This document shows, one piece after another, positions 1-64,000 of a stretch of DNA of 64,000 nt (positions are counted from its first letter, which is position 1; every line of letters starts with the position of its first letter). The notes below the pieces were generated by a model. It made no database searches and was not told the DNA's origin. It saw only the letters and a program-made list of their open reading frames with translations. Source of the stretch: Palleronia caenipelagi (lineage in GTDB: Bacteria > Pseudomonadota > Alphaproteobacteria > Rhodobacterales > Rhodobacteraceae); assembly GCF_007004065.1 (NCBI RefSeq), contig NZ_VFSV01000009.1, positions 62,001-126,000 on the forward strand, given 5' to 3'. Both the position numbers and the translations under genes were made by a program.

Positions 1-100
1 TCCCGTCGATATCCTCAACCCTATCGATGAGCAGAAACGGGTAGCGATGGGGGATCAGCCGCTGGATCAGATGGATATCGGCGGATTTAAGATCAGACAT
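1..100 (-). CDS. fabZ: 3-hydroxyacyl-ACP dehydratase FabZ (N-terminal part)
   Basis: The minus strand from 100 begins [20 protein letters not shown] and continues [12 protein letters not shown], which is the conserved FabZ N-terminus with the catalytic His region ([11 protein letters not shown]). FabZ dehydrates 3-hydroxyacyl-ACP in fatty acid elongation. Only 33 codons are inside the window; the rest lies to the left. It follows ompH with a 64-base gap, the usual order of the lpx/fab envelope cluster, so lpxA probably comes next outside the window. Confidence 0.85.
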
Positions 101-164
101 GAGGCCTCCGGGCAATGATTTACCTCCCGGATTACCCCCCACGGTCCTATCAGGCAAGGCACGG

Positions 165-764
165 TCAGTCCGGGGCGTCATCCGGGTCAGCCGACCCATC
201 CGGCGCAACCTCAGTCTCCGTTCCAAGGGCCAGATCAATTCTGCTGATCGCCCGGTCGGTGATATCAACCCGGGGAACGGCGGCCAGAACCACACGCCGA
301 TCCAAGAGAATTTGCGCTCCGACCTCCTGCAACAGCGCGATCAGGGTCGGCCCCGCCCGACGGAAAAACACCTGCCGCGCCTCTTCTTCGCGCTCAGCAA
401 GTGCCCGGGCCTTCGCATCCTGCTCACTGCGCAGCTGCGTCACCTTTTGATCGAACCGTGCGGCACGAGCCCGGAATTCGACCTGACTGAGAGAAGGCCT
501 CAGATCGGTCAATTCGCTCTCCTCCGCGGTCAGAGCCTGCTCGATCCGCCGGTTTTCGAGAGCCAGGGTCCGGCCCTGCGCCTCCAGTTCTGACAGAAGA
601 CTGCGCCCGAACTGACTGTCCTGGAATAACTTTTCCTGATCGACAACGACTACGGATGTCTCAACCGAAGTCCCGAAATTCTGCGCGGCAGCAGCGCCGA
701 CCAGAGCAAACAGCCCCAGTAGCGCCGCGCCCAGAAGATCAGAACTGCGTCGAAACCGTGACAT
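165..764 (-). CDS. OmpH/Skp family periplasmic chaperone
   Basis: The 199-residue protein has a signal peptide (SRFRR then a hydrophobic stretch ending VGAAAAQ) followed by a short beta segment containing [19 protein letters not shown] and a long charged helix (residues about 55-130), which is the Skp layout of a trimeric chaperone with coiled-coil arms. Skp carries unfolded outer membrane proteins to the BAM complex. The start codon lies 26 bases inside the end of bamA, so the two are translationally linked. The C-terminal tail is acidic and DPD-rich. Family assignment is firm; the length is slightly above E. coli Skp. Confidence 0.85.
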
Positions 765-3072
765 CGAAATTACGCGTTTTATCGTAATCCTCGGATTTCA
801 GATCCGTGGTCCAGTTAAACCGCAGCGGGCCGAAGGGGCTATCCCAGAACAGTGCGACACCTGCGCTGGCGCGCAGGTTGAAGTCATCATCGACCTCCAT
901 CCCGTTCCAACCGTCTGTGTCGTCCAGATCCCAGACCGATCCGGCATCAAGAAAGACACCACCGGTGATCCCATATTCCTCTGGAATAAAAATCGGGAAC
1001 TGCGCTTCGAGGCGCGCTACAGCGTAGTAATTCCCGCCCAAAGCGTCTTCCTGCGGGGCGTTCAGGTCACGGGGACCCAGACCCAGCGGTTCAAATCCAC
1101 GGATTTGCCTGCTGTTGAGGAAGAAGCGGTCCGTCACCTTCGACGTGTCGCCGCTGAGCGTGTGGATAGCACCAGCCTCAATTGTCGCGGTCAGCGTCAC
1201 TTCTTCATCCCAGACCTGTCGCTGATAGGCCGCCAACGCGTTGGTTTCGATGAAAGAAATATCGCCCCCAAGACCCGCGAAATCCTGACTGAAGCGGAAG
1301 ACAATGCCGCTCGTTGGATCGAGTCCGCTACGTCGATTGTCGAAGCTGTAGGTATAACCCACGCTGGAGACGATCTGGTCGCCCTCCTCGCGCTGAATGA
1401 TCGGCGACGAGTCGTCCGGCACATCCTCCAGTTCGTTCCGTTCGATCCGGTACCGCAGAGCCAGACGGCCATTGCGGCTGATCGGGAAACTCACCGAGGG
1501 GCTGAACCCGACTTCCTTCGTGTTATAGGCCGCATTATCGAAATCGGTCTTGCGGTAGTACAGCTCAACCTGCCCGGTCAAATCGCGTCCGAACAGAGCG
1601 GGCTCCCCGAAGGTAAAGCTCGCCGAGTCCGTGCTGGTGCCGGTGGCAACGTTAAACGACAAAAATTGACCGCGCCCGAGGAAGTTCCGCTCGCTGAGGC
1701 CAATATTCAGACCAAGACCATTGTCAGTGGCGTAGGCGGCGCCAAGGGAGAGACTACCCGTGGGCTGTTCTTCCACATCCACATCGATGATGACCTGATC
1801 GGGAGTCGAGCCCTCGCGCGAATCGACATTGGCTTCGGCGAAATATCCAAGCGCCCGGATACGTTCTGCTGCAGACCGGATCTCTCGCGGATTGAATGGG
1901 TCGCCCTCTACCGTGGTAAACTCGCGACGGATCACCCGGTCAAGAGTGTTCGTATTGCCTTCAATATCGATCCGCTCGACGAAAATCCGAGGTCCGCGCT
2001 CCAGCCGGAAATTCACGTTTAGCTGAAGATTGCGCGGATCGCGGGTAACTTGTGGCGTCGCACGGACAAAGCTCAAACCGTTCTGGGTCGCCAGACGCTC
2101 CATCCGGTCGATCGCGTTGTCGATGGCGGCAGGCGAATAATACCGTCCCGGCTCAATCCGCGACACTGCGAGATAGTCCTCGGCATTCAGCCCGGGAATA
2201 TCGCTGGACGCGGTGATCCGGCCAAAGCTCCAGCGATTGCCTTCCTGAATGTTGTACTGGACGAAAAAAGCATTCCGCTCGCGGGAGAACTGGTTGCTGA
2301 CGCTGCGAATACGAAAATCGATGAAGCCGCGGGACTGATAGAAATCAGTCAGCAAGCGTCGGTCGAATTGCTCACGTTCCGCCACAAACGTGTCGCTGCC
2401 AATGAACTGACGCAACAGGCCGGCTTGCTTCGTGGCCAGCGCGCGGCGCAGGCGGCGATCCGAGTAGCTGCGGTTGCCAACAAAAGACAAACGCTCGATC
2501 TCGACCACACGACCCTCGGCGACTTCGAAGACCACATCGACCTGATCGTTGCCACGCCGGATCAGCCGGGGCGTGACGGCGGCGGCGAGGTTGCCGCGCT
2601 GCTCGTAGGCACCCGCCAGCGCGGCGGCATCTTCTTCGACCTGATCGGGATTGAATACGCGGTTCGGTACCGATCCCAGAAGCGGTGTCAGATCCTCATC
2701 ATCTACGCGCGTGTTCCCCTCGATGGAGATCCGGCGAACGATAGGCCATTCCTTCACCGTCACGACGAGCGTGCTTCCGCGCGGCTCAATCTCTACCTCT
2801 TCAAAGAGGCCGGACGCGACCAGACGCTGATAGGCTTCATTCAGCTGACCGGCAGTGACCGCCCCACGCGGCAACGCCAGAAAGGCCGAGACCGTACTGA
2901 CATCCACACGGCGATTACCGCGCACATCGATGGTGGACACCTGATAAGCCTGCGCCTCAGCTGCGCTTGGGGTCAGAGATACCAGTCCTGTGGGCAGCGG
3001 CAACGCCGCAAGGGTACAGAGAAGGGTCGCGCGAACGGCGTTCTGCCGGCGGTGCACCTTTTGAAACGTCAT
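739..3072 (-). CDS. bamA: Outer membrane protein assembly factor BamA
   Basis: The 777-residue protein starts with a signal peptide (cleavage likely after AEAQA near residue 42), then five POTRA repeats (about 43-430, first one with TIDVRGNRRVD) and a C-terminal 16-strand barrel that ends in an aromatic residue (STQF). The barrel loop 6 motif is present as IRGF near residue 666. BamA inserts beta-barrel proteins into the outer membrane. It sits between rseP and ompH as in most proteobacteria. Length is normal for the family. Confidence 0.96.
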   Translation of the reverse strand: MTFQKVHRRQNAVRATLLCTLAALPLPTGLVSLTPSAAEAQAYQVSTIDVRGNRRVDVSTVSAFLALPRGAVTAGQLNEAYQRLVASGLFEEVEIEPRGSTLVVTVKEWPIVRRISIEGNTRVDDEDLTPLLGSVPNRVFNPDQVEEDAAALAGAYEQRGNLAAAVTPRLIRRGNDQVDVVFEVAEGRVVEIERLSFVGNRSYSDRRLRRALATKQAGLLRQFIGSDTFVAEREQFDRRLLTDFYQSRGFIDFRIRSVSNQFSRERNAFFVQYNIQEGNRWSFGRITASSDIPGLNAEDYLAVSRIEPGRYYSPAAIDNAIDRMERLATQNGLSFVRATPQVTRDPRNLQLNVNFRLERGPRIFVERIDIEGNTNTLDRVIRREFTTVEGDPFNPREIRSAAERIRALGYFAEANVDSREGSTPDQVIIDVDVEEQPTGSLSLGAAYATDNGLGLNIGLSERNFLGRGQFLSFNVATGTSTDSASFTFGEPALFGRDLTGQVELYYRKTDFDNAAYNTKEVGFSPSVSFPISRNGRLALRYRIERNELEDVPDDSSPIIQREEGDQIVSSVGYTYSFDNRRSGLDPTSGIVFRFSQDFAGLGGDISFIETNALAAYQRQVWDEEVTLTATIEAGAIHTLSGDTSKVTDRFFLNSRQIRGFEPLGLGPRDLNAPQEDALGGNYYAVARLEAQFPIFIPEEYGITGGVFLDAGSVWDLDDTDGWNGMEVDDDFNLRASAGVALFWDSPFGPLRFNWTTDLKSEDYDKTRNFDVTVSTQF

Positions 3073-3146
3073 GAAACCGTCCCGTCGAGTAATTTCTCTT
3101 CTGTGACTATCGGGGACCTACGGGCTTGTCAAAACGTCCCTCAGCG

Positions 3147-4487
3147 TCAGGGGCAGAAGAGATCGTTTGTCAGCGCAAAAGCCATTAAGCTCAGCAGTAG
3201 CGCCAGACCACCGACCATCAACGCGTTCAACGCCCGCTCCGACGGTGCCCGGCCCGTAATTGCTTCGTAGGCGTAAAATACCAGATGGCCGCCATCGAGA
3301 ATTGGGATCGGGAAGAGGTTCATCAAACCGATGGCCGTGGACAGCACCGCGATGAACCAGACGAAGCTCAACAAACCTGCGCTGGCGGCGGCACCGGAGG
3401 TCTCGGCAATTCCCACCGGCCCTTGCAGGTTGCAGGACGAGATCGCCCCGATGGCCATATGGTACAGACCCGACAGGCTCGATTTCACAATGAAGATCGT
3501 CTGATCGACGCCATAACCCAGCGCCGCGAGAGGTCCGGGCGTACTACGCTCCAGCTCAAAGATCGCGCCCGCAGTCACACCGATGAGCCAGCGCGTTTCA
3601 AAGCCGCCATCAGCGGTGGGCAGATCCATCCGCTTGGGCGTCAGGGTCACGTCGAACTCTTCACCGCCCTGCTCCGCGCCGGGTCGCCAGACCGAAAAAC
3701 GCATTGGGCTGCCATCGGAGTTGCCGACGAGGTCCCTCAGCGTTTCGAACGCCACAACCGGCTCGCCATCTACGGCGCGGATCACATCACCCTCGACGAG
3801 CCCCGCCTCAGCCGCGGCAGATTTTGGCGTCACGCCGCCCACGATGGCAGGCAGCGGAAACGGGCCCTCGACTATCCGCCGGTCACCGAACCGCCGGATC
3901 TCGTAATCGATCCGCTCCTCGACCGGCACCTCTGTCAGCACCGCGCCTAACTCGTCGGCGCCGGTCACCTCCAGGCCCGCAATCGCGATCAGTTCATCGC
4001 CCTGCTGAAGTACCGCCTCCGCTCCCGGCAAAGACAATTGACGTTCGATTGTAACCGGATCGCTGGTGACGCCGCGTACGGAAAGCACGATGGCGAAGAC
4101 GAGGATCGACAGGATAAAGTTGAAAACTGGTCCAGCAGCGACGGTAGCGGTCCGGGCCCATAGCGGAGCACCGGACATGGTCTCGCGCCGCTCCGCCGCA
4201 GATTGTGGAGCCGGATCACTGCCAACGCTTGCCGCATTCGCGTCGCCCCGGAACTTCACATAGCCGCCGACCGGGAAGGCCGCGATCTGCCAGCGGGTGC
4301 CACGTTTATCGACGCGCGAGGCCAGCACCGGCCCCATGCCGATCGAGAAAACATCAGCCTGAATCCCTGACCATCGGCCGACGATGTAGTGGCCGTATTC
4401 GTGGATCGCGACAATAATGCTGAGGGCTGCGATGAACGCGCCGATGGTAAAGATCAACGATCCGAAATCGGGCAGAAAATCGGGCAT
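3147..4487 (-). CDS. rseP: Site-2 intramembrane zinc metalloprotease RseP/MmpA
   Basis: The 446-residue membrane protein carries the zinc motif HEYGH at residues 29-33 in the first transmembrane segment and the second metal-binding motif NLFPIPILDGGH near residue 395. PDZ-like domains lie between (residues about 125-300). S2P proteases cut membrane-bound anti-sigma factors and signal peptides. In Caulobacter the orthologue MmpA degrades PodJ, but no target can be read here. It is 9 bases downstream of dxr and upstream of bamA. Confidence 0.94.
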   Translation of the reverse strand: MPDFLPDFGSLIFTIGAFIAALSIIVAIHEYGHYIVGRWSGIQADVFSIGMGPVLASRVDKRGTRWQIAAFPVGGYVKFRGDANAASVGSDPAPQSAAERRETMSGAPLWARTATVAAGPVFNFILSILVFAIVLSVRGVTSDPVTIERQLSLPGAEAVLQQGDELIAIAGLEVTGADELGAVLTEVPVEERIDYEIRRFGDRRIVEGPFPLPAIVGGVTPKSAAAEAGLVEGDVIRAVDGEPVVAFETLRDLVGNSDGSPMRFSVWRPGAEQGGEEFDVTLTPKRMDLPTADGGFETRWLIGVTAGAIFELERSTPGPLAALGYGVDQTIFIVKSSLSGLYHMAIGAISSCNLQGPVGIAETSGAAASAGLLSFVWFIAVLSTAIGLMNLFPIPILDGGHLVFYAYEAITGRAPSERALNALMVGGLALLLSLMAFALTNDLFCP

Positions 4488-4496
4488 GAAAGCTCC

Positions 4497-5666
4497 TCAG
4501 GTGGTAATTTTTGGGACCAGCTCATCGGCCAGCGCCCTCGCCGTGCGGTCCGCGCTCATCACGTCATCTAAGCGCATCTCGCCAGATCCAAAGCCCTCTG
4601 CACTCACTTTTTCGAGCACCGCTTCGACGAGCTCCGACATCTGCAGGAAACCGATCCGGCCCGCGATGAAATGGTCAAGCGCCCGTTCCTTGGCCGCGTT
4701 GAACGTCGCCCCGGCAAGACCTCCCGCCGCCATTACGTCCCGCGCCAGCCGGAGAGCCGGATAGCGGGTCTCGTCGGGCGCAATGAAGTTCATCTGGCCG
4801 ATCTTCGCGAAATCCAGTCGCTCCACCGGAAGAGCCTGTCGATCCGGCCAATTCAGGGCATACCCGATGGCATGACGCATATCATGCGGGCCCACATGGG
4901 CCATGATGCCCCCATCGACGAATCCCACCATCGCATGGATCAGGCTCTCGGGGTGGACCAGCGCTTCGATCCGCTTTGGCTCGATACCGAAAAACTCATG
5001 TGTCTCAATGAGTTCAAGCGCCTTGTTGAACATCGACGCCGAATCGATGGTGATCCGCTGGCCCATGTCCCAGTTCGGATGCGTGGCGGCTTCGGCAGGG
5101 GTCGCGCGGGCGAGCTTGTCGAGCGGCCAATCCCTGAAAGCCCCACCGCTGGCGGTAATAATCACCCGCTCCACGCGCGACATGTCCTCACCGTTGAGGG
5201 CCTGAAAGACCGCCGAGTGCTCGCTATCCACCGGCAAGACGCGGGCTCCGGCATTCCGAGCGGTCCGCATCAGAAGTTCGCCGGCGCAGACGAGGCTCTC
5301 CTTGTTGGCGAGCGCGAGCGTGGCTCCCTGCTCCAGCGCCACCAGACCCGGCTCAAGCCCCGCAGAACCCACAATGCCGGACATCACCCAATCCGCTGGC
5401 CGGGTCCCGGCTTCGAGCAGAGCGGTGCGCCCGGCGGCGGCTTCGACGCCCGACCCGGCCAGCGCATCGCGCAGGTCCGTCAGGCAGTCTTCATGAGCGG
5501 TAACTGCGACTTCGGCGCCCAGCCTTCGCGCTTGTTCGGCCAAGAGCGCGACATTGCGCCCGCCGGTCAGAGCCACAACTTGGTAGGCGTCACGGTCCCG
5601 GGAAATGAGGTCAATGGTCGAGCAGCCGATGGAGCCGGTTGCCCCATAAATCGTCACGCGGCGCAT
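4497..5666 (-). CDS. dxr: 1-deoxy-D-xylulose 5-phosphate reductoisomerase
   Basis: The 389-residue enzyme shows the NADPH-binding GATGSIG motif at residues 8-14, the metal and substrate region VDSEHSA near residue 147, and the flexible-loop HPNWDMG segment. Dxr makes 2-C-methyl-D-erythritol 4-phosphate in the non-mevalonate isoprenoid pathway, feeding undecaprenyl and quinone synthesis. That fits its place next to cdsA and uppS. Length is typical and the stop is 9 bases from rseP. Confidence 0.96.
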   Translation of the reverse strand: MRRVTIYGATGSIGCSTIDLISRDRDAYQVVALTGGRNVALLAEQARRLGAEVAVTAHEDCLTDLRDALAGSGVEAAAGRTALLEAGTRPADWVMSGIVGSAGLEPGLVALEQGATLALANKESLVCAGELLMRTARNAGARVLPVDSEHSAVFQALNGEDMSRVERVIITASGGAFRDWPLDKLARATPAEAATHPNWDMGQRITIDSASMFNKALELIETHEFFGIEPKRIEALVHPESLIHAMVGFVDGGIMAHVGPHDMRHAIGYALNWPDRQALPVERLDFAKIGQMNFIAPDETRYPALRLARDVMAAGGLAGATFNAAKERALDHFIAGRIGFLQMSELVEAVLEKVSAEGFGSGEMRLDDVMSADRTARALADELVPKITT

Positions 5667-5672
5667 AAAATC

Positions 5673-6461
5673 TTATCCTGCAACGGGAAAAGGAAATCCA
5701 ATGAGCGGCGTGATGAGGAGCAGCAGTACCGAGGCCCCCAGCATACCGTCAAACCGGTCAAAAAGCCCCCCGTGACCGGGCAGTAACGCAGAGCTGTCCT
5801 TGACGCCCGCGCGACGCTTGACCGCAGATTCCGCCACGTCCCCGACTTGCCCTGCCATCGACAAAACAATGGAAATCGGGACCAGTTCGGACGTCACTCC
5901 GAGGATGGCCGCGAAAACGCCACCGACCACAGCTGCACCGATCCAGCCCGCGATGGTCCCGGACCATGTCTTGTTCGGTGACACGCGGGTCCACATTTTC
6001 GGTCCGCCGATCAGACGGCCGAACACATAGCCGAACACATCCGTCACGATGACGACGAGGGCCAGCCAGAGCATCCATGTGATCCCGTCATCAAGCCGGA
6101 GGAAGATCAGTCCGAGACCGGCGAGCTGGATCAGCGTCGCGTAGAGCGCGTAGGTCAGGCGATGCTCATTGATTGTGGCAACGCCGTAAAAGACGGGAAC
6201 GGCCAGCAACAACAGGGCGTACCCCGTGGGAAGGACCGACTCAGCAGCGAGCGCGAGACCGACCACGATACCCAGACGCATGGCCGGCGCTTCGGGATCG
6301 AGCATGCGCACCAGTTCCCAGGTGATCACGGCGCAGATGCCGACGGTCATCGCCGTAAAGAGCCACCCTCCGACCCAGACGCAGATCAGCGCCACGACGG
6401 CCATCGCCGCTCCGACGCCGAGGCGTTCGCCTAAATCACCCCAGCGACCGGCGCTGCTCAT
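5673..6461 (-). CDS. cdsA: Phosphatidate cytidylyltransferase CdsA
   Basis: The 262-residue polytopic protein contains the SPNKTWSGTIAGW segment and the C-terminal family signature ESAVKRRAGVKDSSALLPGH followed by GGLFDRFDGM. It forms CDP-diacylglycerol from phosphatidate and CTP in the inner membrane. The start overlaps the end of uppS by four bases (ATGA) and the stop is six bases before dxr, so it lies in a single operon with both. Confidence 0.94.
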   Translation of the reverse strand: MSSAGRWGDLGERLGVGAAMAVVALICVWVGGWLFTAMTVGICAVITWELVRMLDPEAPAMRLGIVVGLALAAESVLPTGYALLLLAVPVFYGVATINEHRLTYALYATLIQLAGLGLIFLRLDDGITWMLWLALVVIVTDVFGYVFGRLIGGPKMWTRVSPNKTWSGTIAGWIGAAVVGGVFAAILGVTSELVPISIVLSMAGQVGDVAESAVKRRAGVKDSSALLPGHGGLFDRFDGMLGASVLLLLITPLIGFPFPVAG

Positions 6462-7180
6462 GCGGGGACCGCACCGTAGCGGCGTTCCCGGGAGCCAAAG
6501 CGCGACAGGACCTCCGCGAATTTTTCAACAGTGAAGTCGGGCCAAAGAGTGTTGACGAATTCATATTCGGCATAAGCCGATTGCCAGAGTAGGAAATTCG
6601 AGATCCGGGCCTCGCCACTGGTGCGGATCACCAGATCGGGATCGGGCAGGAAGTGGGTGTCGAGGAAACGCGCGAGGGTCGTCTCATCGACCTCTGACGG
6701 TGCGAGACGCCCTGCGGCGACTTCGGCGGCCATCCGCTTCGTTGCGCGCCCAATCTCATCCCGCCCACCATAGTTCAGGGCGACCGTCACGTGCACGCGG
6801 TCGTTATGGGATGTAAGAAGCTCCAGCTCATCCATCAGCTTCACCAGCTTCGGATCGAGACGCACGCGGTCGCCGATGAACCGGACCCGCGCGCCCTCGG
6901 CCAGCAGATCACGGGCCTCGGCCTGAATGTAGCGACGGAACAGCTTCATCAGCCCCGCGACCTCGGTCTGGGTGCGGCGCCAGTTTTCTGTCGAGAACGC
7001 AAAGATCGTCAGATATTTGACGCCAAGATCCGGACATGCGCGCACGATCTCCTTGACCCGTCGGGCGCCGGCGTGATGGCCGAAGAGACGGGGCTTGCCG
7101 CGCGATTTTGCCCAACGCCCGTTACCGTCCATGATGCATGCCACATGCCGCGGCGATGCATTCTCCGTTTCCTGCCCCAT
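6458..7180 (-). CDS. uppS: Isoprenyl transferase (undecaprenyl diphosphate synthase) UppS
   Basis: The protein has the catalytic MDGNGRWA motif near its N-terminus and the substrate-binding RTSGEARISNFLLWQ motif near residue 190. It elongates farnesyl diphosphate to the C55 lipid carrier for peptidoglycan. I chose the ATG at 7180 because a GAAGGG lies nine bases upstream; the in-frame ATG at 7189 directly abuts that sequence and would add three residues. It overlaps cdsA by four bases. Confidence 0.94.
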   Translation of the reverse strand: MGQETENASPRHVACIMDGNGRWAKSRGKPRLFGHHAGARRVKEIVRACPDLGVKYLTIFAFSTENWRRTQTEVAGLMKLFRRYIQAEARDLLAEGARVRFIGDRVRLDPKLVKLMDELELLTSHNDRVHVTVALNYGGRDEIGRATKRMAAEVAAGRLAPSEVDETTLARFLDTHFLPDPDLVIRTSGEARISNFLLWQSAYAEYEFVNTLWPDFTVEKFAEVLSRFGSRERRYGAVPA

Positions 7181-7245
7181 GGCCGTCATCCCTTCGTTCC
7201 CGTCATGCCGCGCAAATCACCCACGCTGAGCCGCAGCGCGACCCC

Positions 7246-7809
7246 TCAAACCTGCATGATTTCCGCTTGCTTATGCTCAAGCGCGTCATCAACCGACTTG
7301 ATATGGGCGTCGGTCATCTCCTGAATCTCGGTCTGCCACAGCTTCTGATCGTCCTCGCCCATGCCAGCCGATTTCGCCTTTTTCAACTGGTCCATCCCGT
7401 CACGACGGACGTTGCGTATCGCAACACGGGCGCTTTCTGCATAGGAGCCGGCCACTTTGGCAAGTTCCCGCCGACGCTCCTCATTCAGTTCGGGGATCGG
7501 CAGGCGGATCGTCGTGCCATCGATCACCGGGTTGATGCCCAGACCAGATTCGCGGATCGCTTTCTCGGCCTTCCCAACGAGGCTTTTGTCCCAGATGCTG
7601 ATCGTCACCATCCGCGGCTCGGGAACGTTTACTGTCCCCACCTGATTGATCGGCGTCATCGCTCCATAGGCATCGACCATAATCGGCTCCACCATCGTCG
7701 CCGAAGCCCGACCGGTGCGCAGAGAGGCAAATTCCTGCCGCAGCGCCTGCAAGGCCCCATCCATCCGCCGCTGCAGGTCGTCGGTGTCGATATCGATATC
7801 GTCTGACAT
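7246..7809 (-). CDS. frr: Ribosome recycling factor
   Basis: The 187-residue protein has the Frr signature regions: [10 protein letters not shown] near residue 28, [20 protein letters not shown] near residue 93, and the three-helix bundle C-terminus. It splits post-termination ribosomes together with EF-G. It lies between pyrH (74 bases away) and uppS, the order common in alphaproteobacteria. Confidence 0.97.
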
Positions 7810-7883
7810 ATCTGTTCTTCCGTAACAGGGTTGGTCTTAACAAAGGGTATGCCGCAATCACAGTGAGAAGGCCAGAAGCCCCC

Positions 7884-8618
7884 TCATCCTTCCACCACTG
7901 TAAAGGTTCCCTCGCCCTGCAAAATCCCGCGAAAGCCGCCGGGTTCATCGAGACTGAACACCACAATGGGCAGATGATTGTCGCGCGCCAGGGCGATGGC
8001 GGAGGCATCCATCACGTTCAGGTGCTGCTGGAGCACATCATCATAGGTCACCCGGTCGAACCGCTTGGCGTCATCATGCTTGGCCGGGTCCTTGTCATAG
8101 ACCCCGTCCACACCGTTCTTGCCCATAAAGATGGCCTCACATGCCATCTCGGACGCGCGCAGTGTTGCGGCGGTGTCGGTGGTGAAATAGGGATTTCCGG
8201 TGCCTGCGGCAAAAATACAGACCCGCTTTTTCTCCAAGTGGCGCACAGCACGGCGGCGAATGTAGGGTTCACAGATTTCGTTCATCGTGATCGCCGAGAT
8301 CACCCGGGTGTGAATCCCCAGCGATTCCAGTGAGCCCTGCATGGCCAGCGCATTCATCACCGTGCCCAGCATCCCCATGTAGTCAGCCGTGGTTCGGTCA
8401 ACACCGCCCTGTGCAGACCCTTGCAGGCCACGGAAAATATTGCCGCCGCCGATCACCATGCAGATCTCGACGCCCATATCGTGGACAGACTTCACTTCAC
8501 GGGCAATGCGCTCGACCGTGGGCGGGTGCAGGCCAAAGCCCTGATCCCCCATCAAAGCCTCACCGGAAATTTTCAGCATCACCCGGTCGTAACGACGGTC
8601 GGTCTCTGTGTCGGTCAT
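7884..8618 (-). CDS. pyrH: UMP kinase PyrH
   Basis: The 244-residue amino-acid-kinase fold protein shows [15 protein letters not shown] near the N-terminus, the [11 protein letters not shown]-binding motif and a DGVYDKDP segment. It phosphorylates UMP to UDP. The open frame extends upstream to 8924 but that part is antisense to miaA. The ATG at 8618, giving [13 protein letters not shown], matches the family's N-terminus. It heads the frr-uppS-cdsA-dxr run and diverges from miaA over an 81-base gap. Confidence 0.95.
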
Positions 8619-8699
8619 GGTCGCGCCCCGCTTTGCATCCGTTGCCTGTTTGTCGCAAAAGCGTCGCCGGGACAACTGCCGGATGGGGCCTCTCGCCAG

Positions 8700-9566
8700 A
8701 TGAATACAGCCGACCTGATCAGAAGGAGCGCTGACAGCCGTCCAGTGCTGATCGCAGGGCCCACGGCCAGTGGCAAATCGGCCCTGGCTCTGGAGATCGC
8801 CGAAACTCATGGCGGTGTGATTGTTAATGCCGACGCCTTGCAAGTTTACGACGGGTGGCGCGTTCTTACGGCGCGGCCGCCTGACGAAGATCTCGTCCGT
8901 GCACCTCATCACCTCTACGGACATGTGTCCCGCATCACGCCCTACTCAGTCGGCCACTGGCTGCGCGACATCGCACCACTTCTCAATGGCACCCGCCCGA
9001 TTATTGTCGGCGGCACCGGGCTTTATCTCACGGCACTCACCGAGGGTCTGGCGGAGATTCCCCCGACGCCGCCGGACGTTCGTGCCGAAGCGGATCACCT
9101 CGACCGCGAGATGATGCTGGCCGTTCTCGACCCCCGAACCCGCTCCCGGATCGATATTCTCAACCGCATGCGGGTTCAGCGCGCCTGGGAGGTTCAGACG
9201 GCGACCGGGCGCGGTCTCGCGGACTGGCAAGATGAAACCCCGGCCCCGCTCCTGCCCCTGAGCGACGCGCTGGCAGTGGTGATCGATGCGCCGCCTGAGC
9301 GGCTTAATCGAAGGATCGAACGACGCTTCGATCTGATGCTGGAACACGGAGCGCTTGAAGAGGTCCGATCCAATCTGGCGGATTTCGATCCGACCCGCCC
9401 CGGTGACCGGGCCATCGGCGCGCCCGAGTTGGTTGCTTATCTGCGCGGCGAAATGACCCTTACTGAGGCACGCGAACGGAGCGTCATTGCGACGCGCCAA
9501 TATGCCAAGCGCCAACGAACCTGGTTCCGGTCGCGGATGAGGGACTGGCGGACTCTCTCGATTTAA
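8700..9566 (+). CDS. miaA: tRNA dimethylallyltransferase MiaA
   Basis: The 288-residue protein starts at ATG 8700 and shows the P-loop [12 protein letters not shown] (about residues 18-29), the substrate segment [11 protein letters not shown], and the GGTGLYL and ERRFDLML motifs. It puts an isopentenyl group on A37 of tRNAs reading UNN codons. The open frame continues upstream to 8421 but only antisense to pyrH, so those codons are rejected. It is transcribed divergently from pyrH. Confidence 0.94.
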
Positions 9567-9833
9567 TCGCTATACAAGTAACTTATCGAATGTTCTTGAC
9601 GCGAACTGTAGAGAGTATCGAGCGGTCATTTGGGAGACGGGCGGGTGACCATCGTACGCAATTTGTGTCGGTTTCTGACTAAATTATGGTCGCTTTTGAG
9701 CCGTCAACCTATGCAATCGGGTTGACCCGCCCCCCCAATTCATGTGCAACCTATGCCCAAATCCGCCGTGTAAGCGCTTGATCAGGTTCGACCTGTCCGC
9801 ATGCAAACGGTAAAGAACACAGGGAGAGCCACG
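9567..9833. other. Intergenic region upstream of the ABC transporter operon
   Basis: This 267-base gap between miaA and the transporter holds no convincing gene. It contains two copies of CAACCTATGC (near 9705 and 9748) and a short inverted repeat, TCAACC...GGTTGA, around 9703-9725. The transporter promoter is expected here. No operator can be named. Confidence 0.4.
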
Positions 9834-11495
9834 ATGAGCTTCGTTAAGACCCGGATCCACCCGGCCGCTGAAATGCACGCGCAGGAACATCTCGACGGTC
9901 AGATCGACCGCAGGGAATTTTTGACCCGCGCCACGGCGCTGGGGGTTGGCGCAGCGGCGGCCTATGGGCTGATCGGGGCCACTGCGCCCGGCAAGGCAAT
10001 GGCGCAGGAGGCTCAGCAGGGTGGGACGCTGCGTATCCAGATGGAACTGCCCGCGCTCAAGGACCCGCGGGTCGCTGACTGGTCCGAGATCGCCAACCAG
10101 ACCCGGGGTTGGCTCGAATATCTCGTCGAATATCAGCGTGATGGCTCTCTCCGCCCGATGCTGCTCGAAGGCTGGGAGGTCAATGACGACGCGACCGTCT
10201 ACACCCTGAAAGTCCGGCAAGGCGTGACGTGGAACAATGGTGACGCGTTCACCGCGCAGGACGTGCTCCACAACATCACCCGCTGGTGCGATCAGGAAGT
10301 TGAGGGCAACTCCATGGCCGGGCGCCTGAAGACGCTGGTCGATCCGGAGACGAAGCAACTCCTCGATGGCGCCGTCAAGGTGATGGACGATCACACGCTG
10401 GAAATCACCCTGCCCCGACCGGACATCACGCTGATCGCCAGCTTTGCCGATTATCCGGCGGCGGTGGTCCATCAGAGCTACGACAATGGCGACCCGGCAG
10501 CGAACCCCATCGGCACCGGCCCCTATCTGCCGGTCGAGGTCTCGCCCAACGTCCGCACCGTGATCGAGCGGAATGCGGACCACGAGTGGTGGGGCACCGA
10601 GGTCTATGGCGGCCCCTATCTCGACCGGATTGAGTTTACCGATTACGGCACCGACCCCGCCGCGTGGCTGGCCGCGATCGAATCCGAAGAAGTCGATATG
10701 CTCTATGAAAGCGTCGGTGAGTTCATTGAGATCATGGACAGCCTCGGCCTTGAAAAGAGCGATGCCGTTACCGCCAACACACTGGTGATCCGGCCCAACC
10801 AGGTGGCCGAGGTGAACGGCATGAAGCCCTATGCCGACGCCCGGGTCCGCCGCGCGCTGGCGATGGCCTGTGACAATTCGGTTCTGCTGGAGCTTGGCTA
10901 TGCCGGTCTCGGTGAAGTGGCCGAAAACCATCATGTCTGCCCGATCCATCCCGAATATGCCAAGATCGACGCGCCGGTTTACGACCCGGAGGGTGCGATG
11001 GCTCTGCTCGAAGAGGCCGGCATGGCCGATTACGAGCATGAGCTGATTTGCCTCGACTCCGGTTTCCAGCGCGACACCTCGGACGCCGTTGCCGCCCAGT
11101 TGCGGGACGCGGGCATCAACGTAAAGCGCACGATCCTGCCCGGCTCAACTTTCTGGAACGACTGGGCGAAATTCCCCTTCAGCGCCACCGAATGGAACAT
11201 GCGTCCGCTCGGTGTGCAGGTGCTGGCGCTCGCCTATCGCTCGGGCGAGGCGTGGAACGAATCCGGCTTTGCCAATGAGCAATTCGACAGCCTGCTCGAA
11301 GAGGCCATGGCTATCGCCGATGCAGGCCAACGATCTGAGATCATGGCGAAGATCGAAAAGCTCATGCAGGACGAAGGCGTCATCATCCAGCCTTATTGGC
11401 GGAGCATCTATCGCCACTACCTGGCCAAGGTTATCGGCGCCGAAGCGCATCCGACCTTCGAGATCCACGTCTACAAGCTCGGCCTCTCTGCCTGA
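9834..11495 (+). CDS. Peptide-type ABC transporter substrate-binding protein (SBP family 5)
   Basis: The 553-residue protein carries a twin-arginine signal with DRREFLTRATALG (residues about 25-37), a hydrophobic core and a probable cut after AMAQ, so it should be exported folded by Tat. The mature part has SBP_bac_5 features: ARVRRALAMACDN and NPIGTGPYLPVEV. I chose ATG 9834 because AGGGAGAG sits five bases upstream; an in-frame ATG at 9801 has no such site. It is the first gene of a four-gene transporter operon. The substrate (oligopeptide, opine or other) cannot be decided from sequence. Confidence 0.9.
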   Translation: MSFVKTRIHPAAEMHAQEHLDGQIDRREFLTRATALGVGAAAAYGLIGATAPGKAMAQEAQQGGTLRIQMELPALKDPRVADWSEIANQTRGWLEYLVEYQRDGSLRPMLLEGWEVNDDATVYTLKVRQGVTWNNGDAFTAQDVLHNITRWCDQEVEGNSMAGRLKTLVDPETKQLLDGAVKVMDDHTLEITLPRPDITLIASFADYPAAVVHQSYDNGDPAANPIGTGPYLPVEVSPNVRTVIERNADHEWWGTEVYGGPYLDRIEFTDYGTDPAAWLAAIESEEVDMLYESVGEFIEIMDSLGLEKSDAVTANTLVIRPNQVAEVNGMKPYADARVRRALAMACDNSVLLELGYAGLGEVAENHHVCPIHPEYAKIDAPVYDPEGAMALLEEAGMADYEHELICLDSGFQRDTSDAVAAQLRDAGINVKRTILPGSTFWNDWAKFPFSATEWNMRPLGVQVLALAYRSGEAWNESGFANEQFDSLLEEAMAIADAGQRSEIMAKIEKLMQDEGVIIQPYWRSIYRHYLAKVIGAEAHPTFEIHVYKLGLSA

Positions 11496-11556
11496 GCCGC
11501 GACCTGCCGGGCCGGAGTGACACCGGCCCGGACCTCAAAGCCGAAAGGACCTTATC

Positions 11557-12606
11557 TTGGCTGGCTTTATCCTGCGGCGCTTCGGGATCATGATCCTGAC
11601 GGCGCTTTGCCTGACCTTCGTGGTCTTCTTCCTCACCAATCTCGCGCCCAATCTCGAAAAGCTGGCCAAGACCCAGGGCAATGCCCGCATGACTGATGCC
11701 GAGGTGACCTCCTGGCTCGCGAACCGGGGCTATGACCAGAATATCTTTGTGAAATACGGAGAATGGCTGGGCGTGGTGCCCGGCTATGTGATCGAGCAGC
11801 CGGACGGGACCTATCGAGGGCGGTGCTTCGATCAGGCAGAGGCCATCCCTGACGATGCGCCCCGGTTCTGTGGCGTCGTGCAGGGGGACTGGGGCTATTC
11901 CTCGGTGTTTCGCGACGAGGTACTCGGGATCATCGGCCTGCGTCTGGGTCTGACCGGCAAGCTCATGTTCTGGGTCATGATGGTCATGGTCCCGAGTGCG
12001 CTGATTCTCGGTGTGCTGGCCGGAATGCGCGAAGGCAGCCGTCTTGACCGGGGGCTGTCCTCGATCTCGATTGTGACGACCGCTACGCCGGAATATGTCT
12101 CGGGCGTTATCCTGATCACCGTCTTTGCGTCCTCCGCCGTCGGGCTGAAATGGTTCAAGGGCACCGCAACCTCGGCCATGGAGAACGCAACCTTCGAGAA
12201 TTTCTTTCTGCCGGTCATCACCATCGCGCTCTACGGCATGGGCTACATCGCACGGATGACGCGCGCCTCCATGGCGGAGGTCATGCAGCAGCAATATATC
12301 CGCACTGCGATCCTCAAGGGCGTTCCCTTCCGCCAAGTGGTCCTGAAACACGCGCTCCGCAATGCGTTGATCGCGCCGTTTACGGTGATCATGCTGCAAT
12401 TCCCGTGGCTCCTGAATGGTGTCGTGATCGTTGAAACCTTGTTCAATTACAAAGGCTTCGGCTGGACGTTGGTGCAGGCGGCCTCGAATAACGACATCGA
12501 ACTGCTGCTCGGCGTCTCCGTCGTGTCGGTCTTTGTGGTGCTGATCACCCAGCTCATTTCCGACATCGGTTATGTCTATCTGAACCCAAGGATCCGCGTG
12601 TCATGA
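11557..12606 (+). CDS. ABC transporter permease, DppB type
   Basis: The 349-residue membrane protein begins with TTG (LAGFILRRFG as coded), with AAAGGA about ten bases before it. It has the N-terminal helix, a periplasmic segment of about 110 residues and the inner-membrane BPD_transp_1 core with the EAA-like loop RTAILKGVPFRQVVLKHALRNA. Two cysteines (RCFDQ and RFCGV) flank the periplasmic insert and could form a disulfide. It follows the binding protein by 61 bases and forms the channel with the next gene. Confidence 0.88.
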   Translation: MAGFILRRFGIMILTALCLTFVVFFLTNLAPNLEKLAKTQGNARMTDAEVTSWLANRGYDQNIFVKYGEWLGVVPGYVIEQPDGTYRGRCFDQAEAIPDDAPRFCGVVQGDWGYSSVFRDEVLGIIGLRLGLTGKLMFWVMMVMVPSALILGVLAGMREGSRLDRGLSSISIVTTATPEYVSGVILITVFASSAVGLKWFKGTATSAMENATFENFFLPVITIALYGMGYIARMTRASMAEVMQQQYIRTAILKGVPFRQVVLKHALRNALIAPFTVIMLQFPWLLNGVVIVETLFNYKGFGWTLVQAASNNDIELLLGVSVVSVFVVLITQLISDIGYVYLNPRIRVS

Positions 12607-12634
12607 GCCATCCTGTGACCAAGGGAGAAGCCGC

Positions 12635-14089
12635 ATGGAGCCGCTGAGCTGGACCGGCGCGCTCGCGCCCCTCATTACCCCGCTCTGGATCGCCGCCGGG
12701 GCCCTGGTCGCGCTCGCGATCCTGCGATTTGTAGTGAGCCTCTTGATCGTTCCGGCGCAAAGCGTGGCGTTGCCCGACGGCACCCTGACGGCCGGGAGCG
12801 GTCCGCTGGAGCTGATCGACCGGGCGGTCCGCTGGGCGCTAGGGTCCGTCCTGGCTCTGCTGGCTTTGTTCCTGATCGGCGGGGTGATCCTGGACCTGTC
12901 GGCGGGGATCATTGGCGGGATGGCGCGGCGGCTCCTGCCGGTCTGGATCGCCCTCGTGGCTACGCTGGCCCTGTCCTACACCTTTCGCCGGCGGCTGGGC
13001 CTCTATGGCAAGCTCTTCGATTCCACCATCGGCACGGTTGGTTTTGCGCTGGTGATGTTCTGGGTCTTTGCCGCTTTTTTCGGCGCCATGGATCTGATCG
13101 CGACCTTCGATCCTCTGGCCCAGTCCGGCGCCATGAAAAATGAGCCCCCCGGCACGCCCTTCGACAAGATGATCGGCGACGTGGATGAGGGCGCCTATCC
13201 TGTCTACCTGCTGGGTGGCGACAATTTGGGGCGGGACGTGTTCAGCCGCATGGTTTCTGGCGCATGGGTGGTGGTGCAGATCGCCCCGCTGGCGACTGCT
13301 TTTGCCTTCATGGTGGGCATCACGCTTGGCCTGCCCGCCGCCTATTTCGGCGGAAAATTCGACACGATCCTGACCTTCCTCGCGAACCTGATCCTCGCCT
13401 TCCCGGTCATCCTGCTGTTCTATCTGCTGGTAACACCGGAGATCATTGAGACAGGCATACCGACCTATATGTCTGCAGTGATCTTCCTGTTTCCGATCCT
13501 GTTCCTGACGATCCTCCTGAACGCCCGCTACCACACGCGACCCGCGCTAAGGACAGGGCTGCTGGTGGCGGTGATCCTCGGGCTTGGCTGGATCTATCTG
13601 TCGCTGATCTCAGAACCCTTCGGCGTTTTGCCGGTGCTGCCCGAAGCGCTCGACCTGTTCGATATTCCAGGCGGTATCCTGACGGTCTTTGTCTCGGTGG
13701 TCTTCGTCAACGCGCCCACGGTGTTCCGGATCGTCCGGGGTCTGGCGCTGGACATAAAGACCCGGGACTATGTGGCCGCTGCCCAAACGCGGGGCGAAGG
13801 GCCATGGTACATCATGCTTTGGGAGATCCTGCCCAACGCCCGCGGCCCGCTGATCGTCGATTTCTGCCTGCGGGTGGGATATACGACGATCCTGTTGGGA
13901 ACGCTGGGCTTTTTCGGGCTGGGGCTGCCACCTGAAAGCCCGGACTGGGGATCGACGATCAATGACGGACGACGACTGTTGGCGATTTATCCCCATCCGG
14001 CGCTGGCTCCGGCGATCGCCCTGCTGACACTGGTTCTGGGGCTGAACCTGCTGGCGGACGGGCTGCGGGAAGAGTCGCTCAGGGATTGA
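12635..14089 (+). CDS. ABC transporter permease, DppC type with enlarged membrane region
   Basis: The 484-residue protein is much longer than the roughly 300 residues usual for DppC. Its first 150 residues add three hydrophobic segments before the usual DppC start. The core has LGGDNLGRDVFSRM and the EAA loop DYVAAAQTRGEGPWYIMLWEILPN. An extra hydrophobic hairpin lies near residues 265-330, inside the core. It is 28 bases downstream of the first permease. The role of the additions is unknown. Confidence 0.87.
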   Translation: MEPLSWTGALAPLITPLWIAAGALVALAILRFVVSLLIVPAQSVALPDGTLTAGSGPLELIDRAVRWALGSVLALLALFLIGGVILDLSAGIIGGMARRLLPVWIALVATLALSYTFRRRLGLYGKLFDSTIGTVGFALVMFWVFAAFFGAMDLIATFDPLAQSGAMKNEPPGTPFDKMIGDVDEGAYPVYLLGGDNLGRDVFSRMVSGAWVVVQIAPLATAFAFMVGITLGLPAAYFGGKFDTILTFLANLILAFPVILLFYLLVTPEIIETGIPTYMSAVIFLFPILFLTILLNARYHTRPALRTGLLVAVILGLGWIYLSLISEPFGVLPVLPEALDLFDIPGGILTVFVSVVFVNAPTVFRIVRGLALDIKTRDYVAAAQTRGEGPWYIMLWEILPNARGPLIVDFCLRVGYTTILLGTLGFFGLGLPPESPDWGSTINDGRRLLAIYPHPALAPAIALLTLVLGLNLLADGLREESLRD

Positions 14090-14100
14090 GAGTGGAATTA

Positions 14101-14160
14101 GGGGCGCTGCCCCCGCTGTCCTGACGGACAGCTCCCCCGGGGTATTTCGGAACACGAAGA
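14101..14160. repeat. REP-like intergenic palindromic element
   Basis: The gap between the second permease and the ATPase gene holds two adjacent hairpins: GGGGC-gct-GCCCC (14101-14113) and GCTGTCC-tgac-GGACAGC (14115-14132). They are followed by CCCCCGGGGTATTTCGGAAC. As I recall, similar GC hairpins followed by CCCCCGG..TATTT are scattered between genes in Rhodobacterales. They may stabilise mRNA between the permease and ATPase parts of the operon. Confidence 0.5.
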
Positions 14161-14173
14161 GGTTGGAGCGGAA

Positions 14174-16267
14174 ATGGAGAGCGAGATGGGCGAAGCGCCG
14201 ATACTGGAGATCGAAGGGCTTTCGATCTCGTTCTTTACCCGCCTGCGGGAAATTCCGGCGGTGATGGACTTTTCCTGCACCGTGCAGCCCGGTGAGGCCA
14301 TGGGTCTCGTCGGCGAGTCGGGTTGCGGCAAGAGCACCGTGGCGCTGGCTGTGATGCGGTATCTCGGCGGCAACGGGCGGATCACCGCCGGGACGGTGAA
14401 GTATCGCGGGCGTGACATGGCCGAGATGTCAGAGGCCGAACTCCGACAGATCCGGGGACGTGATATCGCCATGATCTATCAGGAACCGATGGCCTCCCTG
14501 AACCCGGCGATGAAGGTCGGGCGGCAGCTTATGGAGGTGCCGATCCTGCACGATGGCGCGACGAAGGCCGAGGCCCGCGCGCGGGCTCTGGAGGTGGTGC
14601 GGGATGTGAAGCTGCCCGACCCTGAGCGCATTCTGGAGGCCTATCCGCATCAGCTTTCGGGCGGGCAGCAGCAGCGGATTGTCATCGCCATGGCGCTAAT
14701 GGCGAACCCGTCGCTGCTGATCCTTGATGAGCCGACCACGGCGCTGGATGTGACCGTCGAGGCGGCGGTGGTCGAACTGGTTAAGGACCTGCGGGTGAAA
14801 TACGGGACCTCGATCCTGTTTATCAGCCACAATCTAGGTCTGGTGCTTGAGACCTGCGACCGTCTTTGCGTGATGTATTCGGGCGAAGCCGTGGAGACAG
14901 GTGAGATTGGCGAGGTGTTCGACCGGATGCGCCATCCCTATACGCAGGCGCTGTTCCGCTCGATTCCGCTGCCGGGCGCAGACAAACACGCAAAACCGCT
15001 GGTGGCGATCCCCGGGAACTTTCCCCTACCCCATGAGCGGCCGCCCGGCTGCAATTTCGGGCCGCGCTGCGACTATTTCGTGGCCGGGCGCTGCGATGCG
15101 GGCAAGATGACCATGACGGATCTTCCGGGCGCGGGGCGGCATCAGACCCGCTGTCTTCGCCACGGGGAGATCGACTGGGAGCGCCAGGAGATCGGGGCGG
15201 TCGAGACGGAAAGCGCTGAACCCGGTAAGGTCGTGCTCAAGATGGACGATCTGCGCAAGTATTATGAGGTCTCCTCGTCGTCGCTCCTGAAGGGGGGCGA
15301 GACGCGGGTAGTGAAAGCTAATGAAAGCCTCAGTTTCGAGGCGCGGGAGAGTGAAACACTGGCCATCGTCGGCGAATCCGGCTGCGGGAAAAGCACCTTT
15401 GCCAAGGTGCTGATGGGGCTGGAAACCGCGACCAATGGCGAGATCCTGCTCGACGGACAGGCCATTGGCGACACGCCGATTGAGGCGCGGGACACGCAGA
15501 CCGTGGCCGACGTGCAGATGGTGTTCCAGAACCCGTTCGACACGCTGAACCCATCCATGACGGTTGGGCGGCAAATCATCCGGGCGCTGGAAATCTTCGG
15601 CATTGGCGACAGTGAGGCTGAGCGCGAGGCGCGGATGCTGGAATTGCTCGACCTCGTGAAGCTGCCCCGCGAATTTGCCGGTCGGATGCCCCGGCAACTC
15701 TCGGGCGGGCAGAAACAGCGTGTGGGGATCGCGCGCGCCTTTGCCGGGGATGCGCGGATCGTGGTGGCCGATGAGCCGGTTTCGGCGCTTGATGTGAGCG
15801 TGCAGGCGGCAGTGGCCGATTTGTTGATGGAGATTCAGCGCGACAAGAAGACGACGCTCCTGTTCATCAGCCACGACCTGTCGATTGTACGGTATCTCTC
15901 GGACCGGGTGATGGTCATGTATCTGGGCCATGTGGTGGAAATTGGTGACACGGCGGAGGTCTTCTCGCCGCCCTACCATCCCTATACCGAGGCGCTGCTT
16001 TCGGCTGTGCCCATCGCCGACACACGAGTCGAGAAAAAACATATCGTGCTGGAGGGGGACGTACCCTCGGCCATGTCACCGCCACCGGGCTGCCCGTTCC
16101 AGACGCGCTGCCGCTGGAAGTCCGACGTGCCGGGGAGCCTGTGCGAAACAGAGGTACCAGAGATGCAGAGCTTCGGCCCCGACGGGGCGCACCAGATCAA
16201 GTGTCATCTCACCCGGGAGATCCTTGAGCGGATGGAACCGGTGATCAGCCTCGCAGAGGCAGATTGA
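14174..16267 (+). CDS. ABC transporter ATP-binding protein, fused DppD-DppF type
   Basis: The 697-residue protein holds two complete ATPase domains. The first (about 1-330) has GESGCGKST, LSGGQQQR and LLILDEPTTALD; the second (about 350-690) has GESGCGKST, LSGGQKQR and VVADEPVSALD. Each ends with the oligopeptide-transporter C-terminal cysteine cluster (GCNFGPRCDY and GCPFQTRCRW), which in relatives may bind an Fe-S cluster. It powers uptake by the two permeases upstream. The start may be ATG 14174 or 14186, each with a purine-rich site. Confidence 0.93.
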   Translation: MESEMGEAPILEIEGLSISFFTRLREIPAVMDFSCTVQPGEAMGLVGESGCGKSTVALAVMRYLGGNGRITAGTVKYRGRDMAEMSEAELRQIRGRDIAMIYQEPMASLNPAMKVGRQLMEVPILHDGATKAEARARALEVVRDVKLPDPERILEAYPHQLSGGQQQRIVIAMALMANPSLLILDEPTTALDVTVEAAVVELVKDLRVKYGTSILFISHNLGLVLETCDRLCVMYSGEAVETGEIGEVFDRMRHPYTQALFRSIPLPGADKHAKPLVAIPGNFPLPHERPPGCNFGPRCDYFVAGRCDAGKMTMTDLPGAGRHQTRCLRHGEIDWERQEIGAVETESAEPGKVVLKMDDLRKYYEVSSSSLLKGGETRVVKANESLSFEARESETLAIVGESGCGKSTFAKVLMGLETATNGEILLDGQAIGDTPIEARDTQTVADVQMVFQNPFDTLNPSMTVGRQIIRALEIFGIGDSEAEREARMLELLDLVKLPREFAGRMPRQLSGGQKQRVGIARAFAGDARIVVADEPVSALDVSVQAAVADLLMEIQRDKKTTLLFISHDLSIVRYLSDRVMVMYLGHVVEIGDTAEVFSPPYHPYTEALLSAVPIADTRVEKKHIVLEGDVPSAMSPPPGCPFQTRCRWKSDVPGSLCETEVPEMQSFGPDGAHQIKCHLTREILERMEPVISLAEAD

Positions 16268-16275
16268 GGTTAGAA

Positions 16276-16298
16276 AAAGGCCCCTGACTGGGGCCTTT
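16276..16298. terminator. Bidirectional terminator after the ABC transporter operon
   Basis: A perfect nine-base stem, AAAGGCCCC-tgact-GGGGCCTTT, lies between the convergent ATPase gene (stop 16267) and the lytic transglycosylase (stop 16310). The extra A residues at 16274-16278 supply a T-run on the minus strand. It can therefore end transcription from both sides, better on the minus strand. Confidence 0.8.
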
Positions 16299-16309
16299 GC
16301 AGGGTTGCT

Positions 16310-16909
16310 TTACTGACCGAGGATTGCGGCCACATAGGCTGTGGTCTCGCGATAGGGTGGCACCCCCCCATATTTCTGAACCGCACCGGGACCGGCATTA
16401 TACGCCGCCAAAGCCAGCCGCCAATCGCGGAACTTTTTGTACTGTTGCGCCAGATATTTGGCTCCGCCTTCGAGGTTTTGCTTCGGATCGTGGGGATTGA
16501 CGCCGAGGCGGCGGGCGGTTTCGGGCATGAGCTGCGCCAGTCCAATGGCACCTTTGTGTGAAACCGCACCAGCGTTCCAGCCGGATTCGCGCTGCACGAG
16601 ACGAAGAAACAGATCCTCGGGCACGTTATGGCGCCGCGCCGCACGGCGTGCATCGCTGAGATAGGCGCCCTTATAGTTACCGGTGAAACGCGGCACGATG
16701 GCAAGACGGGTCACCTCCGCACTGCGGCGTTCGGGTCCCGCCTTCACCTCTGGTCTCAGGCGATCAGAATTTTGGTACTGGCTGGCCGCCCGACCATCCA
16801 GAACGCTCAGCTTGGATTGGAACCGACCCTGCCCTTTGGTGCCGAACAGGGTCTCGGCTTGCGCGCTGAGCGGCAGGAGAAGAAGCGGCAGGAAAAGAAA
16901 CAATCGCAT
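16310..16909 (-). CDS. Lytic transglycosylase (Slt/MltE-like, SLT domain)
   Basis: The 199-residue protein has a signal peptide ending SAQAE and a C-terminal SLT domain (about 85-199). The domain has the catalytic glutamate in [13 protein letters not shown], then [13 protein letters not shown] and [13 protein letters not shown]. It cleaves peptidoglycan between MurNAc and GlcNAc in the periplasm. It is the divergent neighbour of ssb. The N-terminal part of the mature protein is not recognisable. Confidence 0.88.
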
Positions 16910-16949
16910 AATGTCTTCGGCCTCTTTCTAACGCCGCAACGCTAGACAA

Positions 16950-16981
16950 GAGCGCTTCATAAATCCAGCCCCGAAGCGCTC
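16950..16981. promoter_or_regulatory. Inverted repeat in the slt-ssb divergent promoter region
   Basis: A perfect nine-base inverted repeat, GAGCGCTTC (16950-16958) and GAAGCGCTC (16973-16981), sits about midway in the 152-base gap between the divergent slt and ssb genes. Its 14-base spacer puts the arms about two helical turns apart, compatible with a dimeric regulator. It does not match the alphaproteobacterial LexA box GTTC-N7-GTTC. It could also be an mRNA hairpin. Confidence 0.35.
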
Positions 16982-17061
16982 CTTTGGCAGGTAACGGCTG
17001 GTCCACCCGGATTGGGTATGACAGCCTGCAAGGCAAATCCGAATCATGAAGGAGTGAGCAC

Positions 17062-17574
17062 ATGGCCGGATCGGTGAACAAGGTCATCCTCATCGGCAAT
17101 CTGGGACGCGATCCGGAGGTGCGGACCTTCTCCAACGGGGGTAAAGTGTGCAACCTGCGCATCGCCACCTCGGAGACGTGGAAGGACCGCAACACAGGCG
17201 AACGCCGCGAGCGCACAGAATGGCACTCGGTTGCGATTTTCTCGGAGCCGCTGGCGCGTGTCGCCGAGCAATATCTGCGCAAAGGCTCTAAGGTGTATAT
17301 CGAAGGCCAGCTTGAAACCCGGAAGTGGCAGGACCAGAGCGGTCAGGACCGCTACTCCACAGAGGTCGTTCTGCGCCCCTACACCTCGACCCTGACCATG
17401 CTGGACGGGCGCGGCGACAACGCCGGGGGTGGTGCCTCAGGCGGCGGATACGAGGATCGCGGTGGCTATAGCGGCGGCTACGGGGATGGTGGCGCCTCGG
17501 GCGGTGCGGCTCCGAGCAGCAGCGGCAGTGGTCGCAGCAGCTATTCCGATATGGATGACGACATTCCGTTCTGA
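17062..17574 (+). CDS. ssb: Single-stranded DNA-binding protein
   Basis: The 170-residue protein has an OB fold ([21 protein letters not shown] through about residue 110), a glycine- and serine-rich linker and the acidic tip DMDDDIPF that docks replication and repair proteins. AAGGAG lies eight bases before the ATG. It is essential for replication. It converges with pabC. Confidence 0.96.
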
Positions 17575-17606
17575 TCACAAACCCGGACGGCTTTTCCGAC
17601 ACTGGA

Positions 17607-18254
17607 TTATCGGTCCGGGGCGCCCTCAAATCGCGCCGCACGCAACCCCCTGAGAGAGTTGCCCACATAGAGCCTGCGCCCGGAGAGATCTTCGGGCGTG
17701 AGGCTGCGGGTTCGGGCGATCCCGCGTGCGATCAGCTCTTCGCGCAGAATTCCAGGTAAAGCGCCATCGTCGACCGGTGGGGTCAGGAGCCCCTCCCCAG
17801 TCTCCAAGAATACGCTCGTGATGCTGCCCTCACACAGCCGACCCGCCTCGTTCAGAAACAGCACCTCCTCGCAACCCTCTGGCAGAGCCGCCCGGGCCCG
17901 GTCGTAGAGGCCGCGCTCAGTGCTCTTGACCCGGCGCCACCGGTCTGCGGCGGTGACCCGTTCAGATGCCCATGCCACCCGCCAGATCTCCGGCGCAGGG
18001 GTCAGCGGAGCGCAGGTCAGATCGAGCCGCCCGTGCAGGTCCAGCGTCAGCCGCGCCCGGAGCGCGCACGACACACGGGCGGCGTCGAGCAGCTGGGCGG
18101 CCTCACCAGCGTCAAACGCAATACCCAACTCAGCCGCACTGCGCGCCATCCGCGAAAGATGCCGCGCACCGCGCAGGGGGCCCGACGGCAGTAGCCGCAG
18201 GGTCTCAATGAGTTTCAGGTCGGGCGGGAGAGATCCGCAAACCGGGCTTTCCAC
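17607..18254 (-). CDS. pabC: Aminotransferase class IV, probable 4-amino-4-deoxychorismate lyase
   Basis: The 215-residue PLP-fold IV protein has the Lys region RRVKSTERGLYDRA near residue 125, EVLFLNEAGRLCEGSITSVF and the LPGILREELI motif. It overlaps the end of pabB by 40 bases, which supports conversion of aminodeoxychorismate to 4-aminobenzoate for folate. It is shorter than E. coli PabC (269 residues), as is common in Rhodobacterales. Confidence 0.8.
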   Translation of the reverse strand: MESPVCGSLPPDLKLIETLRLLPSGPLRGARHLSRMARSAAELGIAFDAGEAAQLLDAARVSCALRARLTLDLHGRLDLTCAPLTPAPEIWRVAWASERVTAADRWRRVKSTERGLYDRARAALPEGCEEVLFLNEAGRLCEGSITSVFLETGEGLLTPPVDDGALPGILREELIARGIARTRSLTPEDLSGRRLYVGNSLRGLRAARFEGAPDR

Positions 18255-19336
18255 AGGGCTTCCTCATATTCACCGTCGCCGGTCGAATCGTGGACCACGC
18301 CACCGCCTACGTCCAGCCGCACGCGCCCGTCGGGCCAGCAGGTCAGCGTACGGATCGCCACGTTAAACCGCATATCCCCATAGGGCGCGATCCAGCCGAT
18401 GCCGCCGCAATAGACCCCGCGTGGCCCCTGTTCGAGCTCGCGCAGGATTTCCATGGCGCGGATCTTTGGCGCGCCGGTGACCGAGCCGCAAGGAAACAGC
18501 GCCCGCATAATATCGGTCAGCCCAATGCCGGGCAGGAGGATCCCCTCCACGTCCGACACCATCTGGTGGACGGTCGCGTAGGTTTCGACGTGAAAGAGCC
18601 GTGGTACCTTCACCGAACCGATGCGGGAAATCCGCGAGATATCGTTGCGCAACAGGTCCACGATCATCAGGTTCTCGGCCTGATTCTTTTCCGATCCCGC
18701 CAGATCCCGAACCAGCCGTGCATCCTCATCCGGGGTGGCGCCCCGCGGGGCAGTCCCCTTCATCGGACGAGTGCGGATGCGGCCACCCTCTATGGCAAAG
18801 AAGAGCTCGGGGGATCGGCTAAGGATCGACGGACCATCAAGATCCACAAAGGCACCCAGCCGCACGCTCTGCCGGGCCACCAGCGCGTTATACAAATCGC
18901 GCGGGGCGCCGGTGGCGCGGGCGTTGATCGGGAAGGTCAGATTGGCTTGATAGATATCCCCCGCAGAGATGTAGTCCTGCACGGTGTCATATGCAGCGCG
19001 GTAGGTGGCAGCGTCCCAGACTGGGACGAGATCAAAGAGCGTCGCAGGCCCGGACGTCTGGGGAGCGGGCGTTTGCGGGCCGTCGAAGACGCCGAACAGC
19101 AGCAGAGGAACGTCCCGTCCCTCGGGCATCAAGGGTGCGAGCTTGCGCGACAGGGCATAGCCCAACTCGTAGCTGCCGTATCCCGCCAGCCACTGCCCCC
19201 TTGCCTGCGCCGCCTCCATGGCCGCGAGCGCGCCGGGGACCTCTTCGGGCGTGTCAGCCCGGATCAGCGCCACGGGCGAGGTGAACTCCGCCGGGGCGCC
19301 GCCGGGGCCTTCGTCGAACAGAACGGTTCCGCTCAC
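18215..19336 (-). CDS. pabB: Aminodeoxychorismate synthase component I
   Basis: The 373-residue chorismate-binding protein has KNQAENLMIVDLLRNDISRI, GSVTGAPKIRAMEI and GVYCGGIGWI, the signatures of the anthranilate synthase I/PabB family. It lacks most of the N-terminal domain seen in TrpE, so it fits PabB. It works with a glutaminase (PabA) and with the overlapping pabC gene. It overlaps aroB by four bases. Confidence 0.87.
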   Translation of the reverse strand: MSGTVLFDEGPGGAPAEFTSPVALIRADTPEEVPGALAAMEAAQARGQWLAGYGSYELGYALSRKLAPLMPEGRDVPLLLFGVFDGPQTPAPQTSGPATLFDLVPVWDAATYRAAYDTVQDYISAGDIYQANLTFPINARATGAPRDLYNALVARQSVRLGAFVDLDGPSILSRSPELFFAIEGGRIRTRPMKGTAPRGATPDEDARLVRDLAGSEKNQAENLMIVDLLRNDISRISRIGSVKVPRLFHVETYATVHQMVSDVEGILLPGIGLTDIMRALFPCGSVTGAPKIRAMEILRELEQGPRGVYCGGIGWIAPYGDMRFNVAIRTLTCWPDGRVRLDVGGGVVHDSTGDGEYEEALWKARFADLSRPT

Positions 19337-20448
19337 CGCGCCGACAGAGCCTCCGCCAGCACCGCGCAGATCTGCTCGCGCGGGGCGTCACTGGTGACAA
19401 AGGCGGAGCCGATGCCGCGCGCAAGGATCAGCCTCAATTGCCCGTCCACGACCTTTTTATCCTGCGCCATCAGATCCAGCAGCCCGTCAGCGTCCGGCAG
19501 ATCGCCCGGGATGTCCGCAAGGTCGCGCTTCATCCTCATGGCGGCGAGATGGGCGCGCACGCGGGAGGGATCTTCCTGGCTGCACAGACCCAGACGCGCG
19601 GACAGCTCGAAGGCCAGCGCGCAACCAATGGCGACACCTTCACCGTGGAGCAGCCGGTCCGAATAGCCCGTCGCGGCCTCCAGCGCGTGGCAGAAGGTGT
19701 GGCCGAGGTTCAAGAGCGCCCGATCCCCGGCCTCGGTCTCGTCCCGCTCGACAATGTCGGCCTTCATCTGAACAGATCGGCGCACGGCCTCGGTCCTGAG
19801 TGCCACATCACCGGCCGCGAGCGCGGGGCCATTCGTCTCCAGCCACGCGAAAAAATCCGCATCCCCCAGCAGCCCGTATTTCACCACCTCGCCATAGCCA
19901 GCGAGAAAATCGCGCGGGGGCAGCGCGGCAAGCACCTCCACATCGGCCAGCACCATCGCGGGCTGGTGGAAAGACCCGATCAGGTTCTTGCCCGCCGCAG
20001 CGTTTACGCCGGTCTTTCCGCCCACGGAGCTGTCCACCTGCGCCAGAAGCGAGGTCGGGATCTGCACAAAGCGCACACCCCGGCGCAGAATTGCGGCGGC
20101 AAATCCCGCCAGATCGCCAATCACCCCGCCGCCAAAGGCCACAACGATATCTCGCCGCTCGATCTTTTCGGCCAGCAGCCATTCAACCACTGTGCCAAGT
20201 TGGGCCCAGTTCTTGGTAGCCTCCCCCGGCGGCAGCGCCATCGCGGAATGGGCGATCCCGGCGGCGTCGAGCGATGCCTCCAGCGCCGCCAGATGCAGAC
20301 CGGCCACGGTCTCATCGGTGACGATGGCCACACGCGGGCGCTTCAGGAGCGGCGCAATCCGCGCGCCCGCCTCCGCCAGCAGGCCACTGCCGATTTCCAC
20401 ATCATAAGACCGGTCGCCAAGCGACACATGCACGGTTTCTCGGGTCAT
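19333..20448 (-). CDS. aroB: 3-dehydroquinate synthase
   Basis: The 371-residue protein has the NAD-binding VAFGGGVIGDLAGFAAA segment, QIPTSLLAQVDSSVGGKTG and the zinc ligands in LNLGHTFCHALE and LLHGEGVAIG. It makes 3-dehydroquinate, step two of the shikimate pathway. It overlaps aroK (four bases) and pabB (four bases), giving an aroK-aroB-pabB-pabC operon from shikimate steps to folate precursor. Confidence 0.96.
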   Translation of the reverse strand: MTRETVHVSLGDRSYDVEIGSGLLAEAGARIAPLLKRPRVAIVTDETVAGLHLAALEASLDAAGIAHSAMALPPGEATKNWAQLGTVVEWLLAEKIERRDIVVAFGGGVIGDLAGFAAAILRRGVRFVQIPTSLLAQVDSSVGGKTGVNAAAGKNLIGSFHQPAMVLADVEVLAALPPRDFLAGYGEVVKYGLLGDADFFAWLETNGPALAAGDVALRTEAVRRSVQMKADIVERDETEAGDRALLNLGHTFCHALEAATGYSDRLLHGEGVAIGCALAFELSARLGLCSQEDPSRVRAHLAAMRMKRDLADIPGDLPDADGLLDLMAQDKKVVDGQLRLILARGIGSAFVTSDAPREQICAVLAEALSAR

Positions 20449-20987
20449 AGGGTCTCCAGAACGTCGGGTCGTGTGGCCAGAACACCAATGGATTTCTGCG
20501 CCATCTCCTCAATGCTGATGCCCGGCTCGGCATCCACCACCAGATCGGCCAGCGCATAAACAGGATCGCGCTTTTCGATGAACTCCAGGAGCGTCGCTTT
20601 CGGGTCCGGGGTCCTGAGCAAGGGGCGCGTGTCCTTGTGACGGACGCGGGTCCACAGCAGTTCCGCATCAGCGCGAATCCAAAGTGCCACGCCGCGCTCG
20701 GAGATGGTCTGCCGATTGCGTTCCGACATAAAGGCCCCGCCGCCAGTGGACAGGATCCCCGGCTCTCCGTCGAGCAGCCGTGCGATCACCTCCGCCTCGC
20801 GATCCCGGAAAAACGGCTCGCCGTGGCGTTCAAAGATCTCGGGTATCGAAAGAGTTGAGGCCCGTTCGATCTCGTGATCTGAGTCGATAAAGGGCACCCC
20901 GAGCGCACGGGCAAGAGCAGTGCCGACCGCGGTCTTACCCGAACCCATCATCCCGATCATGACAACGGTTTTCTTCAAACGGTGCAT
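20445..20987 (-). CDS. aroK: Shikimate kinase
   Basis: The 180-residue P-loop kinase has GMMGSGKTAVG at residues about 12-22, the DSDHEIE Walker-B-like segment and GGGAFM near residue 86. It phosphorylates shikimate. It is the first gene of the aro-pab operon and diverges from the small gene at 21120. Confidence 0.95.
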   Translation of the reverse strand: MHRLKKTVVMIGMMGSGKTAVGTALARALGVPFIDSDHEIERASTLSIPEIFERHGEPFFRDREAEVIARLLDGEPGILSTGGGAFMSERNRQTISERGVALWIRADAELLWTRVRHKDTRPLLRTPDPKATLLEFIEKRDPVYALADLVVDAEPGISIEEMAQKSIGVLATRPDVLETL

Positions 20988-21072
20988 GGCCTATCGTGTA
21001 CGGTAATCAAGGTTGCGTTCAGGTCACTGAATGACGTGATCTTGCTCGAATGACCAGCTATAAAGCATGGGA

Positions 21073-21090
21073 CCCACACGAAGATGTGGG
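21073..21090 (+). promoter_or_regulatory. Small hairpin in the leader before the 44-residue gene
   Basis: A six-base stem, CCCACA-cgaaga-TGTGGG, lies 30 bases before the GTG start at 21120 in the aroK divergent region. There is no T-run, so it is more likely a leader hairpin or operator than a terminator. The function is unknown. Confidence 0.3.
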
Positions 21091-21119
21091 ACAATGGGGC
21101 GTTTTGAAAGGCAGGCAGC

Positions 21120-21254
21120 GTGATCCGGTTACTTAAACTTGTGGTGTTTCTGGTGATTCTGACCGTGGTCGGTTTGACCGGCTACGCCTATCTCGGCGAC
21201 ATGGACCCTGACCGGAGCGAGCGCGTGGATCCTGTGACGCTTGATGCCCGGTAG
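21120..21254 (+). CDS. Small single-pass membrane protein (44 aa), unknown function
   Basis: GTG 21120 opens a 44-codon frame reading VIRLLKLVVFLVILTVVGLT (GTG read as Met), then GYAYLGDMDPDRSERVDP. It has one N-terminal membrane helix and a short acidic, periplasm-compatible tail. AAAGGCAGGCAGC precedes the start. Its stop overlaps the start of the next gene by 11 bases and that gene overlaps xerD, so the three form an operon. I recall similar small proteins before xerD in Rhodobacterales but know no function. Confidence 0.6.
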   Translation: MIRLLKLVVFLVILTVVGLTGYAYLGDMDPDRSERVDPVTLDAR

Positions 21255-22617
21255 GCTCTGGAGCCTTGCGCTTCTCCTCGCGGGAGAGGCCGCGCTGGCG
21301 CAGGCCAGCGCTCAGGTGGTGACCGCCGCTTTGCCCGAACCGGACTCTGGCGTCGCCCAAGAGGTCGTGGAAGTCCATCCCGAAGAAGCCTTGCTCGGAG
21401 ACCGGATAATTGTGACGGCGCTTCCGACGTTGGATCCGGACCGCGTGGGGCTGGCCCAGCCCGCGGCACTCGGCCTGCCTGATGCGCTGTGGAGCCGCTC
21501 CAGCGCGGCAATGCTCAGTGCGTTACTGGAAACGGTGCCGCAACCGACCGAGGCCGCCACCATGGCGCTGCTGCGCGATGCCCTGTCCGTCGGGGATACG
21601 CCGCCCGATGACAGCGATCAGGCACGCGATCTGTTCCTTGCACGGGTCGATACGCTGGTCCGTTTGGGAGATTTGTCCACCGCCAGCGCACTGCTGAAGA
21701 CGGCGGGACTTGAGAGCCCCGAACTGTTCATGCGCTGGGCCAATATTGCGCTGATGACCGGTCGGGAAAACGCTGCGTGTCAAAGAATCGGAACCCTGCC
21801 ACCGTCCACCAGCATCTATCCCGCGCGGGTCTTTTGTCATGCCCGGCAGGGAGACTGGCCTGCGGCTGTCATCACTCTGGAAACCGGCGTGATTTTGGGT
21901 GAGATCACGCCGGCTCAGCGGGAACTGATGTTGCGGTTTCTTGACGAGGAGCATGACGGCCTGACGCTGCCTCCGCCGCGTGTACCGACCCCGTTCGAAT
22001 TCGTCATCTATGAGGCGCTGGGAGAACCTTTGCGTACGGCTGCGCTGCCCATCGCTTTTGCCCATGCGGATTTGCGGGAGATTGAGGCGATGAGTGCCCG
22101 AATCGCGGCAGCCGAACGGCTGGCGCGGCATGGCGCGATCCCGCCTGAGCGGCTGATGAAGCTCTACCTGACCGACCTGCCCGCATCAGGCGAAACCGCG
22201 CCGCCCACAGCCGAGGCCGTCCAACAGCTCGAAAAGGCGCTCGACACCGGCGACCTGGAGACGATCGAAACCGCCTTGCAAAATGCCGCCACTGTAATGG
22301 GCGAGACCGGTCTGCTGCCGTTTCTGGCAGAGAGCTACGGTGCAGCGGTTGCAGCCTTAGGTCTAGAAACGTCCGAGGCGCGGCAGCTTGATGCGCTGGC
22401 GACGGGCATCGACCTGCCGCCCCTGCCCGCCCCGTCTCCCCGCGATGCAGCCCTGATCGCTGACGGACGACCGGGCGAGGCATTGCTGCGCGCGGTCACT
22501 GATCTGACGGTCAGCGAAGACGCAGACACCGAGGCCCGCGCGCTGTCCACACTTATGGCGCTGGGATTGGAGAACCGGGCCCGTCGCATCTACGCGGAAC
22601 GGACCCTCCTGCCATGA
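21244..22617 (+). CDS. Exported helical-repeat protein of unknown function upstream of xerD
   Basis: The 457-residue protein starts at ATG 21244 (MPGRLWSLALLLAGEAALAQ), a signal peptide. The mature part is alanine- and leucine-rich and helical, resembling irregular TPR-like repeats (for example GDLSTASALLKTAGLESPEL). A pair of cysteines, ENAACQRIG and RVFCHARQ, could form a disulfide. It overlaps the small membrane protein upstream and xerD downstream by four bases. I do not recognise a catalytic motif. Confidence 0.7.
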   Translation: MPGRLWSLALLLAGEAALAQASAQVVTAALPEPDSGVAQEVVEVHPEEALLGDRIIVTALPTLDPDRVGLAQPAALGLPDALWSRSSAAMLSALLETVPQPTEAATMALLRDALSVGDTPPDDSDQARDLFLARVDTLVRLGDLSTASALLKTAGLESPELFMRWANIALMTGRENAACQRIGTLPPSTSIYPARVFCHARQGDWPAAVITLETGVILGEITPAQRELMLRFLDEEHDGLTLPPPRVPTPFEFVIYEALGEPLRTAALPIAFAHADLREIEAMSARIAAAERLARHGAIPPERLMKLYLTDLPASGETAPPTAEAVQQLEKALDTGDLETIETALQNAATVMGETGLLPFLAESYGAAVAALGLETSEARQLDALATGIDLPPLPAPSPRDAALIADGRPGEALLRAVTDLTVSEDADTEARALSTLMALGLENRARRIYAERTLLP

Positions 22618-23540
22618 GCGCCGAGCCATCGCCGCAGCGTCTCATCGCGACCTTCCTCGAAGCTCATGCCGCAGAGGCCGGGGCGGCCCAGAATACGCAA
22701 CTCGCCTATGCGCGCGATCTGGCGATCTTTTGCGACTGGATGGCGGCCGAGGGCGAAAGCTTTGCAACGATGTCACGGGCCTCAATCGAGCAGTATCTGG
22801 CCGATTGCGAGGCCGAGGGGCTCGCTCAGTCCACGCGCGCCCGGCGTCTCTCCTCGCTCAAGAGCTTTTTCCGCTTTGCCTATGAAGAGGGATGGCGGCA
22901 GGATAATCCGACTCTGCGGATCAAGGGACCCGGCAGGGCACGACAGCTGCCGAAAACCATCAGTGTCGAGGAGGTCGAGCGCCTGCTGGACGCGGCGACC
23001 GAAACGGGCCGCAGCCCCGCTGACCGGGCCCGGAACCGCTGCCTGATGGAGCTGCTATATGCCACCGGGATGCGGGTGACCGAGCTGGTCTCGCTACCCG
23101 TCAGCAGCGCACGGGGCGATCCCCAAATGCTGCTCGTGCGCGGCAAGGGGGACAAGGAGCGTATGGTCCCCCTGACCGAATCGGCTCGCATAGCCTTGCG
23201 GGAGTGGCTGAAAATCCGCGATGCCGCCGAAGATTCCGCCCATCCAGCGCGTCACCTGTTCCCGTCGCGGAGCGCGTTGGGCCACCTGACCCGGCACCGG
23301 TTTTTCCAGATTATCAAGGAGATCTCCGTCGCCGCCGGGGTCGATCCATCCCGCGTCACACCCCATACCATGCGCCACGCTTTCGCAACTCATCTGCTGG
23401 CGGGCGGCGCGGATCTCATGACGATTCAGACGCTGCTCGGGCACGCGGATGTAGCCACCACCGAGATTTATACACATGTTCTGGAGGATCGCCTGCATGA
23501 GCTTGTGATCCGCCACCATCCGCTGTCTACGGAACAATAA
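22614..23540 (+). CDS. xerD: Site-specific tyrosine recombinase XerD
   Basis: The 308-residue protein has an N-terminal SAM-like core-binding domain (1-110) and a catalytic domain with Arg in ATGMRVTEL, Lys in VRGKGDKERMVPL, HTMRHAFATHLL, GHADVATTEIY and the nucleophilic Tyr in IYTHV. It resolves chromosome dimers at dif with XerC and FtsK. It is a host gene, not the prophage integrase. The start overlaps the upstream gene by four bases (ATGA). Confidence 0.92.
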   Translation: MSAEPSPQRLIATFLEAHAAEAGAAQNTQLAYARDLAIFCDWMAAEGESFATMSRASIEQYLADCEAEGLAQSTRARRLSSLKSFFRFAYEEGWRQDNPTLRIKGPGRARQLPKTISVEEVERLLDAATETGRSPADRARNRCLMELLYATGMRVTELVSLPVSSARGDPQMLLVRGKGDKERMVPLTESARIALREWLKIRDAAEDSAHPARHLFPSRSALGHLTRHRFFQIIKEISVAAGVDPSRVTPHTMRHAFATHLLAGGADLMTIQTLLGHADVATTEIYTHVLEDRLHELVIRHHPLSTEQ

Positions 23541-23596
23541 CCCACCGACAGACTTAACCGGGCAAGCGCCCCTCACAGGAAACACCCTCAGCCGTC

Positions 23597-24886
23597 ATGT
23601 TCGACACCGCATTCTGGACCTCCGCCGCTGCCATTTTCGTCCTGCTGGCCTGCTCCGGCTTTTTCTCCGGCAGCGAAACCGCCTTGACCGCCGCCTCCCG
23701 GGGCAAGCTGCGCACGCAGGCCGATAAAGGTAACAAGGGTGCCGCCCGCGCGCTGAAGATCACCGAAGACAGCGAGCGGCTGATCGGCTCCGTGCTGCTG
23801 GGCAATAACCTCGTCAACATCCTCGCCACCTCGCTGGCCACCGCGCTGTTCACCCGTCTCTTCGGCGAATCGGGCGTGGCGATGGCGACGCTGATCATGA
23901 CCTTCCTCGTTCTGATCTTCGCCGAAGTGCTGCCGAAGACCTACGCCATCACAAATGCCGAAACCGCAGCCGCTGGCGTCTCGGGTCCCATTGCGGTGGT
24001 TGTCAAACTCTTTTCGCCGATCGTCAGCGCGGTCCGCGCGCTGGTTCGTGCAATCCTGAAACTGTTCGGCGTGCAGACCGACCCGGACAGCCACATCCTC
24101 GCTCTGCGGGAAGAAATCGAAGGTGCGCTGAACCTCGGTCATTCCGAAGGCGTGGTGGAGAAGGAGGACCGCGACCGGATCCTCGGCGCGCTGGATCTGG
24201 GCGAGCGGACGGTGGACGAGATCATGCTCCACCGCTCGAAAATCGAAATGATCGATGCCGATGATGACCCCGGCAAGATCCTCGAACAGTGCCTGTCGAG
24301 CCCGCATACCCGCCTGCCCGTCTATCGCGGGACCTATGAGAACATCATCGGTGTCATCCACGCCAAGGATCTGGCCCGCGCCATGTATGCCCGTAGCGCG
24401 GCCAGCGAGATGGCGGGTGGGGATATGTCGACCTTCGACATCACCGAAGTCGCCATGCCCGCCTATTTCATTCCGGAGGTCACGACCCTTGACGACCAGA
24501 TGCGGGAATTTCTGCGCAAACACACCCATTTCGCACTGGTTGTGGATGAGTATGGCGCACTGCTCGGGCTGATCACTCTCGAAGATATTCTTGAGGAGAT
24601 CGTGGGAGAGATCGCCGACGAGTTCGACGATCACGAAGCCGATCAATACTCTGTAGAGAAGAATGGCGACTGGATCGTCGATGGCGGGATGACCATTCGC
24701 GACTTGAACCGCGCTGCCGACTGGGGCCTCCCGGATGAGGAAGCCAACACCGTCGCGGGTCTGGTGCTCCACGGCGCCCAGATTATCCCGAATGAGGGGC
24801 AGGTCTTCTCCTTCTACGGGTATCGGTTCGAGGTCATGCAGAGACTGGACAACCGGATTACAAAGCTACGCATTCGCAGGCTCTGA
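23597..24886 (+). CDS. CNNM/CorC-type transporter (DUF21, CBS pair, CorC_HlyC)
   Basis: The 429-residue protein has a CNNM membrane domain (about 1-190; SGFFSGSETALTAASRGKLR), a CBS pair (about 205-335; RLPVYRGTYENIIGVI and LVVDEYGALLGLI) and a C-terminal CorC_HlyC domain (about 345-425). This family exports magnesium or cobalt. It is often misnamed hemolysin. It is followed by a terminator and stands alone. Confidence 0.87.
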   Translation: MFDTAFWTSAAAIFVLLACSGFFSGSETALTAASRGKLRTQADKGNKGAARALKITEDSERLIGSVLLGNNLVNILATSLATALFTRLFGESGVAMATLIMTFLVLIFAEVLPKTYAITNAETAAAGVSGPIAVVVKLFSPIVSAVRALVRAILKLFGVQTDPDSHILALREEIEGALNLGHSEGVVEKEDRDRILGALDLGERTVDEIMLHRSKIEMIDADDDPGKILEQCLSSPHTRLPVYRGTYENIIGVIHAKDLARAMYARSAASEMAGGDMSTFDITEVAMPAYFIPEVTTLDDQMREFLRKHTHFALVVDEYGALLGLITLEDILEEIVGEIADEFDDHEADQYSVEKNGDWIVDGGMTIRDLNRAADWGLPDEEANTVAGLVLHGAQIIPNEGQVFSFYGYRFEVMQRLDNRITKLRIRRL

Positions 24887-24893
24887 CTCACGC

Positions 24894-24918
24894 AGCCCGG
24901 CACATCTTCGCCGGGTTT
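24894..24918 (+). terminator. Possible terminator after the CorC-type gene
   Basis: A six-base GC stem, CCCGGC-acatcttc-GCCGGG, extendable by one wobble and one A-T pair, lies eight bases after the stop and is followed by TTT. The T-run is short, so termination may be partial. Confidence 0.5.
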
Positions 24919-24987
24919 GCCAGGGTGCATTGACCTCGCGGGGCCACGACCCAGTTTCCAAATCAGTTCATTCAGCCGGAGGATCTC

Positions 24988-26211
24988 ATGTCGCTACCCG
25001 TCTCACCCCAGGGAGACCTGACCGTCGCACTCGCACGCGATCCCTATCGCACATTGTCCCAGACCGCCCTGCGGGTCGGCGCCGATGCATTCCGAGGCAA
25101 GCTTCTGCTCAGTGACACTGTCTTCCTGACCGGACGCGACATGGCCGAACAGTTCTACACCGGCGGCTTTGCGACCGTCTCCCCAACGGGTTCGGGCAAA
25201 ATCCTCGGCTTCATTGGCGGCAACGACACCGACGCGGAGACGCAACAGACCGAGCGCCAGCGCCGTCGTGCGCTCCTGACCGACGCGATTGCGCCGGAAA
25301 AGCGTGAGGCCCTGATCGGTAGGGTCGAGGCCGGGCTCAAGGCCCTGTCCGAGCGTGCCCCCAATGAGATCGTCCTGCGCGACGAGATGGTGCGCGTGCT
25401 GACCCGCGCAACGCTCGAATGGGCGGGTCTTACGCTGTCCGAGGGCGAGGCCGAGAAGGTCGCCGAAGACCTTATCACCCGTTCCGGCCATGCGATTCCG
25501 ACGTCCCTGCGCAAGGTGGGTGCGGCACCCAGCCAACAACGTCTCGAAAGCTGGGCCGCGACACTGATTGGCGAGATCCGGGCCAACACCCGCGAAGTCA
25601 CCCGCGACGGTCTCGCCGATCAGGTGGCCAGCTACTACACCGCTGAGATGCTTCCCCCTGACAGGAAGGAAGCGGGCACGGAGTTCCTCAACCATCTCAA
25701 CGCGATTACAGGCGTCGCGACGTATTTCACCTTCATGGCTCATGCCTGTGCGACCCGCGAAAATGGTCACCGCGATATGTCCGAGCGGCCCCACTCCTTT
25801 GTGCAGGAAGTCCGCCGCTATTATCCGGCGGTGCCCTTCGTCCGGGCGCGGACATCGAAGGACGTGGAAATCGCGGGCGCGACGGTCGAGGCCGGGACAC
25901 GCGTGGTGCTCGACCTGTACGGCATCAACCACGACGCGCGGCTCTGGGATCACCCGGCCATGTTCCGTCCGTCGCGCTTCGACAACCTCACCATTGATCC
26001 CTATGCGCTGCTGGCTCAGGGTGCGGGCGATGAGGTGACTGGCAACCCCTGCCCAGGCCTCGACCTGACCACCGATCTGATGCTGGCATTCGGGGAGTGG
26101 TTCAGCGGGCTGACCTACGAGATGCCGCGCCAGAACCTCGATCTTGCGATGAGTGAGATGCCCGCACTGCCGAAGAGCGGCGTGGTGCTGCAAAACCTGC
26201 GCGCCGCCTGA
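24988..26211 (+). CDS. Cytochrome P450, CYP152-like (fatty acid peroxygenase/decarboxylase relative)
   Basis: The 407-residue soluble P450 has the heme-cysteine segment GNPCPGLDLTTDL (Cys about residue 355) and the region QEVRRYYPAVPFVRAR followed by LDLYGINHDARLWDHP, which closely resembles CYP152 enzymes such as B. subtilis CypC. Those use hydrogen peroxide on fatty acids and rely on an Arg-Pro pair in the I helix. Here the aligned stretch reads NAITGVATYF, with Thr-Gly at 241-242 instead of Arg-Pro. Catalysis may differ. It is followed by a strong terminator. Confidence 0.8.
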   Translation: MSLPVSPQGDLTVALARDPYRTLSQTALRVGADAFRGKLLLSDTVFLTGRDMAEQFYTGGFATVSPTGSGKILGFIGGNDTDAETQQTERQRRRALLTDAIAPEKREALIGRVEAGLKALSERAPNEIVLRDEMVRVLTRATLEWAGLTLSEGEAEKVAEDLITRSGHAIPTSLRKVGAAPSQQRLESWAATLIGEIRANTREVTRDGLADQVASYYTAEMLPPDRKEAGTEFLNHLNAITGVATYFTFMAHACATRENGHRDMSERPHSFVQEVRRYYPAVPFVRARTSKDVEIAGATVEAGTRVVLDLYGINHDARLWDHPAMFRPSRFDNLTIDPYALLAQGAGDEVTGNPCPGLDLTTDLMLAFGEWFSGLTYEMPRQNLDLAMSEMPALPKSGVVLQNLRAA

Positions 26212-26228
26212 TCATCGAAGCGACTAAG

Positions 26229-26264
26229 AAAACAGCCCGGGATCTATCAATTCCGGGCTGTTTT
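26229..26264. terminator. Bidirectional terminator between P450 and carboxypeptidase genes
   Basis: A perfect 12-base stem, AAAACAGCCCGG and CCGGGCTGTTTT, with a 12-base loop lies between the convergent P450 gene (stop 26211) and carboxypeptidase gene (stop 26270). A- and T-runs at the ends serve both strands. Confidence 0.88.
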
Positions 26265-26269
26265 ATGGG

Positions 26270-27748
26270 TCAGAACCCGTAAATTTCGCCGAATTTGGCC
26301 TCCAGATAGGAGAGCAGCGGCTCTTCCGAGGGCGCACCTCCGATGGCGTGAATGATGGTCTCACGTGGCGTGCGAAGGGACCCATGGCGCTGGAGCTTCT
26401 CCCGCAGCCAGTCGGTTGCCGGGCTCGGGTCCCCGTCGGCCAGCGCAGAATCGAGATCCGGCACATCCCGCCGCAGCGCCTCATTGAGACAGCCCGCATA
26501 GACATTGCCGAGCGTGTAGGTCGGGAAGTAGCCGAACAGCCCCACCGACCAATGCACATCCTGCAAGCAGCCCTGTGACGGGCGGTCCGGGCGATACCCG
26601 AAATCCGCCTCGAAACGGTCGTTCCACGCGCCTTCGAGCTCGGCCACAGTCAGGGATCCGTCGATAAGCTCCCGTTCCAGATCAAAGCGCAACAGCACGT
26701 GCAGGTTGTACTGAACTTCATCGGCTTCGGTGCGAATGAAGCCCTTCTGCAGCCGGTTCACAGTGCCGAAAAACCCGTCCGCATCCATGCCAAGATCACC
26801 AAACAGGTCCGTCATTCGACCATGAAGCCAACCGGTGAAGGCGCGCGAGCGACCAAGCTGGTTCTCATAGATCCGGCTTTGGCTCTCATGGACCCCCATA
26901 GAGGCGCCGTGACCGAGCGGGGTGAAGGCATAGGCCGGGTCCACCCCCTGCTCGTAACAGCCGTGACCCACTTCGTGAATTGTGGAGTAGAGACAGTTGA
27001 ACGGATCGGCGGGGTCGGTGCGGGTGGTGATCCGCACGTCGCTGCCCGACCCGGAACTGAACGGATGCACTGCCTTGTCGATCCGGCCGCGCTCGAAATC
27101 ATAGCCGTACCGCTCCGCCACGTCACGGGCCAGCGCGATCTGGGTGTCTTCGGCGAAGGTCCCCATAAGTGGCTCAGGGTGCTGCTCCGCGCCGAAGATC
27201 CTGTCACGCAGAGCCACAAGCCGGGGCCGCAGCGCACCGAACATCGCCGCCAGATCCGCTCCGGTCGCCCCCGGCTCGAACTGGTCGAGCAGCGCGTCAT
27301 AGGCAGAGCCGTCGGAGAGCGCTGCGGCCTCGTCGCGCTTCAGCGCCACGATCTGCTCCAGCATCGGCGTAAAGGCCGCCACATCATCCGCCGCCCTTGC
27401 CGCAGCCCAGACGCCCTGGGCCCGGGAAGTCACCCGCGCCAATTCGGCGGCCAGGTCGGCAGGCACTTTGGTCGCATGGTCCACTTGCCGGCGGATCTCA
27501 CGCAGATTGGCGCGGCTCACTTCGTCGAGATCAGCGCTTTCGGCCTCGGCCAGCCCGTCTGCCAGAGCCGGATCGCTACGCCGGGCGTGGAGCAATTCCT
27601 CCATCGCACCCATCTGCTCGGCCCGCTGATCGGCGGCGCCTTTGGGCATCATCGTCTCCTGGTCCCAGCCCAGCAGCCCGGAGACTCCAGCGAGGATCTG
27701 CGTCTGGCGCTGACGCGCCATCACCCGTTCATAGGCTGTGCTCATCAT
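26270..27748 (-). CDS. Carboxypeptidase M32 (Taq family metallopeptidase)
   Basis: The 492-residue protein has the zinc motif HEVGH in STIHEVGHGCYEQG and the family's second motif GVHESQSRIYEN. It removes C-terminal residues from peptides in the cytoplasm. I chose ATG 27748, whose ATGA overlaps the ctaA stop; ATG 27745 directly after it is equally possible. The open frame further upstream (to 27856) is antisense-like and inside ctaA. Confidence 0.9.
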   Translation of the reverse strand: MMSTAYERVMARQRQTQILAGVSGLLGWDQETMMPKGAADQRAEQMGAMEELLHARRSDPALADGLAEAESADLDEVSRANLREIRRQVDHATKVPADLAAELARVTSRAQGVWAAARAADDVAAFTPMLEQIVALKRDEAAALSDGSAYDALLDQFEPGATGADLAAMFGALRPRLVALRDRIFGAEQHPEPLMGTFAEDTQIALARDVAERYGYDFERGRIDKAVHPFSSGSGSDVRITTRTDPADPFNCLYSTIHEVGHGCYEQGVDPAYAFTPLGHGASMGVHESQSRIYENQLGRSRAFTGWLHGRMTDLFGDLGMDADGFFGTVNRLQKGFIRTEADEVQYNLHVLLRFDLERELIDGSLTVAELEGAWNDRFEADFGYRPDRPSQGCLQDVHWSVGLFGYFPTYTLGNVYAGCLNEALRRDVPDLDSALADGDPSPATDWLREKLQRHGSLRTPRETIIHAIGGAPSEEPLLSYLEAKFGEIYGF

Positions 27749-28908
27749 GCGTCCCTCAGCGACTGGCTCTGCGGATAGGCGTTCTGGTGGCGCGCGCGCA
27801 GGATCAGCACCCAGAGCGCCACGGCCCCGATCTGGTGCAGGATCGCCAGATACCACGGCGAGGAATGCATCACCGTGACGACGCCCAGCACCATTTGCAC
27901 CGCCAGCATCGCGATGACCCCGTGATAGGCGGCGCGGGTCTTGCGGTAGGATGACTTACGAGCGCGCAGGAAGACCACCACCGCGACCACCGTCAGCACA
28001 TAGGCGGACATGCGGTGCAGGAACTGCACCAGCCCGTCATTTTCAAAGAAATTCCGCCAGAGCGGCTCGATCGCGAAGGGATCGGGCGGAAAGAACCCAC
28101 CCGCCATGAGCGGCCAGTCAATATAGTTGCGGCCCGCGTCGATGCCCGCGACCAGCGCACCCAGCAGGATCTGGAAAAACGCCAGCCCCACGAGAATCCC
28201 CGCTGAGCCCATCAACCCGGTCTCCCGGCCCCTCCGGGCGGTCAGGAGTTGCGCTTCGCTACGGGACAGTTGCAGTGCGAACCACGTGATCAGCCCGAGA
28301 ATCACAAAGGCGAGGCCCAGATGGGTGGCGAGCCGGTAGGAGGCCACGTCAAGCCGGTACGAGTCCACGTCGAGCATGTCTCCCCCGAGGCCCGACGACA
28401 CCATCCACCAGCCGATTGCCCCCTGGAGACCGCCCAGCGCGCCCAGCGCCAACAGCCGACCCGTCCAGCCACGCGGGATCTGCCGGGTCACGAGGAAACC
28501 GACGAAACCCAGCGCCCAGACGAGGCCGATCACGCGCCCCAGTTGCCGGTGCCCCCATTCCCACCAATAGATTGTCTTGAACTCCGACAGGGTCATGTCG
28601 GCATTTTGCAACTGGAATTCGGGGATTTCCTGATATTTGGCAAACTCGGCCTGCCAGTCAGCCTCAGACAGGGGAGGCACCGCGCCGGTCACAGGGCGCC
28701 ATTCGGTGATCGACAGCCCGGAATCGGTCAGGCGGGTCAGGCCACCCACCGCGATCATCACCGCCACGAGGGCAAACAGAACGATTAGCCACACCCGGAT
28801 CGCCTTACGGGCGCCTTTGGGCCGGGCGTCGATCATGCCGCCTTTGGGTTGCTCTGCCGGGCGCTGCTCGGCGCCCACCTCTTCGAAAATCGCGCGTTTC
28901 TGTGCCAT
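27745..28908 (-). CDS. ctaA: Heme A synthase (COX15/CtaA)
   Basis: The 387-residue protein has eight predicted membrane segments and the CtaA motifs GGLTRLTDSGLSITEW, EFKTIYWWEWGHRQLGR and LVQFLHRMSAYVL, with heme-ligand histidines in the last two. It oxidises heme O to heme A for aa3-type cytochrome oxidase. The ATG at 28908 gives MAQKRAIFEEVG; codons upstream in the same frame look non-coding. Its stop overlaps the start of the M32 gene. Confidence 0.92.
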   Translation of the reverse strand: MAQKRAIFEEVGAEQRPAEQPKGGMIDARPKGARKAIRVWLIVLFALVAVMIAVGGLTRLTDSGLSITEWRPVTGAVPPLSEADWQAEFAKYQEIPEFQLQNADMTLSEFKTIYWWEWGHRQLGRVIGLVWALGFVGFLVTRQIPRGWTGRLLALGALGGLQGAIGWWMVSSGLGGDMLDVDSYRLDVASYRLATHLGLAFVILGLITWFALQLSRSEAQLLTARRGRETGLMGSAGILVGLAFFQILLGALVAGIDAGRNYIDWPLMAGGFFPPDPFAIEPLWRNFFENDGLVQFLHRMSAYVLTVVAVVVFLRARKSSYRKTRAAYHGVIAMLAVQMVLGVVTVMHSSPWYLAILHQIGAVALWVLILRARHQNAYPQSQSLRDA

Positions 28909-28984
28909 GGGGTCTCCGCTTTGGCGTCGCGCGAAAGCTATTCTCCGGGACCCGGCGCTGCAAGGCCGCAGAGTCGATGCCTTG

Positions 28985-29707
28985 TCAGTCGCGACGTCGC
29001 ACCAGTTGCCGCAACGCGCCATGCAGGATCTGCGTGTCTGATCGGGTCAGCGGCATCCTCGCCCAGAGATTGCGCAGAGAGCGTTTCATATGAGCCGCCT
29101 TGTGGTCGGGGAAGAAGAAGCCCGCCTCCTCCAGCCGGTCTTCGAAATGTCCGGCCCAGCGCTCGACCTCCGGCAGCGTCGCCATGACGGGTCCGTCCTC
29201 GGGGACAGCTCCCGTCTCCACCGCCTGACGACGCCATTCATAGCCCATCAGCAACACACATTGGGCAAGGTTCAGGGACGCAAATTGCGGGTTCACCGGG
29301 ACGGTCACGACGGCCTGCGCCCGGGCAATATCGTCGTTCTCCAAACCTGCCCGCTCGGGTCCGAAGAGAACGCCCACGCGCCGTCCCTGCACGATCGACC
29401 TGCGCGCCTCCGCCATGGCCGTCTCAGGCGTGTGAACGGGCAAAGTCATATCGCGGGGCCGCGCGGTGGTGGCAAAAAGTACATCACAGCCCTCCGCGGC
29501 GTCGGCAATGCTATCTGCGAGCCGGGCACTCTCCAGCACCGCAGACGCGCCCGACGCGAGCGCCACGGCGCGTTCATTGGGCCAGCCGTCGCGGGGTGAG
29601 ACCAGCCGCATGTCCGTCAGGCCGAAATTCAGCATGGCGCGCGCGGCGGCACCGATATTCTCGCCCATTTGCGGGCGCACGAGGATGAAGGCGGGCATCT
29701 GTTCCAT
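28985..29707 (-). CDS. trmJ: tRNA (cytidine/uridine-2'-O-)-methyltransferase TrmJ
   Basis: The 240-residue SPOUT protein has the N-terminal FILVRPQMGENIGAAARAM, the FGPERAGLENDD segment and the knot region VNPQFASLNLAQCVLLMGYEW. TrmJ methylates position 32 of several tRNAs. Upstream is a 94-base gap to the divergent thiE-like gene. Confidence 0.88.
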   Translation of the reverse strand: MEQMPAFILVRPQMGENIGAAARAMLNFGLTDMRLVSPRDGWPNERAVALASGASAVLESARLADSIADAAEGCDVLFATTARPRDMTLPVHTPETAMAEARRSIVQGRRVGVLFGPERAGLENDDIARAQAVVTVPVNPQFASLNLAQCVLLMGYEWRRQAVETGAVPEDGPVMATLPEVERWAGHFEDRLEEAGFFFPDHKAAHMKRSLRNLWARMPLTRSDTQILHGALRQLVRRRD

Positions 29708-29801
29708 GGCGCCGCTCTTATGTCGCGGCGCAGCGCAGGTCCAGCATGGTCAAACGCCTCGGCGCAGGATAGGACGCATCCAAGACTGACCGGAGGCCCC
29801 C

Positions 29802-30416
29802 ATGTCCGAAGATGTGCCGCAACTCTACCTGATCTCCCCGCCGCAGATTGATGCAGGCTTTCCCGATCTGGCCGCCCGGATTCTGGACGCGGCTCCCGTA
29901 TCTTGCCTGCGGATCGACCTCGCCACACGGGACGAAGACACGCTCCTTCGTGCCTGCGATCTGCTGCGCGCCGTGACCGAGCCGCGCGACGTGGCGCTGG
30001 TCATTGCCGATCACTGGAAACTGGCGGAACGCACCGGTCTCGACGGGGTGCATCTGTCCGATGGCGCGCGGCAAGTTCGCAAGGCGCGGGCTGATCTCGG
30101 CGCTGACGCCATTGTCGGCGCGTTCTGCGGAGCCTCCAGCCATGACGGCATGACCGCCGGCGAAATGGGTGCCGATTACGTGAGCTTCGGCCCTCTGGGC
30201 GGTCCTGATCTGGGCGATGACCCGGCGGAGATCGACCTCTTTGCGTGGTGGTCTGAAATGATCGAGGTTCCGGTCGTGGCCGAGGGTGGGCTCGACCCGG
30301 AGCTTCTCGGTCGGCTCGCCTCGGTGACGGATTTCGTCGCGCTGGGCGAAGAGATCTGGCGCAGTGACGATCCGCTGGCCACGCTTACCGCCCTGCGCTC
30401 AGCCCTCGTCGTCTGA
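29802..30416 (+). CDS. ThiE-like protein (thiamine phosphate synthase family)
   Basis: The 204-residue TIM-barrel protein resembles ThiE: DGVHLSDGARQVRKAR, CGASSHDGMTAGEMGADYVSFGPL and VVAEGGLDPELL match its phosphate and pyrimidine-binding turns. The early RID/DR motif is altered (RIDLATRDEDT), and no other thi gene is adjacent. It could be a real but divergent thiamine phosphate synthase or a paralogue. It overlaps olsA tail to tail by 18 bases. Confidence 0.7.
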   Translation: MSEDVPQLYLISPPQIDAGFPDLAARILDAAPVSCLRIDLATRDEDTLLRACDLLRAVTEPRDVALVIADHWKLAERTGLDGVHLSDGARQVRKARADLGADAIVGAFCGASSHDGMTAGEMGADYVSFGPLGGPDLGDDPAEIDLFAWWSEMIEVPVVAEGGLDPELLGRLASVTDFVALGEEIWRSDDPLATLTALRSALVV

Positions 30417-31244
30417 ACCCGCCAGCAGCCCCGCTCTGCGCAAGCCGCCCCGGACGGTCTCTTCGGCCAGCCGGGCCAGGGCTTTCCGGTTAGGGTGGGT
30501 TGCGACGGCGATGGGATCATGGCGGCGCACCTCGACCCGGCCATGGCGGGGCGCGGACAGGATCTTGATAAGGTTCTCACCGAACTCCATCTCGCCCCAC
30601 CAGCCATAGAATCGGGAATCGCCACCATCGGGCGGGTGGTAAAGAACAGAGATCGGCTGAACCTGCATCTCGTCGCGCAGCTCGTCGGTCATGAAGGCGG
30701 CAAACAGCGTGGTCTTGAAGGGCAGCACCCGAATGCCATCCGTCGAGGTGCCTTCAGGGAAAAACAAAAGCCGGTGGCGGGCGTGGAGCCGTTCCTCCAG
30801 CTCCGCCTGCTGTCGTTTCGCCTCCCGCCGGTCACGGCGGATAAAGAGCGTTCCGGTGGCCTTCGCCAGCAACCCGATGCCGGGCCAGCCCGCCACCTCA
30901 GCCTTCGACACGAAATACAGCGGCTCCACGGAGTTCAGCACAAAGATATCCAGCCAGCTCACGTGGTTGGCGACCATCGCGCCCTCGCCCTGCATTTGCG
31001 GGCCACTGACCTGATGTTTCAGCCCGATGATCCGGAGCGCGCCGCGGCAGACGGTGACGGTGATCCACGGGGTGACCGGACGGTGATGGCCGCAAATGGG
31101 ACGCTCGATCAGACGCACCAACATGTGCACCGCCAGCATCCCAAAGACCCAGATCGCCAACGGAACGCCCCGCAGCACCGCACGCAGCCAGCCGGCAACG
31201 CCGATGGGACCCTCGTCCGCCGGGGTCTCTTCGGTCCAGATCAC
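30399..31244 (-). CDS. olsA: Acyltransferase OlsA (lyso-ornithine lipid O-acyltransferase, PlsC family)
   Basis: The 281-residue membrane-anchored protein has the PlsC motifs NHVSWLD (H-x4-D) and FFPEGTSTDG. I chose GTG 31244 because its GTGA overlaps the stop of olsB; codons upstream in frame are antisense to olsB. Pairing with olsB shows that it adds the second acyl chain to make ornithine lipid rather than acting as a general PlsC, though it could do both. The C-terminal tail overlaps the thiE-like gene. Confidence 0.84.
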   Translation of the reverse strand: MIWTEETPADEGPIGVAGWLRAVLRGVPLAIWVFGMLAVHMLVRLIERPICGHHRPVTPWITVTVCRGALRIIGLKHQVSGPQMQGEGAMVANHVSWLDIFVLNSVEPLYFVSKAEVAGWPGIGLLAKATGTLFIRRDRREAKRQQAELEERLHARHRLLFFPEGTSTDGIRVLPFKTTLFAAFMTDELRDEMQVQPISVLYHPPDGGDSRFYGWWGEMEFGENLIKILSAPRHGRVEVRRHDPIAVATHPNRKALARLAEETVRGGLRRAGLLAGSDDEG

Positions 31245-32032
31245 GCGCGACCCCGTCCGTAAAGCGCCCGGCCCCGCTCGGTGATACTGGCCGTGTCCAT
31301 GATCAGGCAAACATCGGTGGTGTTGAATTGCCGATCGATCCAGGCTCCCTCGCCGACCATGCCTCCGAGGCGCAGGTAGCCCTTGATGAGCGATGGCATC
31401 GCCCGCATGGCGGCAACGCGGTCGATTTGGTCTTCTGGCAGCAGATCCATCGGATGCGCTTCCGGCAGACGAGCAGTGACGCGCAGTTCGGGTGGGGCCA
31501 GATAGCGGTGATGCAGGATCGAAAGCGGACCGGCCAGCGCCTCTGCGTCGGTCCCGTGAAAGGACGCCACGCCAAAGAGGATCTCGGCCCCTTCAGTCGC
31601 TACCAGTTCCGCGAGCCCGCCCCAGAGATGCACCATCGCATCGCCGCCGCGGTAGTCGCGATGGAGGCAGGACCGGCCCAATTCCAGCAGCCTGCGCCCC
31701 GATTCGCGTAACGGTGTCAGGTCGTACTCAGATTCGCTGTAAAAGCCGCCCGCCTCCTCTGCTGCTGCAGCGGTCATCAGCCGGTACACCCCCACAATGC
31801 GGTCGTCCTCGGCCCGTGCGGCATCTTCGAGCAAGAGATGTCGACAGAGCGGATCAAAGCGGTCCGCCTCGATGCGCTGATCGTGGTCCGTCAGTTCACC
31901 TGAACCACCGAGTTCTTCGACAAAGACCTCAAACCGCAGACGTTGCGCTGCGCGGAGGTCGTCAGCGGTCTCTGCCAACCGGACCGACAAGTTGGTCGGG
32001 CCGCCGGAGCGAGAAGGGTTCGGGATCGTCAT
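31241..32032 (-). CDS. olsB: Ornithine-acyl-ACP N-acyltransferase OlsB
   Basis: The 263-residue GNAT-type protein has RLRFEVFVEELGGSG near residue 30, LLELGRSCLHRDYRGG and a long C-terminal segment (SLIKGYLRLGGMVGEGAW) typical of OlsB/hemolysin-like acyltransferases. It acylates ornithine with a 3-hydroxyacyl chain. ATG 32032 gives MTIPNPSRSGG. With olsA it forms the two-step ornithine lipid pathway, which supports growth under phosphate limitation in relatives. Confidence 0.85.
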   Translation of the reverse strand: MTIPNPSRSGGPTNLSVRLAETADDLRAAQRLRFEVFVEELGGSGELTDHDQRIEADRFDPLCRHLLLEDAARAEDDRIVGVYRLMTAAAAEEAGGFYSESEYDLTPLRESGRRLLELGRSCLHRDYRGGDAMVHLWGGLAELVATEGAEILFGVASFHGTDAEALAGPLSILHHRYLAPPELRVTARLPEAHPMDLLPEDQIDRVAAMRAMPSLIKGYLRLGGMVGEGAWIDRQFNTTDVCLIMDTASITERGRALYGRGRA

Positions 32033-32088
32033 GGCGCGGGTTCTAAGCCTGAGGCCCGCTCTCCGCAATACACGTCGCGCCCAGACTG

Positions 32089-32265
32089 CTACTCAGCGAG
32101 GAGCAGCTGAACATGCCGTCCGTCAATAACAACTTTACCTTTCTGCTGAAACATCACCGTAATGGTTCCGGCGATATTTGACTGAACCTGACCTTGCCCC
32201 CAATCCGGGGCATCGGGATGGCGCACGATCATACCAGGTTCGAGCAAGGCGTTCATATCTGACAT
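32089..32265 (-). CDS. DUF3553 family protein
   Basis: The 58-residue protein (MSDMNALLEPGMIVRHPDAP...WGQGQVQSN) matches the small DUF3553 family, a beta-rich domain of the kind seen in transcription-coupled repair and UvrD C-termini (PDWGQGQV). The ATG at 32265 is preferred over 32277 from family length. It diverges from chpT over 33 bases. No role is established. Confidence 0.75.
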   Translation of the reverse strand: MSDMNALLEPGMIVRHPDAPDWGQGQVQSNIAGTITVMFQQKGKVVIDGRHVQLLLAE

Positions 32266-32298
32266 GGCTGAGCCCATCTTTTGAAGACGGAGACGAGT

Positions 32299-32904
32299 AT
32301 GACAAACTTCTCACCAGAATTGAACTGGCTCATCGGGTCGCGGATCTGCCACGACATCGCAAACCCATTGGGCGCCATCGGCAATGGCATCGAGCTGGTC
32401 CAGATGACCGGGGCCGCCACGGGACCCGAGATCGATCTGGTGATCGGCTCGCACCAAGCGGCTGTCGCGCGATTGAACCTGTTCCGGCTTGCTTTCGGGG
32501 CAAGCGCCGCCGATCAGACTGTCACCGGACAGCAATTGGCCGATCTGCGCGCCTCGCTGGCTCAAGGCCGCAACGTCTCGCTCGACTGGGACTCCCCCGG
32601 TGATCTGAACCGCGATGACGCTCGGCTCGCCGCACTTCTGCTGATGACCGGAGAAACCATGCTGGCCTACGGCGGAAAGATGGCCCTCTCCTCGCAGATG
32701 GGCGGTTTCACGCTCCGGCTGAAAGCAGATCGATTACGGGCCGAGGCGGAAATCATCGACTATCTGACAAACCCGGCCGCCCCCCTTCCACCAGCGTCAG
32801 AGGTACACCTGACCTTGACGCGCCTCGCCGCGGAAGCCACCGGGCGGACGATCCGTGTCACGGGGGATACCGCACAATCGATGGCGATCCATGCCTCCCG
32901 GTAG
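32299..32904 (+). CDS. chpT: Histidine phosphotransferase ChpT
   Basis: The 201-residue protein starts LNWLIGSRICHDIANPLGAI, with the phospho-accepting His at residue 18, followed by a degenerate kinase-like ATPase domain. ChpT passes phosphate from CckA to CtrA and CpdR. In Rhodobacterales this relay controls motility, gene transfer agent and quorum-linked genes. ATG 32299 is preceded by GGAGACGAGT. The stop codon abuts the stop of proA. Confidence 0.88.
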   Translation: MTNFSPELNWLIGSRICHDIANPLGAIGNGIELVQMTGAATGPEIDLVIGSHQAAVARLNLFRLAFGASAADQTVTGQQLADLRASLAQGRNVSLDWDSPGDLNRDDARLAALLLMTGETMLAYGGKMALSSQMGGFTLRLKADRLRAEAEIIDYLTNPAAPLPPASEVHLTLTRLAAEATGRTIRVTGDTAQSMAIHASR

Positions 32905-34170
32905 TCAGGTCCGCACGGTCCCGCTGCCGCGCACGCGATATTTGAAAGACGTGAGCTGCTCCGCACCCACCGGGCCGCGCGCGTGGAGGCGACCCGTAGC
33001 GATGCCAATTTCTGCGCCCATCCCGAACTCGCCGCCATCGGCGAACTGGGTCGAGACGTTCACCATGACAATGGCGCTGTCTACTTCGGTCAGAAAGCGC
33101 TCGGCGGTTTCCGGGTTCGCAGTGACGATGCAATCGGTGTGGTCCGAGCCATACCGGGCGATGTGCCCCATCGCGGCGTCCAGATCAGGCACAACCCGGG
33201 CGGCGATGATCATATCAAGGAACTCTTTGCCCCAGCTCTCCTCAGACGCGGGAACGGTCCCCTCGATCGCGCCAAGCATCTCATCCGCCTGCACCTCGAC
33301 GCCCTTCTCAAGAAGCGCCCGAATAACCCCCTGACCGATGGTATTGGCCACGTCCTGGTGGATCAGCAAACATTCCGCCGCGCCGCAAATGCCCGTCCGG
33401 CGGGTCTTGGCGTTCAACACGACCTTCAGCGCAACCTCGGGATCTGCATCCTTATCGATGTAGATGTGCACGATGCCTTCCAGATGGGCAAAGACCGGCA
33501 CCCGTGCCTCACGCTGGACCAAACCCACGAGCCCCTTGCCCCCACGCGGCACGATCACGTCAATGTGGTCGGTCATGGTCAGCATTTCCGACACCGCCGC
33601 CCGGTCGCGGGTCGGCACCCGCTGGATGGCGTCGACGGGCAAACCGGCCCGAGTCAAGCCCTCGACGAGACAGGCATGGATGGCGCCTGAACTGTGAAAG
33701 CTCTCGGACCCCCCGCGCAGAATCACAGCATTGCCGGATTTCAGGCACAGCGCGCCAGCGTCAGCCGTCACATTGGGCCGACTCTCATAAATCACACCGA
33801 TGACACCCAGCGGCGTGCGGACGCGCTCGATATGCAGGCCGGAGGGCCTGTCCCATGCGTCCATCACCGCCCCCACGGGATCAGGCTGCGCGGCAATGGC
33901 CCTCAGCGCCTCCGCGATGGCGAAGATGCGCGCCTCATCCAGCATAAGGCGGTCGAGCATCGCACCCGACAATCCATTGTCCCGACCAAAAGACAGATCA
34001 TCCGCGTTCGCTGCGATGATCTCGGGCGTCCGTTCGATCAGCAGATCGGCGGCATGGGTCAGCGCGGCGGATTTGGCTTCCGGCGGGGCGATGGCGATCT
34101 CGCGGCTGGCCGCCCGGGCGCGTCGCCCGATATCTTCCATGATTTCCGAGATGTCCGCCTGATCTTTCAT
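32905..34170 (-). CDS. proA: Gamma-glutamyl phosphate reductase
   Basis: The 421-residue protein has the catalytic cysteine in [16 protein letters not shown] near residue 295 and the NADPH-binding [16 protein letters not shown] segment. It converts glutamyl phosphate to the semialdehyde in proline synthesis. ATG 34170 gives [13 protein letters not shown]; in-frame codons upstream overlap proB and are rejected. It follows proB by seven bases. Confidence 0.95.
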
Positions 34171-34177
34171 GTCGTCC

Positions 34178-35290
34178 TCACACAACCATATCGTCCCTGT
34201 GCACCAGCGCGGCGCGTCCGGGATAGCCAAGGATAGCCTCAATTTCCGAACTGCGACACCCAGCAATGGCGCGCGCTTCATCCGAGGTGTAGCGCGCGAG
34301 GCCATTGCCGAGGATCGCACCCTCCGTGGTCTCGATCGCCACCGGATCTCCGCGCTCCCACGCGCCCGAGATCATCGTGACCCCGGCGGGCAGAAGCGAT
34401 TTACCGCTGGCAAGCGCCTGTCCGGCCCCGGCATCGACCACGATCCGGCCACGCGGTTTCATCGCGGCGATCCAGACCTTGCGTGCGGTTTTGGGGTCCG
34501 TCTGAGGCAGAAACCAGGTATGTCTTGCATCATTCTCAAGCTCTGTCAGTGGTTTGAAAAGCAAACCTGATGTGATGCACAAAGCACATCCCGACAGCAC
34601 AGCCGTCCGCGCCGCCATCACCTTTGTCCGCATTCCACCCTTGGAGAGATGCGACGCCGCCTCACCGGCCATGGCCGAAATCTCTGGTGTGATCTCCTCA
34701 ACCACCGGCAAATGGCGGGCCTCGGGATGGGTCTGCGGGTTGGCGGTGTAGAGCCCGTCCACGTCGGACAGGAGCACCAGCTGATCTGCACCTACGGTGA
34801 CGGCGATCTGCGCCGCGAGGCGGTCATTATCGCCAAACCGGATCTCGTCCGTCGCCACAGTATCATTCTCATTGACGATGGGCACCGCCCCGAGGGACAG
34901 GAGCGCCCCGAGCGTGGCACGGGCGTTCAGATAGCGGCGGCGGTCGGCGGTGTCCTCCAGCGTAAGGAGCACCTGCGCGGCGGTCAGATCATGGGGCGCC
35001 AACATCTCCTCATAGGCGCGAGCAAGCGCGATTTGTCCTGCGGCCGCAGCGGCTTGCGCCTGCTCCAGCGCCAGCGCTCCCGAGCCCAGCCCCAGCCGTC
35101 CGCGCCCCAACGCGATGGACCCGGAGGAAACCAGCACCACCTCTGTCCCGCGCGCCCGGATCCGCGCCACATCCTCACAAAGCCCGGCCAGCCAATCCCG
35201 CCGCAGCGCTCCGGTGGTGCTGTCAACGAGGAGCGCCGAGCCGATCTTCACCACCAGACGCTTCGCATCCCGGATATTCAGGGTTGCCAC
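34178..35290 (-). CDS. proB: Glutamate 5-kinase
   Basis: The 370-residue protein has an amino-acid-kinase domain ([12 protein letters not shown], then [20 protein letters not shown]) and a C-terminal PUA domain (about 280-365; [13 protein letters not shown]). It is the proline-feedback-regulated first step of proline synthesis. Its start lies 13 bases inside the end of obg and it is followed by proA. Confidence 0.95.
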
Positions 35291-36315
35291 GGTCCGCTAT
35301 CCTCTTCTTCGACCGTTTTGGTCCAGCCACGCGCCGCGGCAATGGTTTTGCGCAGCGCCCGCAGAACTTCGGTCACGCCCTCGCCCGAGACACCGGACAT
35401 GATCATCACCGGGCCTGCTACCGCCTCCAGCTCCTCTCGGATAAATGCCCGTTCCTCTTCGTCTAGCGCGTCGCACTTGTTCAGAGCCGTAACGCGCGGC
35501 TTATCCGCGAGTCCGCCGCCATAGGCCTCAAGCTCCTCGATAACAGTGCGCCAGTCCCCCACCGGGTCGCCAGACGTACCGTCCACGAGATGCAACAGCA
35601 CCGCACAGCGCTCCACGTGGCCAAGGAACCGATCCCCGATCCCCTTGCCCTCATGAGCGCCCTCGATGAGGCCAGGAATGTCGGCGATCAGGAATTCACT
35701 GCCGTCGACGCCCACCACTCCGAGATTGGGGTGCAGCGTGGTGAACGGATAGTCGGCGATCTTGGGCCGGGCGTTGGAGGTTGCCGCGAGGAATGTCGAT
35801 TTGCCCGCATTCGGCAGGCCCAGCAGCCCTGCATCAGCAATCAGCTTCAGCCGCAGCCAGAGGGTACGCTCGACACCGGGCTGGCCGGGATTGGCGCGGC
35901 GGGGGGCCTGATTGGTCGAGGATTTGAAATGCAAATTGCCCCAGCCGCCATTGCCGCCCTCGGCCAGAACCACCCGCTGACCGACTTCGGTCAGGTCCGC
36001 GATCACCGTTTCCTCGTCTTCCTCAAGGATTTCGGTCCCCACGGGCACCCGCAGCACAATATCCGCGCCACTGGCGCCGGTGCGTTGGCTGCCCATGCCG
36101 TGCTGTCCGTTTTTCGCAAAGAAATGCTGCTGATAGCGGAAATCGATCAGCGTGTTCAGCCCATCGACCGCCTCAGCAATGACATCCCCGCCGCGACCGC
36201 CATCACCGCCATCAGGGCCGCCATATTCGATAAACTTCTCACGACGGAAGGAAATCGCCCCGCCGCCGCCCGAGCCGGAGCGGATATGGACCTTTGCAAG
36301 GTCGAGGAATTTCAT
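35278..36315 (-). CDS. obg: GTPase Obg/CgtA
   Basis: The 345-residue protein starts [19 protein letters not shown], the glycine-rich Obg fold (1-158), followed by a G domain with [23 protein letters not shown] and NKCD. It acts in large-subunit ribosome assembly. ATG 36315 overlaps the stop of the acetyltransferase gene (ATGA). The usual rplU-rpmA-obg order is kept, with one GNAT gene inserted before obg. Confidence 0.95.
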
Positions 36316-36899
36316 GTCGCCTGCTCCGTTTTCTGTTCTGTGCGAGCGATAGACCACCACCCGCTCCGCCTCAAGCCGCGCTGTTCGCGCCACTCCGCCC
36401 GCGTCATCCGGTAGAGGCGGACCGGCGCCTCCTGCCCGAGTGCCCGGAAATGCCGTTCTTCGTCACCGACATGGCGGAACCCCATCTTCTCGATGACCCG
36501 TCGCGAGCCTTCATTGCCATGCATATGGGAGATCGAGACCTCCTTGCGGTTCGGATCCGCGAATGCCGCATCGATCACTGCAGCGCAGGCCTCGCTGGCA
36601 TAGCCCTGTCCCCAATGGGGGCGTGCCAGCCAGAAACCGATTTCACCCGCGATCGAGATGAGGCCCATCAGATCATTAGGCCGGTCCTTCCGACAGATCG
36701 CCCAACAGCGCCGCGCCTCCGCGAAGGGCGACGCGACAAACGCCTCCGCGTCCGCCTGAGTGTAGGGGAACGGCACCACGGAAAGCCACCGGGAGACATC
36801 GTAATTGCCGACGCCCTCCACCAGCGCCGGACCGTCCGCCGGCGTCAGGGGCCTTAAGTGCAGCCTGTCCGTGTCGATCCACGCAATATCTCCGGGCAT
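36312..36899 (-). CDS. GNAT family N-acetyltransferase (RimJ/RimL-like)
   Basis: The 195-residue protein has [20 protein letters not shown] at the N-terminus and the acetyl-CoA motif [21 protein letters not shown], then the typical [17 protein letters not shown]. It may acetylate ribosomal or other proteins; the substrate is unknown. I chose ATG 36899, since upstream codons run into the rpmA terminator. It overlaps obg by four bases. Confidence 0.85.
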
Positions 36900-36920
36900 G
36901 GCGGCCTCCGGTCGGAACAC

Positions 36921-36953
36921 AAAAAAGGGGAGCGGCCCGCGCCGCTCCCCTTT
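36921..36953 (-). terminator. Terminator of the rplU-rpmA operon
   Basis: A perfect 13-base stem, AAAGGGGAGCGGC and GCCGCTCCCCTTT, with a four-base loop lies 26 bases after the rpmA stop on the minus strand. Six A residues at its left end give a T6 run in the transcript. It separates the ribosomal protein operon from the GNAT-obg-proB-proA run. Confidence 0.93.
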
Positions 36954-36978
36954 CAAACTCACAGGAACGGATCGCGCC

Positions 36979-37248
<270 letters not shown>

Positions 37249-37254
37249 TCGGTG

Positions 37255-37953
37255 TTACTCCTTTTCAGCGTTGAACTGAGCAGCCTGCTCGATCCAGTTG
37301 TCGCGCTCGATGCGACCCTTGAACGACAGCTGGTCATCCATATAGGCGATTTCTTCCGGACCCCAAGCCATGATCTGGTCGAAGTGATACACGCCATTCT
37401 CGTGCAGCTTCTTCTCCAGGGCCGGACCCACGCCCGAGATCTTCTTCAGATCGTCGGCCTCGCCGCCGCGGGGGGCGTCGAGCAGGTTCGAGGGCTTCTC
37501 AGCGTCAACAGCCTCGGCTGCGGGCGCTTCGGCCTTCGGAGCTTCGGCTTTCTTCGGGGCAGCGGCCTTCTTCGGAGCCGCAGCTTCGGTCATCGCGACA
37601 CCGGCGGCACCGGCACCAACAGCGGCCTTCACGCCGGACGCCTTGGCGCCGGACTCGAGGATCTCGGTGATGCGCAGCAGGGTCAGTTGCTGACGGTGGC
37701 CCTTCGTGCGCTTCGAGCCGTGCTTCCGGCGGCGCTTGACGAAGTTGATGACCTTGTCACCCTTGATCTGGTCAATGATCTCGGCCTGAACGCCGGCATC
37801 ATCCACCAGCGGCGCACCAACGGTGGAACCCACCATCAGGACGTCGTTGAACTGGACGGTTTCACCGGATTCCGCTGCAAGCTTCTCGACCCGCAGGACG
37901 TCGCCTGCCTGAACCCGATACTGCTTGCCGCCAGTCTTCATGACTGCGAACAT
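37255..37953 (-). CDS. rplU: 50S ribosomal protein L21 with C-terminal helix-hairpin-helix extension
   Basis: Residues 1-103 are canonical L21 ([20 protein letters not shown] to [16 protein letters not shown]). An alanine- and lysine-rich linker ([17 protein letters not shown]) follows, then a C-terminal domain with [21 protein letters not shown], a helix-hairpin-helix-like fold also seen at NuoE C-termini. Total 232 residues against about 100 in E. coli. ATG 37953 has GAAGG eight bases upstream; ATG 37968 is an alternative. The extension seems usual in Rhodobacterales. Confidence 0.93.
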
Positions 37954-38051
37954 GTCGTTTACCTTCATTTTCCGCGTCCTGTGGTCCCGCAAGCGGCGTT
38001 TTCGGGGTCTTCCCCACCTCGGACAGCGCGCCCCTTTCGGGACAACATTGC

Positions 38052-38083
38052 AAAAAGACCCGCGCGAACGATCCTGGCGGGTC
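38052..38083 (-). terminator. Terminator after the DUF2059 gene
   Basis: On the minus strand a seven-base stem, GACCCGC and GCGGGTC, with a 13-base loop is followed by TTTTT (A5 at 38052-38056 on the plus strand). It lies 48 bases after the stop at 38131 and before the rplU promoter region. Confidence 0.75.
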
Positions 38084-38130
38084 CGCGCTCTCTGAAGAAA
38101 CCCACCCCCGAAGTCAAGACCGATATGCTG

Positions 38131-38943
38131 TCAGAGTGACTGACCCTGCATCCGCTCTGCCGCGGCGTCGCCAAGTTGGCGCGATACCTCCAGATATACC
38201 GCATCGAAGCCTTCGAACAGCACCGCATTCAAGGCCTGCCCGGCCTCAGATTCCGAAACCGCGATGTAGGTCTCAAGCGTTTCGTCACTGAGGGGCGAAT
38301 AGGCCATGGTCAGAAATCCGTAGATCCATCGGCGTGCCTCGTCCCGGATCATATCGATCTGCGCGTAGCTGTCCCGGATCAGATCTTCTTCGGATGTCAC
38401 ACCCGGCAGAGCACCCTTGTCGAAAAGCGCTGTATAGAAGGCCAAATTTGAGTTCAGTGTTCCCGTCACATTCTGCTCGATCAGATCGTTGACCTCCGCG
38501 AAGCGGTCAATCTGGTCAAACCGCTCCCCGGGCAGTCCCTGAAACATCTCATAAGCTGTTGTCTGAGCGCTTTCATCAGCCATGACCTCTCGGGCTGACA
38601 GTTCGAGGCTGATGATCTCCTGTCCTTCCTCCGATCCAAAAAATGTGATCAACGGCGCGAGATTGGCATTGTCGAGGCCTCTGGCAAAACTGTCCCGGAT
38701 TTCAGAGCCAAAAAACTCTGCATCATAGATTTCCGAGACCGATGCGGACCAGCCGTCGCTGCTGATCCCCGGGAAAAGATCTTCCTCGATCACCTCACCA
38801 TAAGCGAGCCCTTCGGCGCGAAGCTGAGTAATCACATCATCGATCCGCAGGAGGTCATAAAGCGTGTCTGATTCCTCAGACGCTACGCCTGGCGCAGCGC
38901 AAAGCCCCCAAATCGCCGCAACCATCAGTCCATCGAACCGCAT
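38131..38943 (-). CDS. Exported DUF2059 domain protein
   Basis: The 270-residue protein has a signal peptide (MRFDGLMVAAIWGLCAAPGV, then ASEE) and a helical body with two related halves matching the DUF2059 pattern (LAPLITFFGSEEGQEIISLE and SDETLETYIAVSESEAGQAL). GGAGGTGA lies directly before ATG 38943. No function is established for the family. It has its own terminator and is the last host protein gene before the tRNA. Confidence 0.78.
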   Translation of the reverse strand: MRFDGLMVAAIWGLCAAPGVASEESDTLYDLLRIDDVITQLRAEGLAYGEVIEEDLFPGISSDGWSASVSEIYDAEFFGSEIRDSFARGLDNANLAPLITFFGSEEGQEIISLELSAREVMADESAQTTAYEMFQGLPGERFDQIDRFAEVNDLIEQNVTGTLNSNLAFYTALFDKGALPGVTSEEDLIRDSYAQIDMIRDEARRWIYGFLTMAYSPLSDETLETYIAVSESEAGQALNAVLFEGFDAVYLEVSRQLGDAAAERMQGQSL

Positions 38944-39067
38944 ATTCACCTCCTTATCTCTTATGCCAGACGTAATTCCTCCCGTCTGCTCTGCCAAGAT
39001 GACAGATCCTGGACATTTCGGCCTTGCGTCCCAATGTTGCCCCGGATAAACGCCCGTTGACCCCCGC

Positions 39068-39157
39068 GGAGAGGTGCCGGAGTGGTCGAACGGGGCGGTC
39101 TCGAAAACCGTTGTGGGTGCAAGCCCACCCAGGGTTCGAATCCCTGTCTCTCCGCCA
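39068..39157 (+). tRNA. tRNA-Ser (anticodon CGA)
   Basis: The 90-base sequence folds as a class II tRNA. The acceptor begins GGAGAGG and ends CTCTCCG with encoded CCA. The anticodon stem GCGGT/ACCGT encloses loop CTCGAAA with anticodon CGA; a long variable arm (GTGGG..CCCAC) and T-loop GTTCGAATC follow. It is nearly identical in plan to E. coli serU-type tRNA. It borders the integrase and is the likely prophage attachment site. Confidence 0.97.
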
Positions 39158-39160
39158 GAA
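39130..39160. other. Probable attL: 3' end of tRNA-Ser
   Basis: A tyrosine integrase gene begins 180 bases after this tRNA and all genes from there on are phage-like. Integration into the T-arm/acceptor end of a tRNA is the rule for such enzymes, so the core crossover should lie in this stretch. The matching attR lies beyond the right end of the window, so the core length cannot be defined. Confidence 0.6.
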
Positions 39161-39248
39161 ACCTGCCCCAATAAATTTCGGTAAAGCCTTGTTTATAGAG
39201 GATATTTCGAGATTTTCAGGTGGCTGAGTTCACCCTGTGTATCTCAAA

Positions 39249-39281
39249 TGCTACACAATATGCTACACATTTTGCTACACA
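39249..39281 (+). repeat. Three TGCTACACA repeats at 12-base spacing near attL
   Basis: TGCTACACA occurs at 39249, 39261 and 39273, each starting exactly 12 bases after the last. They lie between the tRNA and the integrase. Short tandem repeats in this position are typical of integrase arm-type or excisionase binding sites. The direct binding partner is inferred. Confidence 0.6.
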
Positions 39282-39337
39282 TCCGCGCCCTGAGCCTCGC
39301 TCTTGCAGCGTGATAATTCTTGCGCCATCCCTGCCCT

Positions 39338-40542
39338 ATGAAGCCTATCATGCGCGGCAAGCTCTATTACATCCGGCGTCGGGTTCCCCGGCGATATGAG
39401 GGTGTGGAGAGCCGTCGGGATGTCTGGCTGTCCCTGAAAACGAGGCATGGGAATCGAGGCTGGCCGGTGACACTGCAGATTCGGAACGCCGGTTTGCCGC
39501 CGCGCGCCAGCTCGCGCAGGCCCGCGGTTATCGGTTTCTCAAGCCAACAGATGTCCGCAAGCTTCCCGATGATGAACTGCTGCGGCGCTTTGCGGACGCT
39601 ACTGATCCCAAAGCCAAGCCGCAGGATGGGGATGCGCTTCTCGGACTGAATGCCCCTCCCGTGACGCTGTCCCGCGCCCTGGAGCTCTACTGGCAGTTCG
39701 CCGAAGAGGACACGCTCGACAAGAGCGCCGATCAGGTGCGCCGCTGGCGCAACCCCCGCATCAAAGCGTTCCGCAACCTGATCTCCGTTGTCGGTGATCG
39801 CCCCCTGACCGATCTCACCCGTGAGGACATGCTGGCCTTCCGCGATTGGTGGATCGAACGGGTCAAATCAGGTCAGGTACAGAAGCAATCCGCGAATAAA
39901 GACTTCACCTATGTGTCGGCAGTCCTTCGGCGCGTGAACGATATGATGCGGCTGGGCCTTGATTTGCCGCTGGATCGCTTAGCGTTCCGCTCTGCTGAAA
40001 AGAACCGCAGGCCTGCGTTCTCGACCAGCTGGATCACAGACAGGATCTTGGCGCCGGGCGCGCTGGACGGCCTGAACCTCGAAGCCCGGTGTATCCTGCT
40101 CGGGATGGTAAACACCGGCTACCGGCTGGGCGAGGCCGAGGCCCTGACGCGCGATCAAATCCGGCTGGATCATGACGTCCCTCATATCTCGATCGAGCCG
40201 GTTGAGCGGCAGCTGAAAACCAGACATTCGGTTCGTATTGTCCCGCTGGCCGGTGTCAGCCTTGAAGCGTTCCGATCCTGCCCTGACGGCTTTCCAAGAT
40301 ACCGGCAGGGTGCTGGTGTCTCAAACCTGCTGACGAAGTATTTGCGGAACAACAAGTTGCTAGAAACACCGGAGCATTCGACCTACTCCCTGCGGCATAG
40401 TTTTGAGGACCGCTTGCTCGCCGCCGGAGTCGACAACCGGATCCGCTCGGATCTCATGGGGCATGCGTTCAGTCGGCAGAAGTATGGAGCGGGCGCGAGC
40501 ATTGAGCAGATGTTCGAAGCGATCAAATTGATCTCGTTATGA
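39338..40542 (+). pseudogene. Phage tyrosine integrase, disrupted by an internal deletion/frameshift
   Basis: The N-terminal frame from ATG 39338 reads MKPIMRGKLYYIRRRVPRRY through DVWLSLKT (to about 39441). The homologous continuation (EAWESRLAGDTADSERRFAA) is in a different frame, which is open from 39400 to 40542. Relatives have roughly 20 residues between LKT and EAWE, so a piece that is not a multiple of three seems lost. The catalytic part is complete: Arg in NTGYRLGEAEAL, TYSLRHSFEDRL, MGHAFSRQKY. A GTG at 39661 could give a C-terminal fragment without the arm-binding domain. Confidence 0.8.
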
Positions 40543-40768
40543 GCAACAGAGAGGGCGCGACACTACGTGGCAAGAAAGCGCCGATCTTTCGTCATTACGT
40601 GATTTTTAATGACAGATTCACCAGAACGTGCGACGCTAAATTGCGTGGGAAACGCCGGATAAACTCATGTTGAGGCGCTGCAAGCAGCCTTGGCGGTTAT
40701 AGGTACGGTTGTCCTTTGGATGATAGCCTGTCTGGCCTGTAGCAACTTGGGTCCGGGGCCCACGCTCC
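40543..40768. other. Intergenic region after the integrase
   Basis: This 226-base gap contains no credible gene. A short hairpin, TGGG-tccgggg-CCCA (near 40747), lies after the DUF3800 stop but lacks a T-run. Base composition drops here from GC-rich to mixed, marking the edge of the DUF3800 cargo. Confidence 0.35.
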
Positions 40769-41620
40769 TTAAAACTGATATCCGTAATGGGTAAATATCA
40801 ATTTCTGATTGTCAGTTAATTCAGCTTTTTTCACTGACGACGGTTGCAAGACTAAGCCGTAGTCGGCGATCCGTGAACCTTCACGAGCCATTCTCTGCTG
40901 AAGGGCTTGAGCTGGTTCGGTCGTCCATCTAGGGCCGCGCGCGTCTGCCGCTTGATAGAATGCGCTTGCGACAATATCAGCCAATTGTAGACCTGCAACT
41001 TCATAGTGAGGCGAGTGGTTCACAAGCCCATATCTGAGCACCTCGTAGCAAATTTCTCTTTTGTTTAAGAATGTTGATCGGCCTGCTGCCTGATTTTTCA
41101 AGACCTCCCAATAAGCTTTAGTCTGTCCATATGAGTGCCCACCACGAGTGCTGAATATAACTCGAACGCATCTAGGTTCATTAAATTTTTTCACGCTGTC
41201 ACGCTTACAATAATCAGTAGCGCGCTCCATAAGTAAGCGAACGCAGTAGTTATAAAACCACTGTGTCGACCCCCGTGCCTCGGCTTTATAATTTCGGTGA
41301 CCGCGCATGTTCTTCTTATTTGAAGCGACCACGAACAGCCTACAGGGATACTCCGCAAGCAGTTCACAAGCCCGCCGTCGCTTGGTCGGGGACAGTTTGC
41401 GATAGTGTAACGCCGGTCCTTGAACCGCATTTATATTACTGCGGATGTCTTTAATCCACTGAATTGTAGAAAGCTCGTACTCCGCTCTAACAAGAACTGC
41501 GCCTATGCAAAGCCATTCACTGCTACCGTTCTCGTCGATCGGCTTCACTTTCCGAAGGCCGTCGTCTCCGGCCTCATCAATATATAAAACGTACTCATAA
41601 CTGTCGGAACGCTGGTGCAT
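40769..41620 (-). CDS. DUF3800 domain protein (prophage cargo)
   Basis: The 283-residue protein has the DUF3800 hallmark YVLYIDEAGDDG near its N-terminus (RNase H-like acidic start) and the later conserved EVAGLQLADIVASAFYQAAD. The family is unassigned but recurs in phages and defence islands. GC content is visibly lower than the surrounding genes and rare codons such as AGA and ATA appear, a sign of separate origin. ATG 41620 is preferred; GTG 41647 is an alternative. It sits in the cargo position next to the integrase. Confidence 0.75.
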   Translation of the reverse strand: MHQRSDSYEYVLYIDEAGDDGLRKVKPIDENGSSEWLCIGAVLVRAEYELSTIQWIKDIRSNINAVQGPALHYRKLSPTKRRRACELLAEYPCRLFVVASNKKNMRGHRNYKAEARGSTQWFYNYCVRLLMERATDYCKRDSVKKFNEPRCVRVIFSTRGGHSYGQTKAYWEVLKNQAAGRSTFLNKREICYEVLRYGLVNHSPHYEVAGLQLADIVASAFYQAADARGPRWTTEPAQALQQRMAREGSRIADYGLVLQPSSVKKAELTDNQKLIFTHYGYQF

Positions 41621-41700
41621 ATCCCATGAAGAGATCTGTCTTACCACAGAGTCAATGCGTTAATGACCCAGTTGTGGTCGGCCCGTGTACTCGACACGAA

Positions 41701-41925
41701 TTAGGGTGCCATTAACGATTGCGCAGCCTTCGCTCTCACCCGCGCCATCACATCACCATTCTGCTCCGCCTCCACACCGTCAATAATCGCCTCCAGCCGC
41801 TGAAAGATCGGCGCCCAGGCCGTCATGCGCTGTTCATCTTCGACCATCCAGCCAGCTAGCTTTTCAAGCCGTTGCCGCAGTTCTGCCGCCGGGATCTTGC
41901 GGGGGTTTCGATGGCGACGGTTCAT
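41701..41925 (-). CDS. Small helical protein, unknown function
   Basis: The 74-residue product (MNRRHRNPRKIPAAELRQRL...) has a basic N-terminus and an amphipathic helical body (LEKLAGWMVEDEQRMTAWAP). It is in the leftward early region. A start at ATG 41964 is also possible, adding 13 residues. No motif is recognised. Confidence 0.5.
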   Translation of the reverse strand: MNRRHRNPRKIPAAELRQRLEKLAGWMVEDEQRMTAWAPIFQRLEAIIDGVEAEQNGDVMARVRAKAAQSLMAP

Positions 41926-42018
41926 TGAGGGAACGCCTCGCGCATGATCCCGGAGGTCACGCATCCGATCAGAACGTTGATGTCAGCAGTGTCGATCATG
42001 GCGGGTTCCGGTGATCAG

Positions 42019-42056
42019 AAAAAAGGCCGACGGGACGCAGGGAGGAGGTCGTCCCG
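42019..42056 (-). terminator. Terminator of the leftward early operon
   Basis: On the minus strand CGGGACG and CGTCCCG (42050-42056 and 42031-42037) form a seven-base stem around a 12-base loop. T6 follows six bases further on (A6 at 42019-42024). It lies about 50 bases after the stop of the small membrane protein gene at 42104. Confidence 0.6.
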
Positions 42057-42103
42057 CCGGAGTGAACCGGCGCCGGGAGGAGAGTGGCGCCGGTGTACTT
42101 GTG

Positions 42104-42325
42104 TCAGTCCGTTGACATCACATGATCTGCGCCGGGGCTGTCGGGCTCTGTCAGGATCTGCAGAGGCGTTAGATCGCTGTGGAAAACAGTCGCGGTGTAG
42201 AGCACCACCAGAACCACGAGCATGATGCCTGTGGCGCAGAGACCGGCGGCGACCAGTGCGATGCTGTCCCGAAGGTCCTCGAGGCTGGCCTGCCGACTGA
42301 TATCGACGGCCCAATCATCGGCCAT
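42104..42325 (-). CDS. Small membrane protein of the leftward early operon
   Basis: The 73-residue protein has one strong membrane helix (SIALVAAGLCATGIMLVVLV, then VLYTATVF) with an acidic N-terminal part. Its start overlaps the stop of the upstream gene by 11 bases. Function unknown. Confidence 0.6.
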   Translation of the reverse strand: MADDWAVDISRQASLEDLRDSIALVAAGLCATGIMLVVLVVLYTATVFHSDLTPLQILTEPDSPGADHVMSTD

Positions 42326-42626
42326 GGGTATGCCTCCTCACAAAGTCGGAGAACGTCTCGGCGCGAGCGATGCAGGCGTTGGCTATTTCGAGGTCCTCGT
42401 CGGTCTGCGCCCGCTCTTTCATGAGGTGCGCGTAGCAGAGCGGAACATACGCCATGTGCGGACGCTCATTACCCTCGCATGCGAGCAGGATGTTTGTGAA
42501 TGCAGCCTGATAGGTCGGGCGATCACCATCGTCCGGCAGCTGATCTAGCACCCGGATCATGCTAGCCGCGATCGTCTGCGCGAGAACTTCAGGGGGCATG
42601 AACTCGCGGGGGGCAGCCGTCAGCAT
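42315..42626 (-). CDS. Hypothetical phage protein (103 aa)
   Basis: This 103-residue helical protein (MLTAAPREFMPPEVLAQTIA...) has no recognised motif. It overlaps its neighbours by 7 and 11 bases in a tightly packed leftward operon. Coding is supported by operon packing and codon use. Confidence 0.6.
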   Translation of the reverse strand: MLTAAPREFMPPEVLAQTIAASMIRVLDQLPDDGDRPTYQAAFTNILLACEGNERPHMAYVPLCYAHLMKERAQTDEDLEIANACIARAETFSDFVRRHTHGR

Positions 42627-42835
42627 GCGGCCCTCCCGCTATGAGATGGCGCTGGCTTGATCGTAAGCGGTCCGGTCGCGAGAACGCCGTGCTGGCGCTG
42701 TAAGGCGCTGCGAATGGCCACGCTCAAGCGGCAATGCGGGGTGGCCTTGTCGAGTAGGATCACCAGCTCACCGGGCTTCCCGGTGGGTGTGCGGTATCGG
42801 GCAGCGTAGCGCCCGAGATGGGTGACGGGGTTCAT
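42620..42835 (-). CDS. Hypothetical phage protein (71 aa)
   Basis: The 71-residue product begins MNPVTHLGRYAARYRTPTGK and contains CRLSVAIRSALQRQHGV. It overlaps the upstream gene by four bases (ATGA) and the next by seven. Function unknown. Confidence 0.55.
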   Translation of the reverse strand: MNPVTHLGRYAARYRTPTGKPGELVILLDKATPHCRLSVAIRSALQRQHGVLATGPLTIKPAPSHSGRAAC

Positions 42836-43101
42836 TGGTCGCCCTCTACAGCGGAGCGGGCCACCAGACAGAAGTTCCAGTCCTCACCACGCGCACGGGC
42901 GCGTTTCTCCAGCGTCTCGGCCTGAGATCGGCTGCCGCCCCAAGCGTAGGCGCTGTTGCCGGTCAGGCCCTCCCCGCTCAGATGGAGAAACTTCCCGGTG
43001 ATGCGATCGATGAGCCGATAGGTTTTCGGCGTTCCAAGGTGGAAAGGAACGCCGCTGTGGCGCGGACGCACGGGCGGCAATGCGGTATGATCAAAATCCA
43101 T
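42832..43101 (-). CDS. Hypothetical phage protein (89 aa), first gene of the leftward operon
   Basis: ATG 43101 (MDFDHTALPPVRPRHSGVPF) has GGGAG about eight bases upstream and gives 89 residues. The segment TYRLIDRITGKFLHLSGEGL suggests a small beta-rich domain. Two operator-like sites lie 66-111 bases upstream, so this operon should be under repressor control. Confidence 0.6.
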   Translation of the reverse strand: MDFDHTALPPVRPRHSGVPFHLGTPKTYRLIDRITGKFLHLSGEGLTGNSAYAWGGSRSQAETLEKRARARGEDWNFCLVARSAVEGDQ

Positions 43102-43166
43102 GACTGTGCTCCCAACTGAACCCCGCGATCTGCCTGAGGCGTCTTCGGCGAGTCCTTGTTTGGTAA

Positions 43167-43181
43167 TGACCGTTTTGGTCA
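43167..43181. promoter_or_regulatory. Repressor operator copy 1 (TGACCGTTTTGGTCA)
   Basis: A 15-base site with TGACC and GGTCA arms around GTTTT. It lies before the leftward early operon. It matches the sites near the CI-like repressor gene at 44099 and 44141. Confidence 0.75.
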
Positions 43182-43197
43182 CTGTCAACTCAGATAG

Positions 43198-43212
43198 TTA
43201 CCATTTTGGTCA
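43198..43212. promoter_or_regulatory. Repressor operator copy 2 (TTACCATTTTGGTCA)
   Basis: One mismatch in the left arm against copy 1. Its centre is 31 bases from copy 1, about three helical turns, which would favour cooperative binding on one face of the DNA. Confidence 0.7.
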
Positions 43213-43354
43213 TTATGGATCCCGTGTATCGATTGAATTTGGCGCCATCCGAGGCGGTTCCACTGGCGTTCGGTGATCGGCGCGACGGCAGACCGATTTG
43301 ACTGATTTCCGCCAGAGACTAAGTGAATCGTTGGGATTGAACCCGGAGGTACAA

Positions 43355-43579
43355 ATGCTTCTCAGGCTATTAGCGTTCGCATGTTTGGCTGCTGGTGTCG
43401 TCTTCGCGATCGCAGCCTTCGTCACGGAATTCTCACCAATTATGCTTGGCTTGGCCGTGCAGGGAGTGCTGGGATATGCGGTGCTGTCGGCACTTGGCGA
43501 GATTGTGGATCACCTTGAGAGCATAGCAAAACACACCCATGAGGCAGCGCAAAACACAAAACGGGATCAATCCAGGTAG
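43355..43579 (+). CDS. Small two-helix membrane protein near the immunity region
   Basis: ATG 43355 follows GGAGGTACAA, a near-perfect ribosome site, and encodes 74 residues with two membrane helices (LLRLLAFACLAAGVVFAIAA and the segment around LGLAVQGVLGYAVL), then a charged tail (HTHEAAQNTKRDQSR). Placement beside the repressor suggests lysogenic expression; a role in superinfection exclusion is possible but unproven. It converges on the repressor gene. Confidence 0.65.
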   Translation: MLLRLLAFACLAAGVVFAIAAFVTEFSPIMLGLAVQGVLGYAVLSALGEIVDHLESIAKHTHEAAQNTKRDQSR

Positions 43580-43767
43580 AACTCATTCGCCGCCACCCCC
43601 CCTAGGACACCCCACGTCACGGGGTCCCGCAAGGGTTGACCTAGGTCGGTAAAAATGTTCCATGTTTGTCCATCTTCTCGAGTGGTGCAAGCTATGGATT
43701 CTGACCAAAAATGCGGTTTGTTATATGAGTGCGCCATTGAAGCCGCCGAGACCGGAGCCAGCGTAGA
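43580..43767. other. Convergent intergenic region with inverted repeats
   Basis: This stretch lies between the small membrane gene and the repressor's 3' end. It contains CCTAGG twice (about 43608 and 43631) around a stem GGAC(a)CCCC/GGGGTCC. There is no T-run. An open frame that enters the repressor antisense is not convincing. Confidence 0.35.
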
Positions 43768-44082
43768 TCAGCTCTTCTTCGACAGGATTTCGCGCATGCC
43801 GTCCGCCATATCGACGGGCAGTTTGTCCCATCTTCCCAGCATCAGGAAATCCAGAGTCACGCCGAACCTTGAGACCAATAATGCAGCTACGGTGTCAGAG
43901 ACCGGCCTGCGTCCGCGCTCAAACCGAGACCAGTAGGTTCTCGGTATATCCAGTGAATCCGCCATCTCAGACGGTGACTTTCCTAGGTACTCCCGTAAGA
44001 GGCCCAATCTGAACCCGATCCGTTCCGGCGCCATCTCTGCGCGCAGGTCAGCGGGTAGGTTATTTTCAACCTGCGTTTCCAT
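43768..44082 (-). CDS. XRE-family phage repressor (CI-like)
   Basis: The 104-residue protein has a helix-turn-helix domain in residues about 22-85 (GLLREYLGKSPSEMADSLDI, then PRTYWSRFERGRRPVSDTVA). There is no LexA-like protease domain, so induction should not occur by RecA-stimulated self-cleavage. It is divergent from the Cro-like gene, with two matching operators between them. It probably keeps the prophage silent. Confidence 0.82.
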   Translation of the reverse strand: METQVENNLPADLRAEMAPERIGFRLGLLREYLGKSPSEMADSLDIPRTYWSRFERGRRPVSDTVAALLVSRFGVTLDFLMLGRWDKLPVDMADGMREILSKKS

Positions 44083-44098
44083 AGTTCCTTATCCGCTG

Positions 44099-44113
44099 TG
44101 ACCGTTTTGGTCG
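44099..44113. promoter_or_regulatory. Repressor operator copy 3 (TGACCGTTTTGGTCG)
   Basis: Located 16 bases upstream of the repressor start codon. It differs from copy 1 only in the last base and would allow autoregulation. Confidence 0.75.
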
Positions 44114-44140
44114 CAATTTCCGATTTGGATGCTTGACCAA

Positions 44141-44155
44141 TGACCATTTAGGTCA
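44141..44155. promoter_or_regulatory. Repressor operator copy 4 (TGACCATTTAGGTCA)
   Basis: Located 13 bases before the Cro-like start codon. The arms are perfect. The centre lies 42 bases from copy 3 (about four helical turns). A half-site TTGACCAA precedes it at 44133. Confidence 0.75.
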
Positions 44156-44167
44156 TTATTTGGGGTC

Positions 44168-44407
44168 ATGTGCAAAGTGACAGAAATATTGGATAGATGG
44201 CCCTCGAGAAGAGAATTGCACACTGACGTTCTGCACACTGATCCCGATCTATCGATCGTCGCAGTTCATCGTTGGCACTCGAGGGGTGCTGTTCCGGCCA
44301 AATATTGGAAGAGCTTGATCGACGGAGCGAAAGCACGAGGCATCGGAGTAAGCGCCGATGATTTAGCGTCCGCGCATGATGTGCGCTGCCGGGATACGCA
44401 CTCATGA
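44168..44407 (+). CDS. Cro-like DNA-binding protein (carph-isopro type)
   Basis: The 79-residue protein (MCKVTEILDRWPSRRELHTD...) contains VHRWHSRGAVPAKYWKSLID and the tail GIGVSADDLASAHD, the pattern of small phage Cro/CII-like helix-turn-helix proteins. It faces the repressor across two operators, as cro faces cI in lambda. It probably starts the rightward early operon. Confidence 0.78.
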   Translation: MCKVTEILDRWPSRRELHTDVLHTDPDLSIVAVHRWHSRGAVPAKYWKSLIDGAKARGIGVSADDLASAHDVRCRDTHS

Positions 44408-44649
44408 CCAACCGTCCGGCACCCTCGCATCCTCTCGTCAGCAAAGAAATTGCGAAGTTCGACGCCGCCGCCAAGGCATCCGCCAGGCGCTTTGACGCGG
44501 CAATGTTGGAGTTCACAAGGCATCGCGCACCCGCGCCTCAAAGTCATCTGCCCAGTCGATTAGCGCTGAGTGTCCCGGTAGCAGGTCGCCGTCGTTCGGG
44601 TCGTATGCTTCGGCGGATTGCCGAATGGCTTCGGAGAGCGCTGCGATGA
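44404..44649 (+). CDS. Small phage protein with a tail antisense to the next gene
   Basis: ATG 44404 overlaps the Cro-like stop (ATGA), supporting translation. The first 40 residues (SKEIAKFDAAAKASARRFDA) look genuine. The rest runs antisense through the minus-strand gene at 44513-44785 and is arginine-rich, as shadows are. The original gene may have been cut when the minus-strand gene arrived. Confidence 0.4.
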   Translation: MTNRPAPSHPLVSKEIAKFDAAAKASARRFDAAMLEFTRHRAPAPQSHLPSRLALSVPVAGRRRSGRMLRRIAEWLRRALR

Positions 44650-44785
44650 TCAATTCCGGCTCGTCAAACTTCCTTGCACGCTGCGCGGTAAGGAACACTA
44701 CCAGGTCAGTGAGCGCGTGCACCTTAGCTTCGAGCGCGGTGGTGCGCACATTGGCGACGCGCTTTTCGACTTCGTTCAAATCCAT
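44513..44785 (-). CDS. Hypothetical phage protein (90 aa)
   Basis: The 90-residue product (MDLNEVEKRVANVRTTALEA...) is a helical, evenly composed protein ending DWADDFEARVRDAL, which looks genuinely coding. It overlaps the plus-strand gene at 44404-44649 in convergent fashion. Function unknown. Confidence 0.6.
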   Translation of the reverse strand: MDLNEVEKRVANVRTTALEAKVHALTDLVVFLTAQRARKFDEPELIIAALSEAIRQSAEAYDPNDGDLLPGHSALIDWADDFEARVRDAL

Positions 44786-44885
44786 TCTGTTTGCTCCTGT
44801 CCGACCTCACAGCTGGGTGGCGCGTGATGTTGTTTGACCATCTTAACCCAGTTCCCTCAGACAAATCTTGTCCAGAGATCGCGCG

Positions 44886-44927
44886 AAACCCCATGCCTGT
44901 TGAAACGGATCAGACAGATTTGTCTGT
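44886..44927 (+). repeat. 42-bp direct repeat, left copy, with imperfect palindrome
   Basis: This copy matches 45927-45968 at 40 of 42 positions, starting AAACCCCATGCCTGTTGAAA. It includes the start of a reading frame (MPVETDQTDLSV) and an imperfect palindrome, CAGACAGATTTGTCTG, at 44911-44926. A related element, GACAA-atc-TTGTC, lies at 44860-44872. The frame after it continues only as antisense of DUF4145. Confidence 0.85.
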
Positions 44928-44967
44928 TGGCCGTGCACCTTGGGTAGATTGGGAATCGTGGCTTTGT

Positions 44968-45642
44968 CTATTCAATCATTCCGGCAACGCCACCACCTTT
45001 GCGTCGCTGGCGCGCCGCTTCAATCCGACCAGGCAACTCGAAGGTGTAGATCAGGAAAAGAGTGGTGAAGTCCCGCAGCGCAGAGGCTTCTTCGTTTGTC
45101 ACGTCGTCGACGTCGTGGACGGCCTCGTTTCGCAGATAGCGAATTTCGTGTGCAAGTTCGACGAGGGAAGGCGGCAAGCTGTTATTTTCCGCCAGCTTGT
45201 CGATACGCTTCTGAAGGGTTCCTTTGCCCTCCGGATCGATAGTTTTCAGGGCCCGCTCCAGTGTGCGTCCATAGCTGACCGCGGCGCTGGTGGGTTTGTC
45301 GAGTTGTGCAAAGATCGCTTCGGCTTCCCGCAGTGCGCTTTGCACCTTCTGCGGAAGGTGATCCACAATCCGTGGTTCGGGCAGCGATGGATGAATCTCA
45401 TCAAGTCTAGATTCCTTAATCAGCTTTGCGGCGTTTTCGGGATCTTCGAGGAGCTTAGCCGCTTTGCCGTCGGGGTCGTCGAAGTATTTGGCAAACTTAT
45501 ACCGCGCGACAACACCATTGCGGCATGCGTTGCATGTCAGGAATGCCCAAAAAGCATACGTATCGACTGCGTAAGCCCCTCGCGGGGTAGCGGCGACTCT
45601 CTCTCTTCCACAATGCGGGCAGTGAATGGCGGGCTGGTACAT
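44968..45642 (-). CDS. DUF4145 domain protein with N-terminal zinc ribbon (prophage cargo)
   Basis: The 224-residue protein begins YQPAIHCPHCGRERV and has a second pair CNAC at about residue 37, forming a zinc ribbon. The C-terminal half (about 95-215) is the DUF4145 domain: VSYGRTLERALKTIDPEGKG and EIRYLRNEAVHD. DUF4145 occurs alone and joined to restriction subunits, so a defence role is possible but not shown. It is opposite in strand to its neighbours and enclosed by a 42-bp direct repeat. Confidence 0.78.
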   Translation of the reverse strand: MYQPAIHCPHCGRERVAATPRGAYAVDTYAFWAFLTCNACRNGVVARYKFAKYFDDPDGKAAKLLEDPENAAKLIKESRLDEIHPSLPEPRIVDHLPQKVQSALREAEAIFAQLDKPTSAAVSYGRTLERALKTIDPEGKGTLQKRIDKLAENNSLPPSLVELAHEIRYLRNEAVHDVDDVTNEEASALRDFTTLFLIYTFELPGRIEAARQRRKGGGVAGMIE

Positions 45643-45871
45643 GACTGAACTCTTTCGCTCACGGCTTAGTGTTATGTTTTCCCAATATCAGGACGAGACC
45701 AGCCTGTCCCGCGCGATGCTCGAATGTGCGCTCGCGTTGAATGATCGCGAGCGCGATCAATTCCTTGCTGAACTGATCCACGAGGTCTGCTGTCAGCGTC
45801 TGACGATCCGGAACATGCGTAGGCAAGCTGCAACGTCGTTGCCTCCTTTAAATATCGGAGGGATCATTTGA
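45641..45871 (+). CDS. Small hypothetical protein divergent from the DUF4145 gene
   Basis: The 76-residue frame (MTELFRSRLSVMFSQYQDET...) includes RAMLECALALNDRERDQFLA and looks helical and coding. Its ATG at 45641 shares bases with the DUF4145 ATG on the other strand, so translation may instead begin at ATG 45674 (MFSQYQDET). Neither start has a good ribosome site. Confidence 0.45.
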   Translation: MTELFRSRLSVMFSQYQDETSLSRAMLECALALNDRERDQFLAELIHEVCCQRLTIRNMRRQAATSLPPLNIGGII

Positions 45872-45926
45872 TGCGGGCACAATTTGGATCATTTGGCGGC
45901 GAGTCTGCGCGCGGCGTGATATCCAC

Positions 45927-45968
45927 AAACCCCATGCCTGTTGAAACGGACCAGACAGATCTGTCTGT
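45927..45968 (+). repeat. 42-bp direct repeat, right copy, with perfect 16-bp palindrome
   Basis: The second copy contains CAGACAGATCTGTCTG (45952-45967), a perfect palindrome, inside the start of the intact gene at 45934. Together with 44886-44927 it brackets the DUF4145 gene and its small neighbour. Confidence 0.85.
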
Positions 45969-46263
45969 GAGCCCGTCTGACCTGCAGGAGGTCGCCCGGC
46001 TGCGATTCGCCAACATGCTGCGCGCGTTGTTCCCGGAGGCGTCCGATGCCGAGGTCGCGCGGGCCTGTGCTGCGTATCTCGGATGCTCTCCCAAGACCGT
46101 CGAGCGCTGGCTGGCACTGGAAACCGGGGCGCCGTTCGAGGCGGTGTTCGCGCTGGGGTGCCGGTTTGGGGTGTTCCGCACCGCCGAGCTGCTGACGCTC
46201 GGGCAAAGCCGCCACTCGGTTATGGCGCTGATCGGCAGGAGGGTGTTCCGTGCTCGACGGTAG
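45934..46263 (+). CDS. Hypothetical phage protein with helix-turn-helix-like region
   Basis: The 109-residue protein starts MPVETDQTDLSVSPSDLQEV. The middle (ARACAAYLGCSPKTVERWLA) resembles a helix-turn-helix and is followed by FEAVFALGCRFGVFRTAELL. It may be a regulator of the early region. The first 11 codons lie in the repeat shared with 44886. It overlaps the next gene by 14 bases. Confidence 0.6.
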   Translation: MPVETDQTDLSVSPSDLQEVARLRFANMLRALFPEASDAEVARACAAYLGCSPKTVERWLALETGAPFEAVFALGCRFGVFRTAELLTLGQSRHSVMALIGRRVFRARR

Positions 46264-46591
46264 CGACTTCACCTGGGTGCTCTATTCAGACGTCTCCGAT
46301 GTGGCGGCTGATGTACTGGTGTCGCGCGGGCGCCTGTGGGTGCTTAACACGCTCCTGCACTTCGCGGGCGGGTTCATCGGGATGATCCTGTCCTTCGGCT
46401 TTCCGGTTCTCGTGCGCCCGATGCTGGTGCTTCTGGGCGGCTACGCGGTGCTGCAGATCGTCCAGCTCGTGTACTCGCCCGGTGATATCTGGGTGCTGGT
46501 CTCTGACAGTTTTGTCGATCTCCTCGCCCCGCTCTTTGGCATGGCGAGCGCGTGGTCGATCATGATGATGGAGGCGCGGCGCGATGCGTGA
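46250..46591 (+). CDS. Small phage membrane protein (113 aa)
   Basis: GTG 46250 follows AGGAGGG at six bases and encodes 113 residues with three membrane segments (around LNTLLHFAGGFIGMILSFGF, LVLLGGYAVLQIVQLVY and VDLLAPLFGMASAWSIMMM). Function unknown. Confidence 0.6.
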   Translation: MLDGSDFTWVLYSDVSDVAADVLVSRGRLWVLNTLLHFAGGFIGMILSFGFPVLVRPMLVLLGGYAVLQIVQLVYSPGDIWVLVSDSFVDLLAPLFGMASAWSIMMMEARRDA

Positions 46592-46700
46592 CCTTCCAGA
46601 TCCGACCTCCCCGGCAGATCCGGATTGGGTCCGGTACGGCCTGCATCCGGACAACACGCCGGATTGTGTCTGCCCCCAAAAAAGTCGCCGCCATGGGTAA
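46584..46700 (+). CDS. Very small open frame linking two phage genes (38 aa)
   Basis: ATG 46584 overlaps the previous stop by eight bases and the stop overlaps the methyltransferase start by eight bases. The product, MRDLPDPTSPADPDWVRYGL and a tail with CVCPQKSRRHG, could be a real peptide or simply a coupling frame. Confidence 0.35.
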   Translation: MRDLPDPTSPADPDWVRYGLHPDNTPDCVCPQKSRRHG

Positions 46701-47259
46701 GCGCAGCGCATACCCGCGGCGCAGGCTTGACTGCTATGACACGCCGCCCGAGGCTGTGGCCCCGCTGATCGGCCATCTTGCGCCCGGTGTGCGCTATTGG
46801 GAGCCCTGTGCGGGCTCTGGCGCGCTTCTTACTGCTCTGGCAGGGCATGCGATGTGCGTGGGTGCAACTGACATCGAACCGCGTAGCCGTCTTGTGCGTC
46901 GCGCGGCGGCGGAGGCGCTGACGGCGCGGCGGATTGCCAAGGCAGGCGCGGAAAGGTTTATCACGAACCCGCCCTACCCCTCGAACGGCTCCAAGGGCGA
47001 GCCCACCCTCGGCCTGATCCGCCATCTGGCTGCGATCCGGCCCACATGGATGTTGCTGCCATTCGATTTCACGGCGAACCAGTATTTCGCCAGCGTGGCG
47101 TCGATCTGCGTCAAGATCCTGCCGATCGGTCGCGTCTCATGGATGTTCAATGGCGATGGCGGGAAAGAGAACTCCGCCTGGGTACTGTTTGATGCGGCTC
47201 ATGTCGGGCCGACTCGGTTCTTCGCAAACACCCCGTCAGTCCGGAGGATCGCCGCATGA
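46693..47259 (+). CDS. Small DNA adenine methyltransferase-like protein
   Basis: The 188-residue protein starts DCYDTPPEAVAPLIGHLAPG near residue 12, has the SAM-binding motif YWEPCAGSGALLTAL and the catalytic ITNPPYPSN, the N6-adenine/N4-cytosine signature. There is no clear target recognition domain, so specificity cannot be read. Phages use such enzymes to evade host restriction. It overlaps the next gene by four bases. Confidence 0.75.
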   Translation: MGKRSAYPRRRLDCYDTPPEAVAPLIGHLAPGVRYWEPCAGSGALLTALAGHAMCVGATDIEPRSRLVRRAAAEALTARRIAKAGAERFITNPPYPSNGSKGEPTLGLIRHLAAIRPTWMLLPFDFTANQYFASVASICVKILPIGRVSWMFNGDGGKENSAWVLFDAAHVGPTRFFANTPSVRRIAA

Positions 47260-47573
47260 AACGTCAGAAGACCGCTCAGGAGATCCTCGCTGAACGTGTG
47301 CTCGTCGCTGTTTGTGGCCATCTTTGCCTCGAGACGATCCGCAATGAGAACTTCGTCATGTGGCTCGGTGTCCTTGAAAAGGTAGCCCCGCATTGTGCGC
47401 GGAGTGATGCAGCGCTCGCGCCACTCCGGTGCGCGGCCAATAACCTGCTGCGCGCACGCCCTGGAAAGGCACGCGATACCGCCCTGTGTCAGCTTCGGTT
47501 TCAGGTGGCTCACTACTTCGCCGCCATGGCTGCGAAGCGCCTCGAAGAATGGACTGGCGGAGGGCGGAGCTGA
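47256..47573 (+). CDS. Hypothetical phage protein (105 aa)
   Basis: The 105-residue product (MKRQKTAQEILAERVLVAVC...) is helical with several cysteines and no metal-binding pattern. It is coupled on both sides by ATGA and TGATG overlaps between the methyltransferase and primase genes. Confidence 0.55.
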   Translation: MKRQKTAQEILAERVLVAVCGHLCLETIRNENFVMWLGVLEKVAPHCARSDAALAPLRCAANNLLRARPGKARDTALCQLRFQVAHYFAAMAAKRLEEWTGGGRS

Positions 47574-48694
47574 TGACACACGCAGATGACCCCCGGCTTG
47601 TCGAGGCCAAGGCGATCCCCATGGCCAATGTGGTCGATCGTCTTGGCATCGTTGGGCTGAAGCGCCAGTCGGGGGAATTGATCGGGCCGTGTCCGCTCTG
47701 TGGCGGGCGGGATCGCTTCGGGATCAATCTGCGGACCGGTGCCTTCCTGTGCCGCAAATGCGACCTGCGCGGCGGCGATCAGATTGCCCTCGTGCGTGGT
47801 GTTCAGGGTGTGGACTTCAAAGCGGCGCTCACATGGCTTTGCGGGAATGCCCCGGCGGAGATCGATGAGGCCGAACGGGCCCGCCGTCGCCGCAAGGCCG
47901 CAGAGGCAGAACGAAAGCAGCGGGAAGCGCAGGAGCGCTACCGGCGCAAGGCGATCAGCGACGCGCGCACCATCTGGTCAAAGGCGAGGCCCGGTCATCT
48001 TGGGGTCGTTCGCGCCTACCTGCAGTCGCGCGGGTTCACGGAGCAGCTCTTGCCGGAGATCCCGACGGCTCTGCGATTCATCGTGGAACATCCCTATGTG
48101 AAGAAGATTGGCCGGGAGCTTGTGACCGTTCATCGGGGGCCGTGCATGATTGCCGGCATCCTCAATCCTGCGGGCGAGTTGACTGCCGTTCATCAGACAT
48201 GGGTCGATCGGGACCCGCCACATAGCAAGGCCCGCATCCAGTTCGAGGGCGAGGACATGCCCGCGAAGCTTGTACGCGGCTCGAAAAAGGCCGGCGCGAT
48301 CCGACTGTCGACCCCGCCCGGATCTGAGGCCCTCGTGATGGGCGAAGGGATTGAGACCACGCTGACCGCGATGGTCGTGGGTCATTACCCGAACGCAGCC
48401 TACTGGGCCGGTGTGGATCTTGGGAACATGGCCGGGCGCATGAAAAAGGTCGAGGGCCGCCGATACTCTGGCCTGCCGGATATGAGCGACCGGGACGCAT
48501 TTGTCCCGCCAGATTGGGTCAAGCGTCTTGTTTTCATCATGGATGGCGACAGCGATCCCGTCATGACCCGCGCGAAGCTCGACTGCGGATTGCGGCGCGC
48601 GATGGCCGTGCGTCCCGGATTGAAGGCTCAGATCATACACGCGGGTGCCGGTGTCGATCTGAACGATTTGCTGATGGGGAAAGCCGATGGATGA
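47573..48694 (+). CDS. Phage primase with zinc finger and Toprim domain
   Basis: The 373-residue protein has an N-terminal zinc ribbon (GPCPLCGGRDRFGI...FLCRKCD, about residues 36-62), a charged helical linker and a C-terminal Toprim-like domain (MGEGIETTLTAM and FIMDGDSDPVMTRAKL). It resembles the primase half of P4 alpha-type proteins and works with the helicase gene that overlaps its end. ATG 47573 overlaps the previous stop (TGATG); the longer open frame from 47486 is rejected. Confidence 0.85.
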   Translation: MTHADDPRLVEAKAIPMANVVDRLGIVGLKRQSGELIGPCPLCGGRDRFGINLRTGAFLCRKCDLRGGDQIALVRGVQGVDFKAALTWLCGNAPAEIDEAERARRRRKAAEAERKQREAQERYRRKAISDARTIWSKARPGHLGVVRAYLQSRGFTEQLLPEIPTALRFIVEHPYVKKIGRELVTVHRGPCMIAGILNPAGELTAVHQTWVDRDPPHSKARIQFEGEDMPAKLVRGSKKAGAIRLSTPPGSEALVMGEGIETTLTAMVVGHYPNAAYWAGVDLGNMAGRMKKVEGRRYSGLPDMSDRDAFVPPDWVKRLVFIMDGDSDPVMTRAKLDCGLRRAMAVRPGLKAQIIHAGAGVDLNDLLMGKADG

Positions 48695-50540
48695 TGATCT
48701 GGATCGCGTCCGGGCAACGTTCGAAGGCGCCGAAGATGTCGCGCCAGCAGAGGGATTTCCCAGCGATGCCCCCGGAGACACCGGAGGCAATGATGGCGCG
48801 CCGCCCCGCACCCCTGATCTGCCCATGCCGGAAATGGATGGGGCTAAGCTGACGCAGAACGATACCGGCAATGCCCTGCGCTTCGCGCTCTATTGCGGCG
48901 CTGATGTGCTCTACGTGCCGCGCGTTGGCTGGCATGTCTGGGACGGCCGGCGGTGGAAGCTTGATCCGGATGGAATCGCGGTCCGACGGCATGCTCAGAC
49001 GATCCATGAGTGGATCGAAAAGGAAATCCTGCACGTTCAGCTCAGTTCATCTGAGCAGGCCCGGGTCGATCGTCTGGAGGCCATCAAGAATGAATTGGTC
49101 GATTTCGACAGGATACATGCCGCGCGATCCGAAGATGAACGCTCGGAGAAGCGGAAAGACCTGTTGTCGGAGCGCGACAAGCTGACCGCAGAACTCTGGG
49201 GGCGCGGCTCGACCCGACAGCGACACAAGACGTTTGCGCGGTCGTCGGGCAACACCAACGCGATCAAGAACATGTTGTCAGAGGCGGTGACCAGCCTAAG
49301 CAAGGATGTCGAAGATCTCGATGCCGACCCTTTGACCGTGAACACCATGTCGGGCGTGTTGCGGTTCAAGGTGACCGATATGCGCGCCGACGGCGCGGGC
49401 AAGGTCGCGGAGGTCGATCTCCTGCCGCATGATCGCGAGATCCCCATTGGATCTGCGAACCGGTCTCAGTTCATCACAAAAATGATGCCAGTCGAGTATG
49501 ACCCATCGGCGGAGTGCCCAAAGTTCCTGGCCTTCCTCGAGCGTGTTCTGCCAGATCCGGCGGAGCGGGCTTTTGTCCAGCGGTGGTTCGGGCTCAGCAT
49601 GACCGCACTGCCGGTCCAGAAGTTCCTGTATTGCTACGGCATGGGCGCCAACGGGAAGTCGCTCTTGACCGGCCTGATGCGTCGGATGCTGGGCGATTAC
49701 GCCACGATGGTCCGGATCGAGAGCCTGACCGGCAAGAACCGCAAATCGGGTTCTGACGCGACGCCAGACCTGATGCGTCTGATCGGTGCCCGCGCTGCGA
49801 TCACGAATGAGCCGGAGGAAGGCGAACGCCTTCAGGAGCAGAAGGTGAAGGAAATGACCGGCGGCGATGAGATGCTGGTCCGCAACCTGCACTCCGACTT
49901 CGTGGCCTTCACGCCTTATTTCAAGCTGACCTTCACCGGGAACCACAAGCTCGATATCCGTGGCACGGATGACGGCATCTGGCGGCGCCCGATGCTGCTG
50001 TTCTTCGGTGTCCAGATCCCCGAATCCGAGCGCGATGAAAAGCTGGGGGACACCCTCTTCGAGGAAGAGCGTTCTGGCATCCTGAACTGGATGATCGATG
50101 GGTTGCTCGACTATCTGGAGCGCGGCTTACAGGAGCCGCTGTCCGTTCAGGAAGCGACCGAGGACTACCGCCGGGACAGCGATCCCGTTGGAGACTTCCT
50201 CGCGACCGCTTGCGAGATCGATGGCGGCTCCGACTTCCTGTCGGCCCGCGATCTGGTCGATGCGTGCTACCTGTATCTGCTCGAGAACACCGCACATGCC
50301 TGGCAGCCGGGCAACCTGCAGCGCAAGCTGAAGGAACGCTCGGGGAAATACGCCCATCCCATCACCGGCAAGACTTACACGCGCCACAAGCGCAACGGCA
50401 CCTGGGGATATTCCGGCGTGCGATTGACCGATACCATGCGAGACCGCCTCGATGACGCGCCCCGCGATGCCAAGGGCCTGCCGCAGCTCCGAAAGGAGAG
50501 CGGCGGTTACTCCCCGTCTGGTGGATCCGACCCACTATGA
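48687..50540 (+). CDS. Phage SF3 helicase / P4-family DNA primase (D5N, DUF5906)
   Basis: The 617-residue protein has a D5N-type region (about 210-300) and a superfamily 3 helicase with Walker A GMGANGKS (about residue 318), the acidic B motif AITNEPEEGERL and the sensor segment TFTGNHKLDIRGTDDGIWRR. It unwinds the phage origin during replication. It overlaps the primase gene by eight bases. The repeat-rich stretch after it may be its origin. Confidence 0.88.
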   Translation: MDDDLDRVRATFEGAEDVAPAEGFPSDAPGDTGGNDGAPPRTPDLPMPEMDGAKLTQNDTGNALRFALYCGADVLYVPRVGWHVWDGRRWKLDPDGIAVRRHAQTIHEWIEKEILHVQLSSSEQARVDRLEAIKNELVDFDRIHAARSEDERSEKRKDLLSERDKLTAELWGRGSTRQRHKTFARSSGNTNAIKNMLSEAVTSLSKDVEDLDADPLTVNTMSGVLRFKVTDMRADGAGKVAEVDLLPHDREIPIGSANRSQFITKMMPVEYDPSAECPKFLAFLERVLPDPAERAFVQRWFGLSMTALPVQKFLYCYGMGANGKSLLTGLMRRMLGDYATMVRIESLTGKNRKSGSDATPDLMRLIGARAAITNEPEEGERLQEQKVKEMTGGDEMLVRNLHSDFVAFTPYFKLTFTGNHKLDIRGTDDGIWRRPMLLFFGVQIPESERDEKLGDTLFEEERSGILNWMIDGLLDYLERGLQEPLSVQEATEDYRRDSDPVGDFLATACEIDGGSDFLSARDLVDACYLYLLENTAHAWQPGNLQRKLKERSGKYAHPITGKTYTRHKRNGTWGYSGVRLTDTMRDRLDDAPRDAKGLPQLRKESGGYSPSGGSDPL

Positions 50541-51007
50541 CGCGCAGGGCGGCATATCCCAGCGCTTCAGCCGCCCGCACCCCGCACCCCATCACCCAAA
50601 TCCGAGATAATCCGGGGCAGATCGTCCAGTTCTGCCCCGGATCGGGGCGCGTTCTTTCGTTAGCGGCCATCTCGATAATCCCGTTCGTTCGGAGGATTAG
50701 ACATAAATCGGGGCGCACGGGGCGCTTGGGGCAGAAATCTGCAAGGTACGCACGTGCGCGACCCTTCCGGGGTCTGGGGGTCGGTAGTCTTGCGCATAGG
50801 TCAGATATTTGCGCCCTATCTGCCCCGCGTGCCCCGCCACCATGTTTCCCGCCTTTCTTTCATAGGGTTACGGCTGCGTACTTCTCGGACGGGTTCTGCC
50901 CCATCATGCGCAGTTCTGCCCCCCCTGCCCCGCATCACTCCCCCCTAAAACAACATCTTGCCCCTCTCTCTTTCGAGGCAACAAAATCAAGTAAATCGAG
51001 GTCAGGT
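50541..51007. other. Repeat-rich non-coding stretch, candidate replication origin
   Basis: This 467-base region contains six exact copies of TCTGCCCC or its complement (50614, 50631, 50728, 50819, 50895, 50915), the last two exactly 20 bases apart. The first two form the arms of a perfect 12-base hairpin, ATCCGGGGCAGA and TCTGCCCCGGAT (50610-50642). A further TCTTGCCCC is at 50955. An open frame crosses it but reads as R/S/P-rich low-quality protein. It directly follows the helicase gene. Confidence 0.6.
50610..50642. other. 12-base perfect hairpin in the candidate origin
   Basis: The stem ATCCGGGGCAGA/TCTGCCCCGGAT encloses a nine-base loop. There is no T-run on either side, so it is not a standard terminator. 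It lies 70 bases after the helicase stop. Confidence 0.7.
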
Positions 51008-51754
51008 ATGAGCACCAAAATTCAGAAAGCGCGCGAAACGAGCTGGGCTGAAGAGGCAATCGAGGCCGAACGGGTGAAGCCACCAGAGCGGTTTCGGTAT
51101 GGAAGTGACGAAGCGGCTCGGATCGATGCTGTTCGGCATGCCGCCCGCAATCCGAAGTCATGCAGCCGCGAGATACCGGTCGCACCGGCGCGCGGTCCGG
51201 TCGCGGAGTTCCGTGAGACTGTCAGTCTGCCGAAGGGCGATGGCTTTCAACTGGCTGAGGCACCCTATCGCGCCGGGTGCCCCGGACGGGTGCGCGATGT
51301 CTTCGACATCATGACTGAACAAGCGATGCGGCGGCGTGGTGGTCGTGCGCCCTTCACTGCGGGTCAGGTTCAGATCGCGCGGGACTATAGGGCTCTCTTT
51401 GAGCGGGTGCAGAGCGCAGGAATGAAGTGCTCAGCTGACCTGAACGCGGTGCGGGGTGGCGATGGTGGCCGCGACTTCATGGACGTGTTCATCGCGGATT
51501 CGGAGCGGCTCAGGCGTCTCCAACGGGCCATCGGTGCGGGTGATGCTCTGGCGCCCCGGCGGGATGGAGCGCACAACATGGATCGCGGGACGCGGCGTTC
51601 TATCACGGATGCCCGTCTTGTAGAAATGGTGTGCGTTGGGCAAGAGCCGCTGAGCGCCGTTCTAAGGGCCCATGGCTGGGCTTTGGCCGGAAAAAACAGA
51701 AAGTGCCTGCACGACGCCCTGTGCGCCAGTCTGGAGCGTATGCGGTGCGGCTAA
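51008..51754 (+). CDS. Hypothetical phage protein, candidate late regulator
   Basis: ATG 51008 follows GAGGTCAG and gives 248 residues. The C-terminal part (SITDARLVEMVCVGQEPLSA, then VLRAHGWALAGKNRKCL) looks like a helix-turn-helix; the middle has AGQVQIARDYRALFERV. I recognise no family. It stands just before a promoter-like stretch, a terminator and the late genes, the place of antiterminator Q in lambda. The frame is open back to ATG 50537 (ATGA overlap with the helicase) but that part looks non-coding. Confidence 0.55.
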   Translation: MSTKIQKARETSWAEEAIEAERVKPPERFRYGSDEAARIDAVRHAARNPKSCSREIPVAPARGPVAEFRETVSLPKGDGFQLAEAPYRAGCPGRVRDVFDIMTEQAMRRRGGRAPFTAGQVQIARDYRALFERVQSAGMKCSADLNAVRGGDGGRDFMDVFIADSERLRRLQRAIGAGDALAPRRDGAHNMDRGTRRSITDARLVEMVCVGQEPLSAVLRAHGWALAGKNRKCLHDALCASLERMRCG

Positions 51755-51776
51755 GAAGGCAGGCTACAAAATGTAG

Positions 51777-51814
51777 TTGACACTTAGTTCCTCCGAATGC
51801 GACAGGATATATAT
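51777..51814 (+). promoter_or_regulatory. Promoter-like AT-rich stretch before the late genes
   Basis: TTGACA (51777-51782) and TATATAT (51808-51814) are present, though 25 bases apart, too far for a standard sigma-70 pair. One of the two may pair with a weaker partner. It is the most AT-rich part of the late junction. Confidence 0.4.
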
Positions 51815-51825
51815 CATCATTAAAT

Positions 51826-51857
51826 GCGCCCGCAGGGATTCCCTGTCGGGCGCTTTT
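51826..51857 (+). terminator. Terminator between the regulator and the late operon
   Basis: GCGCCCGCAGGGA pairs with TCCCTGTCGGGCGC (one bulged base) and is followed by TTTT (51854-51857). It lies after the AT-rich promoter-like element and 18 bases before the first late gene, the layout of lambda pR'-tR'. Confidence 0.75.
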
Positions 51858-51874
51858 GCATTGGGGAGATCGGA

Positions 51875-52129
51875 ATGCTGATCGGCCACATCGAAGGTGC
51901 GACCCGGACAATCGGGAAGTCACAAGGCTATCTGGGCCTCCCAATACGCGACGAAACCTTGGACTGCGTAATCAACGGACAGGGAACGCCTGCCATGGTG
52001 ACAGCGTGGCATCCGACACCTGATGAACTGCGGGCGCTGGTCAACGGCGCTCCGGTTCACGTTCGACTGCTCGGCCAATCGCACCCACCGATCATGGTGT
52101 CTGTTGGTCCGGAGCCGGATCCGGTCTGA
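51875..52129 (+). CDS. Hypothetical protein at the start of the late operon
   Basis: ATG 51875 has GGGAGATCGGA before it and encodes 84 residues (MLIGHIEGATRTIGKSQGYL...). The segment VTAWHPTPDELRALVNGAPV recurs in phages of this order, as I recall. Function unknown. The next gene starts two bases later. Confidence 0.65.
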   Translation: MLIGHIEGATRTIGKSQGYLGLPIRDETLDCVINGQGTPAMVTAWHPTPDELRALVNGAPVHVRLLGQSHPPIMVSVGPEPDPV

Positions 52130-52131
52130 CC

Positions 52132-52497
52132 ATGCCGCGTCTGACTTCGGTGCCCGCGAGAGTGGCGGGGCAAGCCTCACGCCTCGGCGTTGCGGATCGA
52201 TCGGAAGCGGAGCGGCACCGGCAGCGCGACCAGATGCAGCCGTGGCGCGGCTGGTACAAGACGGCGCGGTGGCAGAAGCTCCGCAGGAAGGTGATCAAGC
52301 GGGACGGTTGCATCTGTCAGGAGACCGGCGTCCTGCTGGTCGGCGTCCATCCTGCACCTGACAGTCCAGTGGTGGACCACATTCGCCCCCATCGCGGCAA
52401 TGCCAAGCTGTTCTGGGATGAGCGCAACCTGCAGACGGTATCGAAGGCCTACCATGACCGGGAGAAGCAGAGCCTCGAGGCTCGCGGTCTGAGCTGA
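52132..52497 (+). CDS. HNH endonuclease next to terminase
   Basis: The 121-residue protein has an HNH fold: KLRRKVIKRDGCICQETGVL, then VVDHIRPHRGNAKLFWDERN and a final KAYHDREKQ. HNH proteins beside terminases stimulate cleavage in cos-type packaging in HK97-like phages. It is TGATG-coupled to the next small gene. Confidence 0.85.
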   Translation: MPRLTSVPARVAGQASRLGVADRSEAERHRQRDQMQPWRGWYKTARWQKLRRKVIKRDGCICQETGVLLVGVHPAPDSPVVDHIRPHRGNAKLFWDERNLQTVSKAYHDREKQSLEARGLS

Positions 52498-52685
52498 TGG
52501 TGGCCGATGAATGCCGGAAAGCGCTGCGAGAAATCAAAGCGAAATTGCGTCAGGCTGACGACCTGGCGGCAGATCTTCGTGACGCCGGGTTCAATGTCGC
52601 GATCGATTGGTGCGTGACGATCGGACCTAAGGAGCAACCGAGCAATGGGGGGGTGGGTCCAAACTCAGGCGGTCAGACCGCCTAG
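52497..52685 (+). CDS. Small hypothetical protein between HNH and terminase
   Basis: The 62-residue product has a helical N-terminus (ECRKALREIKAKLRQADDLA) and FNVAIDWCVTIGPKE, then a glycine-rich tail. Its start overlaps the HNH stop. Function unknown. Confidence 0.55.
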   Translation: MVADECRKALREIKAKLRQADDLAADLRDAGFNVAIDWCVTIGPKEQPSNGGVGPNSGGQTA

Positions 52686-52717
52686 ACCCGCGCCCCCCGC
52701 TTTGGGAGATTTTTTTC

Positions 52718-53242
52718 TTGCAAGACGAAAATTCGACATCACGTGATCTGTTTGGCAACGTCGTTTACGACGTGCCGCGGACACGCGGGCGGCCTCCGTT
52801 TGAGAGAACGGAGGAAAACGCCCATAAAGTCAGCATGTTGCTGGCTATGGGGTGGTCGAATTCGCGCATTGCATCCGTCATCCGCGATCCCCGCACGGGC
52901 AAACCCATCTCAGAGCCGACGCTCAAGCGGTATTTTAGATCCGAATTGCGAACTCGGGACGTGGCGCGGGATCAGCTTCGGGCCCGGCAGCTTCAGCAGG
53001 CCTACCAGGCTGCCGAGGGTGGGAATGTCGGCGCGATGCGATTCTTTGATCAGCTGGTTGAGAAGAACGACCTGATGCTGGCCGAAGCCCGGGTTGATCG
53101 CGCAGCAAACAAGCAGAGCGAACCCGCACCGAAACCCGAGCGTCTCGGCAAGAAGGAGATGGACAAGAAGGCCGCCCAGGCGGCTGAGCAGCGGTTGCTG
53201 GAGCAAATACAGGGTGAAGCGGATGCCGCTCGACGCCACTGA
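52718..53242 (+). CDS. Probable terminase small subunit
   Basis: TTG 52718 with GGGAGA nine bases upstream opens a 174-residue frame. It contains a helix-turn-helix-like segment (HKVSMLLAMGWSNSRIASVI...EPTLKRYF), a helical oligomerisation region and a basic C-terminus. It overlaps the large subunit gene by 20 bases. Small terminases choose the packaging site on concatemers. Confidence 0.75.
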   Translation: MQDENSTSRDLFGNVVYDVPRTRGRPPFERTEENAHKVSMLLAMGWSNSRIASVIRDPRTGKPISEPTLKRYFRSELRTRDVARDQLRARQLQQAYQAAEGGNVGAMRFFDQLVEKNDLMLAEARVDRAANKQSEPAPKPERLGKKEMDKKAAQAAEQRLLEQIQGEADAARRH

Positions 53243-54950
53243 GAGCTTGCCTCTCTTCGCCTGCCCGGACTGGTGGGAACGGATCCAGCGCGGCGAGCCA
53301 CCGATCGCCGACATCCCGATCAATGAGGAACGGGCTGCCAAAGCGCTTGCGTTCTTCAATCGGCTTCGTCTGCCGGATGTCGAAGGCAACCCGCCCTTGT
53401 CGGAGGCTTGCGGAGAATGGTTCCGCGACATCGTCGTGGCGTTTCTGGCCAGCGAAGACCCCGAGACGAGAGAGCGGCTGGTCTGGGAGCTGCTATGCTT
53501 GGTGCCGAAGAAGAGCTCCAAGTCCACCTACAGCGCCGCCCTCGGGATCACGGCGCTCTACATGGAGGAAACGCCGAACGGGCAGATGCTGTTGATTGGG
53601 CCCAGCCAAAACATTTCGGCACGGTGCTTCGACCAGGCGCAGGCCATGATCCGCCTCGACCCGGATCTCGATGACATCTTCCACATCACCGACAATCTGA
53701 AGTCGATCAAGCGCCGGAAGACCGGCACGGAACTGCAGGTCAAAACCTTCGATACGGGGATCATCACCGGGGAGATCCCGCTCCTGACGATCATCGACGA
53801 GCTGCATGAGCTTGGCAAAAAGCCAAAGGCGCAGAAAGTCATGCAGCAGATCCGAGGTGGCGGCATCACGATGAATGGCGGACAGGTGCTGTTTATCACG
53901 ACGCAGTCGGACGAGCGTCCGGCGGGCATCTGGCGGGCGGAGTTGGACAAAGCGCGCAAGATCCGGGACGGCAAGGCGGGACCCCGTCCGATCATGTTGC
54001 CGGTCCTCTATGAGTTCCCGGTCGAGTTGCAGAAGAACGAAGACTACTGGCGAGATCAGAGGAACTGGCCTCTGGTGCTGCCAAACCTTCACAAGTCGAT
54101 CTCCCTCGCCCGCCTCGTTGCGGACTATGAGAACAACGGTGCTACCTCGAAAGAGGCCGAACAGATCTGGGTCAGCCAGCATCTGAACATCGAAATCGGT
54201 GTCGGTCTGCACAACGACCGCTGGACCGGGGCGGACTTTTGGCAGGCCGCTTCTGAGCCGGGCCTGACACTCGAACGGATGCTAACGGAGTGCGAGGTCA
54301 TCACGGCGGGCATTGATCCCGGCGGACAGGACGATCTGCTCGCGTTCTCACTGGTGGGCCGCATCACCGGCACCGATCGCTGGCTCAACTGGTCGAAGCT
54401 CTGGGCCGACAGGATCGTTCTAGAGCGGCGCAAGTCGATCGCATCTATCCTGGAAGACTTTGAGAAAGCGGGTGATCTGACGATGGTCCATGATCTTGAG
54501 GCTGAGGCCTATGCCGAAATTGCAGAGATCTGCACCCGCATTCGCGACCTTGGGCTGTTTCCAAAAACCAAGAAGATCGGGATCGATGCGGCCGGGGGCG
54601 GCGCGAACCTTGCTGTGGACGCGCTGGAAGGCGCCGACTTCGACGCAGGGGATGATCTGCAGGCAATCTCTCAGGGCTACAAGCTGAACAACATCGCAGG
54701 CACGGTTGCGGTCAAACTGAAAGGGCTGTCCTTCAGGCACGCGGGGCAGGACATCATGGCGTGGTGTGTTGAGAACACGCGCGTCTACCAGCGTGGCAAT
54801 GCACAATACCCGTCCAAAGAAGAGAGCGGGGCTGGAAAGATCGACGGTCTGATGTCCACTTTGAACGCCTCTGAGCTGATGTCCTGGCATCCAAAGGCAG
54901 CAGGCTCAGGCCTCGATGATTTCCTCTCCAACCCGGTGCTGTGCGTATGA
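53223..54950 (+). CDS. Terminase large subunit
   Basis: The 575-residue protein has an N-terminal ATPase with LCLVPKKSSKST (Walker A variant, about residue 95) and LLTIIDELHELGKK (Walker B), and a C-terminal nuclease with AGIDPGGQDDLLAF and the later GIDAAGGGANLAVDAL. This is the HK97/Terminase_1 family. ATG 53223 is chosen; the frame upstream is antisense-like and inside the small subunit. It cuts and drives DNA into the capsid. Confidence 0.92.
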   Translation: MPLDATESLPLFACPDWWERIQRGEPPIADIPINEERAAKALAFFNRLRLPDVEGNPPLSEACGEWFRDIVVAFLASEDPETRERLVWELLCLVPKKSSKSTYSAALGITALYMEETPNGQMLLIGPSQNISARCFDQAQAMIRLDPDLDDIFHITDNLKSIKRRKTGTELQVKTFDTGIITGEIPLLTIIDELHELGKKPKAQKVMQQIRGGGITMNGGQVLFITTQSDERPAGIWRAELDKARKIRDGKAGPRPIMLPVLYEFPVELQKNEDYWRDQRNWPLVLPNLHKSISLARLVADYENNGATSKEAEQIWVSQHLNIEIGVGLHNDRWTGADFWQAASEPGLTLERMLTECEVITAGIDPGGQDDLLAFSLVGRITGTDRWLNWSKLWADRIVLERRKSIASILEDFEKAGDLTMVHDLEAEAYAEIAEICTRIRDLGLFPKTKKIGIDAAGGGANLAVDALEGADFDAGDDLQAISQGYKLNNIAGTVAVKLKGLSFRHAGQDIMAWCVENTRVYQRGNAQYPSKEESGAGKIDGLMSTLNASELMSWHPKAAGSGLDDFLSNPVLCV

Positions 54951-56173
54951 TCCGGATGTTGCGAGCAGCCGTCCGGGGTGTTCGGGCCGAGTACATGGGG
55001 GTCGAGGGCCAATCGTTTCTCTCGGGCTCTGGCCCTTGGCCGCTGGGTGGCATGGTGTCACGCGCCGGGCCAACGGTCAGTGCCAAAACGTCCCTTGAGC
55101 ATTCGGCTGTTTGGGGATGCGTCCGGAAAACTGCCGAGATGATCTCGACGCTGCCCGTTGATCTATTCCGGAAAAGTGCGAACGGCAGCCGCGACAAGAT
55201 CGACAGCGATCTGGCGGAAATCATCAAGGAAAATCCGAACGCCGACCAGACCGCGCCCGAGTTCTGGGAAGGCATGGTCGCGCAAACGCTGCTGCAGGGG
55301 AACGCCTTCGCGGAGAAGCTCTATATCGGGAACCGCTTCGTCGGCCTGCGCCCAATGCTTGGCTGCAAGCCTGATCGACGGCCAGATCGCGCGTTTCAAT
55401 ACGTGGTCATTGACCGCGGCAAACGGGAGGTGCTTCCCGCCGAGAAGGTGTTCCATCTTCGGGGCTTTGGTGCTGGCGATGGCCTGGGCATGTCGGTTGT
55501 GCGATATGGCGCGAATTCGATCGGCGCAGCGCTGGCCGCTGATGAAACCGCCAGTAGCGTGTTTTCTAACAGTGCTATGCCCTCAGGGGTGATCCAGTCG
55601 GATCAGACCCTGAACGCTGGCCAGCGTAAGCAACTCGAGGCGATGCTGGCGACCTATTCCGGATCGCAACGCGCTGGCAAGCTGATGACGCTGGAAGCGG
55701 GCCTGAAGTTCCAGCAGCTGCAGATGAATCCGGAGGACGCGCAGCTGCTCGATACCCGCCGGTTCAGCGTCGAAGATATCTGCCGCTGGTTCGGAGTTCC
55801 ACCAATCGTGATCGGCCACGCCTCGGAGGGGCAGACTATGTGGGGCTCCGGGGTCGAGGCGATCCTGCTCTCGTGGCTCACGCTCGGCATCAACCCGTTC
55901 CTGATCCGCCTGGAGCAGCGTCTGAAGAAAGATTTGATCCCGGTGCAAACCCGGCGCCGCGACTACTTCGAATACAATCGCGAGGCCATGATCCAGATGG
56001 ACAGCAAGGCCAAGGGCGATCTGATGCTGAAGCTCGGCATGGGGGGCACGATGACGGCCAATGAGCGCCGGGCGCGTCTCAACCTGCCCCGCCATGACGA
56101 CGCCAATGCCGACGCGCTGCTGATGCAGACAGCCATGTCCCCCATGGAACTTCTCGGAAAGGACCAATCATGA
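54947..56173 (+). CDS. Portal protein, HK97 family
   Basis: The 408-residue protein has the portal features SLEHSAVWGCVRKTAEMIST, GLGMSVVRYGANSIGAALAA, RRFSVEDICRWFGVPPIVIG and the C-terminal LPRHDDANADAL. It forms the dodecameric ring at one capsid vertex. ATG 54947 overlaps the terminase stop (ATGA), and the protease gene overlaps its end by four bases. Confidence 0.93.
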   Translation: MIRMLRAAVRGVRAEYMGVEGQSFLSGSGPWPLGGMVSRAGPTVSAKTSLEHSAVWGCVRKTAEMISTLPVDLFRKSANGSRDKIDSDLAEIIKENPNADQTAPEFWEGMVAQTLLQGNAFAEKLYIGNRFVGLRPMLGCKPDRRPDRAFQYVVIDRGKREVLPAEKVFHLRGFGAGDGLGMSVVRYGANSIGAALAADETASSVFSNSAMPSGVIQSDQTLNAGQRKQLEAMLATYSGSQRAGKLMTLEAGLKFQQLQMNPEDAQLLDTRRFSVEDICRWFGVPPIVIGHASEGQTMWGSGVEAILLSWLTLGINPFLIRLEQRLKKDLIPVQTRRRDYFEYNREAMIQMDSKAKGDLMLKLGMGGTMTANERRARLNLPRHDDANADALLMQTAMSPMELLGKDQS

Positions 56174-57015
56174 GCAAGCGTGATCTTCCCGCTGCCGTTG
56201 TCTCGACCCGCCCCGGCATCAAGTCGGATATTGCGGATGTCGCCCTGAAACGCTGGAACCCGGACATTCGCGCGGCGGAGGGGGCAGCCGATCAGGCGAC
56301 CATCTCGATCCTCGAACCCATCGGAGAGGATATCTGGGGCGACGGCGTCAGCGCGCGCCGGATCGCCGCCGCACTGCGTTATATCGGCGAGCGGGACGTC
56401 GTGGTGACGATTAACTCGCCCGGCGGCAATTTCTTCGAGGGGCTGGCGATTTATAACCTGCTGGTCGAGCATCCGGGCGCGGTCAGCATCAAGATTGTCG
56501 GCCTTGCCGCCTCTGCCGCATCGGTCATCGCCATGGCCGGAGATGACATCCAGATCGCCCGGTCTGCGTTTCTGATGATCCACAACACATGGGTGGCGGC
56601 TGCCGGTGACCGCCACGCGCTCCGCGGTGTCGCAGACTGGCTGGAGCCGTTCGATCAGGCTGCTGTGGATGTGTATCACGCGCGATCCGGCGTCGATACG
56701 AAGACGATCGCCGCAATGCTCGACAAGGAAACATGGATCGCCGGGACCGATGCCGTCGATCAGGGCTTCGCGGACCGTCTGCTCGGCGATGCGGATGTCG
56801 CCAATGCCGCAGGAACCAGCTTGTACCAGACCGCGCAAGCCGCGCAGCAGAAGCTGGACATCTACCTCGCCCGGGGCGGGGCCACACGATCTGAGCGGCG
56901 CAAGCTCTGCGCCGCCATGAAAGGGGGCAAGCCGGACGCTGCCCCAACCGGCATGCCGCGCGCTGCCGCTACGGAGCTGGCGCGCAAAGCGCTGGAAACC
57001 CTGAACACTCTCTGA
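56170..57015 (+). CDS. ClpP-like prohead protease (S14)
   Basis: The 281-residue protein has the Clp protease fold: VVVTINSPGGNFFEGLAIYN, the nucleophile Ser in GLAASAASVIAMAG and the catalytic His in LMIHNTW. It probably cleaves the capsid's N-terminal scaffold. The C-terminal 70 residues are variable. It sits between portal and capsid, the HK97 order. Confidence 0.9.
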   Translation: MSKRDLPAAVVSTRPGIKSDIADVALKRWNPDIRAAEGAADQATISILEPIGEDIWGDGVSARRIAAALRYIGERDVVVTINSPGGNFFEGLAIYNLLVEHPGAVSIKIVGLAASAASVIAMAGDDIQIARSAFLMIHNTWVAAAGDRHALRGVADWLEPFDQAAVDVYHARSGVDTKTIAAMLDKETWIAGTDAVDQGFADRLLGDADVANAAGTSLYQTAQAAQQKLDIYLARGGATRSERRKLCAAMKGGKPDAAPTGMPRAAATELARKALETLNTL

Positions 57016-57025
57016 GGAGACAGTT

Positions 57026-58333
57026 ATGTCAAAGATTATGATGCCCGTCATTTCGGTGGCGGCACTTGCCGCGGCGTGCCCGAATGCTCTGCGCGGTTCG
57101 GTCCGGATGGATGCCGGTGACAATCCCGAAGCCCTGCTGAAGGAGGTCAACCAACAACTTCAGACGCTGAACGGTGAGATCAAGAAGACCGCCGAACAGG
57201 CCCTGAAGGAATCGAAGGCCGCTGGTGATCTGTCGGCTGCGACGAAAGCCACCACTGATGAGCTGCTGGCCAGGCAATCCGCGACGATGAAGGCGGTCGA
57301 TGACCTCAAGGCACTGGTCGAAGGCGTCGAGACAAAGACGCTGGAGATCTCGCAGCAGGTCGCGGCGGGTGGCGGGTCCTCCAAGTCGAGCGTCATGTCC
57401 CTCGGGCAGGCGGTGCTGGCCGAAGGCGCCGACCGGATCAAGACCTATAAGGGCGGCACGCTGTCTCTGACGATCCAGAACGCGGTCACGACCGCGTCGG
57501 GATCTGGTGGTGGTCTGATCTACCACGAAGAGGAGCGCGAGCCGGTGCGCATGCCCCGCCGTCGCTTGCTCGTGCGCAATCTGCTGATGCCGGGCCGGAC
57601 CAATTCCGACCAGGTGCATTACCGCAAGCAGGTCCTGCGGACGAGCGGCGCCGGGATGGTCGCCGAGACCACACCCAGCGGGGCGTCCGAGTTCGGCTGG
57701 GACAAGGCGGTCGAGCGGGTCAAGAAGATCGCGACCCACACCAATATCAGCGAGGAAGCCCTCGCCGATGCCGACCAGCTGCAGTCCGAGATCGACGGCG
57801 AGCTGCGCTACCTGATCGACCTCGAAGAGGAAAAGCAGATCGTCGCCGGAGATGGCGTCGGCGAAAACCTGACCGGATTGCTCACCCAAGCCCCGGCCTT
57901 TGTCGCGGCCGCCGGACTGCCCAACGCCAACAGGATCGATCGTCTGCGCCTTGCCCTGTTGCAGGTTACGCTGGAAGACTACATGCCGGCGGAAATCCTG
58001 CTGAACCCGACCGACTGGGCGGCAATCGAACTGCAGAAGGTTGGCGGCACCGACGAACGCTATGTTTACGGCGATCCCGGCGCACAGGCGACGCCCCGGC
58101 TCTGGGGCAAGGACGTGGTCGAGACGAACACCATGTCTGTGGGCGAATGGTTGGTTGGCGATCTGGCCATGGCCGCAACCTATTACGACCGCTCCGAGAC
58201 CGAAGTCCTGCTGTCGACCGAGCACGATCAGAACTTCATCGAGGACATGATCACCATGAAGGCGCGCAAGCGCGTGGCCATGGCGATCAAGCGCGCGCTG
58301 GCCATGGTGAAGGGCAACTTCACCTTCGTCTGA
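57026..58333 (+). CDS. Major capsid protein, HK97 fold
   Basis: The 435-residue protein has an N-terminal coiled-coil delta region (about 35-115; LKEVNQQLQTLNGEIKKTAE) and a glycine/serine link (AAGGGSSKSS). The HK97 body includes THTNISEEALADADQLQSEI, ILLNPTDWAAIELQKVGGTD and the C-terminal RKRVAMAIKRALAMV. The delta region should be removed by the upstream protease. GAGGAGAC precedes the start. Confidence 0.93.
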   Translation: MSKIMMPVISVAALAAACPNALRGSVRMDAGDNPEALLKEVNQQLQTLNGEIKKTAEQALKESKAAGDLSAATKATTDELLARQSATMKAVDDLKALVEGVETKTLEISQQVAAGGGSSKSSVMSLGQAVLAEGADRIKTYKGGTLSLTIQNAVTTASGSGGGLIYHEEEREPVRMPRRRLLVRNLLMPGRTNSDQVHYRKQVLRTSGAGMVAETTPSGASEFGWDKAVERVKKIATHTNISEEALADADQLQSEIDGELRYLIDLEEEKQIVAGDGVGENLTGLLTQAPAFVAAAGLPNANRIDRLRLALLQVTLEDYMPAEILLNPTDWAAIELQKVGGTDERYVYGDPGAQATPRLWGKDVVETNTMSVGEWLVGDLAMAATYYDRSETEVLLSTEHDQNFIEDMITMKARKRVAMAIKRALAMVKGNFTFV

Positions 58334-58403
58334 TCAATCTGGCACCTGATGCTGATCTGAGGGCGTGCCTGCGGCGCGCCCTATTCCCATGGGAGTAATA
58401 GAC

Positions 58404-58919
58404 ATGTTTGTGAAATGCCTCTCGACCCGCCACACGGCGGTCGGCACCTTCCGCTTTGGGGTGGTGTATGAGATCGACCCGAAGGACCATAAGGTTCACA
58501 AAGCGATCAAACCCCTCCTCGAAGGCGACAGCCCGGCTCTGGAAGAAGTCTCGAAAGCTGCTGCCGGGAAGGCCCGCGTGACCCAGTTCACGCCGGAGGC
58601 TTCATCGCCTCGCCGCAGCCGACCGGCGGCAGATTTGCGCGGTGATGTGGCAAAACTGGAAGCCGCTCTGCAGGATTCGCAGGATAAGGAGGCGGCGGCG
58701 ACTAAGCGGGCTACTGAGCTGGAAGCCGAGTTGAACGTCGCTCAGGACAAGGAAGCGACGGCCACAGCCCGGTCTGCTGAACTGGAGGCAGAGTTGAACG
58801 TCGCCCAGGACAAGGAAGCCGCCGCTGCGGAGCGCCTCGCCGAGTTGGAAGCAGAGCTCACCGCTCTCAAAGCTGCTCCCACCCCTGCCCCTGCCTCTGA
58901 CGGGAAGGCCAAGGCGTGA
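58404..58919 (+). CDS. Virion-region protein with triplicated coiled-coil repeat
   Basis: ATG 58404 (GGGAG eight bases upstream) gives 171 residues. The N-terminal 60 residues (MFVKCLSTRHTAVGTFRFGV...) resemble small head proteins. The C-terminal half holds three copies of a 21-residue unit (DKEAAATKRATELEAELNVA and relatives), encoded by 63-base repeats, a coiled coil. The repeat number may vary among relatives. It overlaps the next gene by four bases. Confidence 0.7.
   Translation: MFVKCLSTRHTAVGTFRFGVVYEIDPKDHKVHKAIKPLLEGDSPALEEVSKAAAGKARVTQFTPEASSPRRSRPAADLRGDVAKLEAALQDSQDKEAAATKRATELEAELNVAQDKEATATARSAELEAELNVAQDKEAAAAERLAELEAELTALKAAPTPAPASDGKAKA
58679..58867 (+). repeat. 63-base tandem repeat inside the coiled-coil gene
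   Basis: Three copies of a 63-base unit start near 58679, 58742 and 58805 (CAGGATAAGG, CAGGACAAGG, CAGGACAAGG). The two later ones are more alike to each other, with GCCGAGTTGAACGTCGC-type ends. Confidence 0.7.
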
Positions 58920-59218
58920 GCCAGCTCACCCCCGCAGATCTCAAGCCGCATCTGATGCTGGCCTCGGATTACGCCGGGGATGATGTGCGGCTGCAGAACC
59001 TGATCGACGCCGCAGAGGCTCGCGTGAAGCGATACGTGCGGCGCGATCTCGATGCTGAGTACCCGCAAGGCTGGCCTCAGGACATCCTGCATGCCGTGAA
59101 GGTTGTTGTGGCGTTTCTCGATCAGAACCGGGAACCCGGTGAAGGCTACCACGCAAAGCACGGCTTGCCCGAAATGGTCGCGGATCTTCTGGCTGATGCG
59201 AGGAACCTGGCGGGATGA
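58916..59218 (+). CDS. Head-tail connector protein (gp6-like)
   Basis: The 100-residue helical protein has the connector pattern SDYAGDDVRLQNLIDAAEAR and ILHAVKVVVAFLDQNRE. Such proteins form the ring under the portal. It is coupled by ATGA overlaps to both neighbours. Confidence 0.85.
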   Translation: MSQLTPADLKPHLMLASDYAGDDVRLQNLIDAAEARVKRYVRRDLDAEYPQGWPQDILHAVKVVVAFLDQNREPGEGYHAKHGLPEMVADLLADARNLAG

Positions 59219-59559
59219 CACGGCAAGCTGTGGCCCGCCTCGATCGGATGCTGACGTTCCAAAAGCGCGGGACCGGGAATGACGGCTATGGCAATCGGCG
59301 AACCGAATACGAGGCGCAGTTCGACGAGCCCGCAGCGCTGGCCTGGCGTCGGGGTGGAGAGGTGCAGCTGGCAGCACGCATGCAAGCCCGTCAGCCGGTC
59401 ATTCTGACGGTTCGTCGCAATGCGCGCACAATGACAATCCGTCCGCATTGGCGCGCGGTTTGGGGAGACCAGAAATTCGACATCCGTGAACAACCCACCA
59501 TCGCAGCGGACCGTCGCTATCTTGAGATGTTGGCAGAAGCCATGCCGCTGAACGGATGA
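59215..59559 (+). CDS. Head closure protein (gp16/FII-like)
   Basis: The 114-residue protein begins RLDRMLTFQKRGTGNDGYGN and contains LAARMQARQPVILTVRRNAR, the pattern of phage head closure/adaptor proteins. It joins connector and tail. Confidence 0.83.
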   Translation: MTRQAVARLDRMLTFQKRGTGNDGYGNRRTEYEAQFDEPAALAWRRGGEVQLAARMQARQPVILTVRRNARTMTIRPHWRAVWGDQKFDIREQPTIAADRRYLEMLAEAMPLNG

Positions 59560-59566
59560 CGGGTCG

Positions 59567-59983
59567 ATGATTGCTCCCGACGTTGCTCTGCAAACCGCGA
59601 TCGAGTCAGCGGTGACTGCGGATGCAGAACTGATGACCCAGATCGCTTGGATCTATGATGAGGTCCCGGATGACCCGTATGCCGGCAAGACAGCTTATCT
59701 GTCGTTCGGCCCGTCCGATCTGCGGGATCAGAGTGCCGAATGCGTCCAGACCGAGGTCCATAATCTGCAGATCGATGTCTGGTCGAAGGCTGTTGGGCGG
59801 ATCGAAGCTAAAGGCCTCACCCGGCGCGTGATTGACCTGATCCGGGGCGGTAGTCTCATCATGCCAGCACACCGTCTCGGTGAGACGGTGCTCGCCCTCC
59901 ATCGGATCATCTCCGATCCGGATCCCGGCGTCACTCATGGCGTGGTCCAGTTCGACTTTCACATCGAAGTCGAGGAAGGCTGA
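59567..59983 (+). CDS. Tail terminator-type protein, DUF3168
   Basis: The 138-residue protein has the DUF3168 pattern: LQTAIESAVTADAELMTQIA, then SFGPSDLRDQSAECVQTEVH and LQIDVWSK. Members of this family cap the tail tube. Its stop shares a base with the next start (TGATG). Confidence 0.85.
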   Translation: MIAPDVALQTAIESAVTADAELMTQIAWIYDEVPDDPYAGKTAYLSFGPSDLRDQSAECVQTEVHNLQIDVWSKAVGRIEAKGLTRRVIDLIRGGSLIMPAHRLGETVLALHRIISDPDPGVTHGVVQFDFHIEVEEG

Positions 59984-60447
59984 TGCCGTCGACGGCCACA
60001 CTCCACCCGCGCATTCGGACTCAGCTGGAGCGCACGCCCGACATCGCGGTCGCGGCAGCTGCCGATGCGATGGAAAGAGGCGCCGAAGAGATCGTCGCCA
60101 TGATGAAAACGCTTGCGCCGCATGATGACGGCGATCTTCGCGACAGCATCGGATGGACATGGGGCGATGAACCCAAGGGCAGCTTAAAGATCGGCACGAT
60201 CCGCTCTGGCCGAAACGCAGGGCGTCAATTCGCCACTCTGAAAATCACCTTCTTCGTGGGCGCCTTCTACGCCCACATGGTCGAATTCGGAACGTCGCCG
60301 CACGCCCAGCCGAAGATGCGGCGCATCCATCCGGGCACGTCTGCCCAGCCGTTTTTCTACGCCGCCTGGCGGGCGAAAAAGGCCGGCTTCCGCCGCAAGA
60401 TCCGCACAGCCGTACGCAAGGCCATCCGGGAGGCTCTCCGTGGTTAA
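59983..60447 (+). CDS. Tail completion protein, HK97 gp10 family
   Basis: The 154-residue protein shows the gp10 hallmarks KTLAPHDDGDLRDSIGWTWG and AFYAHMVEFGTSPHAQPKMR followed by AQPFFYAAWRAKK. It acts at the head-tail interface. It overlaps the next small gene by eight bases. Confidence 0.86.
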   Translation: MPSTATLHPRIRTQLERTPDIAVAAAADAMERGAEEIVAMMKTLAPHDDGDLRDSIGWTWGDEPKGSLKIGTIRSGRNAGRQFATLKITFFVGAFYAHMVEFGTSPHAQPKMRRIHPGTSAQPFFYAAWRAKKAGFRRKIRTAVRKAIREALRG

Positions 60448-60637
60448 AGTCATCATTCATCGCACCTGCAATGCGACCGACCCGAAACGCGGTGTGTCGC
60501 TGCGTCTGTCGCCCTCAGAAAAGCCCCAAAGCCTGCCCGCATGGGCAGCTGACCTCGCCGTCAAGTCCGGCGCGGCAGAGCGCATTCCGCTGACCCGTAA
60601 ATCGCCCGCGAGGGCACAGACCAGGAAAGGTTCGTAA
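60440..60637 (+). CDS. Small hypothetical protein in the tail module
   Basis: GTG 60440 opens 65 codons (VKVIIHRTCNATDPKRGVSL; GTG read as Met). It is basic at the C-terminus (KSPARAQTRKGS). It lies inside the tail operon with an overlap to gp10. Function unknown. Confidence 0.55.
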   Translation: MVKVIIHRTCNATDPKRGVSLRLSPSEKPQSLPAWAADLAVKSGAAERIPLTRKSPARAQTRKGS

Positions 60638-60639
60638 TC

Positions 60640-61101
60640 ATGGGAAACCCAACTCTCGCCTATCGGGGGGACATCCTTGTGATGGTCGCCTTCGATCCTG
60701 AAATCCCCAACGCATTCGTCAATTTCTGCGGAGCGACGGGGATTTCGCTGGAGATCACCAATGAAATCCTCTCCGAGAAGATTGGCGACTGCGAGGACTG
60801 GTCGGCATCGATCCAAACCATCAAGGCCTATGGCGCACAGGATTCGCGCGCTACGTTCAATGGTAAATGGGCGCAGCAGAACCATGGCAAGGTTCTGCGC
60901 TGGGTTCTCGATCAGAAAATGCTGCCGGTGCGGGTGCACTTCGTCACAGCGGGTGCGGGCGATGTCGAGTATATCGACGGGATTGCGCTCGCGACCTCGA
61001 CCGAGCTTGGCGATATCGGCAATGTCGAGGGGAACTCGATCAGCCGGAACCTGTCGCTTGAGTTCAGCGGCAAACTGACCCTCACGGACAAGGCTGCCTG
61101 A
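60640..61101 (+). CDS. Major tail tube protein
   Basis: The 153-residue protein (MGNPTLAYRGDILVMVAFDP...) has GATGISLEITNEILSEKIGD and the C-terminal SISRNLSLEFSGKLTLTDKA, matching siphophage tail tube proteins of this order. AGGAAAGG precedes the ATG. It polymerises around the tape measure. Confidence 0.85.
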   Translation: MGNPTLAYRGDILVMVAFDPEIPNAFVNFCGATGISLEITNEILSEKIGDCEDWSASIQTIKAYGAQDSRATFNGKWAQQNHGKVLRWVLDQKMLPVRVHFVTAGAGDVEYIDGIALATSTELGDIGNVEGNSISRNLSLEFSGKLTLTDKAA

Positions 61102-61535
61102 TGCAGCCCGCCGTGGTGACCTGGCCGGGGGGCGTTCACGCCATGTGTCTCCCCCTGGCTCAGCTTGAAGGGCTGCAGAAGAGCCTCGACACTGGCCCTG
61201 AATTTCTGCTGCACCGGTTGAGCCGGGGCGAGTGGCGCATTGGTGACCTCCTCGAAATCCTGCGCTGGGGTCTGATTGGCGGCGGCATGCCCCATGTCGA
61301 GGCCGATGCACTGATCCAGCGGATCAGCCGACAGCATCCCTATGCAAGTTTCAAAGCGCCCGCATTGGAGGTTTTGGCGCACGCGCTCTACGGGCCTGCT
61401 GATGACCCGGTGGGGGAGGATTTACCGGTGACGGCTCCGACACCGGATCAACAAAAAACGGGCGATGGCAATTCAGTGCCTTCTACCAGCTCGGAGGCCG
61501 ATGCGGTGTCGGTCCCGGAGACGTCGGACGCATGA
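61101..61535 (+). CDS. Tail assembly chaperone, G-like part (GTA-type family)
   Basis: The 144-residue protein contains LAQLEGLQKSLDTGPEFLLH and RLSRGEWRIGDLLEILRWGL, like the gene-transfer-agent-type tail chaperone family. Residues after about 115 (APTPDQQKTGDGNSVPSTSS) are low-complexity. The -1 frame across this low-complexity part encodes a second chaperone domain, so a G-GT frameshift arrangement is likely. Confidence 0.82.
   Translation: MQPAVVTWPGGVHAMCLPLAQLEGLQKSLDTGPEFLLHRLSRGEWRIGDLLEILRWGLIGGGMPHVEADALIQRISRQHPYASFKAPALEVLAHALYGPADDPVGEDLPVTAPTPDQQKTGDGNSVPSTSSEADAVSVPETSDA
61453..61458 (+). promoter_or_regulatory. A6 slip site for probable -1 frameshift
   Basis: Six A residues in zero frame CAA-CAA-AAA-ACG allow the AAA-decoding tRNA to re-pair one base back. 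The -1 frame is open from 61406 to 61660. Slippage here would give a fusion of about 186 residues. The site is not a perfect X-XXY-YYZ heptamer, because the A-site codon ACG would mispair. Confidence 0.5.
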
Positions 61536-61660
61536 GCCTCTGGGAATTCTTTGCCTTCCTCGAGGGCGCCGGACCTGAGCACGGTATCAAGCCCTTGTCC
61601 GGACCGGGCGGCGCAATGAGCGAACAGCGGCTTCGTGAACTGGGTGTGGAGGGCTTTTGA
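61532..61660 (+). CDS. Tail assembly chaperone, T-like part in the -1 frame
   Basis: The frame reads WQFSAFYQLGGRCGVGPGDV, then GRMSLWEFFAFLEGAGPEHG and ends LRELGVEGF. That matches the small DUF2376/rcc01693-type tail chaperone domain. Its conserved start (FYQLGG) lies upstream of the only ATG (61532), with no start codon in the frame before it, so the whole domain requires frameshifting from the gene at 61101. Independent initiation at 61532 (ATGA overlap) would give only 42 residues. Confidence 0.65.
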   Translation: MSLWEFFAFLEGAGPEHGIKPLSGPGGAMSEQRLRELGVEGF

Positions 61661-64000
61661 TGGCTGATGACAGCGATATGCTGATCTCAGCGGGGTTCTC
61701 GGTTTCCAAAATGGAGGCCGAGACCCGCAAGGTGATCGCGAAATACGAGGAAGCCGGTCGCCGGTCTGCGCAGAAATTCGACAGCGCCATGGCCCGGGTC
61801 TCGAAGAATGAGACCTTGAAAGCCACGGCACGGGAGATTGATCGGCTCGCCCGCAAATACGATCCGGCCTATGCCGCCAGTAAGAAATACCAGCGCGGCG
61901 TGACGGAGCTGAACCGCGCCCTCGAAATCGGCTCCATCACCACGAAACAATACGAGCAATCTCTTGAACGCCTCGTGATGGATCTGGAGCGCGGTGCGAC
62001 CGGTTTGGGCAAGTTCGACCGCGCCATGAAGCAAAGCGGCGGCGCCTCCCGTCGCTATGGCGGCACGATGCAGCAGGTTGGCTTTCAGGTCGGGGATTTC
62101 GCCACGCAGGTCGGGGGCGGCACCTCGGCGATGATCGCCGCCGGTCAGCAGCTGCCGCAGCTTCTCGGTGCGTTCGGCGCTTTTGGGGCTCTCGCCGGTG
62201 CCGGCGTGGCGATTGCCTTTCCACTGATCAACGCGCTCTTGAACATGGGCGATGCGGCAGATGAAGCGGGGGACAAACTCGCCTCCATCGACGGGCTCGA
62301 CCTGTCCGGCGCGAAAAGTGCGATTTCTGAACTGACCCGCCTGCAGCAGGCCTATCTCGAAGCGCTGAGCCTGTCGAAACGCCTGAGCGCCGAAGCCGCT
62401 GACGCTGCCGTCCTTTCCGCCGAACGCGAATACGAGGCACGGCTCGCTATTGTCGAGCTGGAGAAGATCCAGACAGACAACCGGCTGACAGCATTGCGGA
62501 CGGAACTGGAGGCGCGCCGGGAGCAGATGCAAGCCGTGCAGGAAGAAGCAGGTAACGCCGCACGGCTGGCACAGCTTACTTTGGAGGACTCAAAGGGGAT
62601 CAACGCAGACCCCCGCAAAGCAGCTCGAGCTGAAGAAGCGGCGGCCCAGGCGATGCTTGAAGCGGCGGATAATGCCTCGGAGTTGCGCGCCGAGATCCAG
62701 CAGATGACATCAGAGATCTCAGTCGCGGAACTCGCCTCGGAACAGCTTGGAGAAGCGCTGGCCCGGTCCTCGGATTTTGCAGAACTGACCGCGAGCTACA
62801 TGCGGGATGGGAGTTTCTCTGCGGAGGCGCTGGCCGAATATACCGGCCTGTCCGCTTATCAGGCGCAATTGCTGGCCGACGCTTTGAACTCTGGCAAGGT
62901 CGAGGCCACGACCGTCGCGGCGGCGATGGAGGACGGCGCTATCTCCGCTGATGAACTTGGCTCGATGCTCGGTGTTGCCTTGAGCAACGCAGAAGGCATT
63001 GCGTCAACAGACATGGCGGGCATGATCTGGAACAGCGTTGATGCCGCAGCAGCCCTTGCCAGTGAACTTGGTGTCTCGCTGGAACGGGCCCAGGCGATGG
63101 CCAGCACCGTCAATGCTGCCACCAGCGGCGCTGTCGGAGGTCCTGATGCGGCCCGCTTCGGGGTAATGGACGCCCAAACGCGCGGTGTCGTATTCCAACG
63201 CAACTACGACTCTGCCAGCTCTTCAGGTAAACGGCGGCGCGGATCCGGCGGGTCCCGGCGCCGCCCGACCGGTGGAGGCGGTCGGGGACGTGCTGGCGGG
63301 ATTGATCGTGAGGCGGCGCAGCGCGCGCGAGAGCTCGAAAAGATTAACGATGCTCTGGAAGAGGCCACGCAGCGATACGAAGATCAGATCGCCGAGCTGG
63401 GGAAAACGACATCCGAGATCGCCGCACAACGGGTCGAGCGAACCCTCCTGCGGCAGGCGGTCGAGGCCGGGATCGATGTTGACGCTCGATCGGCGGACGG
63501 TCAGCAAACCCTGCGGGAGCGGATCTCGGCAACGGCCTCGGAGGTCGGGCGGCTGGCGCAGGAGTACGAGGAGAGCCGGACCGCATCAAAGGCAACACAG
63601 AAGACAATCGACGGTCTCGCAAACAACCTCGCGGATGTCGCGACGGGGGCGCAGAGCCTGCGCGACGTGTTGAAGCAGGTTTGGGCACAGATTGCCCGGG
63701 ACATCCTTGTCAGCAACGTCCGAAACGCGCTCTCCAGCGTTTTCAGCTTAGCAGGCGGCGTCGCGACGGGCAGTTCGTCTGGTGGAAACATTCTCAACAC
63801 CTTTCTGGGTGGCCTCCTCGGCGGTGCGCGAGCGGTCGGCGGCCCGGTGGCTGCGGGGGTCCCCTATCTGGTCAACGAGAACACCCCGCGGTCCGAGGTC
63901 TTTGTCCCGTCCCGATGCGGCGCGGTGCTGAACGTCTCTCAGGCGCAAGCGGCGCTCGCGCGATCAGCGGGAGGGCGATCAGCCGGACCGGTCAACATCT
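61660..64000 (+). CDS. Tape measure protein (5' part, runs off the window)
   Basis: ATG 61660 overlaps the upstream stop (TGATG). The frame is open to the window end, 780 codons. It has N-terminal coiled-coil segments, a hydrophobic stretch near residue 145-190 (QVGFQVGDFATQVGGGTSAM, then LLGAFGAFGALAGAGVAIAF), long helices and a late VAAGVPYLVNENTPRSEVFV motif found near the ends of such proteins. It sets tail length. The stop is outside the window. Confidence 0.9.
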   Translation, partial: MADDSDMLISAGFSVSKMEAETRKVIAKYEEAGRRSAQKFDSAMARVSKNETLKATAREIDRLARKYDPAYAASKKYQRGVTELNRALEIGSITTKQYEQSLERLVMDLERGATGLGKFDRAMKQSGGASRRYGGTMQQVGFQVGDFATQVGGGTSAMIAAGQQLPQLLGAFGAFGALAGAGVAIAFPLINALLNMGDAADEAGDKLASIDGLDLSGAKSAISELTRLQQAYLEALSLSKRLSAEAADAAVLSAEREYEARLAIVELEKIQTDNRLTALRTELEARREQMQAVQEEAGNAARLAQLTLEDSKGINADPRKAARAEEAAAQAMLEAADNASELRAEIQQMTSEISVAELASEQLGEALARSSDFAELTASYMRDGSFSAEALAEYTGLSAYQAQLLADALNSGKVEATTVAAAMEDGAISADELGSMLGVALSNAEGIASTDMAGMIWNSVDAAAALASELGVSLERAQAMASTVNAATSGAVGGPDAARFGVMDAQTRGVVFQRNYDSASSSGKRRRGSGGSRRRPTGGGGRGRAGGIDREAAQRARELEKINDALEEATQRYEDQIAELGKTTSEIAAQRVERTLLRQAVEAGIDVDARSADGQQTLRERISATASEVGRLAQEYEESRTASKATQKTIDGLANNLADVATGAQSLRDVLKQVWAQIARDILVSNVRNALSSVFSLAGGVATGSSSGGNILNTFLGGLLGGARAVGGPVAAGVPYLVNENTPRSEVFVPSRCGAVLNVSQAQAALARSAGGRSAGPVNI

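Follow-up and report, generated by a model that had tools for sequence, protein, structure and literature searches.

What occupies the gap of about 470 bp that separates the stop codon of a prophage helicase gene from the next plausible start codon, at 51008? The gap lies in the window, i.e., the whole 64,000-nucleotide stretch of DNA analysed here. An earlier note had reported six exact copies of an 8-mer, in both orientations, within a span of about 310 bases there, and proposed a phage replication origin. The copies belong to a larger element, a dyad of 9 bp units whose spacing is kept among related phages while its letters change. Three sequence tests support a candidate phage origin: close relatives have an array in the corresponding position, it is not a feature of the host genome at large, and its repeat class varies in step with the helicase's C-terminal domain. 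No paper on this array was found among the matches listed in the literature, as judged by title and start of abstract, with subscription journals mostly outside reach. RcapNL, whose array is described below, is named in a paper on R. capsulatus phages (PMC8601537); the phrase "origin of replication" is absent from the main text of that paper.

The Helicase Gene and Its Surroundings

The window carries a prophage, in which a tRNA-Ser gene (39068–39157) and an integrase gene (39661–40542) are followed by the replication module. Judging by the named relatives, its host belongs to the Rhodobacteraceae. The same helicase, 100% identical, is encoded on the 36,071 bp IMG/VR contig IMGVR_UViG_2886615457_000006, whose coordinates would put its first base at window base 39661; judging from its extent, the prophage probably continues beyond the window end. 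A blastn comparison of a 1 kb stretch of the window with 50,697 phages gave no match.

Primase and helicase are separate genes (Table 1), and a P4-like fusion is absent. The earlier note was right that the array directly follows the helicase gene, but its label for the helicase, P4-type, is loose because the protein belongs to the D5_N family and the primase has its own gene. The frame of the gene downstream of the array is open back to 50537, across the array. Relatives do not keep this openness, and a gene at 50537–51754 that spans the array was rejected for that reason. In Paracoccus phage Pthi1 (L085, 12578–13058), two small hypothetical genes are annotated over the origin-like array; they are probably spurious, like the open frame in the window.

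Table 1. Features of the replication module and the array, in window coordinates.
Feature	Position	Strand	Basis
Primase-like gene (zinc ribbon, DUF7146), helicase partner	47486..48694	+	PHROG 510 DNA primase, 7.8e-80; Pfam DUF7146, Zn_Ribbon_Prim
D5_N / SF3-type helicase, 617 aa, proposed initiator	48687..50540	+	PHROG 1156, 1.1e-118; Pfam D5_N 4.2e-21, DUF5906 4.3e-8; AlphaFold model
C-terminal winged helix, residues 500–590, proposed repeat reader	50184..50456	+	Model secondary structure; weak fold matches; covariation with repeat class
Constant box CCCCGCACCCC	50580..50590	+	Invariant in 11-locus alignment, unchanged where repeats differ
T1	50610..50650	.	Reverse units 50614–50621, 50644–50650; inverted unit 50631–50638 makes 12 bp hairpin (50610–50642)
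T2, three reverse units, 9 bp period	50709..50735	-	GGGGC at 50710, 50719, 50728
Core between halves; imperfect inverted arms, G-box GGGGTCTGGGGG at 50769–50780	50736..50809	.	Alignment
T3, three forward units, 9 bp period	50810..50836	+	GCCC at 50813, 50822, 50831
T4, forward units at 50895, 50915, 50925	50895..50931	+	GCCC at 50898, 50918, 50927; T3 67 bp away, then 20, 9
Next gene, no family assigned	51008..51754	+	ORF list; PHROG and Pfam searches

Repeat Units in the Window

All six exact copies of TCTGCCCC were recovered, as follows: 50614–50621 (-), 50631–50638 (+), 50728–50735 (-), 50819–50826 (+), 50895–50902 (+), and 50915–50922 (+). They span 309 bp directly after the helicase gene. 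The sharing of the 9-mer TTCTGCCCC by four of the six, and the exact 20-base distance from 50895 to 50915, were also as claimed. Two copies form a perfect hairpin with 12-base arms (50610–50621 and 50631–50642) and a loop of 9 bases.

Degenerate units, GCGCCCC and GTGCCCC, which the earlier note overlooked, complete triplets of 9 bp spacing. The larger element is a dyad of 9 bp units in which two reverse triplets (T1 and T2) and two forward ones (T3 and T4) flank a core of about 75 bp, and it extends from 74 to 391 bp past the helicase stop codon. In the window, T2, T3, and T4 are full. T1 has two same-strand units and one inverted unit; of its three same-strand sites, those 66 and 96 bp upstream of T2 hold a unit and the one between them does not. 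The hairpin results from the inverted unit and is a local variant of the triplet. It is not general among relatives, and it was rejected as the key element.

The core lacks AT enrichment: the AT fraction, over the 55 close loci defined below, is 0.36–0.42 in central bins and rises up to 0.53 in the 30 bp adjoining T3. A G motif, GGGGn2-4GGGG, occurs in 33 of 57 cores in one orientation only, the reverse orientation being found in 0 of 57. This motif and the CCCCGCACCCC box are constant across repeat classes, and they break the dyad symmetry. Between T4 and the next start codon, at about 50949–50990, are AT-rich elements resembling AATCAACATC and CAACAAAATATAG that are conserved in the alignment of close relatives. 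They are candidates for a promoter or a melting element.

Simple chance does not explain the array. TCTGCCCC is present at 3.56 copies per 64 kb in dinucleotide shuffles. In the 4.02 Mb host genome it is somewhat common, with 254 copies on both strands vs. 114 for a reversed-letter control. Shuffles and host genome each give about 0.02 copies per 309 bp, so that the earlier note's chance estimate of about 0.02 holds. The inner double-triplet pattern has one match in the window and none in any of 100 shuffles, and the left triplet pattern of the inner pair has a single occurrence in the host genome. The repeat is not equally frequent across the host genome, and the array is no general host feature. 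Chance was rejected on these shuffles, the host frequency, and the multi-locus test described below.

Relatives Keep the Place and Change the Letters

Relatives of the helicase were gathered from GTDB contigs, IMG/VR, other genomes, and GenBank phages. At least four copies of TCTGCCCC are found in 18 of 71 loci (duplicate records included), all with helicases that are 71–76% or 100% identical to that of the window. L002 and L044, which are duplicates of each other with 73% helicase identity, have one copy. L028 (72%) and L029 (62%) have none, and carry a different repeat at the same positions. The expectation that related prophages would have an array in the same place is borne out, with letters that vary as follows: GGCCC in L028 and L029, AACCC in L006, AGGCCC in Pthi1, GTCCC in RcapNL, CCTCCC in Pan4, and others too. 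When 11 close loci are aligned, the invariant columns are mainly the unit cores, GGGC/GCCC, and a few constant boxes.

The inner pattern of the window class was found in 10 stretches of a viral contig collection. Nine of these, including near-copies of one another, are found 3′ of this helicase at a distance of no more than about 0.5 kb, and the tenth is a collagen-like repeat.

In Pthi1, Pan4, and AmM-1, the array follows the helicase gene and lies inside the record. In RcapNL, it falls within the final 320 bp of the annotated genome, the end of which has a cohesive overhang. Helicases 43–44% identical to this Rhodobacteraceae-type one are encoded by phages labelled cyanobacterial, including Pseudanabaena phage Pan4 and Nostoc phage Nsp-JY21 (the pair L086 and L087). 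Both have a CCTCCC array and an integrase, and Pan4 has GTA-like genes. Such phages may have been given mistaken host labels, or heterotrophs in the cultures may be their true source.

A Fixed Geometry

The geometry was examined in 125 non-redundant loci out of 159 with the helicase; loci were dropped if fewer than 400 bp followed the helicase gene or if the downstream DNA was close to that of a kept locus. Exact 6-mer self-matches at a lag of 9 number 1058 vs. 30.5 in shuffles, and every other lag from 4 to 30 gives at most 216. An inner-pair search looked for a reverse and a forward triplet of one 9-mer, 55–135 bp apart, with the best of 125 shuffles, one per locus, as the limit. In 86 of the 125 loci the inner triplet pair scores above every shuffle. 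By helicase, an array was called in 57 of 64 close loci, 26 of 37 intermediate loci, and 3 of 24 distant loci, the last three being near the shuffle limit and not claimed. A locus counts as "close" when its helicase scores above 450 bits against the best-matching of seven seeds. Since seeds match themselves, the 57 of 64 include L091 and L009, which were dropped before the geometry and covariation tests because their called arrays looked different from the others. The 55 close loci that are left comprise 39 from IMG/VR, 8 other genomes, 4 named phages, and 4 GTDB contigs.

A 9-mer learnt from T2 and T3 only finds more same-strand units 67, 87/88, and 96/97 bp out, mirrored on both sides. In the 55 close loci, the best outer triplet is at 66–68 bp on 58 of 92 testable sides, with 3.4 expected. 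A mean of 3.82 of the six outer sites are filled vs. 0.18–1.75 at four control offsets; the controls are conservative, as some of the offsets overlap real sites. At least 10 of the 12 predicted sites are filled in 35 of the 55. The general layout is: T1 (9, 20–22), 67, T2 (9, 9), core, T3 (9, 9), 67, T4 (20–22, 9).

Same-strand distances of 9, 11, 20, 67, and 76 are common among more distant loci. By eye, L148, L159, and similar loci, with ACCCTCG-type repeats, seemingly have units arranged 3 + 2 and 2 + 3 about the centre, with internal spacings of 9 and 11 bp and, once more, the 67 bp distance. The distant helicases seem to go with a second geometry of 5 + 5 units, about one helical turn tighter.

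The C-Terminal Domain of the Helicase

The AlphaFold model of the helicase has a mean pLDDT of 87.5, and its C-terminal end is modelled as a winged helix. The predicted elements are helices 500–507, 520–534, and 541–551 and wing strands 565–569 and 572–576. The third helix, residues 541–551, is encoded at 50307–50339. Folded alone, the domain has a pLDDT of 89.3. Its best fold matches, which are weak (E 0.03–0.06), are AsfvPrimPol and the RFX winged helix, and its sequence has no match in the PDB. The helicase itself matches the fold of AsfvPrimPol, which we take to be D5-type, with an E of 2.1e-24.

Repeat Class Follows the Helicase Tail

Repeat class was defined as the base, or the two bases, before the C run. 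Labels were assigned mechanically, except in one analysis with hand classes. The main set has 54 loci, L143 being left out of the 55, and the permutations and sign tests used below ignore relatedness. On the helicase-core tree, the class changes repeatedly: at least 18 changes are required for ten labels, vs. a shuffled mean of 27.6.

Which protein predicts the class? A primase was found for 42 of the 55 loci, or 41 of 54 without L143. Among these 41, with close relatives allowed, the nearest neighbour in the C-terminal domain gives the right class for 39, the core for 34, and the primase for 20, with about 19 expected by chance. The primase was rejected as the repeat reader on this result. 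When neighbours with a core identity of at least 0.60 are excluded, the values are 30, 20, and 10.

Across all 54 loci with the same exclusion, the one-base class is predicted correctly for 39 by the C-terminal domain, 46 by the wing, 33 by helices 520–551, 29 by the whole core, and 30–36 by core segments, against about 27 in shuffles. For the two-base class, the domain gives 20, the core 12, and shuffles about 15. The signal is strongest in the wing segment, 552–585, and helices 520–551 do no better than core segments.

In six head-to-head settings, the loci for which the C-terminal domain alone or the core alone is right number 9/2, 9/3, 13/3, 13/5, 20/12, and 16/4 (p = 0.065, 0.15, 0.021, 0.096, 0.22, and 0.012, respectively). 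All six favour the C-terminal domain, and p is below 0.05 in two; before removal of L143, it was below 0.05 in three. The edge of the domain over the helicase core is modest. Its end of the gene adjoins the array, so that linkage can add to the correlation.

Similarity within classes points the same way at intermediate divergence. At a core identity of 0.45–0.60, the C-terminal domain is more alike within classes by 0.024 under both labels, a value reached by 0 and 1 of 300 permutations, vs. -0.008 to +0.009 for the other helicase segments. Above 0.60, the domain's value is +0.060 to +0.087, and segments 55–265 also rise, by 0.014–0.038. At 0.30–0.45, the domain's values of 0.003–0.007 are exceeded by other segments, and there is no domain-specific effect. 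Hand classes (48 loci), assigned after repeats and protein tails had been viewed together and including L107 and L130 although these are below the shuffle limit, give +0.050 and +0.083 for the domain. With these classes, L028 and L110 (a duplicate of L029) are the odd pair in the window clade, at rank 1 of 66.

Discordant phages show the association case by case. L047, L135, L100, and L030 have cores nearest to TCCC-class phages and C-terminal domains nearest to [AG]GCCC phages, and their repeats are [AG]GCCC or GGGCC. L129 is discordant in the reverse sense. On the core tree, L030 is grouped with the window clade. An exception is L028, the repeat of which is GG-type, yet its C-terminal domain is still nearest to that of TCTGCCCC phages.

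Finer measures give a mixed picture. A crude similarity of the 9-mers has no useful correlation with the helicase: rho is 0.03 for the core, 0.02 for the C-terminal domain, and 0.00 for the region of the third helix. In 25-residue windows, its highest values, 0.21–0.22, are at 385–409 and 490–514, outside the winged helix. Mutual information between single columns and the base preceding the C run (ten rows dropped, L107 added) has a median z of 3.02 for the C-terminal domain vs. 1.62, with the top two columns outside the domain and clades confounding the measure.

Proposed Mechanism and Alternatives

We consider it probable that the array is a phage origin of the SaPI/Cch2 kind, with iterons read by the winged helix at the C terminus of the neighbouring D5-type helicase and hexamers facing each other across the core. 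The proposed arrangement is as follows. About twelve 9 bp iterons would form the dyad, T1 and T2 in one orientation and T3 and T4 in the other, on either side of the ~75 bp core. The winged helix of the adjacent helicase would bind them, and binding by this domain would account for the match between each phage's repeat and its own helicase. The six winged helices of one hexamer may occupy the units of one side, one subunit per iteron, while a second hexamer takes the six mirror units. A double hexamer would suit the count of six sites on each side. The two rings would face each other across the core and depart both ways after melting, with primers made by the separate primase. In none of the four named phages does cumulative GC skew reach a minimum within 4 kb of the array, so that this measure lends no support to the proposed origin.

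The array might instead be an operator, through which a phage regulator or the helicase itself controls the downstream genes while replication starts elsewhere. It does precede the next gene, and the conserved AT-rich elements resembling AATCAACATC and CAACAAAATATAG precede that gene's start codon in close relatives. Weighing against this reading is a repeat class tied to the helicase's C-terminal domain rather than to the primase, and twelve dyad sites over about 300 bp with a fixed 67 bp spacing would be unusual for an operator. In the accessible parts of the published accounts, moreover, the origins of SaPIs, PICIs, and Cch2 elements occupy this same stretch, 3′ of the helicase gene. We regard an operator as unlikely. 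It is less likely still that the array is a cis site for partition or packaging, or an array for a host protein, placed near the helicase by linkage. The location near the genome end in RcapNL agrees with such a site, and the arrays inside the records of Pthi1, Pan4, and AmM-1 do not; binding by a host protein would leave unexplained why the repeat class varies from phage to phage in step with the helicase tail.

Highly improbable, finally, is action of the inverted triplets as RNA, i.e., as a large mRNA stem-loop, attenuator, or terminator. Pairing would not require the same-strand spacings of 9, 20–22, and 67 bp that are conserved here, and an Rfam search of 50300–51200 gave no match up to E 0.1; the RNA element was rejected on these two results. 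T2 and T3 are largely complementary and the hairpin at 50610–50642 is perfect, as an RNA structure could have it, but the hairpin is not general and no T run comes after it.

Returning to the origin, we offer a broader proposal, for which our confidence is clearly lower and which should be taken as tentative. In a large phage family, represented here by Rhodobacteraceae-type prophages, the four named phages, and many viral contigs, the origin may be a geometric template for two helicase hexamers, with twelve iterons, six to a side, one winged helix on each, and spacings fixed to about one base. The letters would switch repeatedly with the helicase tail, and more than 50 natural matched helicase-origin pairs would make up a readable recognition code. 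A fixed site geometry with a switching site sequence provides many natural test pairs for such a code and for the subunit-to-site count. Inverted 9 bp triplets just after a D5-type helicase gene are suggested as an origin finder in prophages. A further question is how some twelve scattered copies evolve in concert.

Comparison with Known Systems

The alpha protein of satellite phage P4 binds the type I iterons of ori and crr through a C-terminal winged-helix domain. The likeness is that of a phage helicase with a C-terminal winged helix, which is modelled here, with putative iteron binding. The P4 repeat differs in sequence from the one found here. P4 has primase and helicase fused, in the accessible part of the source (PMC7145576), and here they are two genes.

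Closer parallels are found in mobile islands. The Cch2 helicase of SCCmec, with D5_N and Primase_Cterm domains, is described in the accessible part of a report (PMC7581432) as having a C-terminal DNA-binding domain, with direct repeats downstream, and as forming hexamers and dodecamers. Shared with the present system are the helicase class, the C-terminal DNA-binding domain, predicted here, and repeats just downstream. As far as that part of the report goes, Cch2 has three 5-nt AAGTG iterons, whereas about twelve 9 bp units in a dyad are found here. Accessible text on SaPIs has the iterons of Rep just 3′ of its own gene, read by the C-terminal domain. The SaPI/PICI origins are like the array in lying directly 3′ of the helicase gene, in having two iteron sets that flank a central region, and in a C-terminal reader, which is putative here. 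They differ in that the array has 6 + 6 units, a 9 bp period, and a fixed 67 bp spacing, and occurs in phages and prophages. The PICI centre is described as AT-rich; the centre here is not.

The SV40 large T antigen and papillomavirus E1 are SF3 helicases that assemble as double hexamers at short inverted sites, of which SV40 has four. Origin recognition and double-hexamer loading by a self-loading helicase are known best for a few eukaryotic viruses. There are about twelve sites here, vs. four in SV40. In addition, SV40 and E1 bind with an N-terminal domain, according to the accessible text of the Cch2 report (PMC7581432), and the covarying winged helix here is C-terminal. For SaPIs and Cch2, helicase loading has so far only been sketched. 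The array resembles the SaPI Rep and Cch2 systems and is set apart from them by its GC-rich core and twelve-unit geometry.
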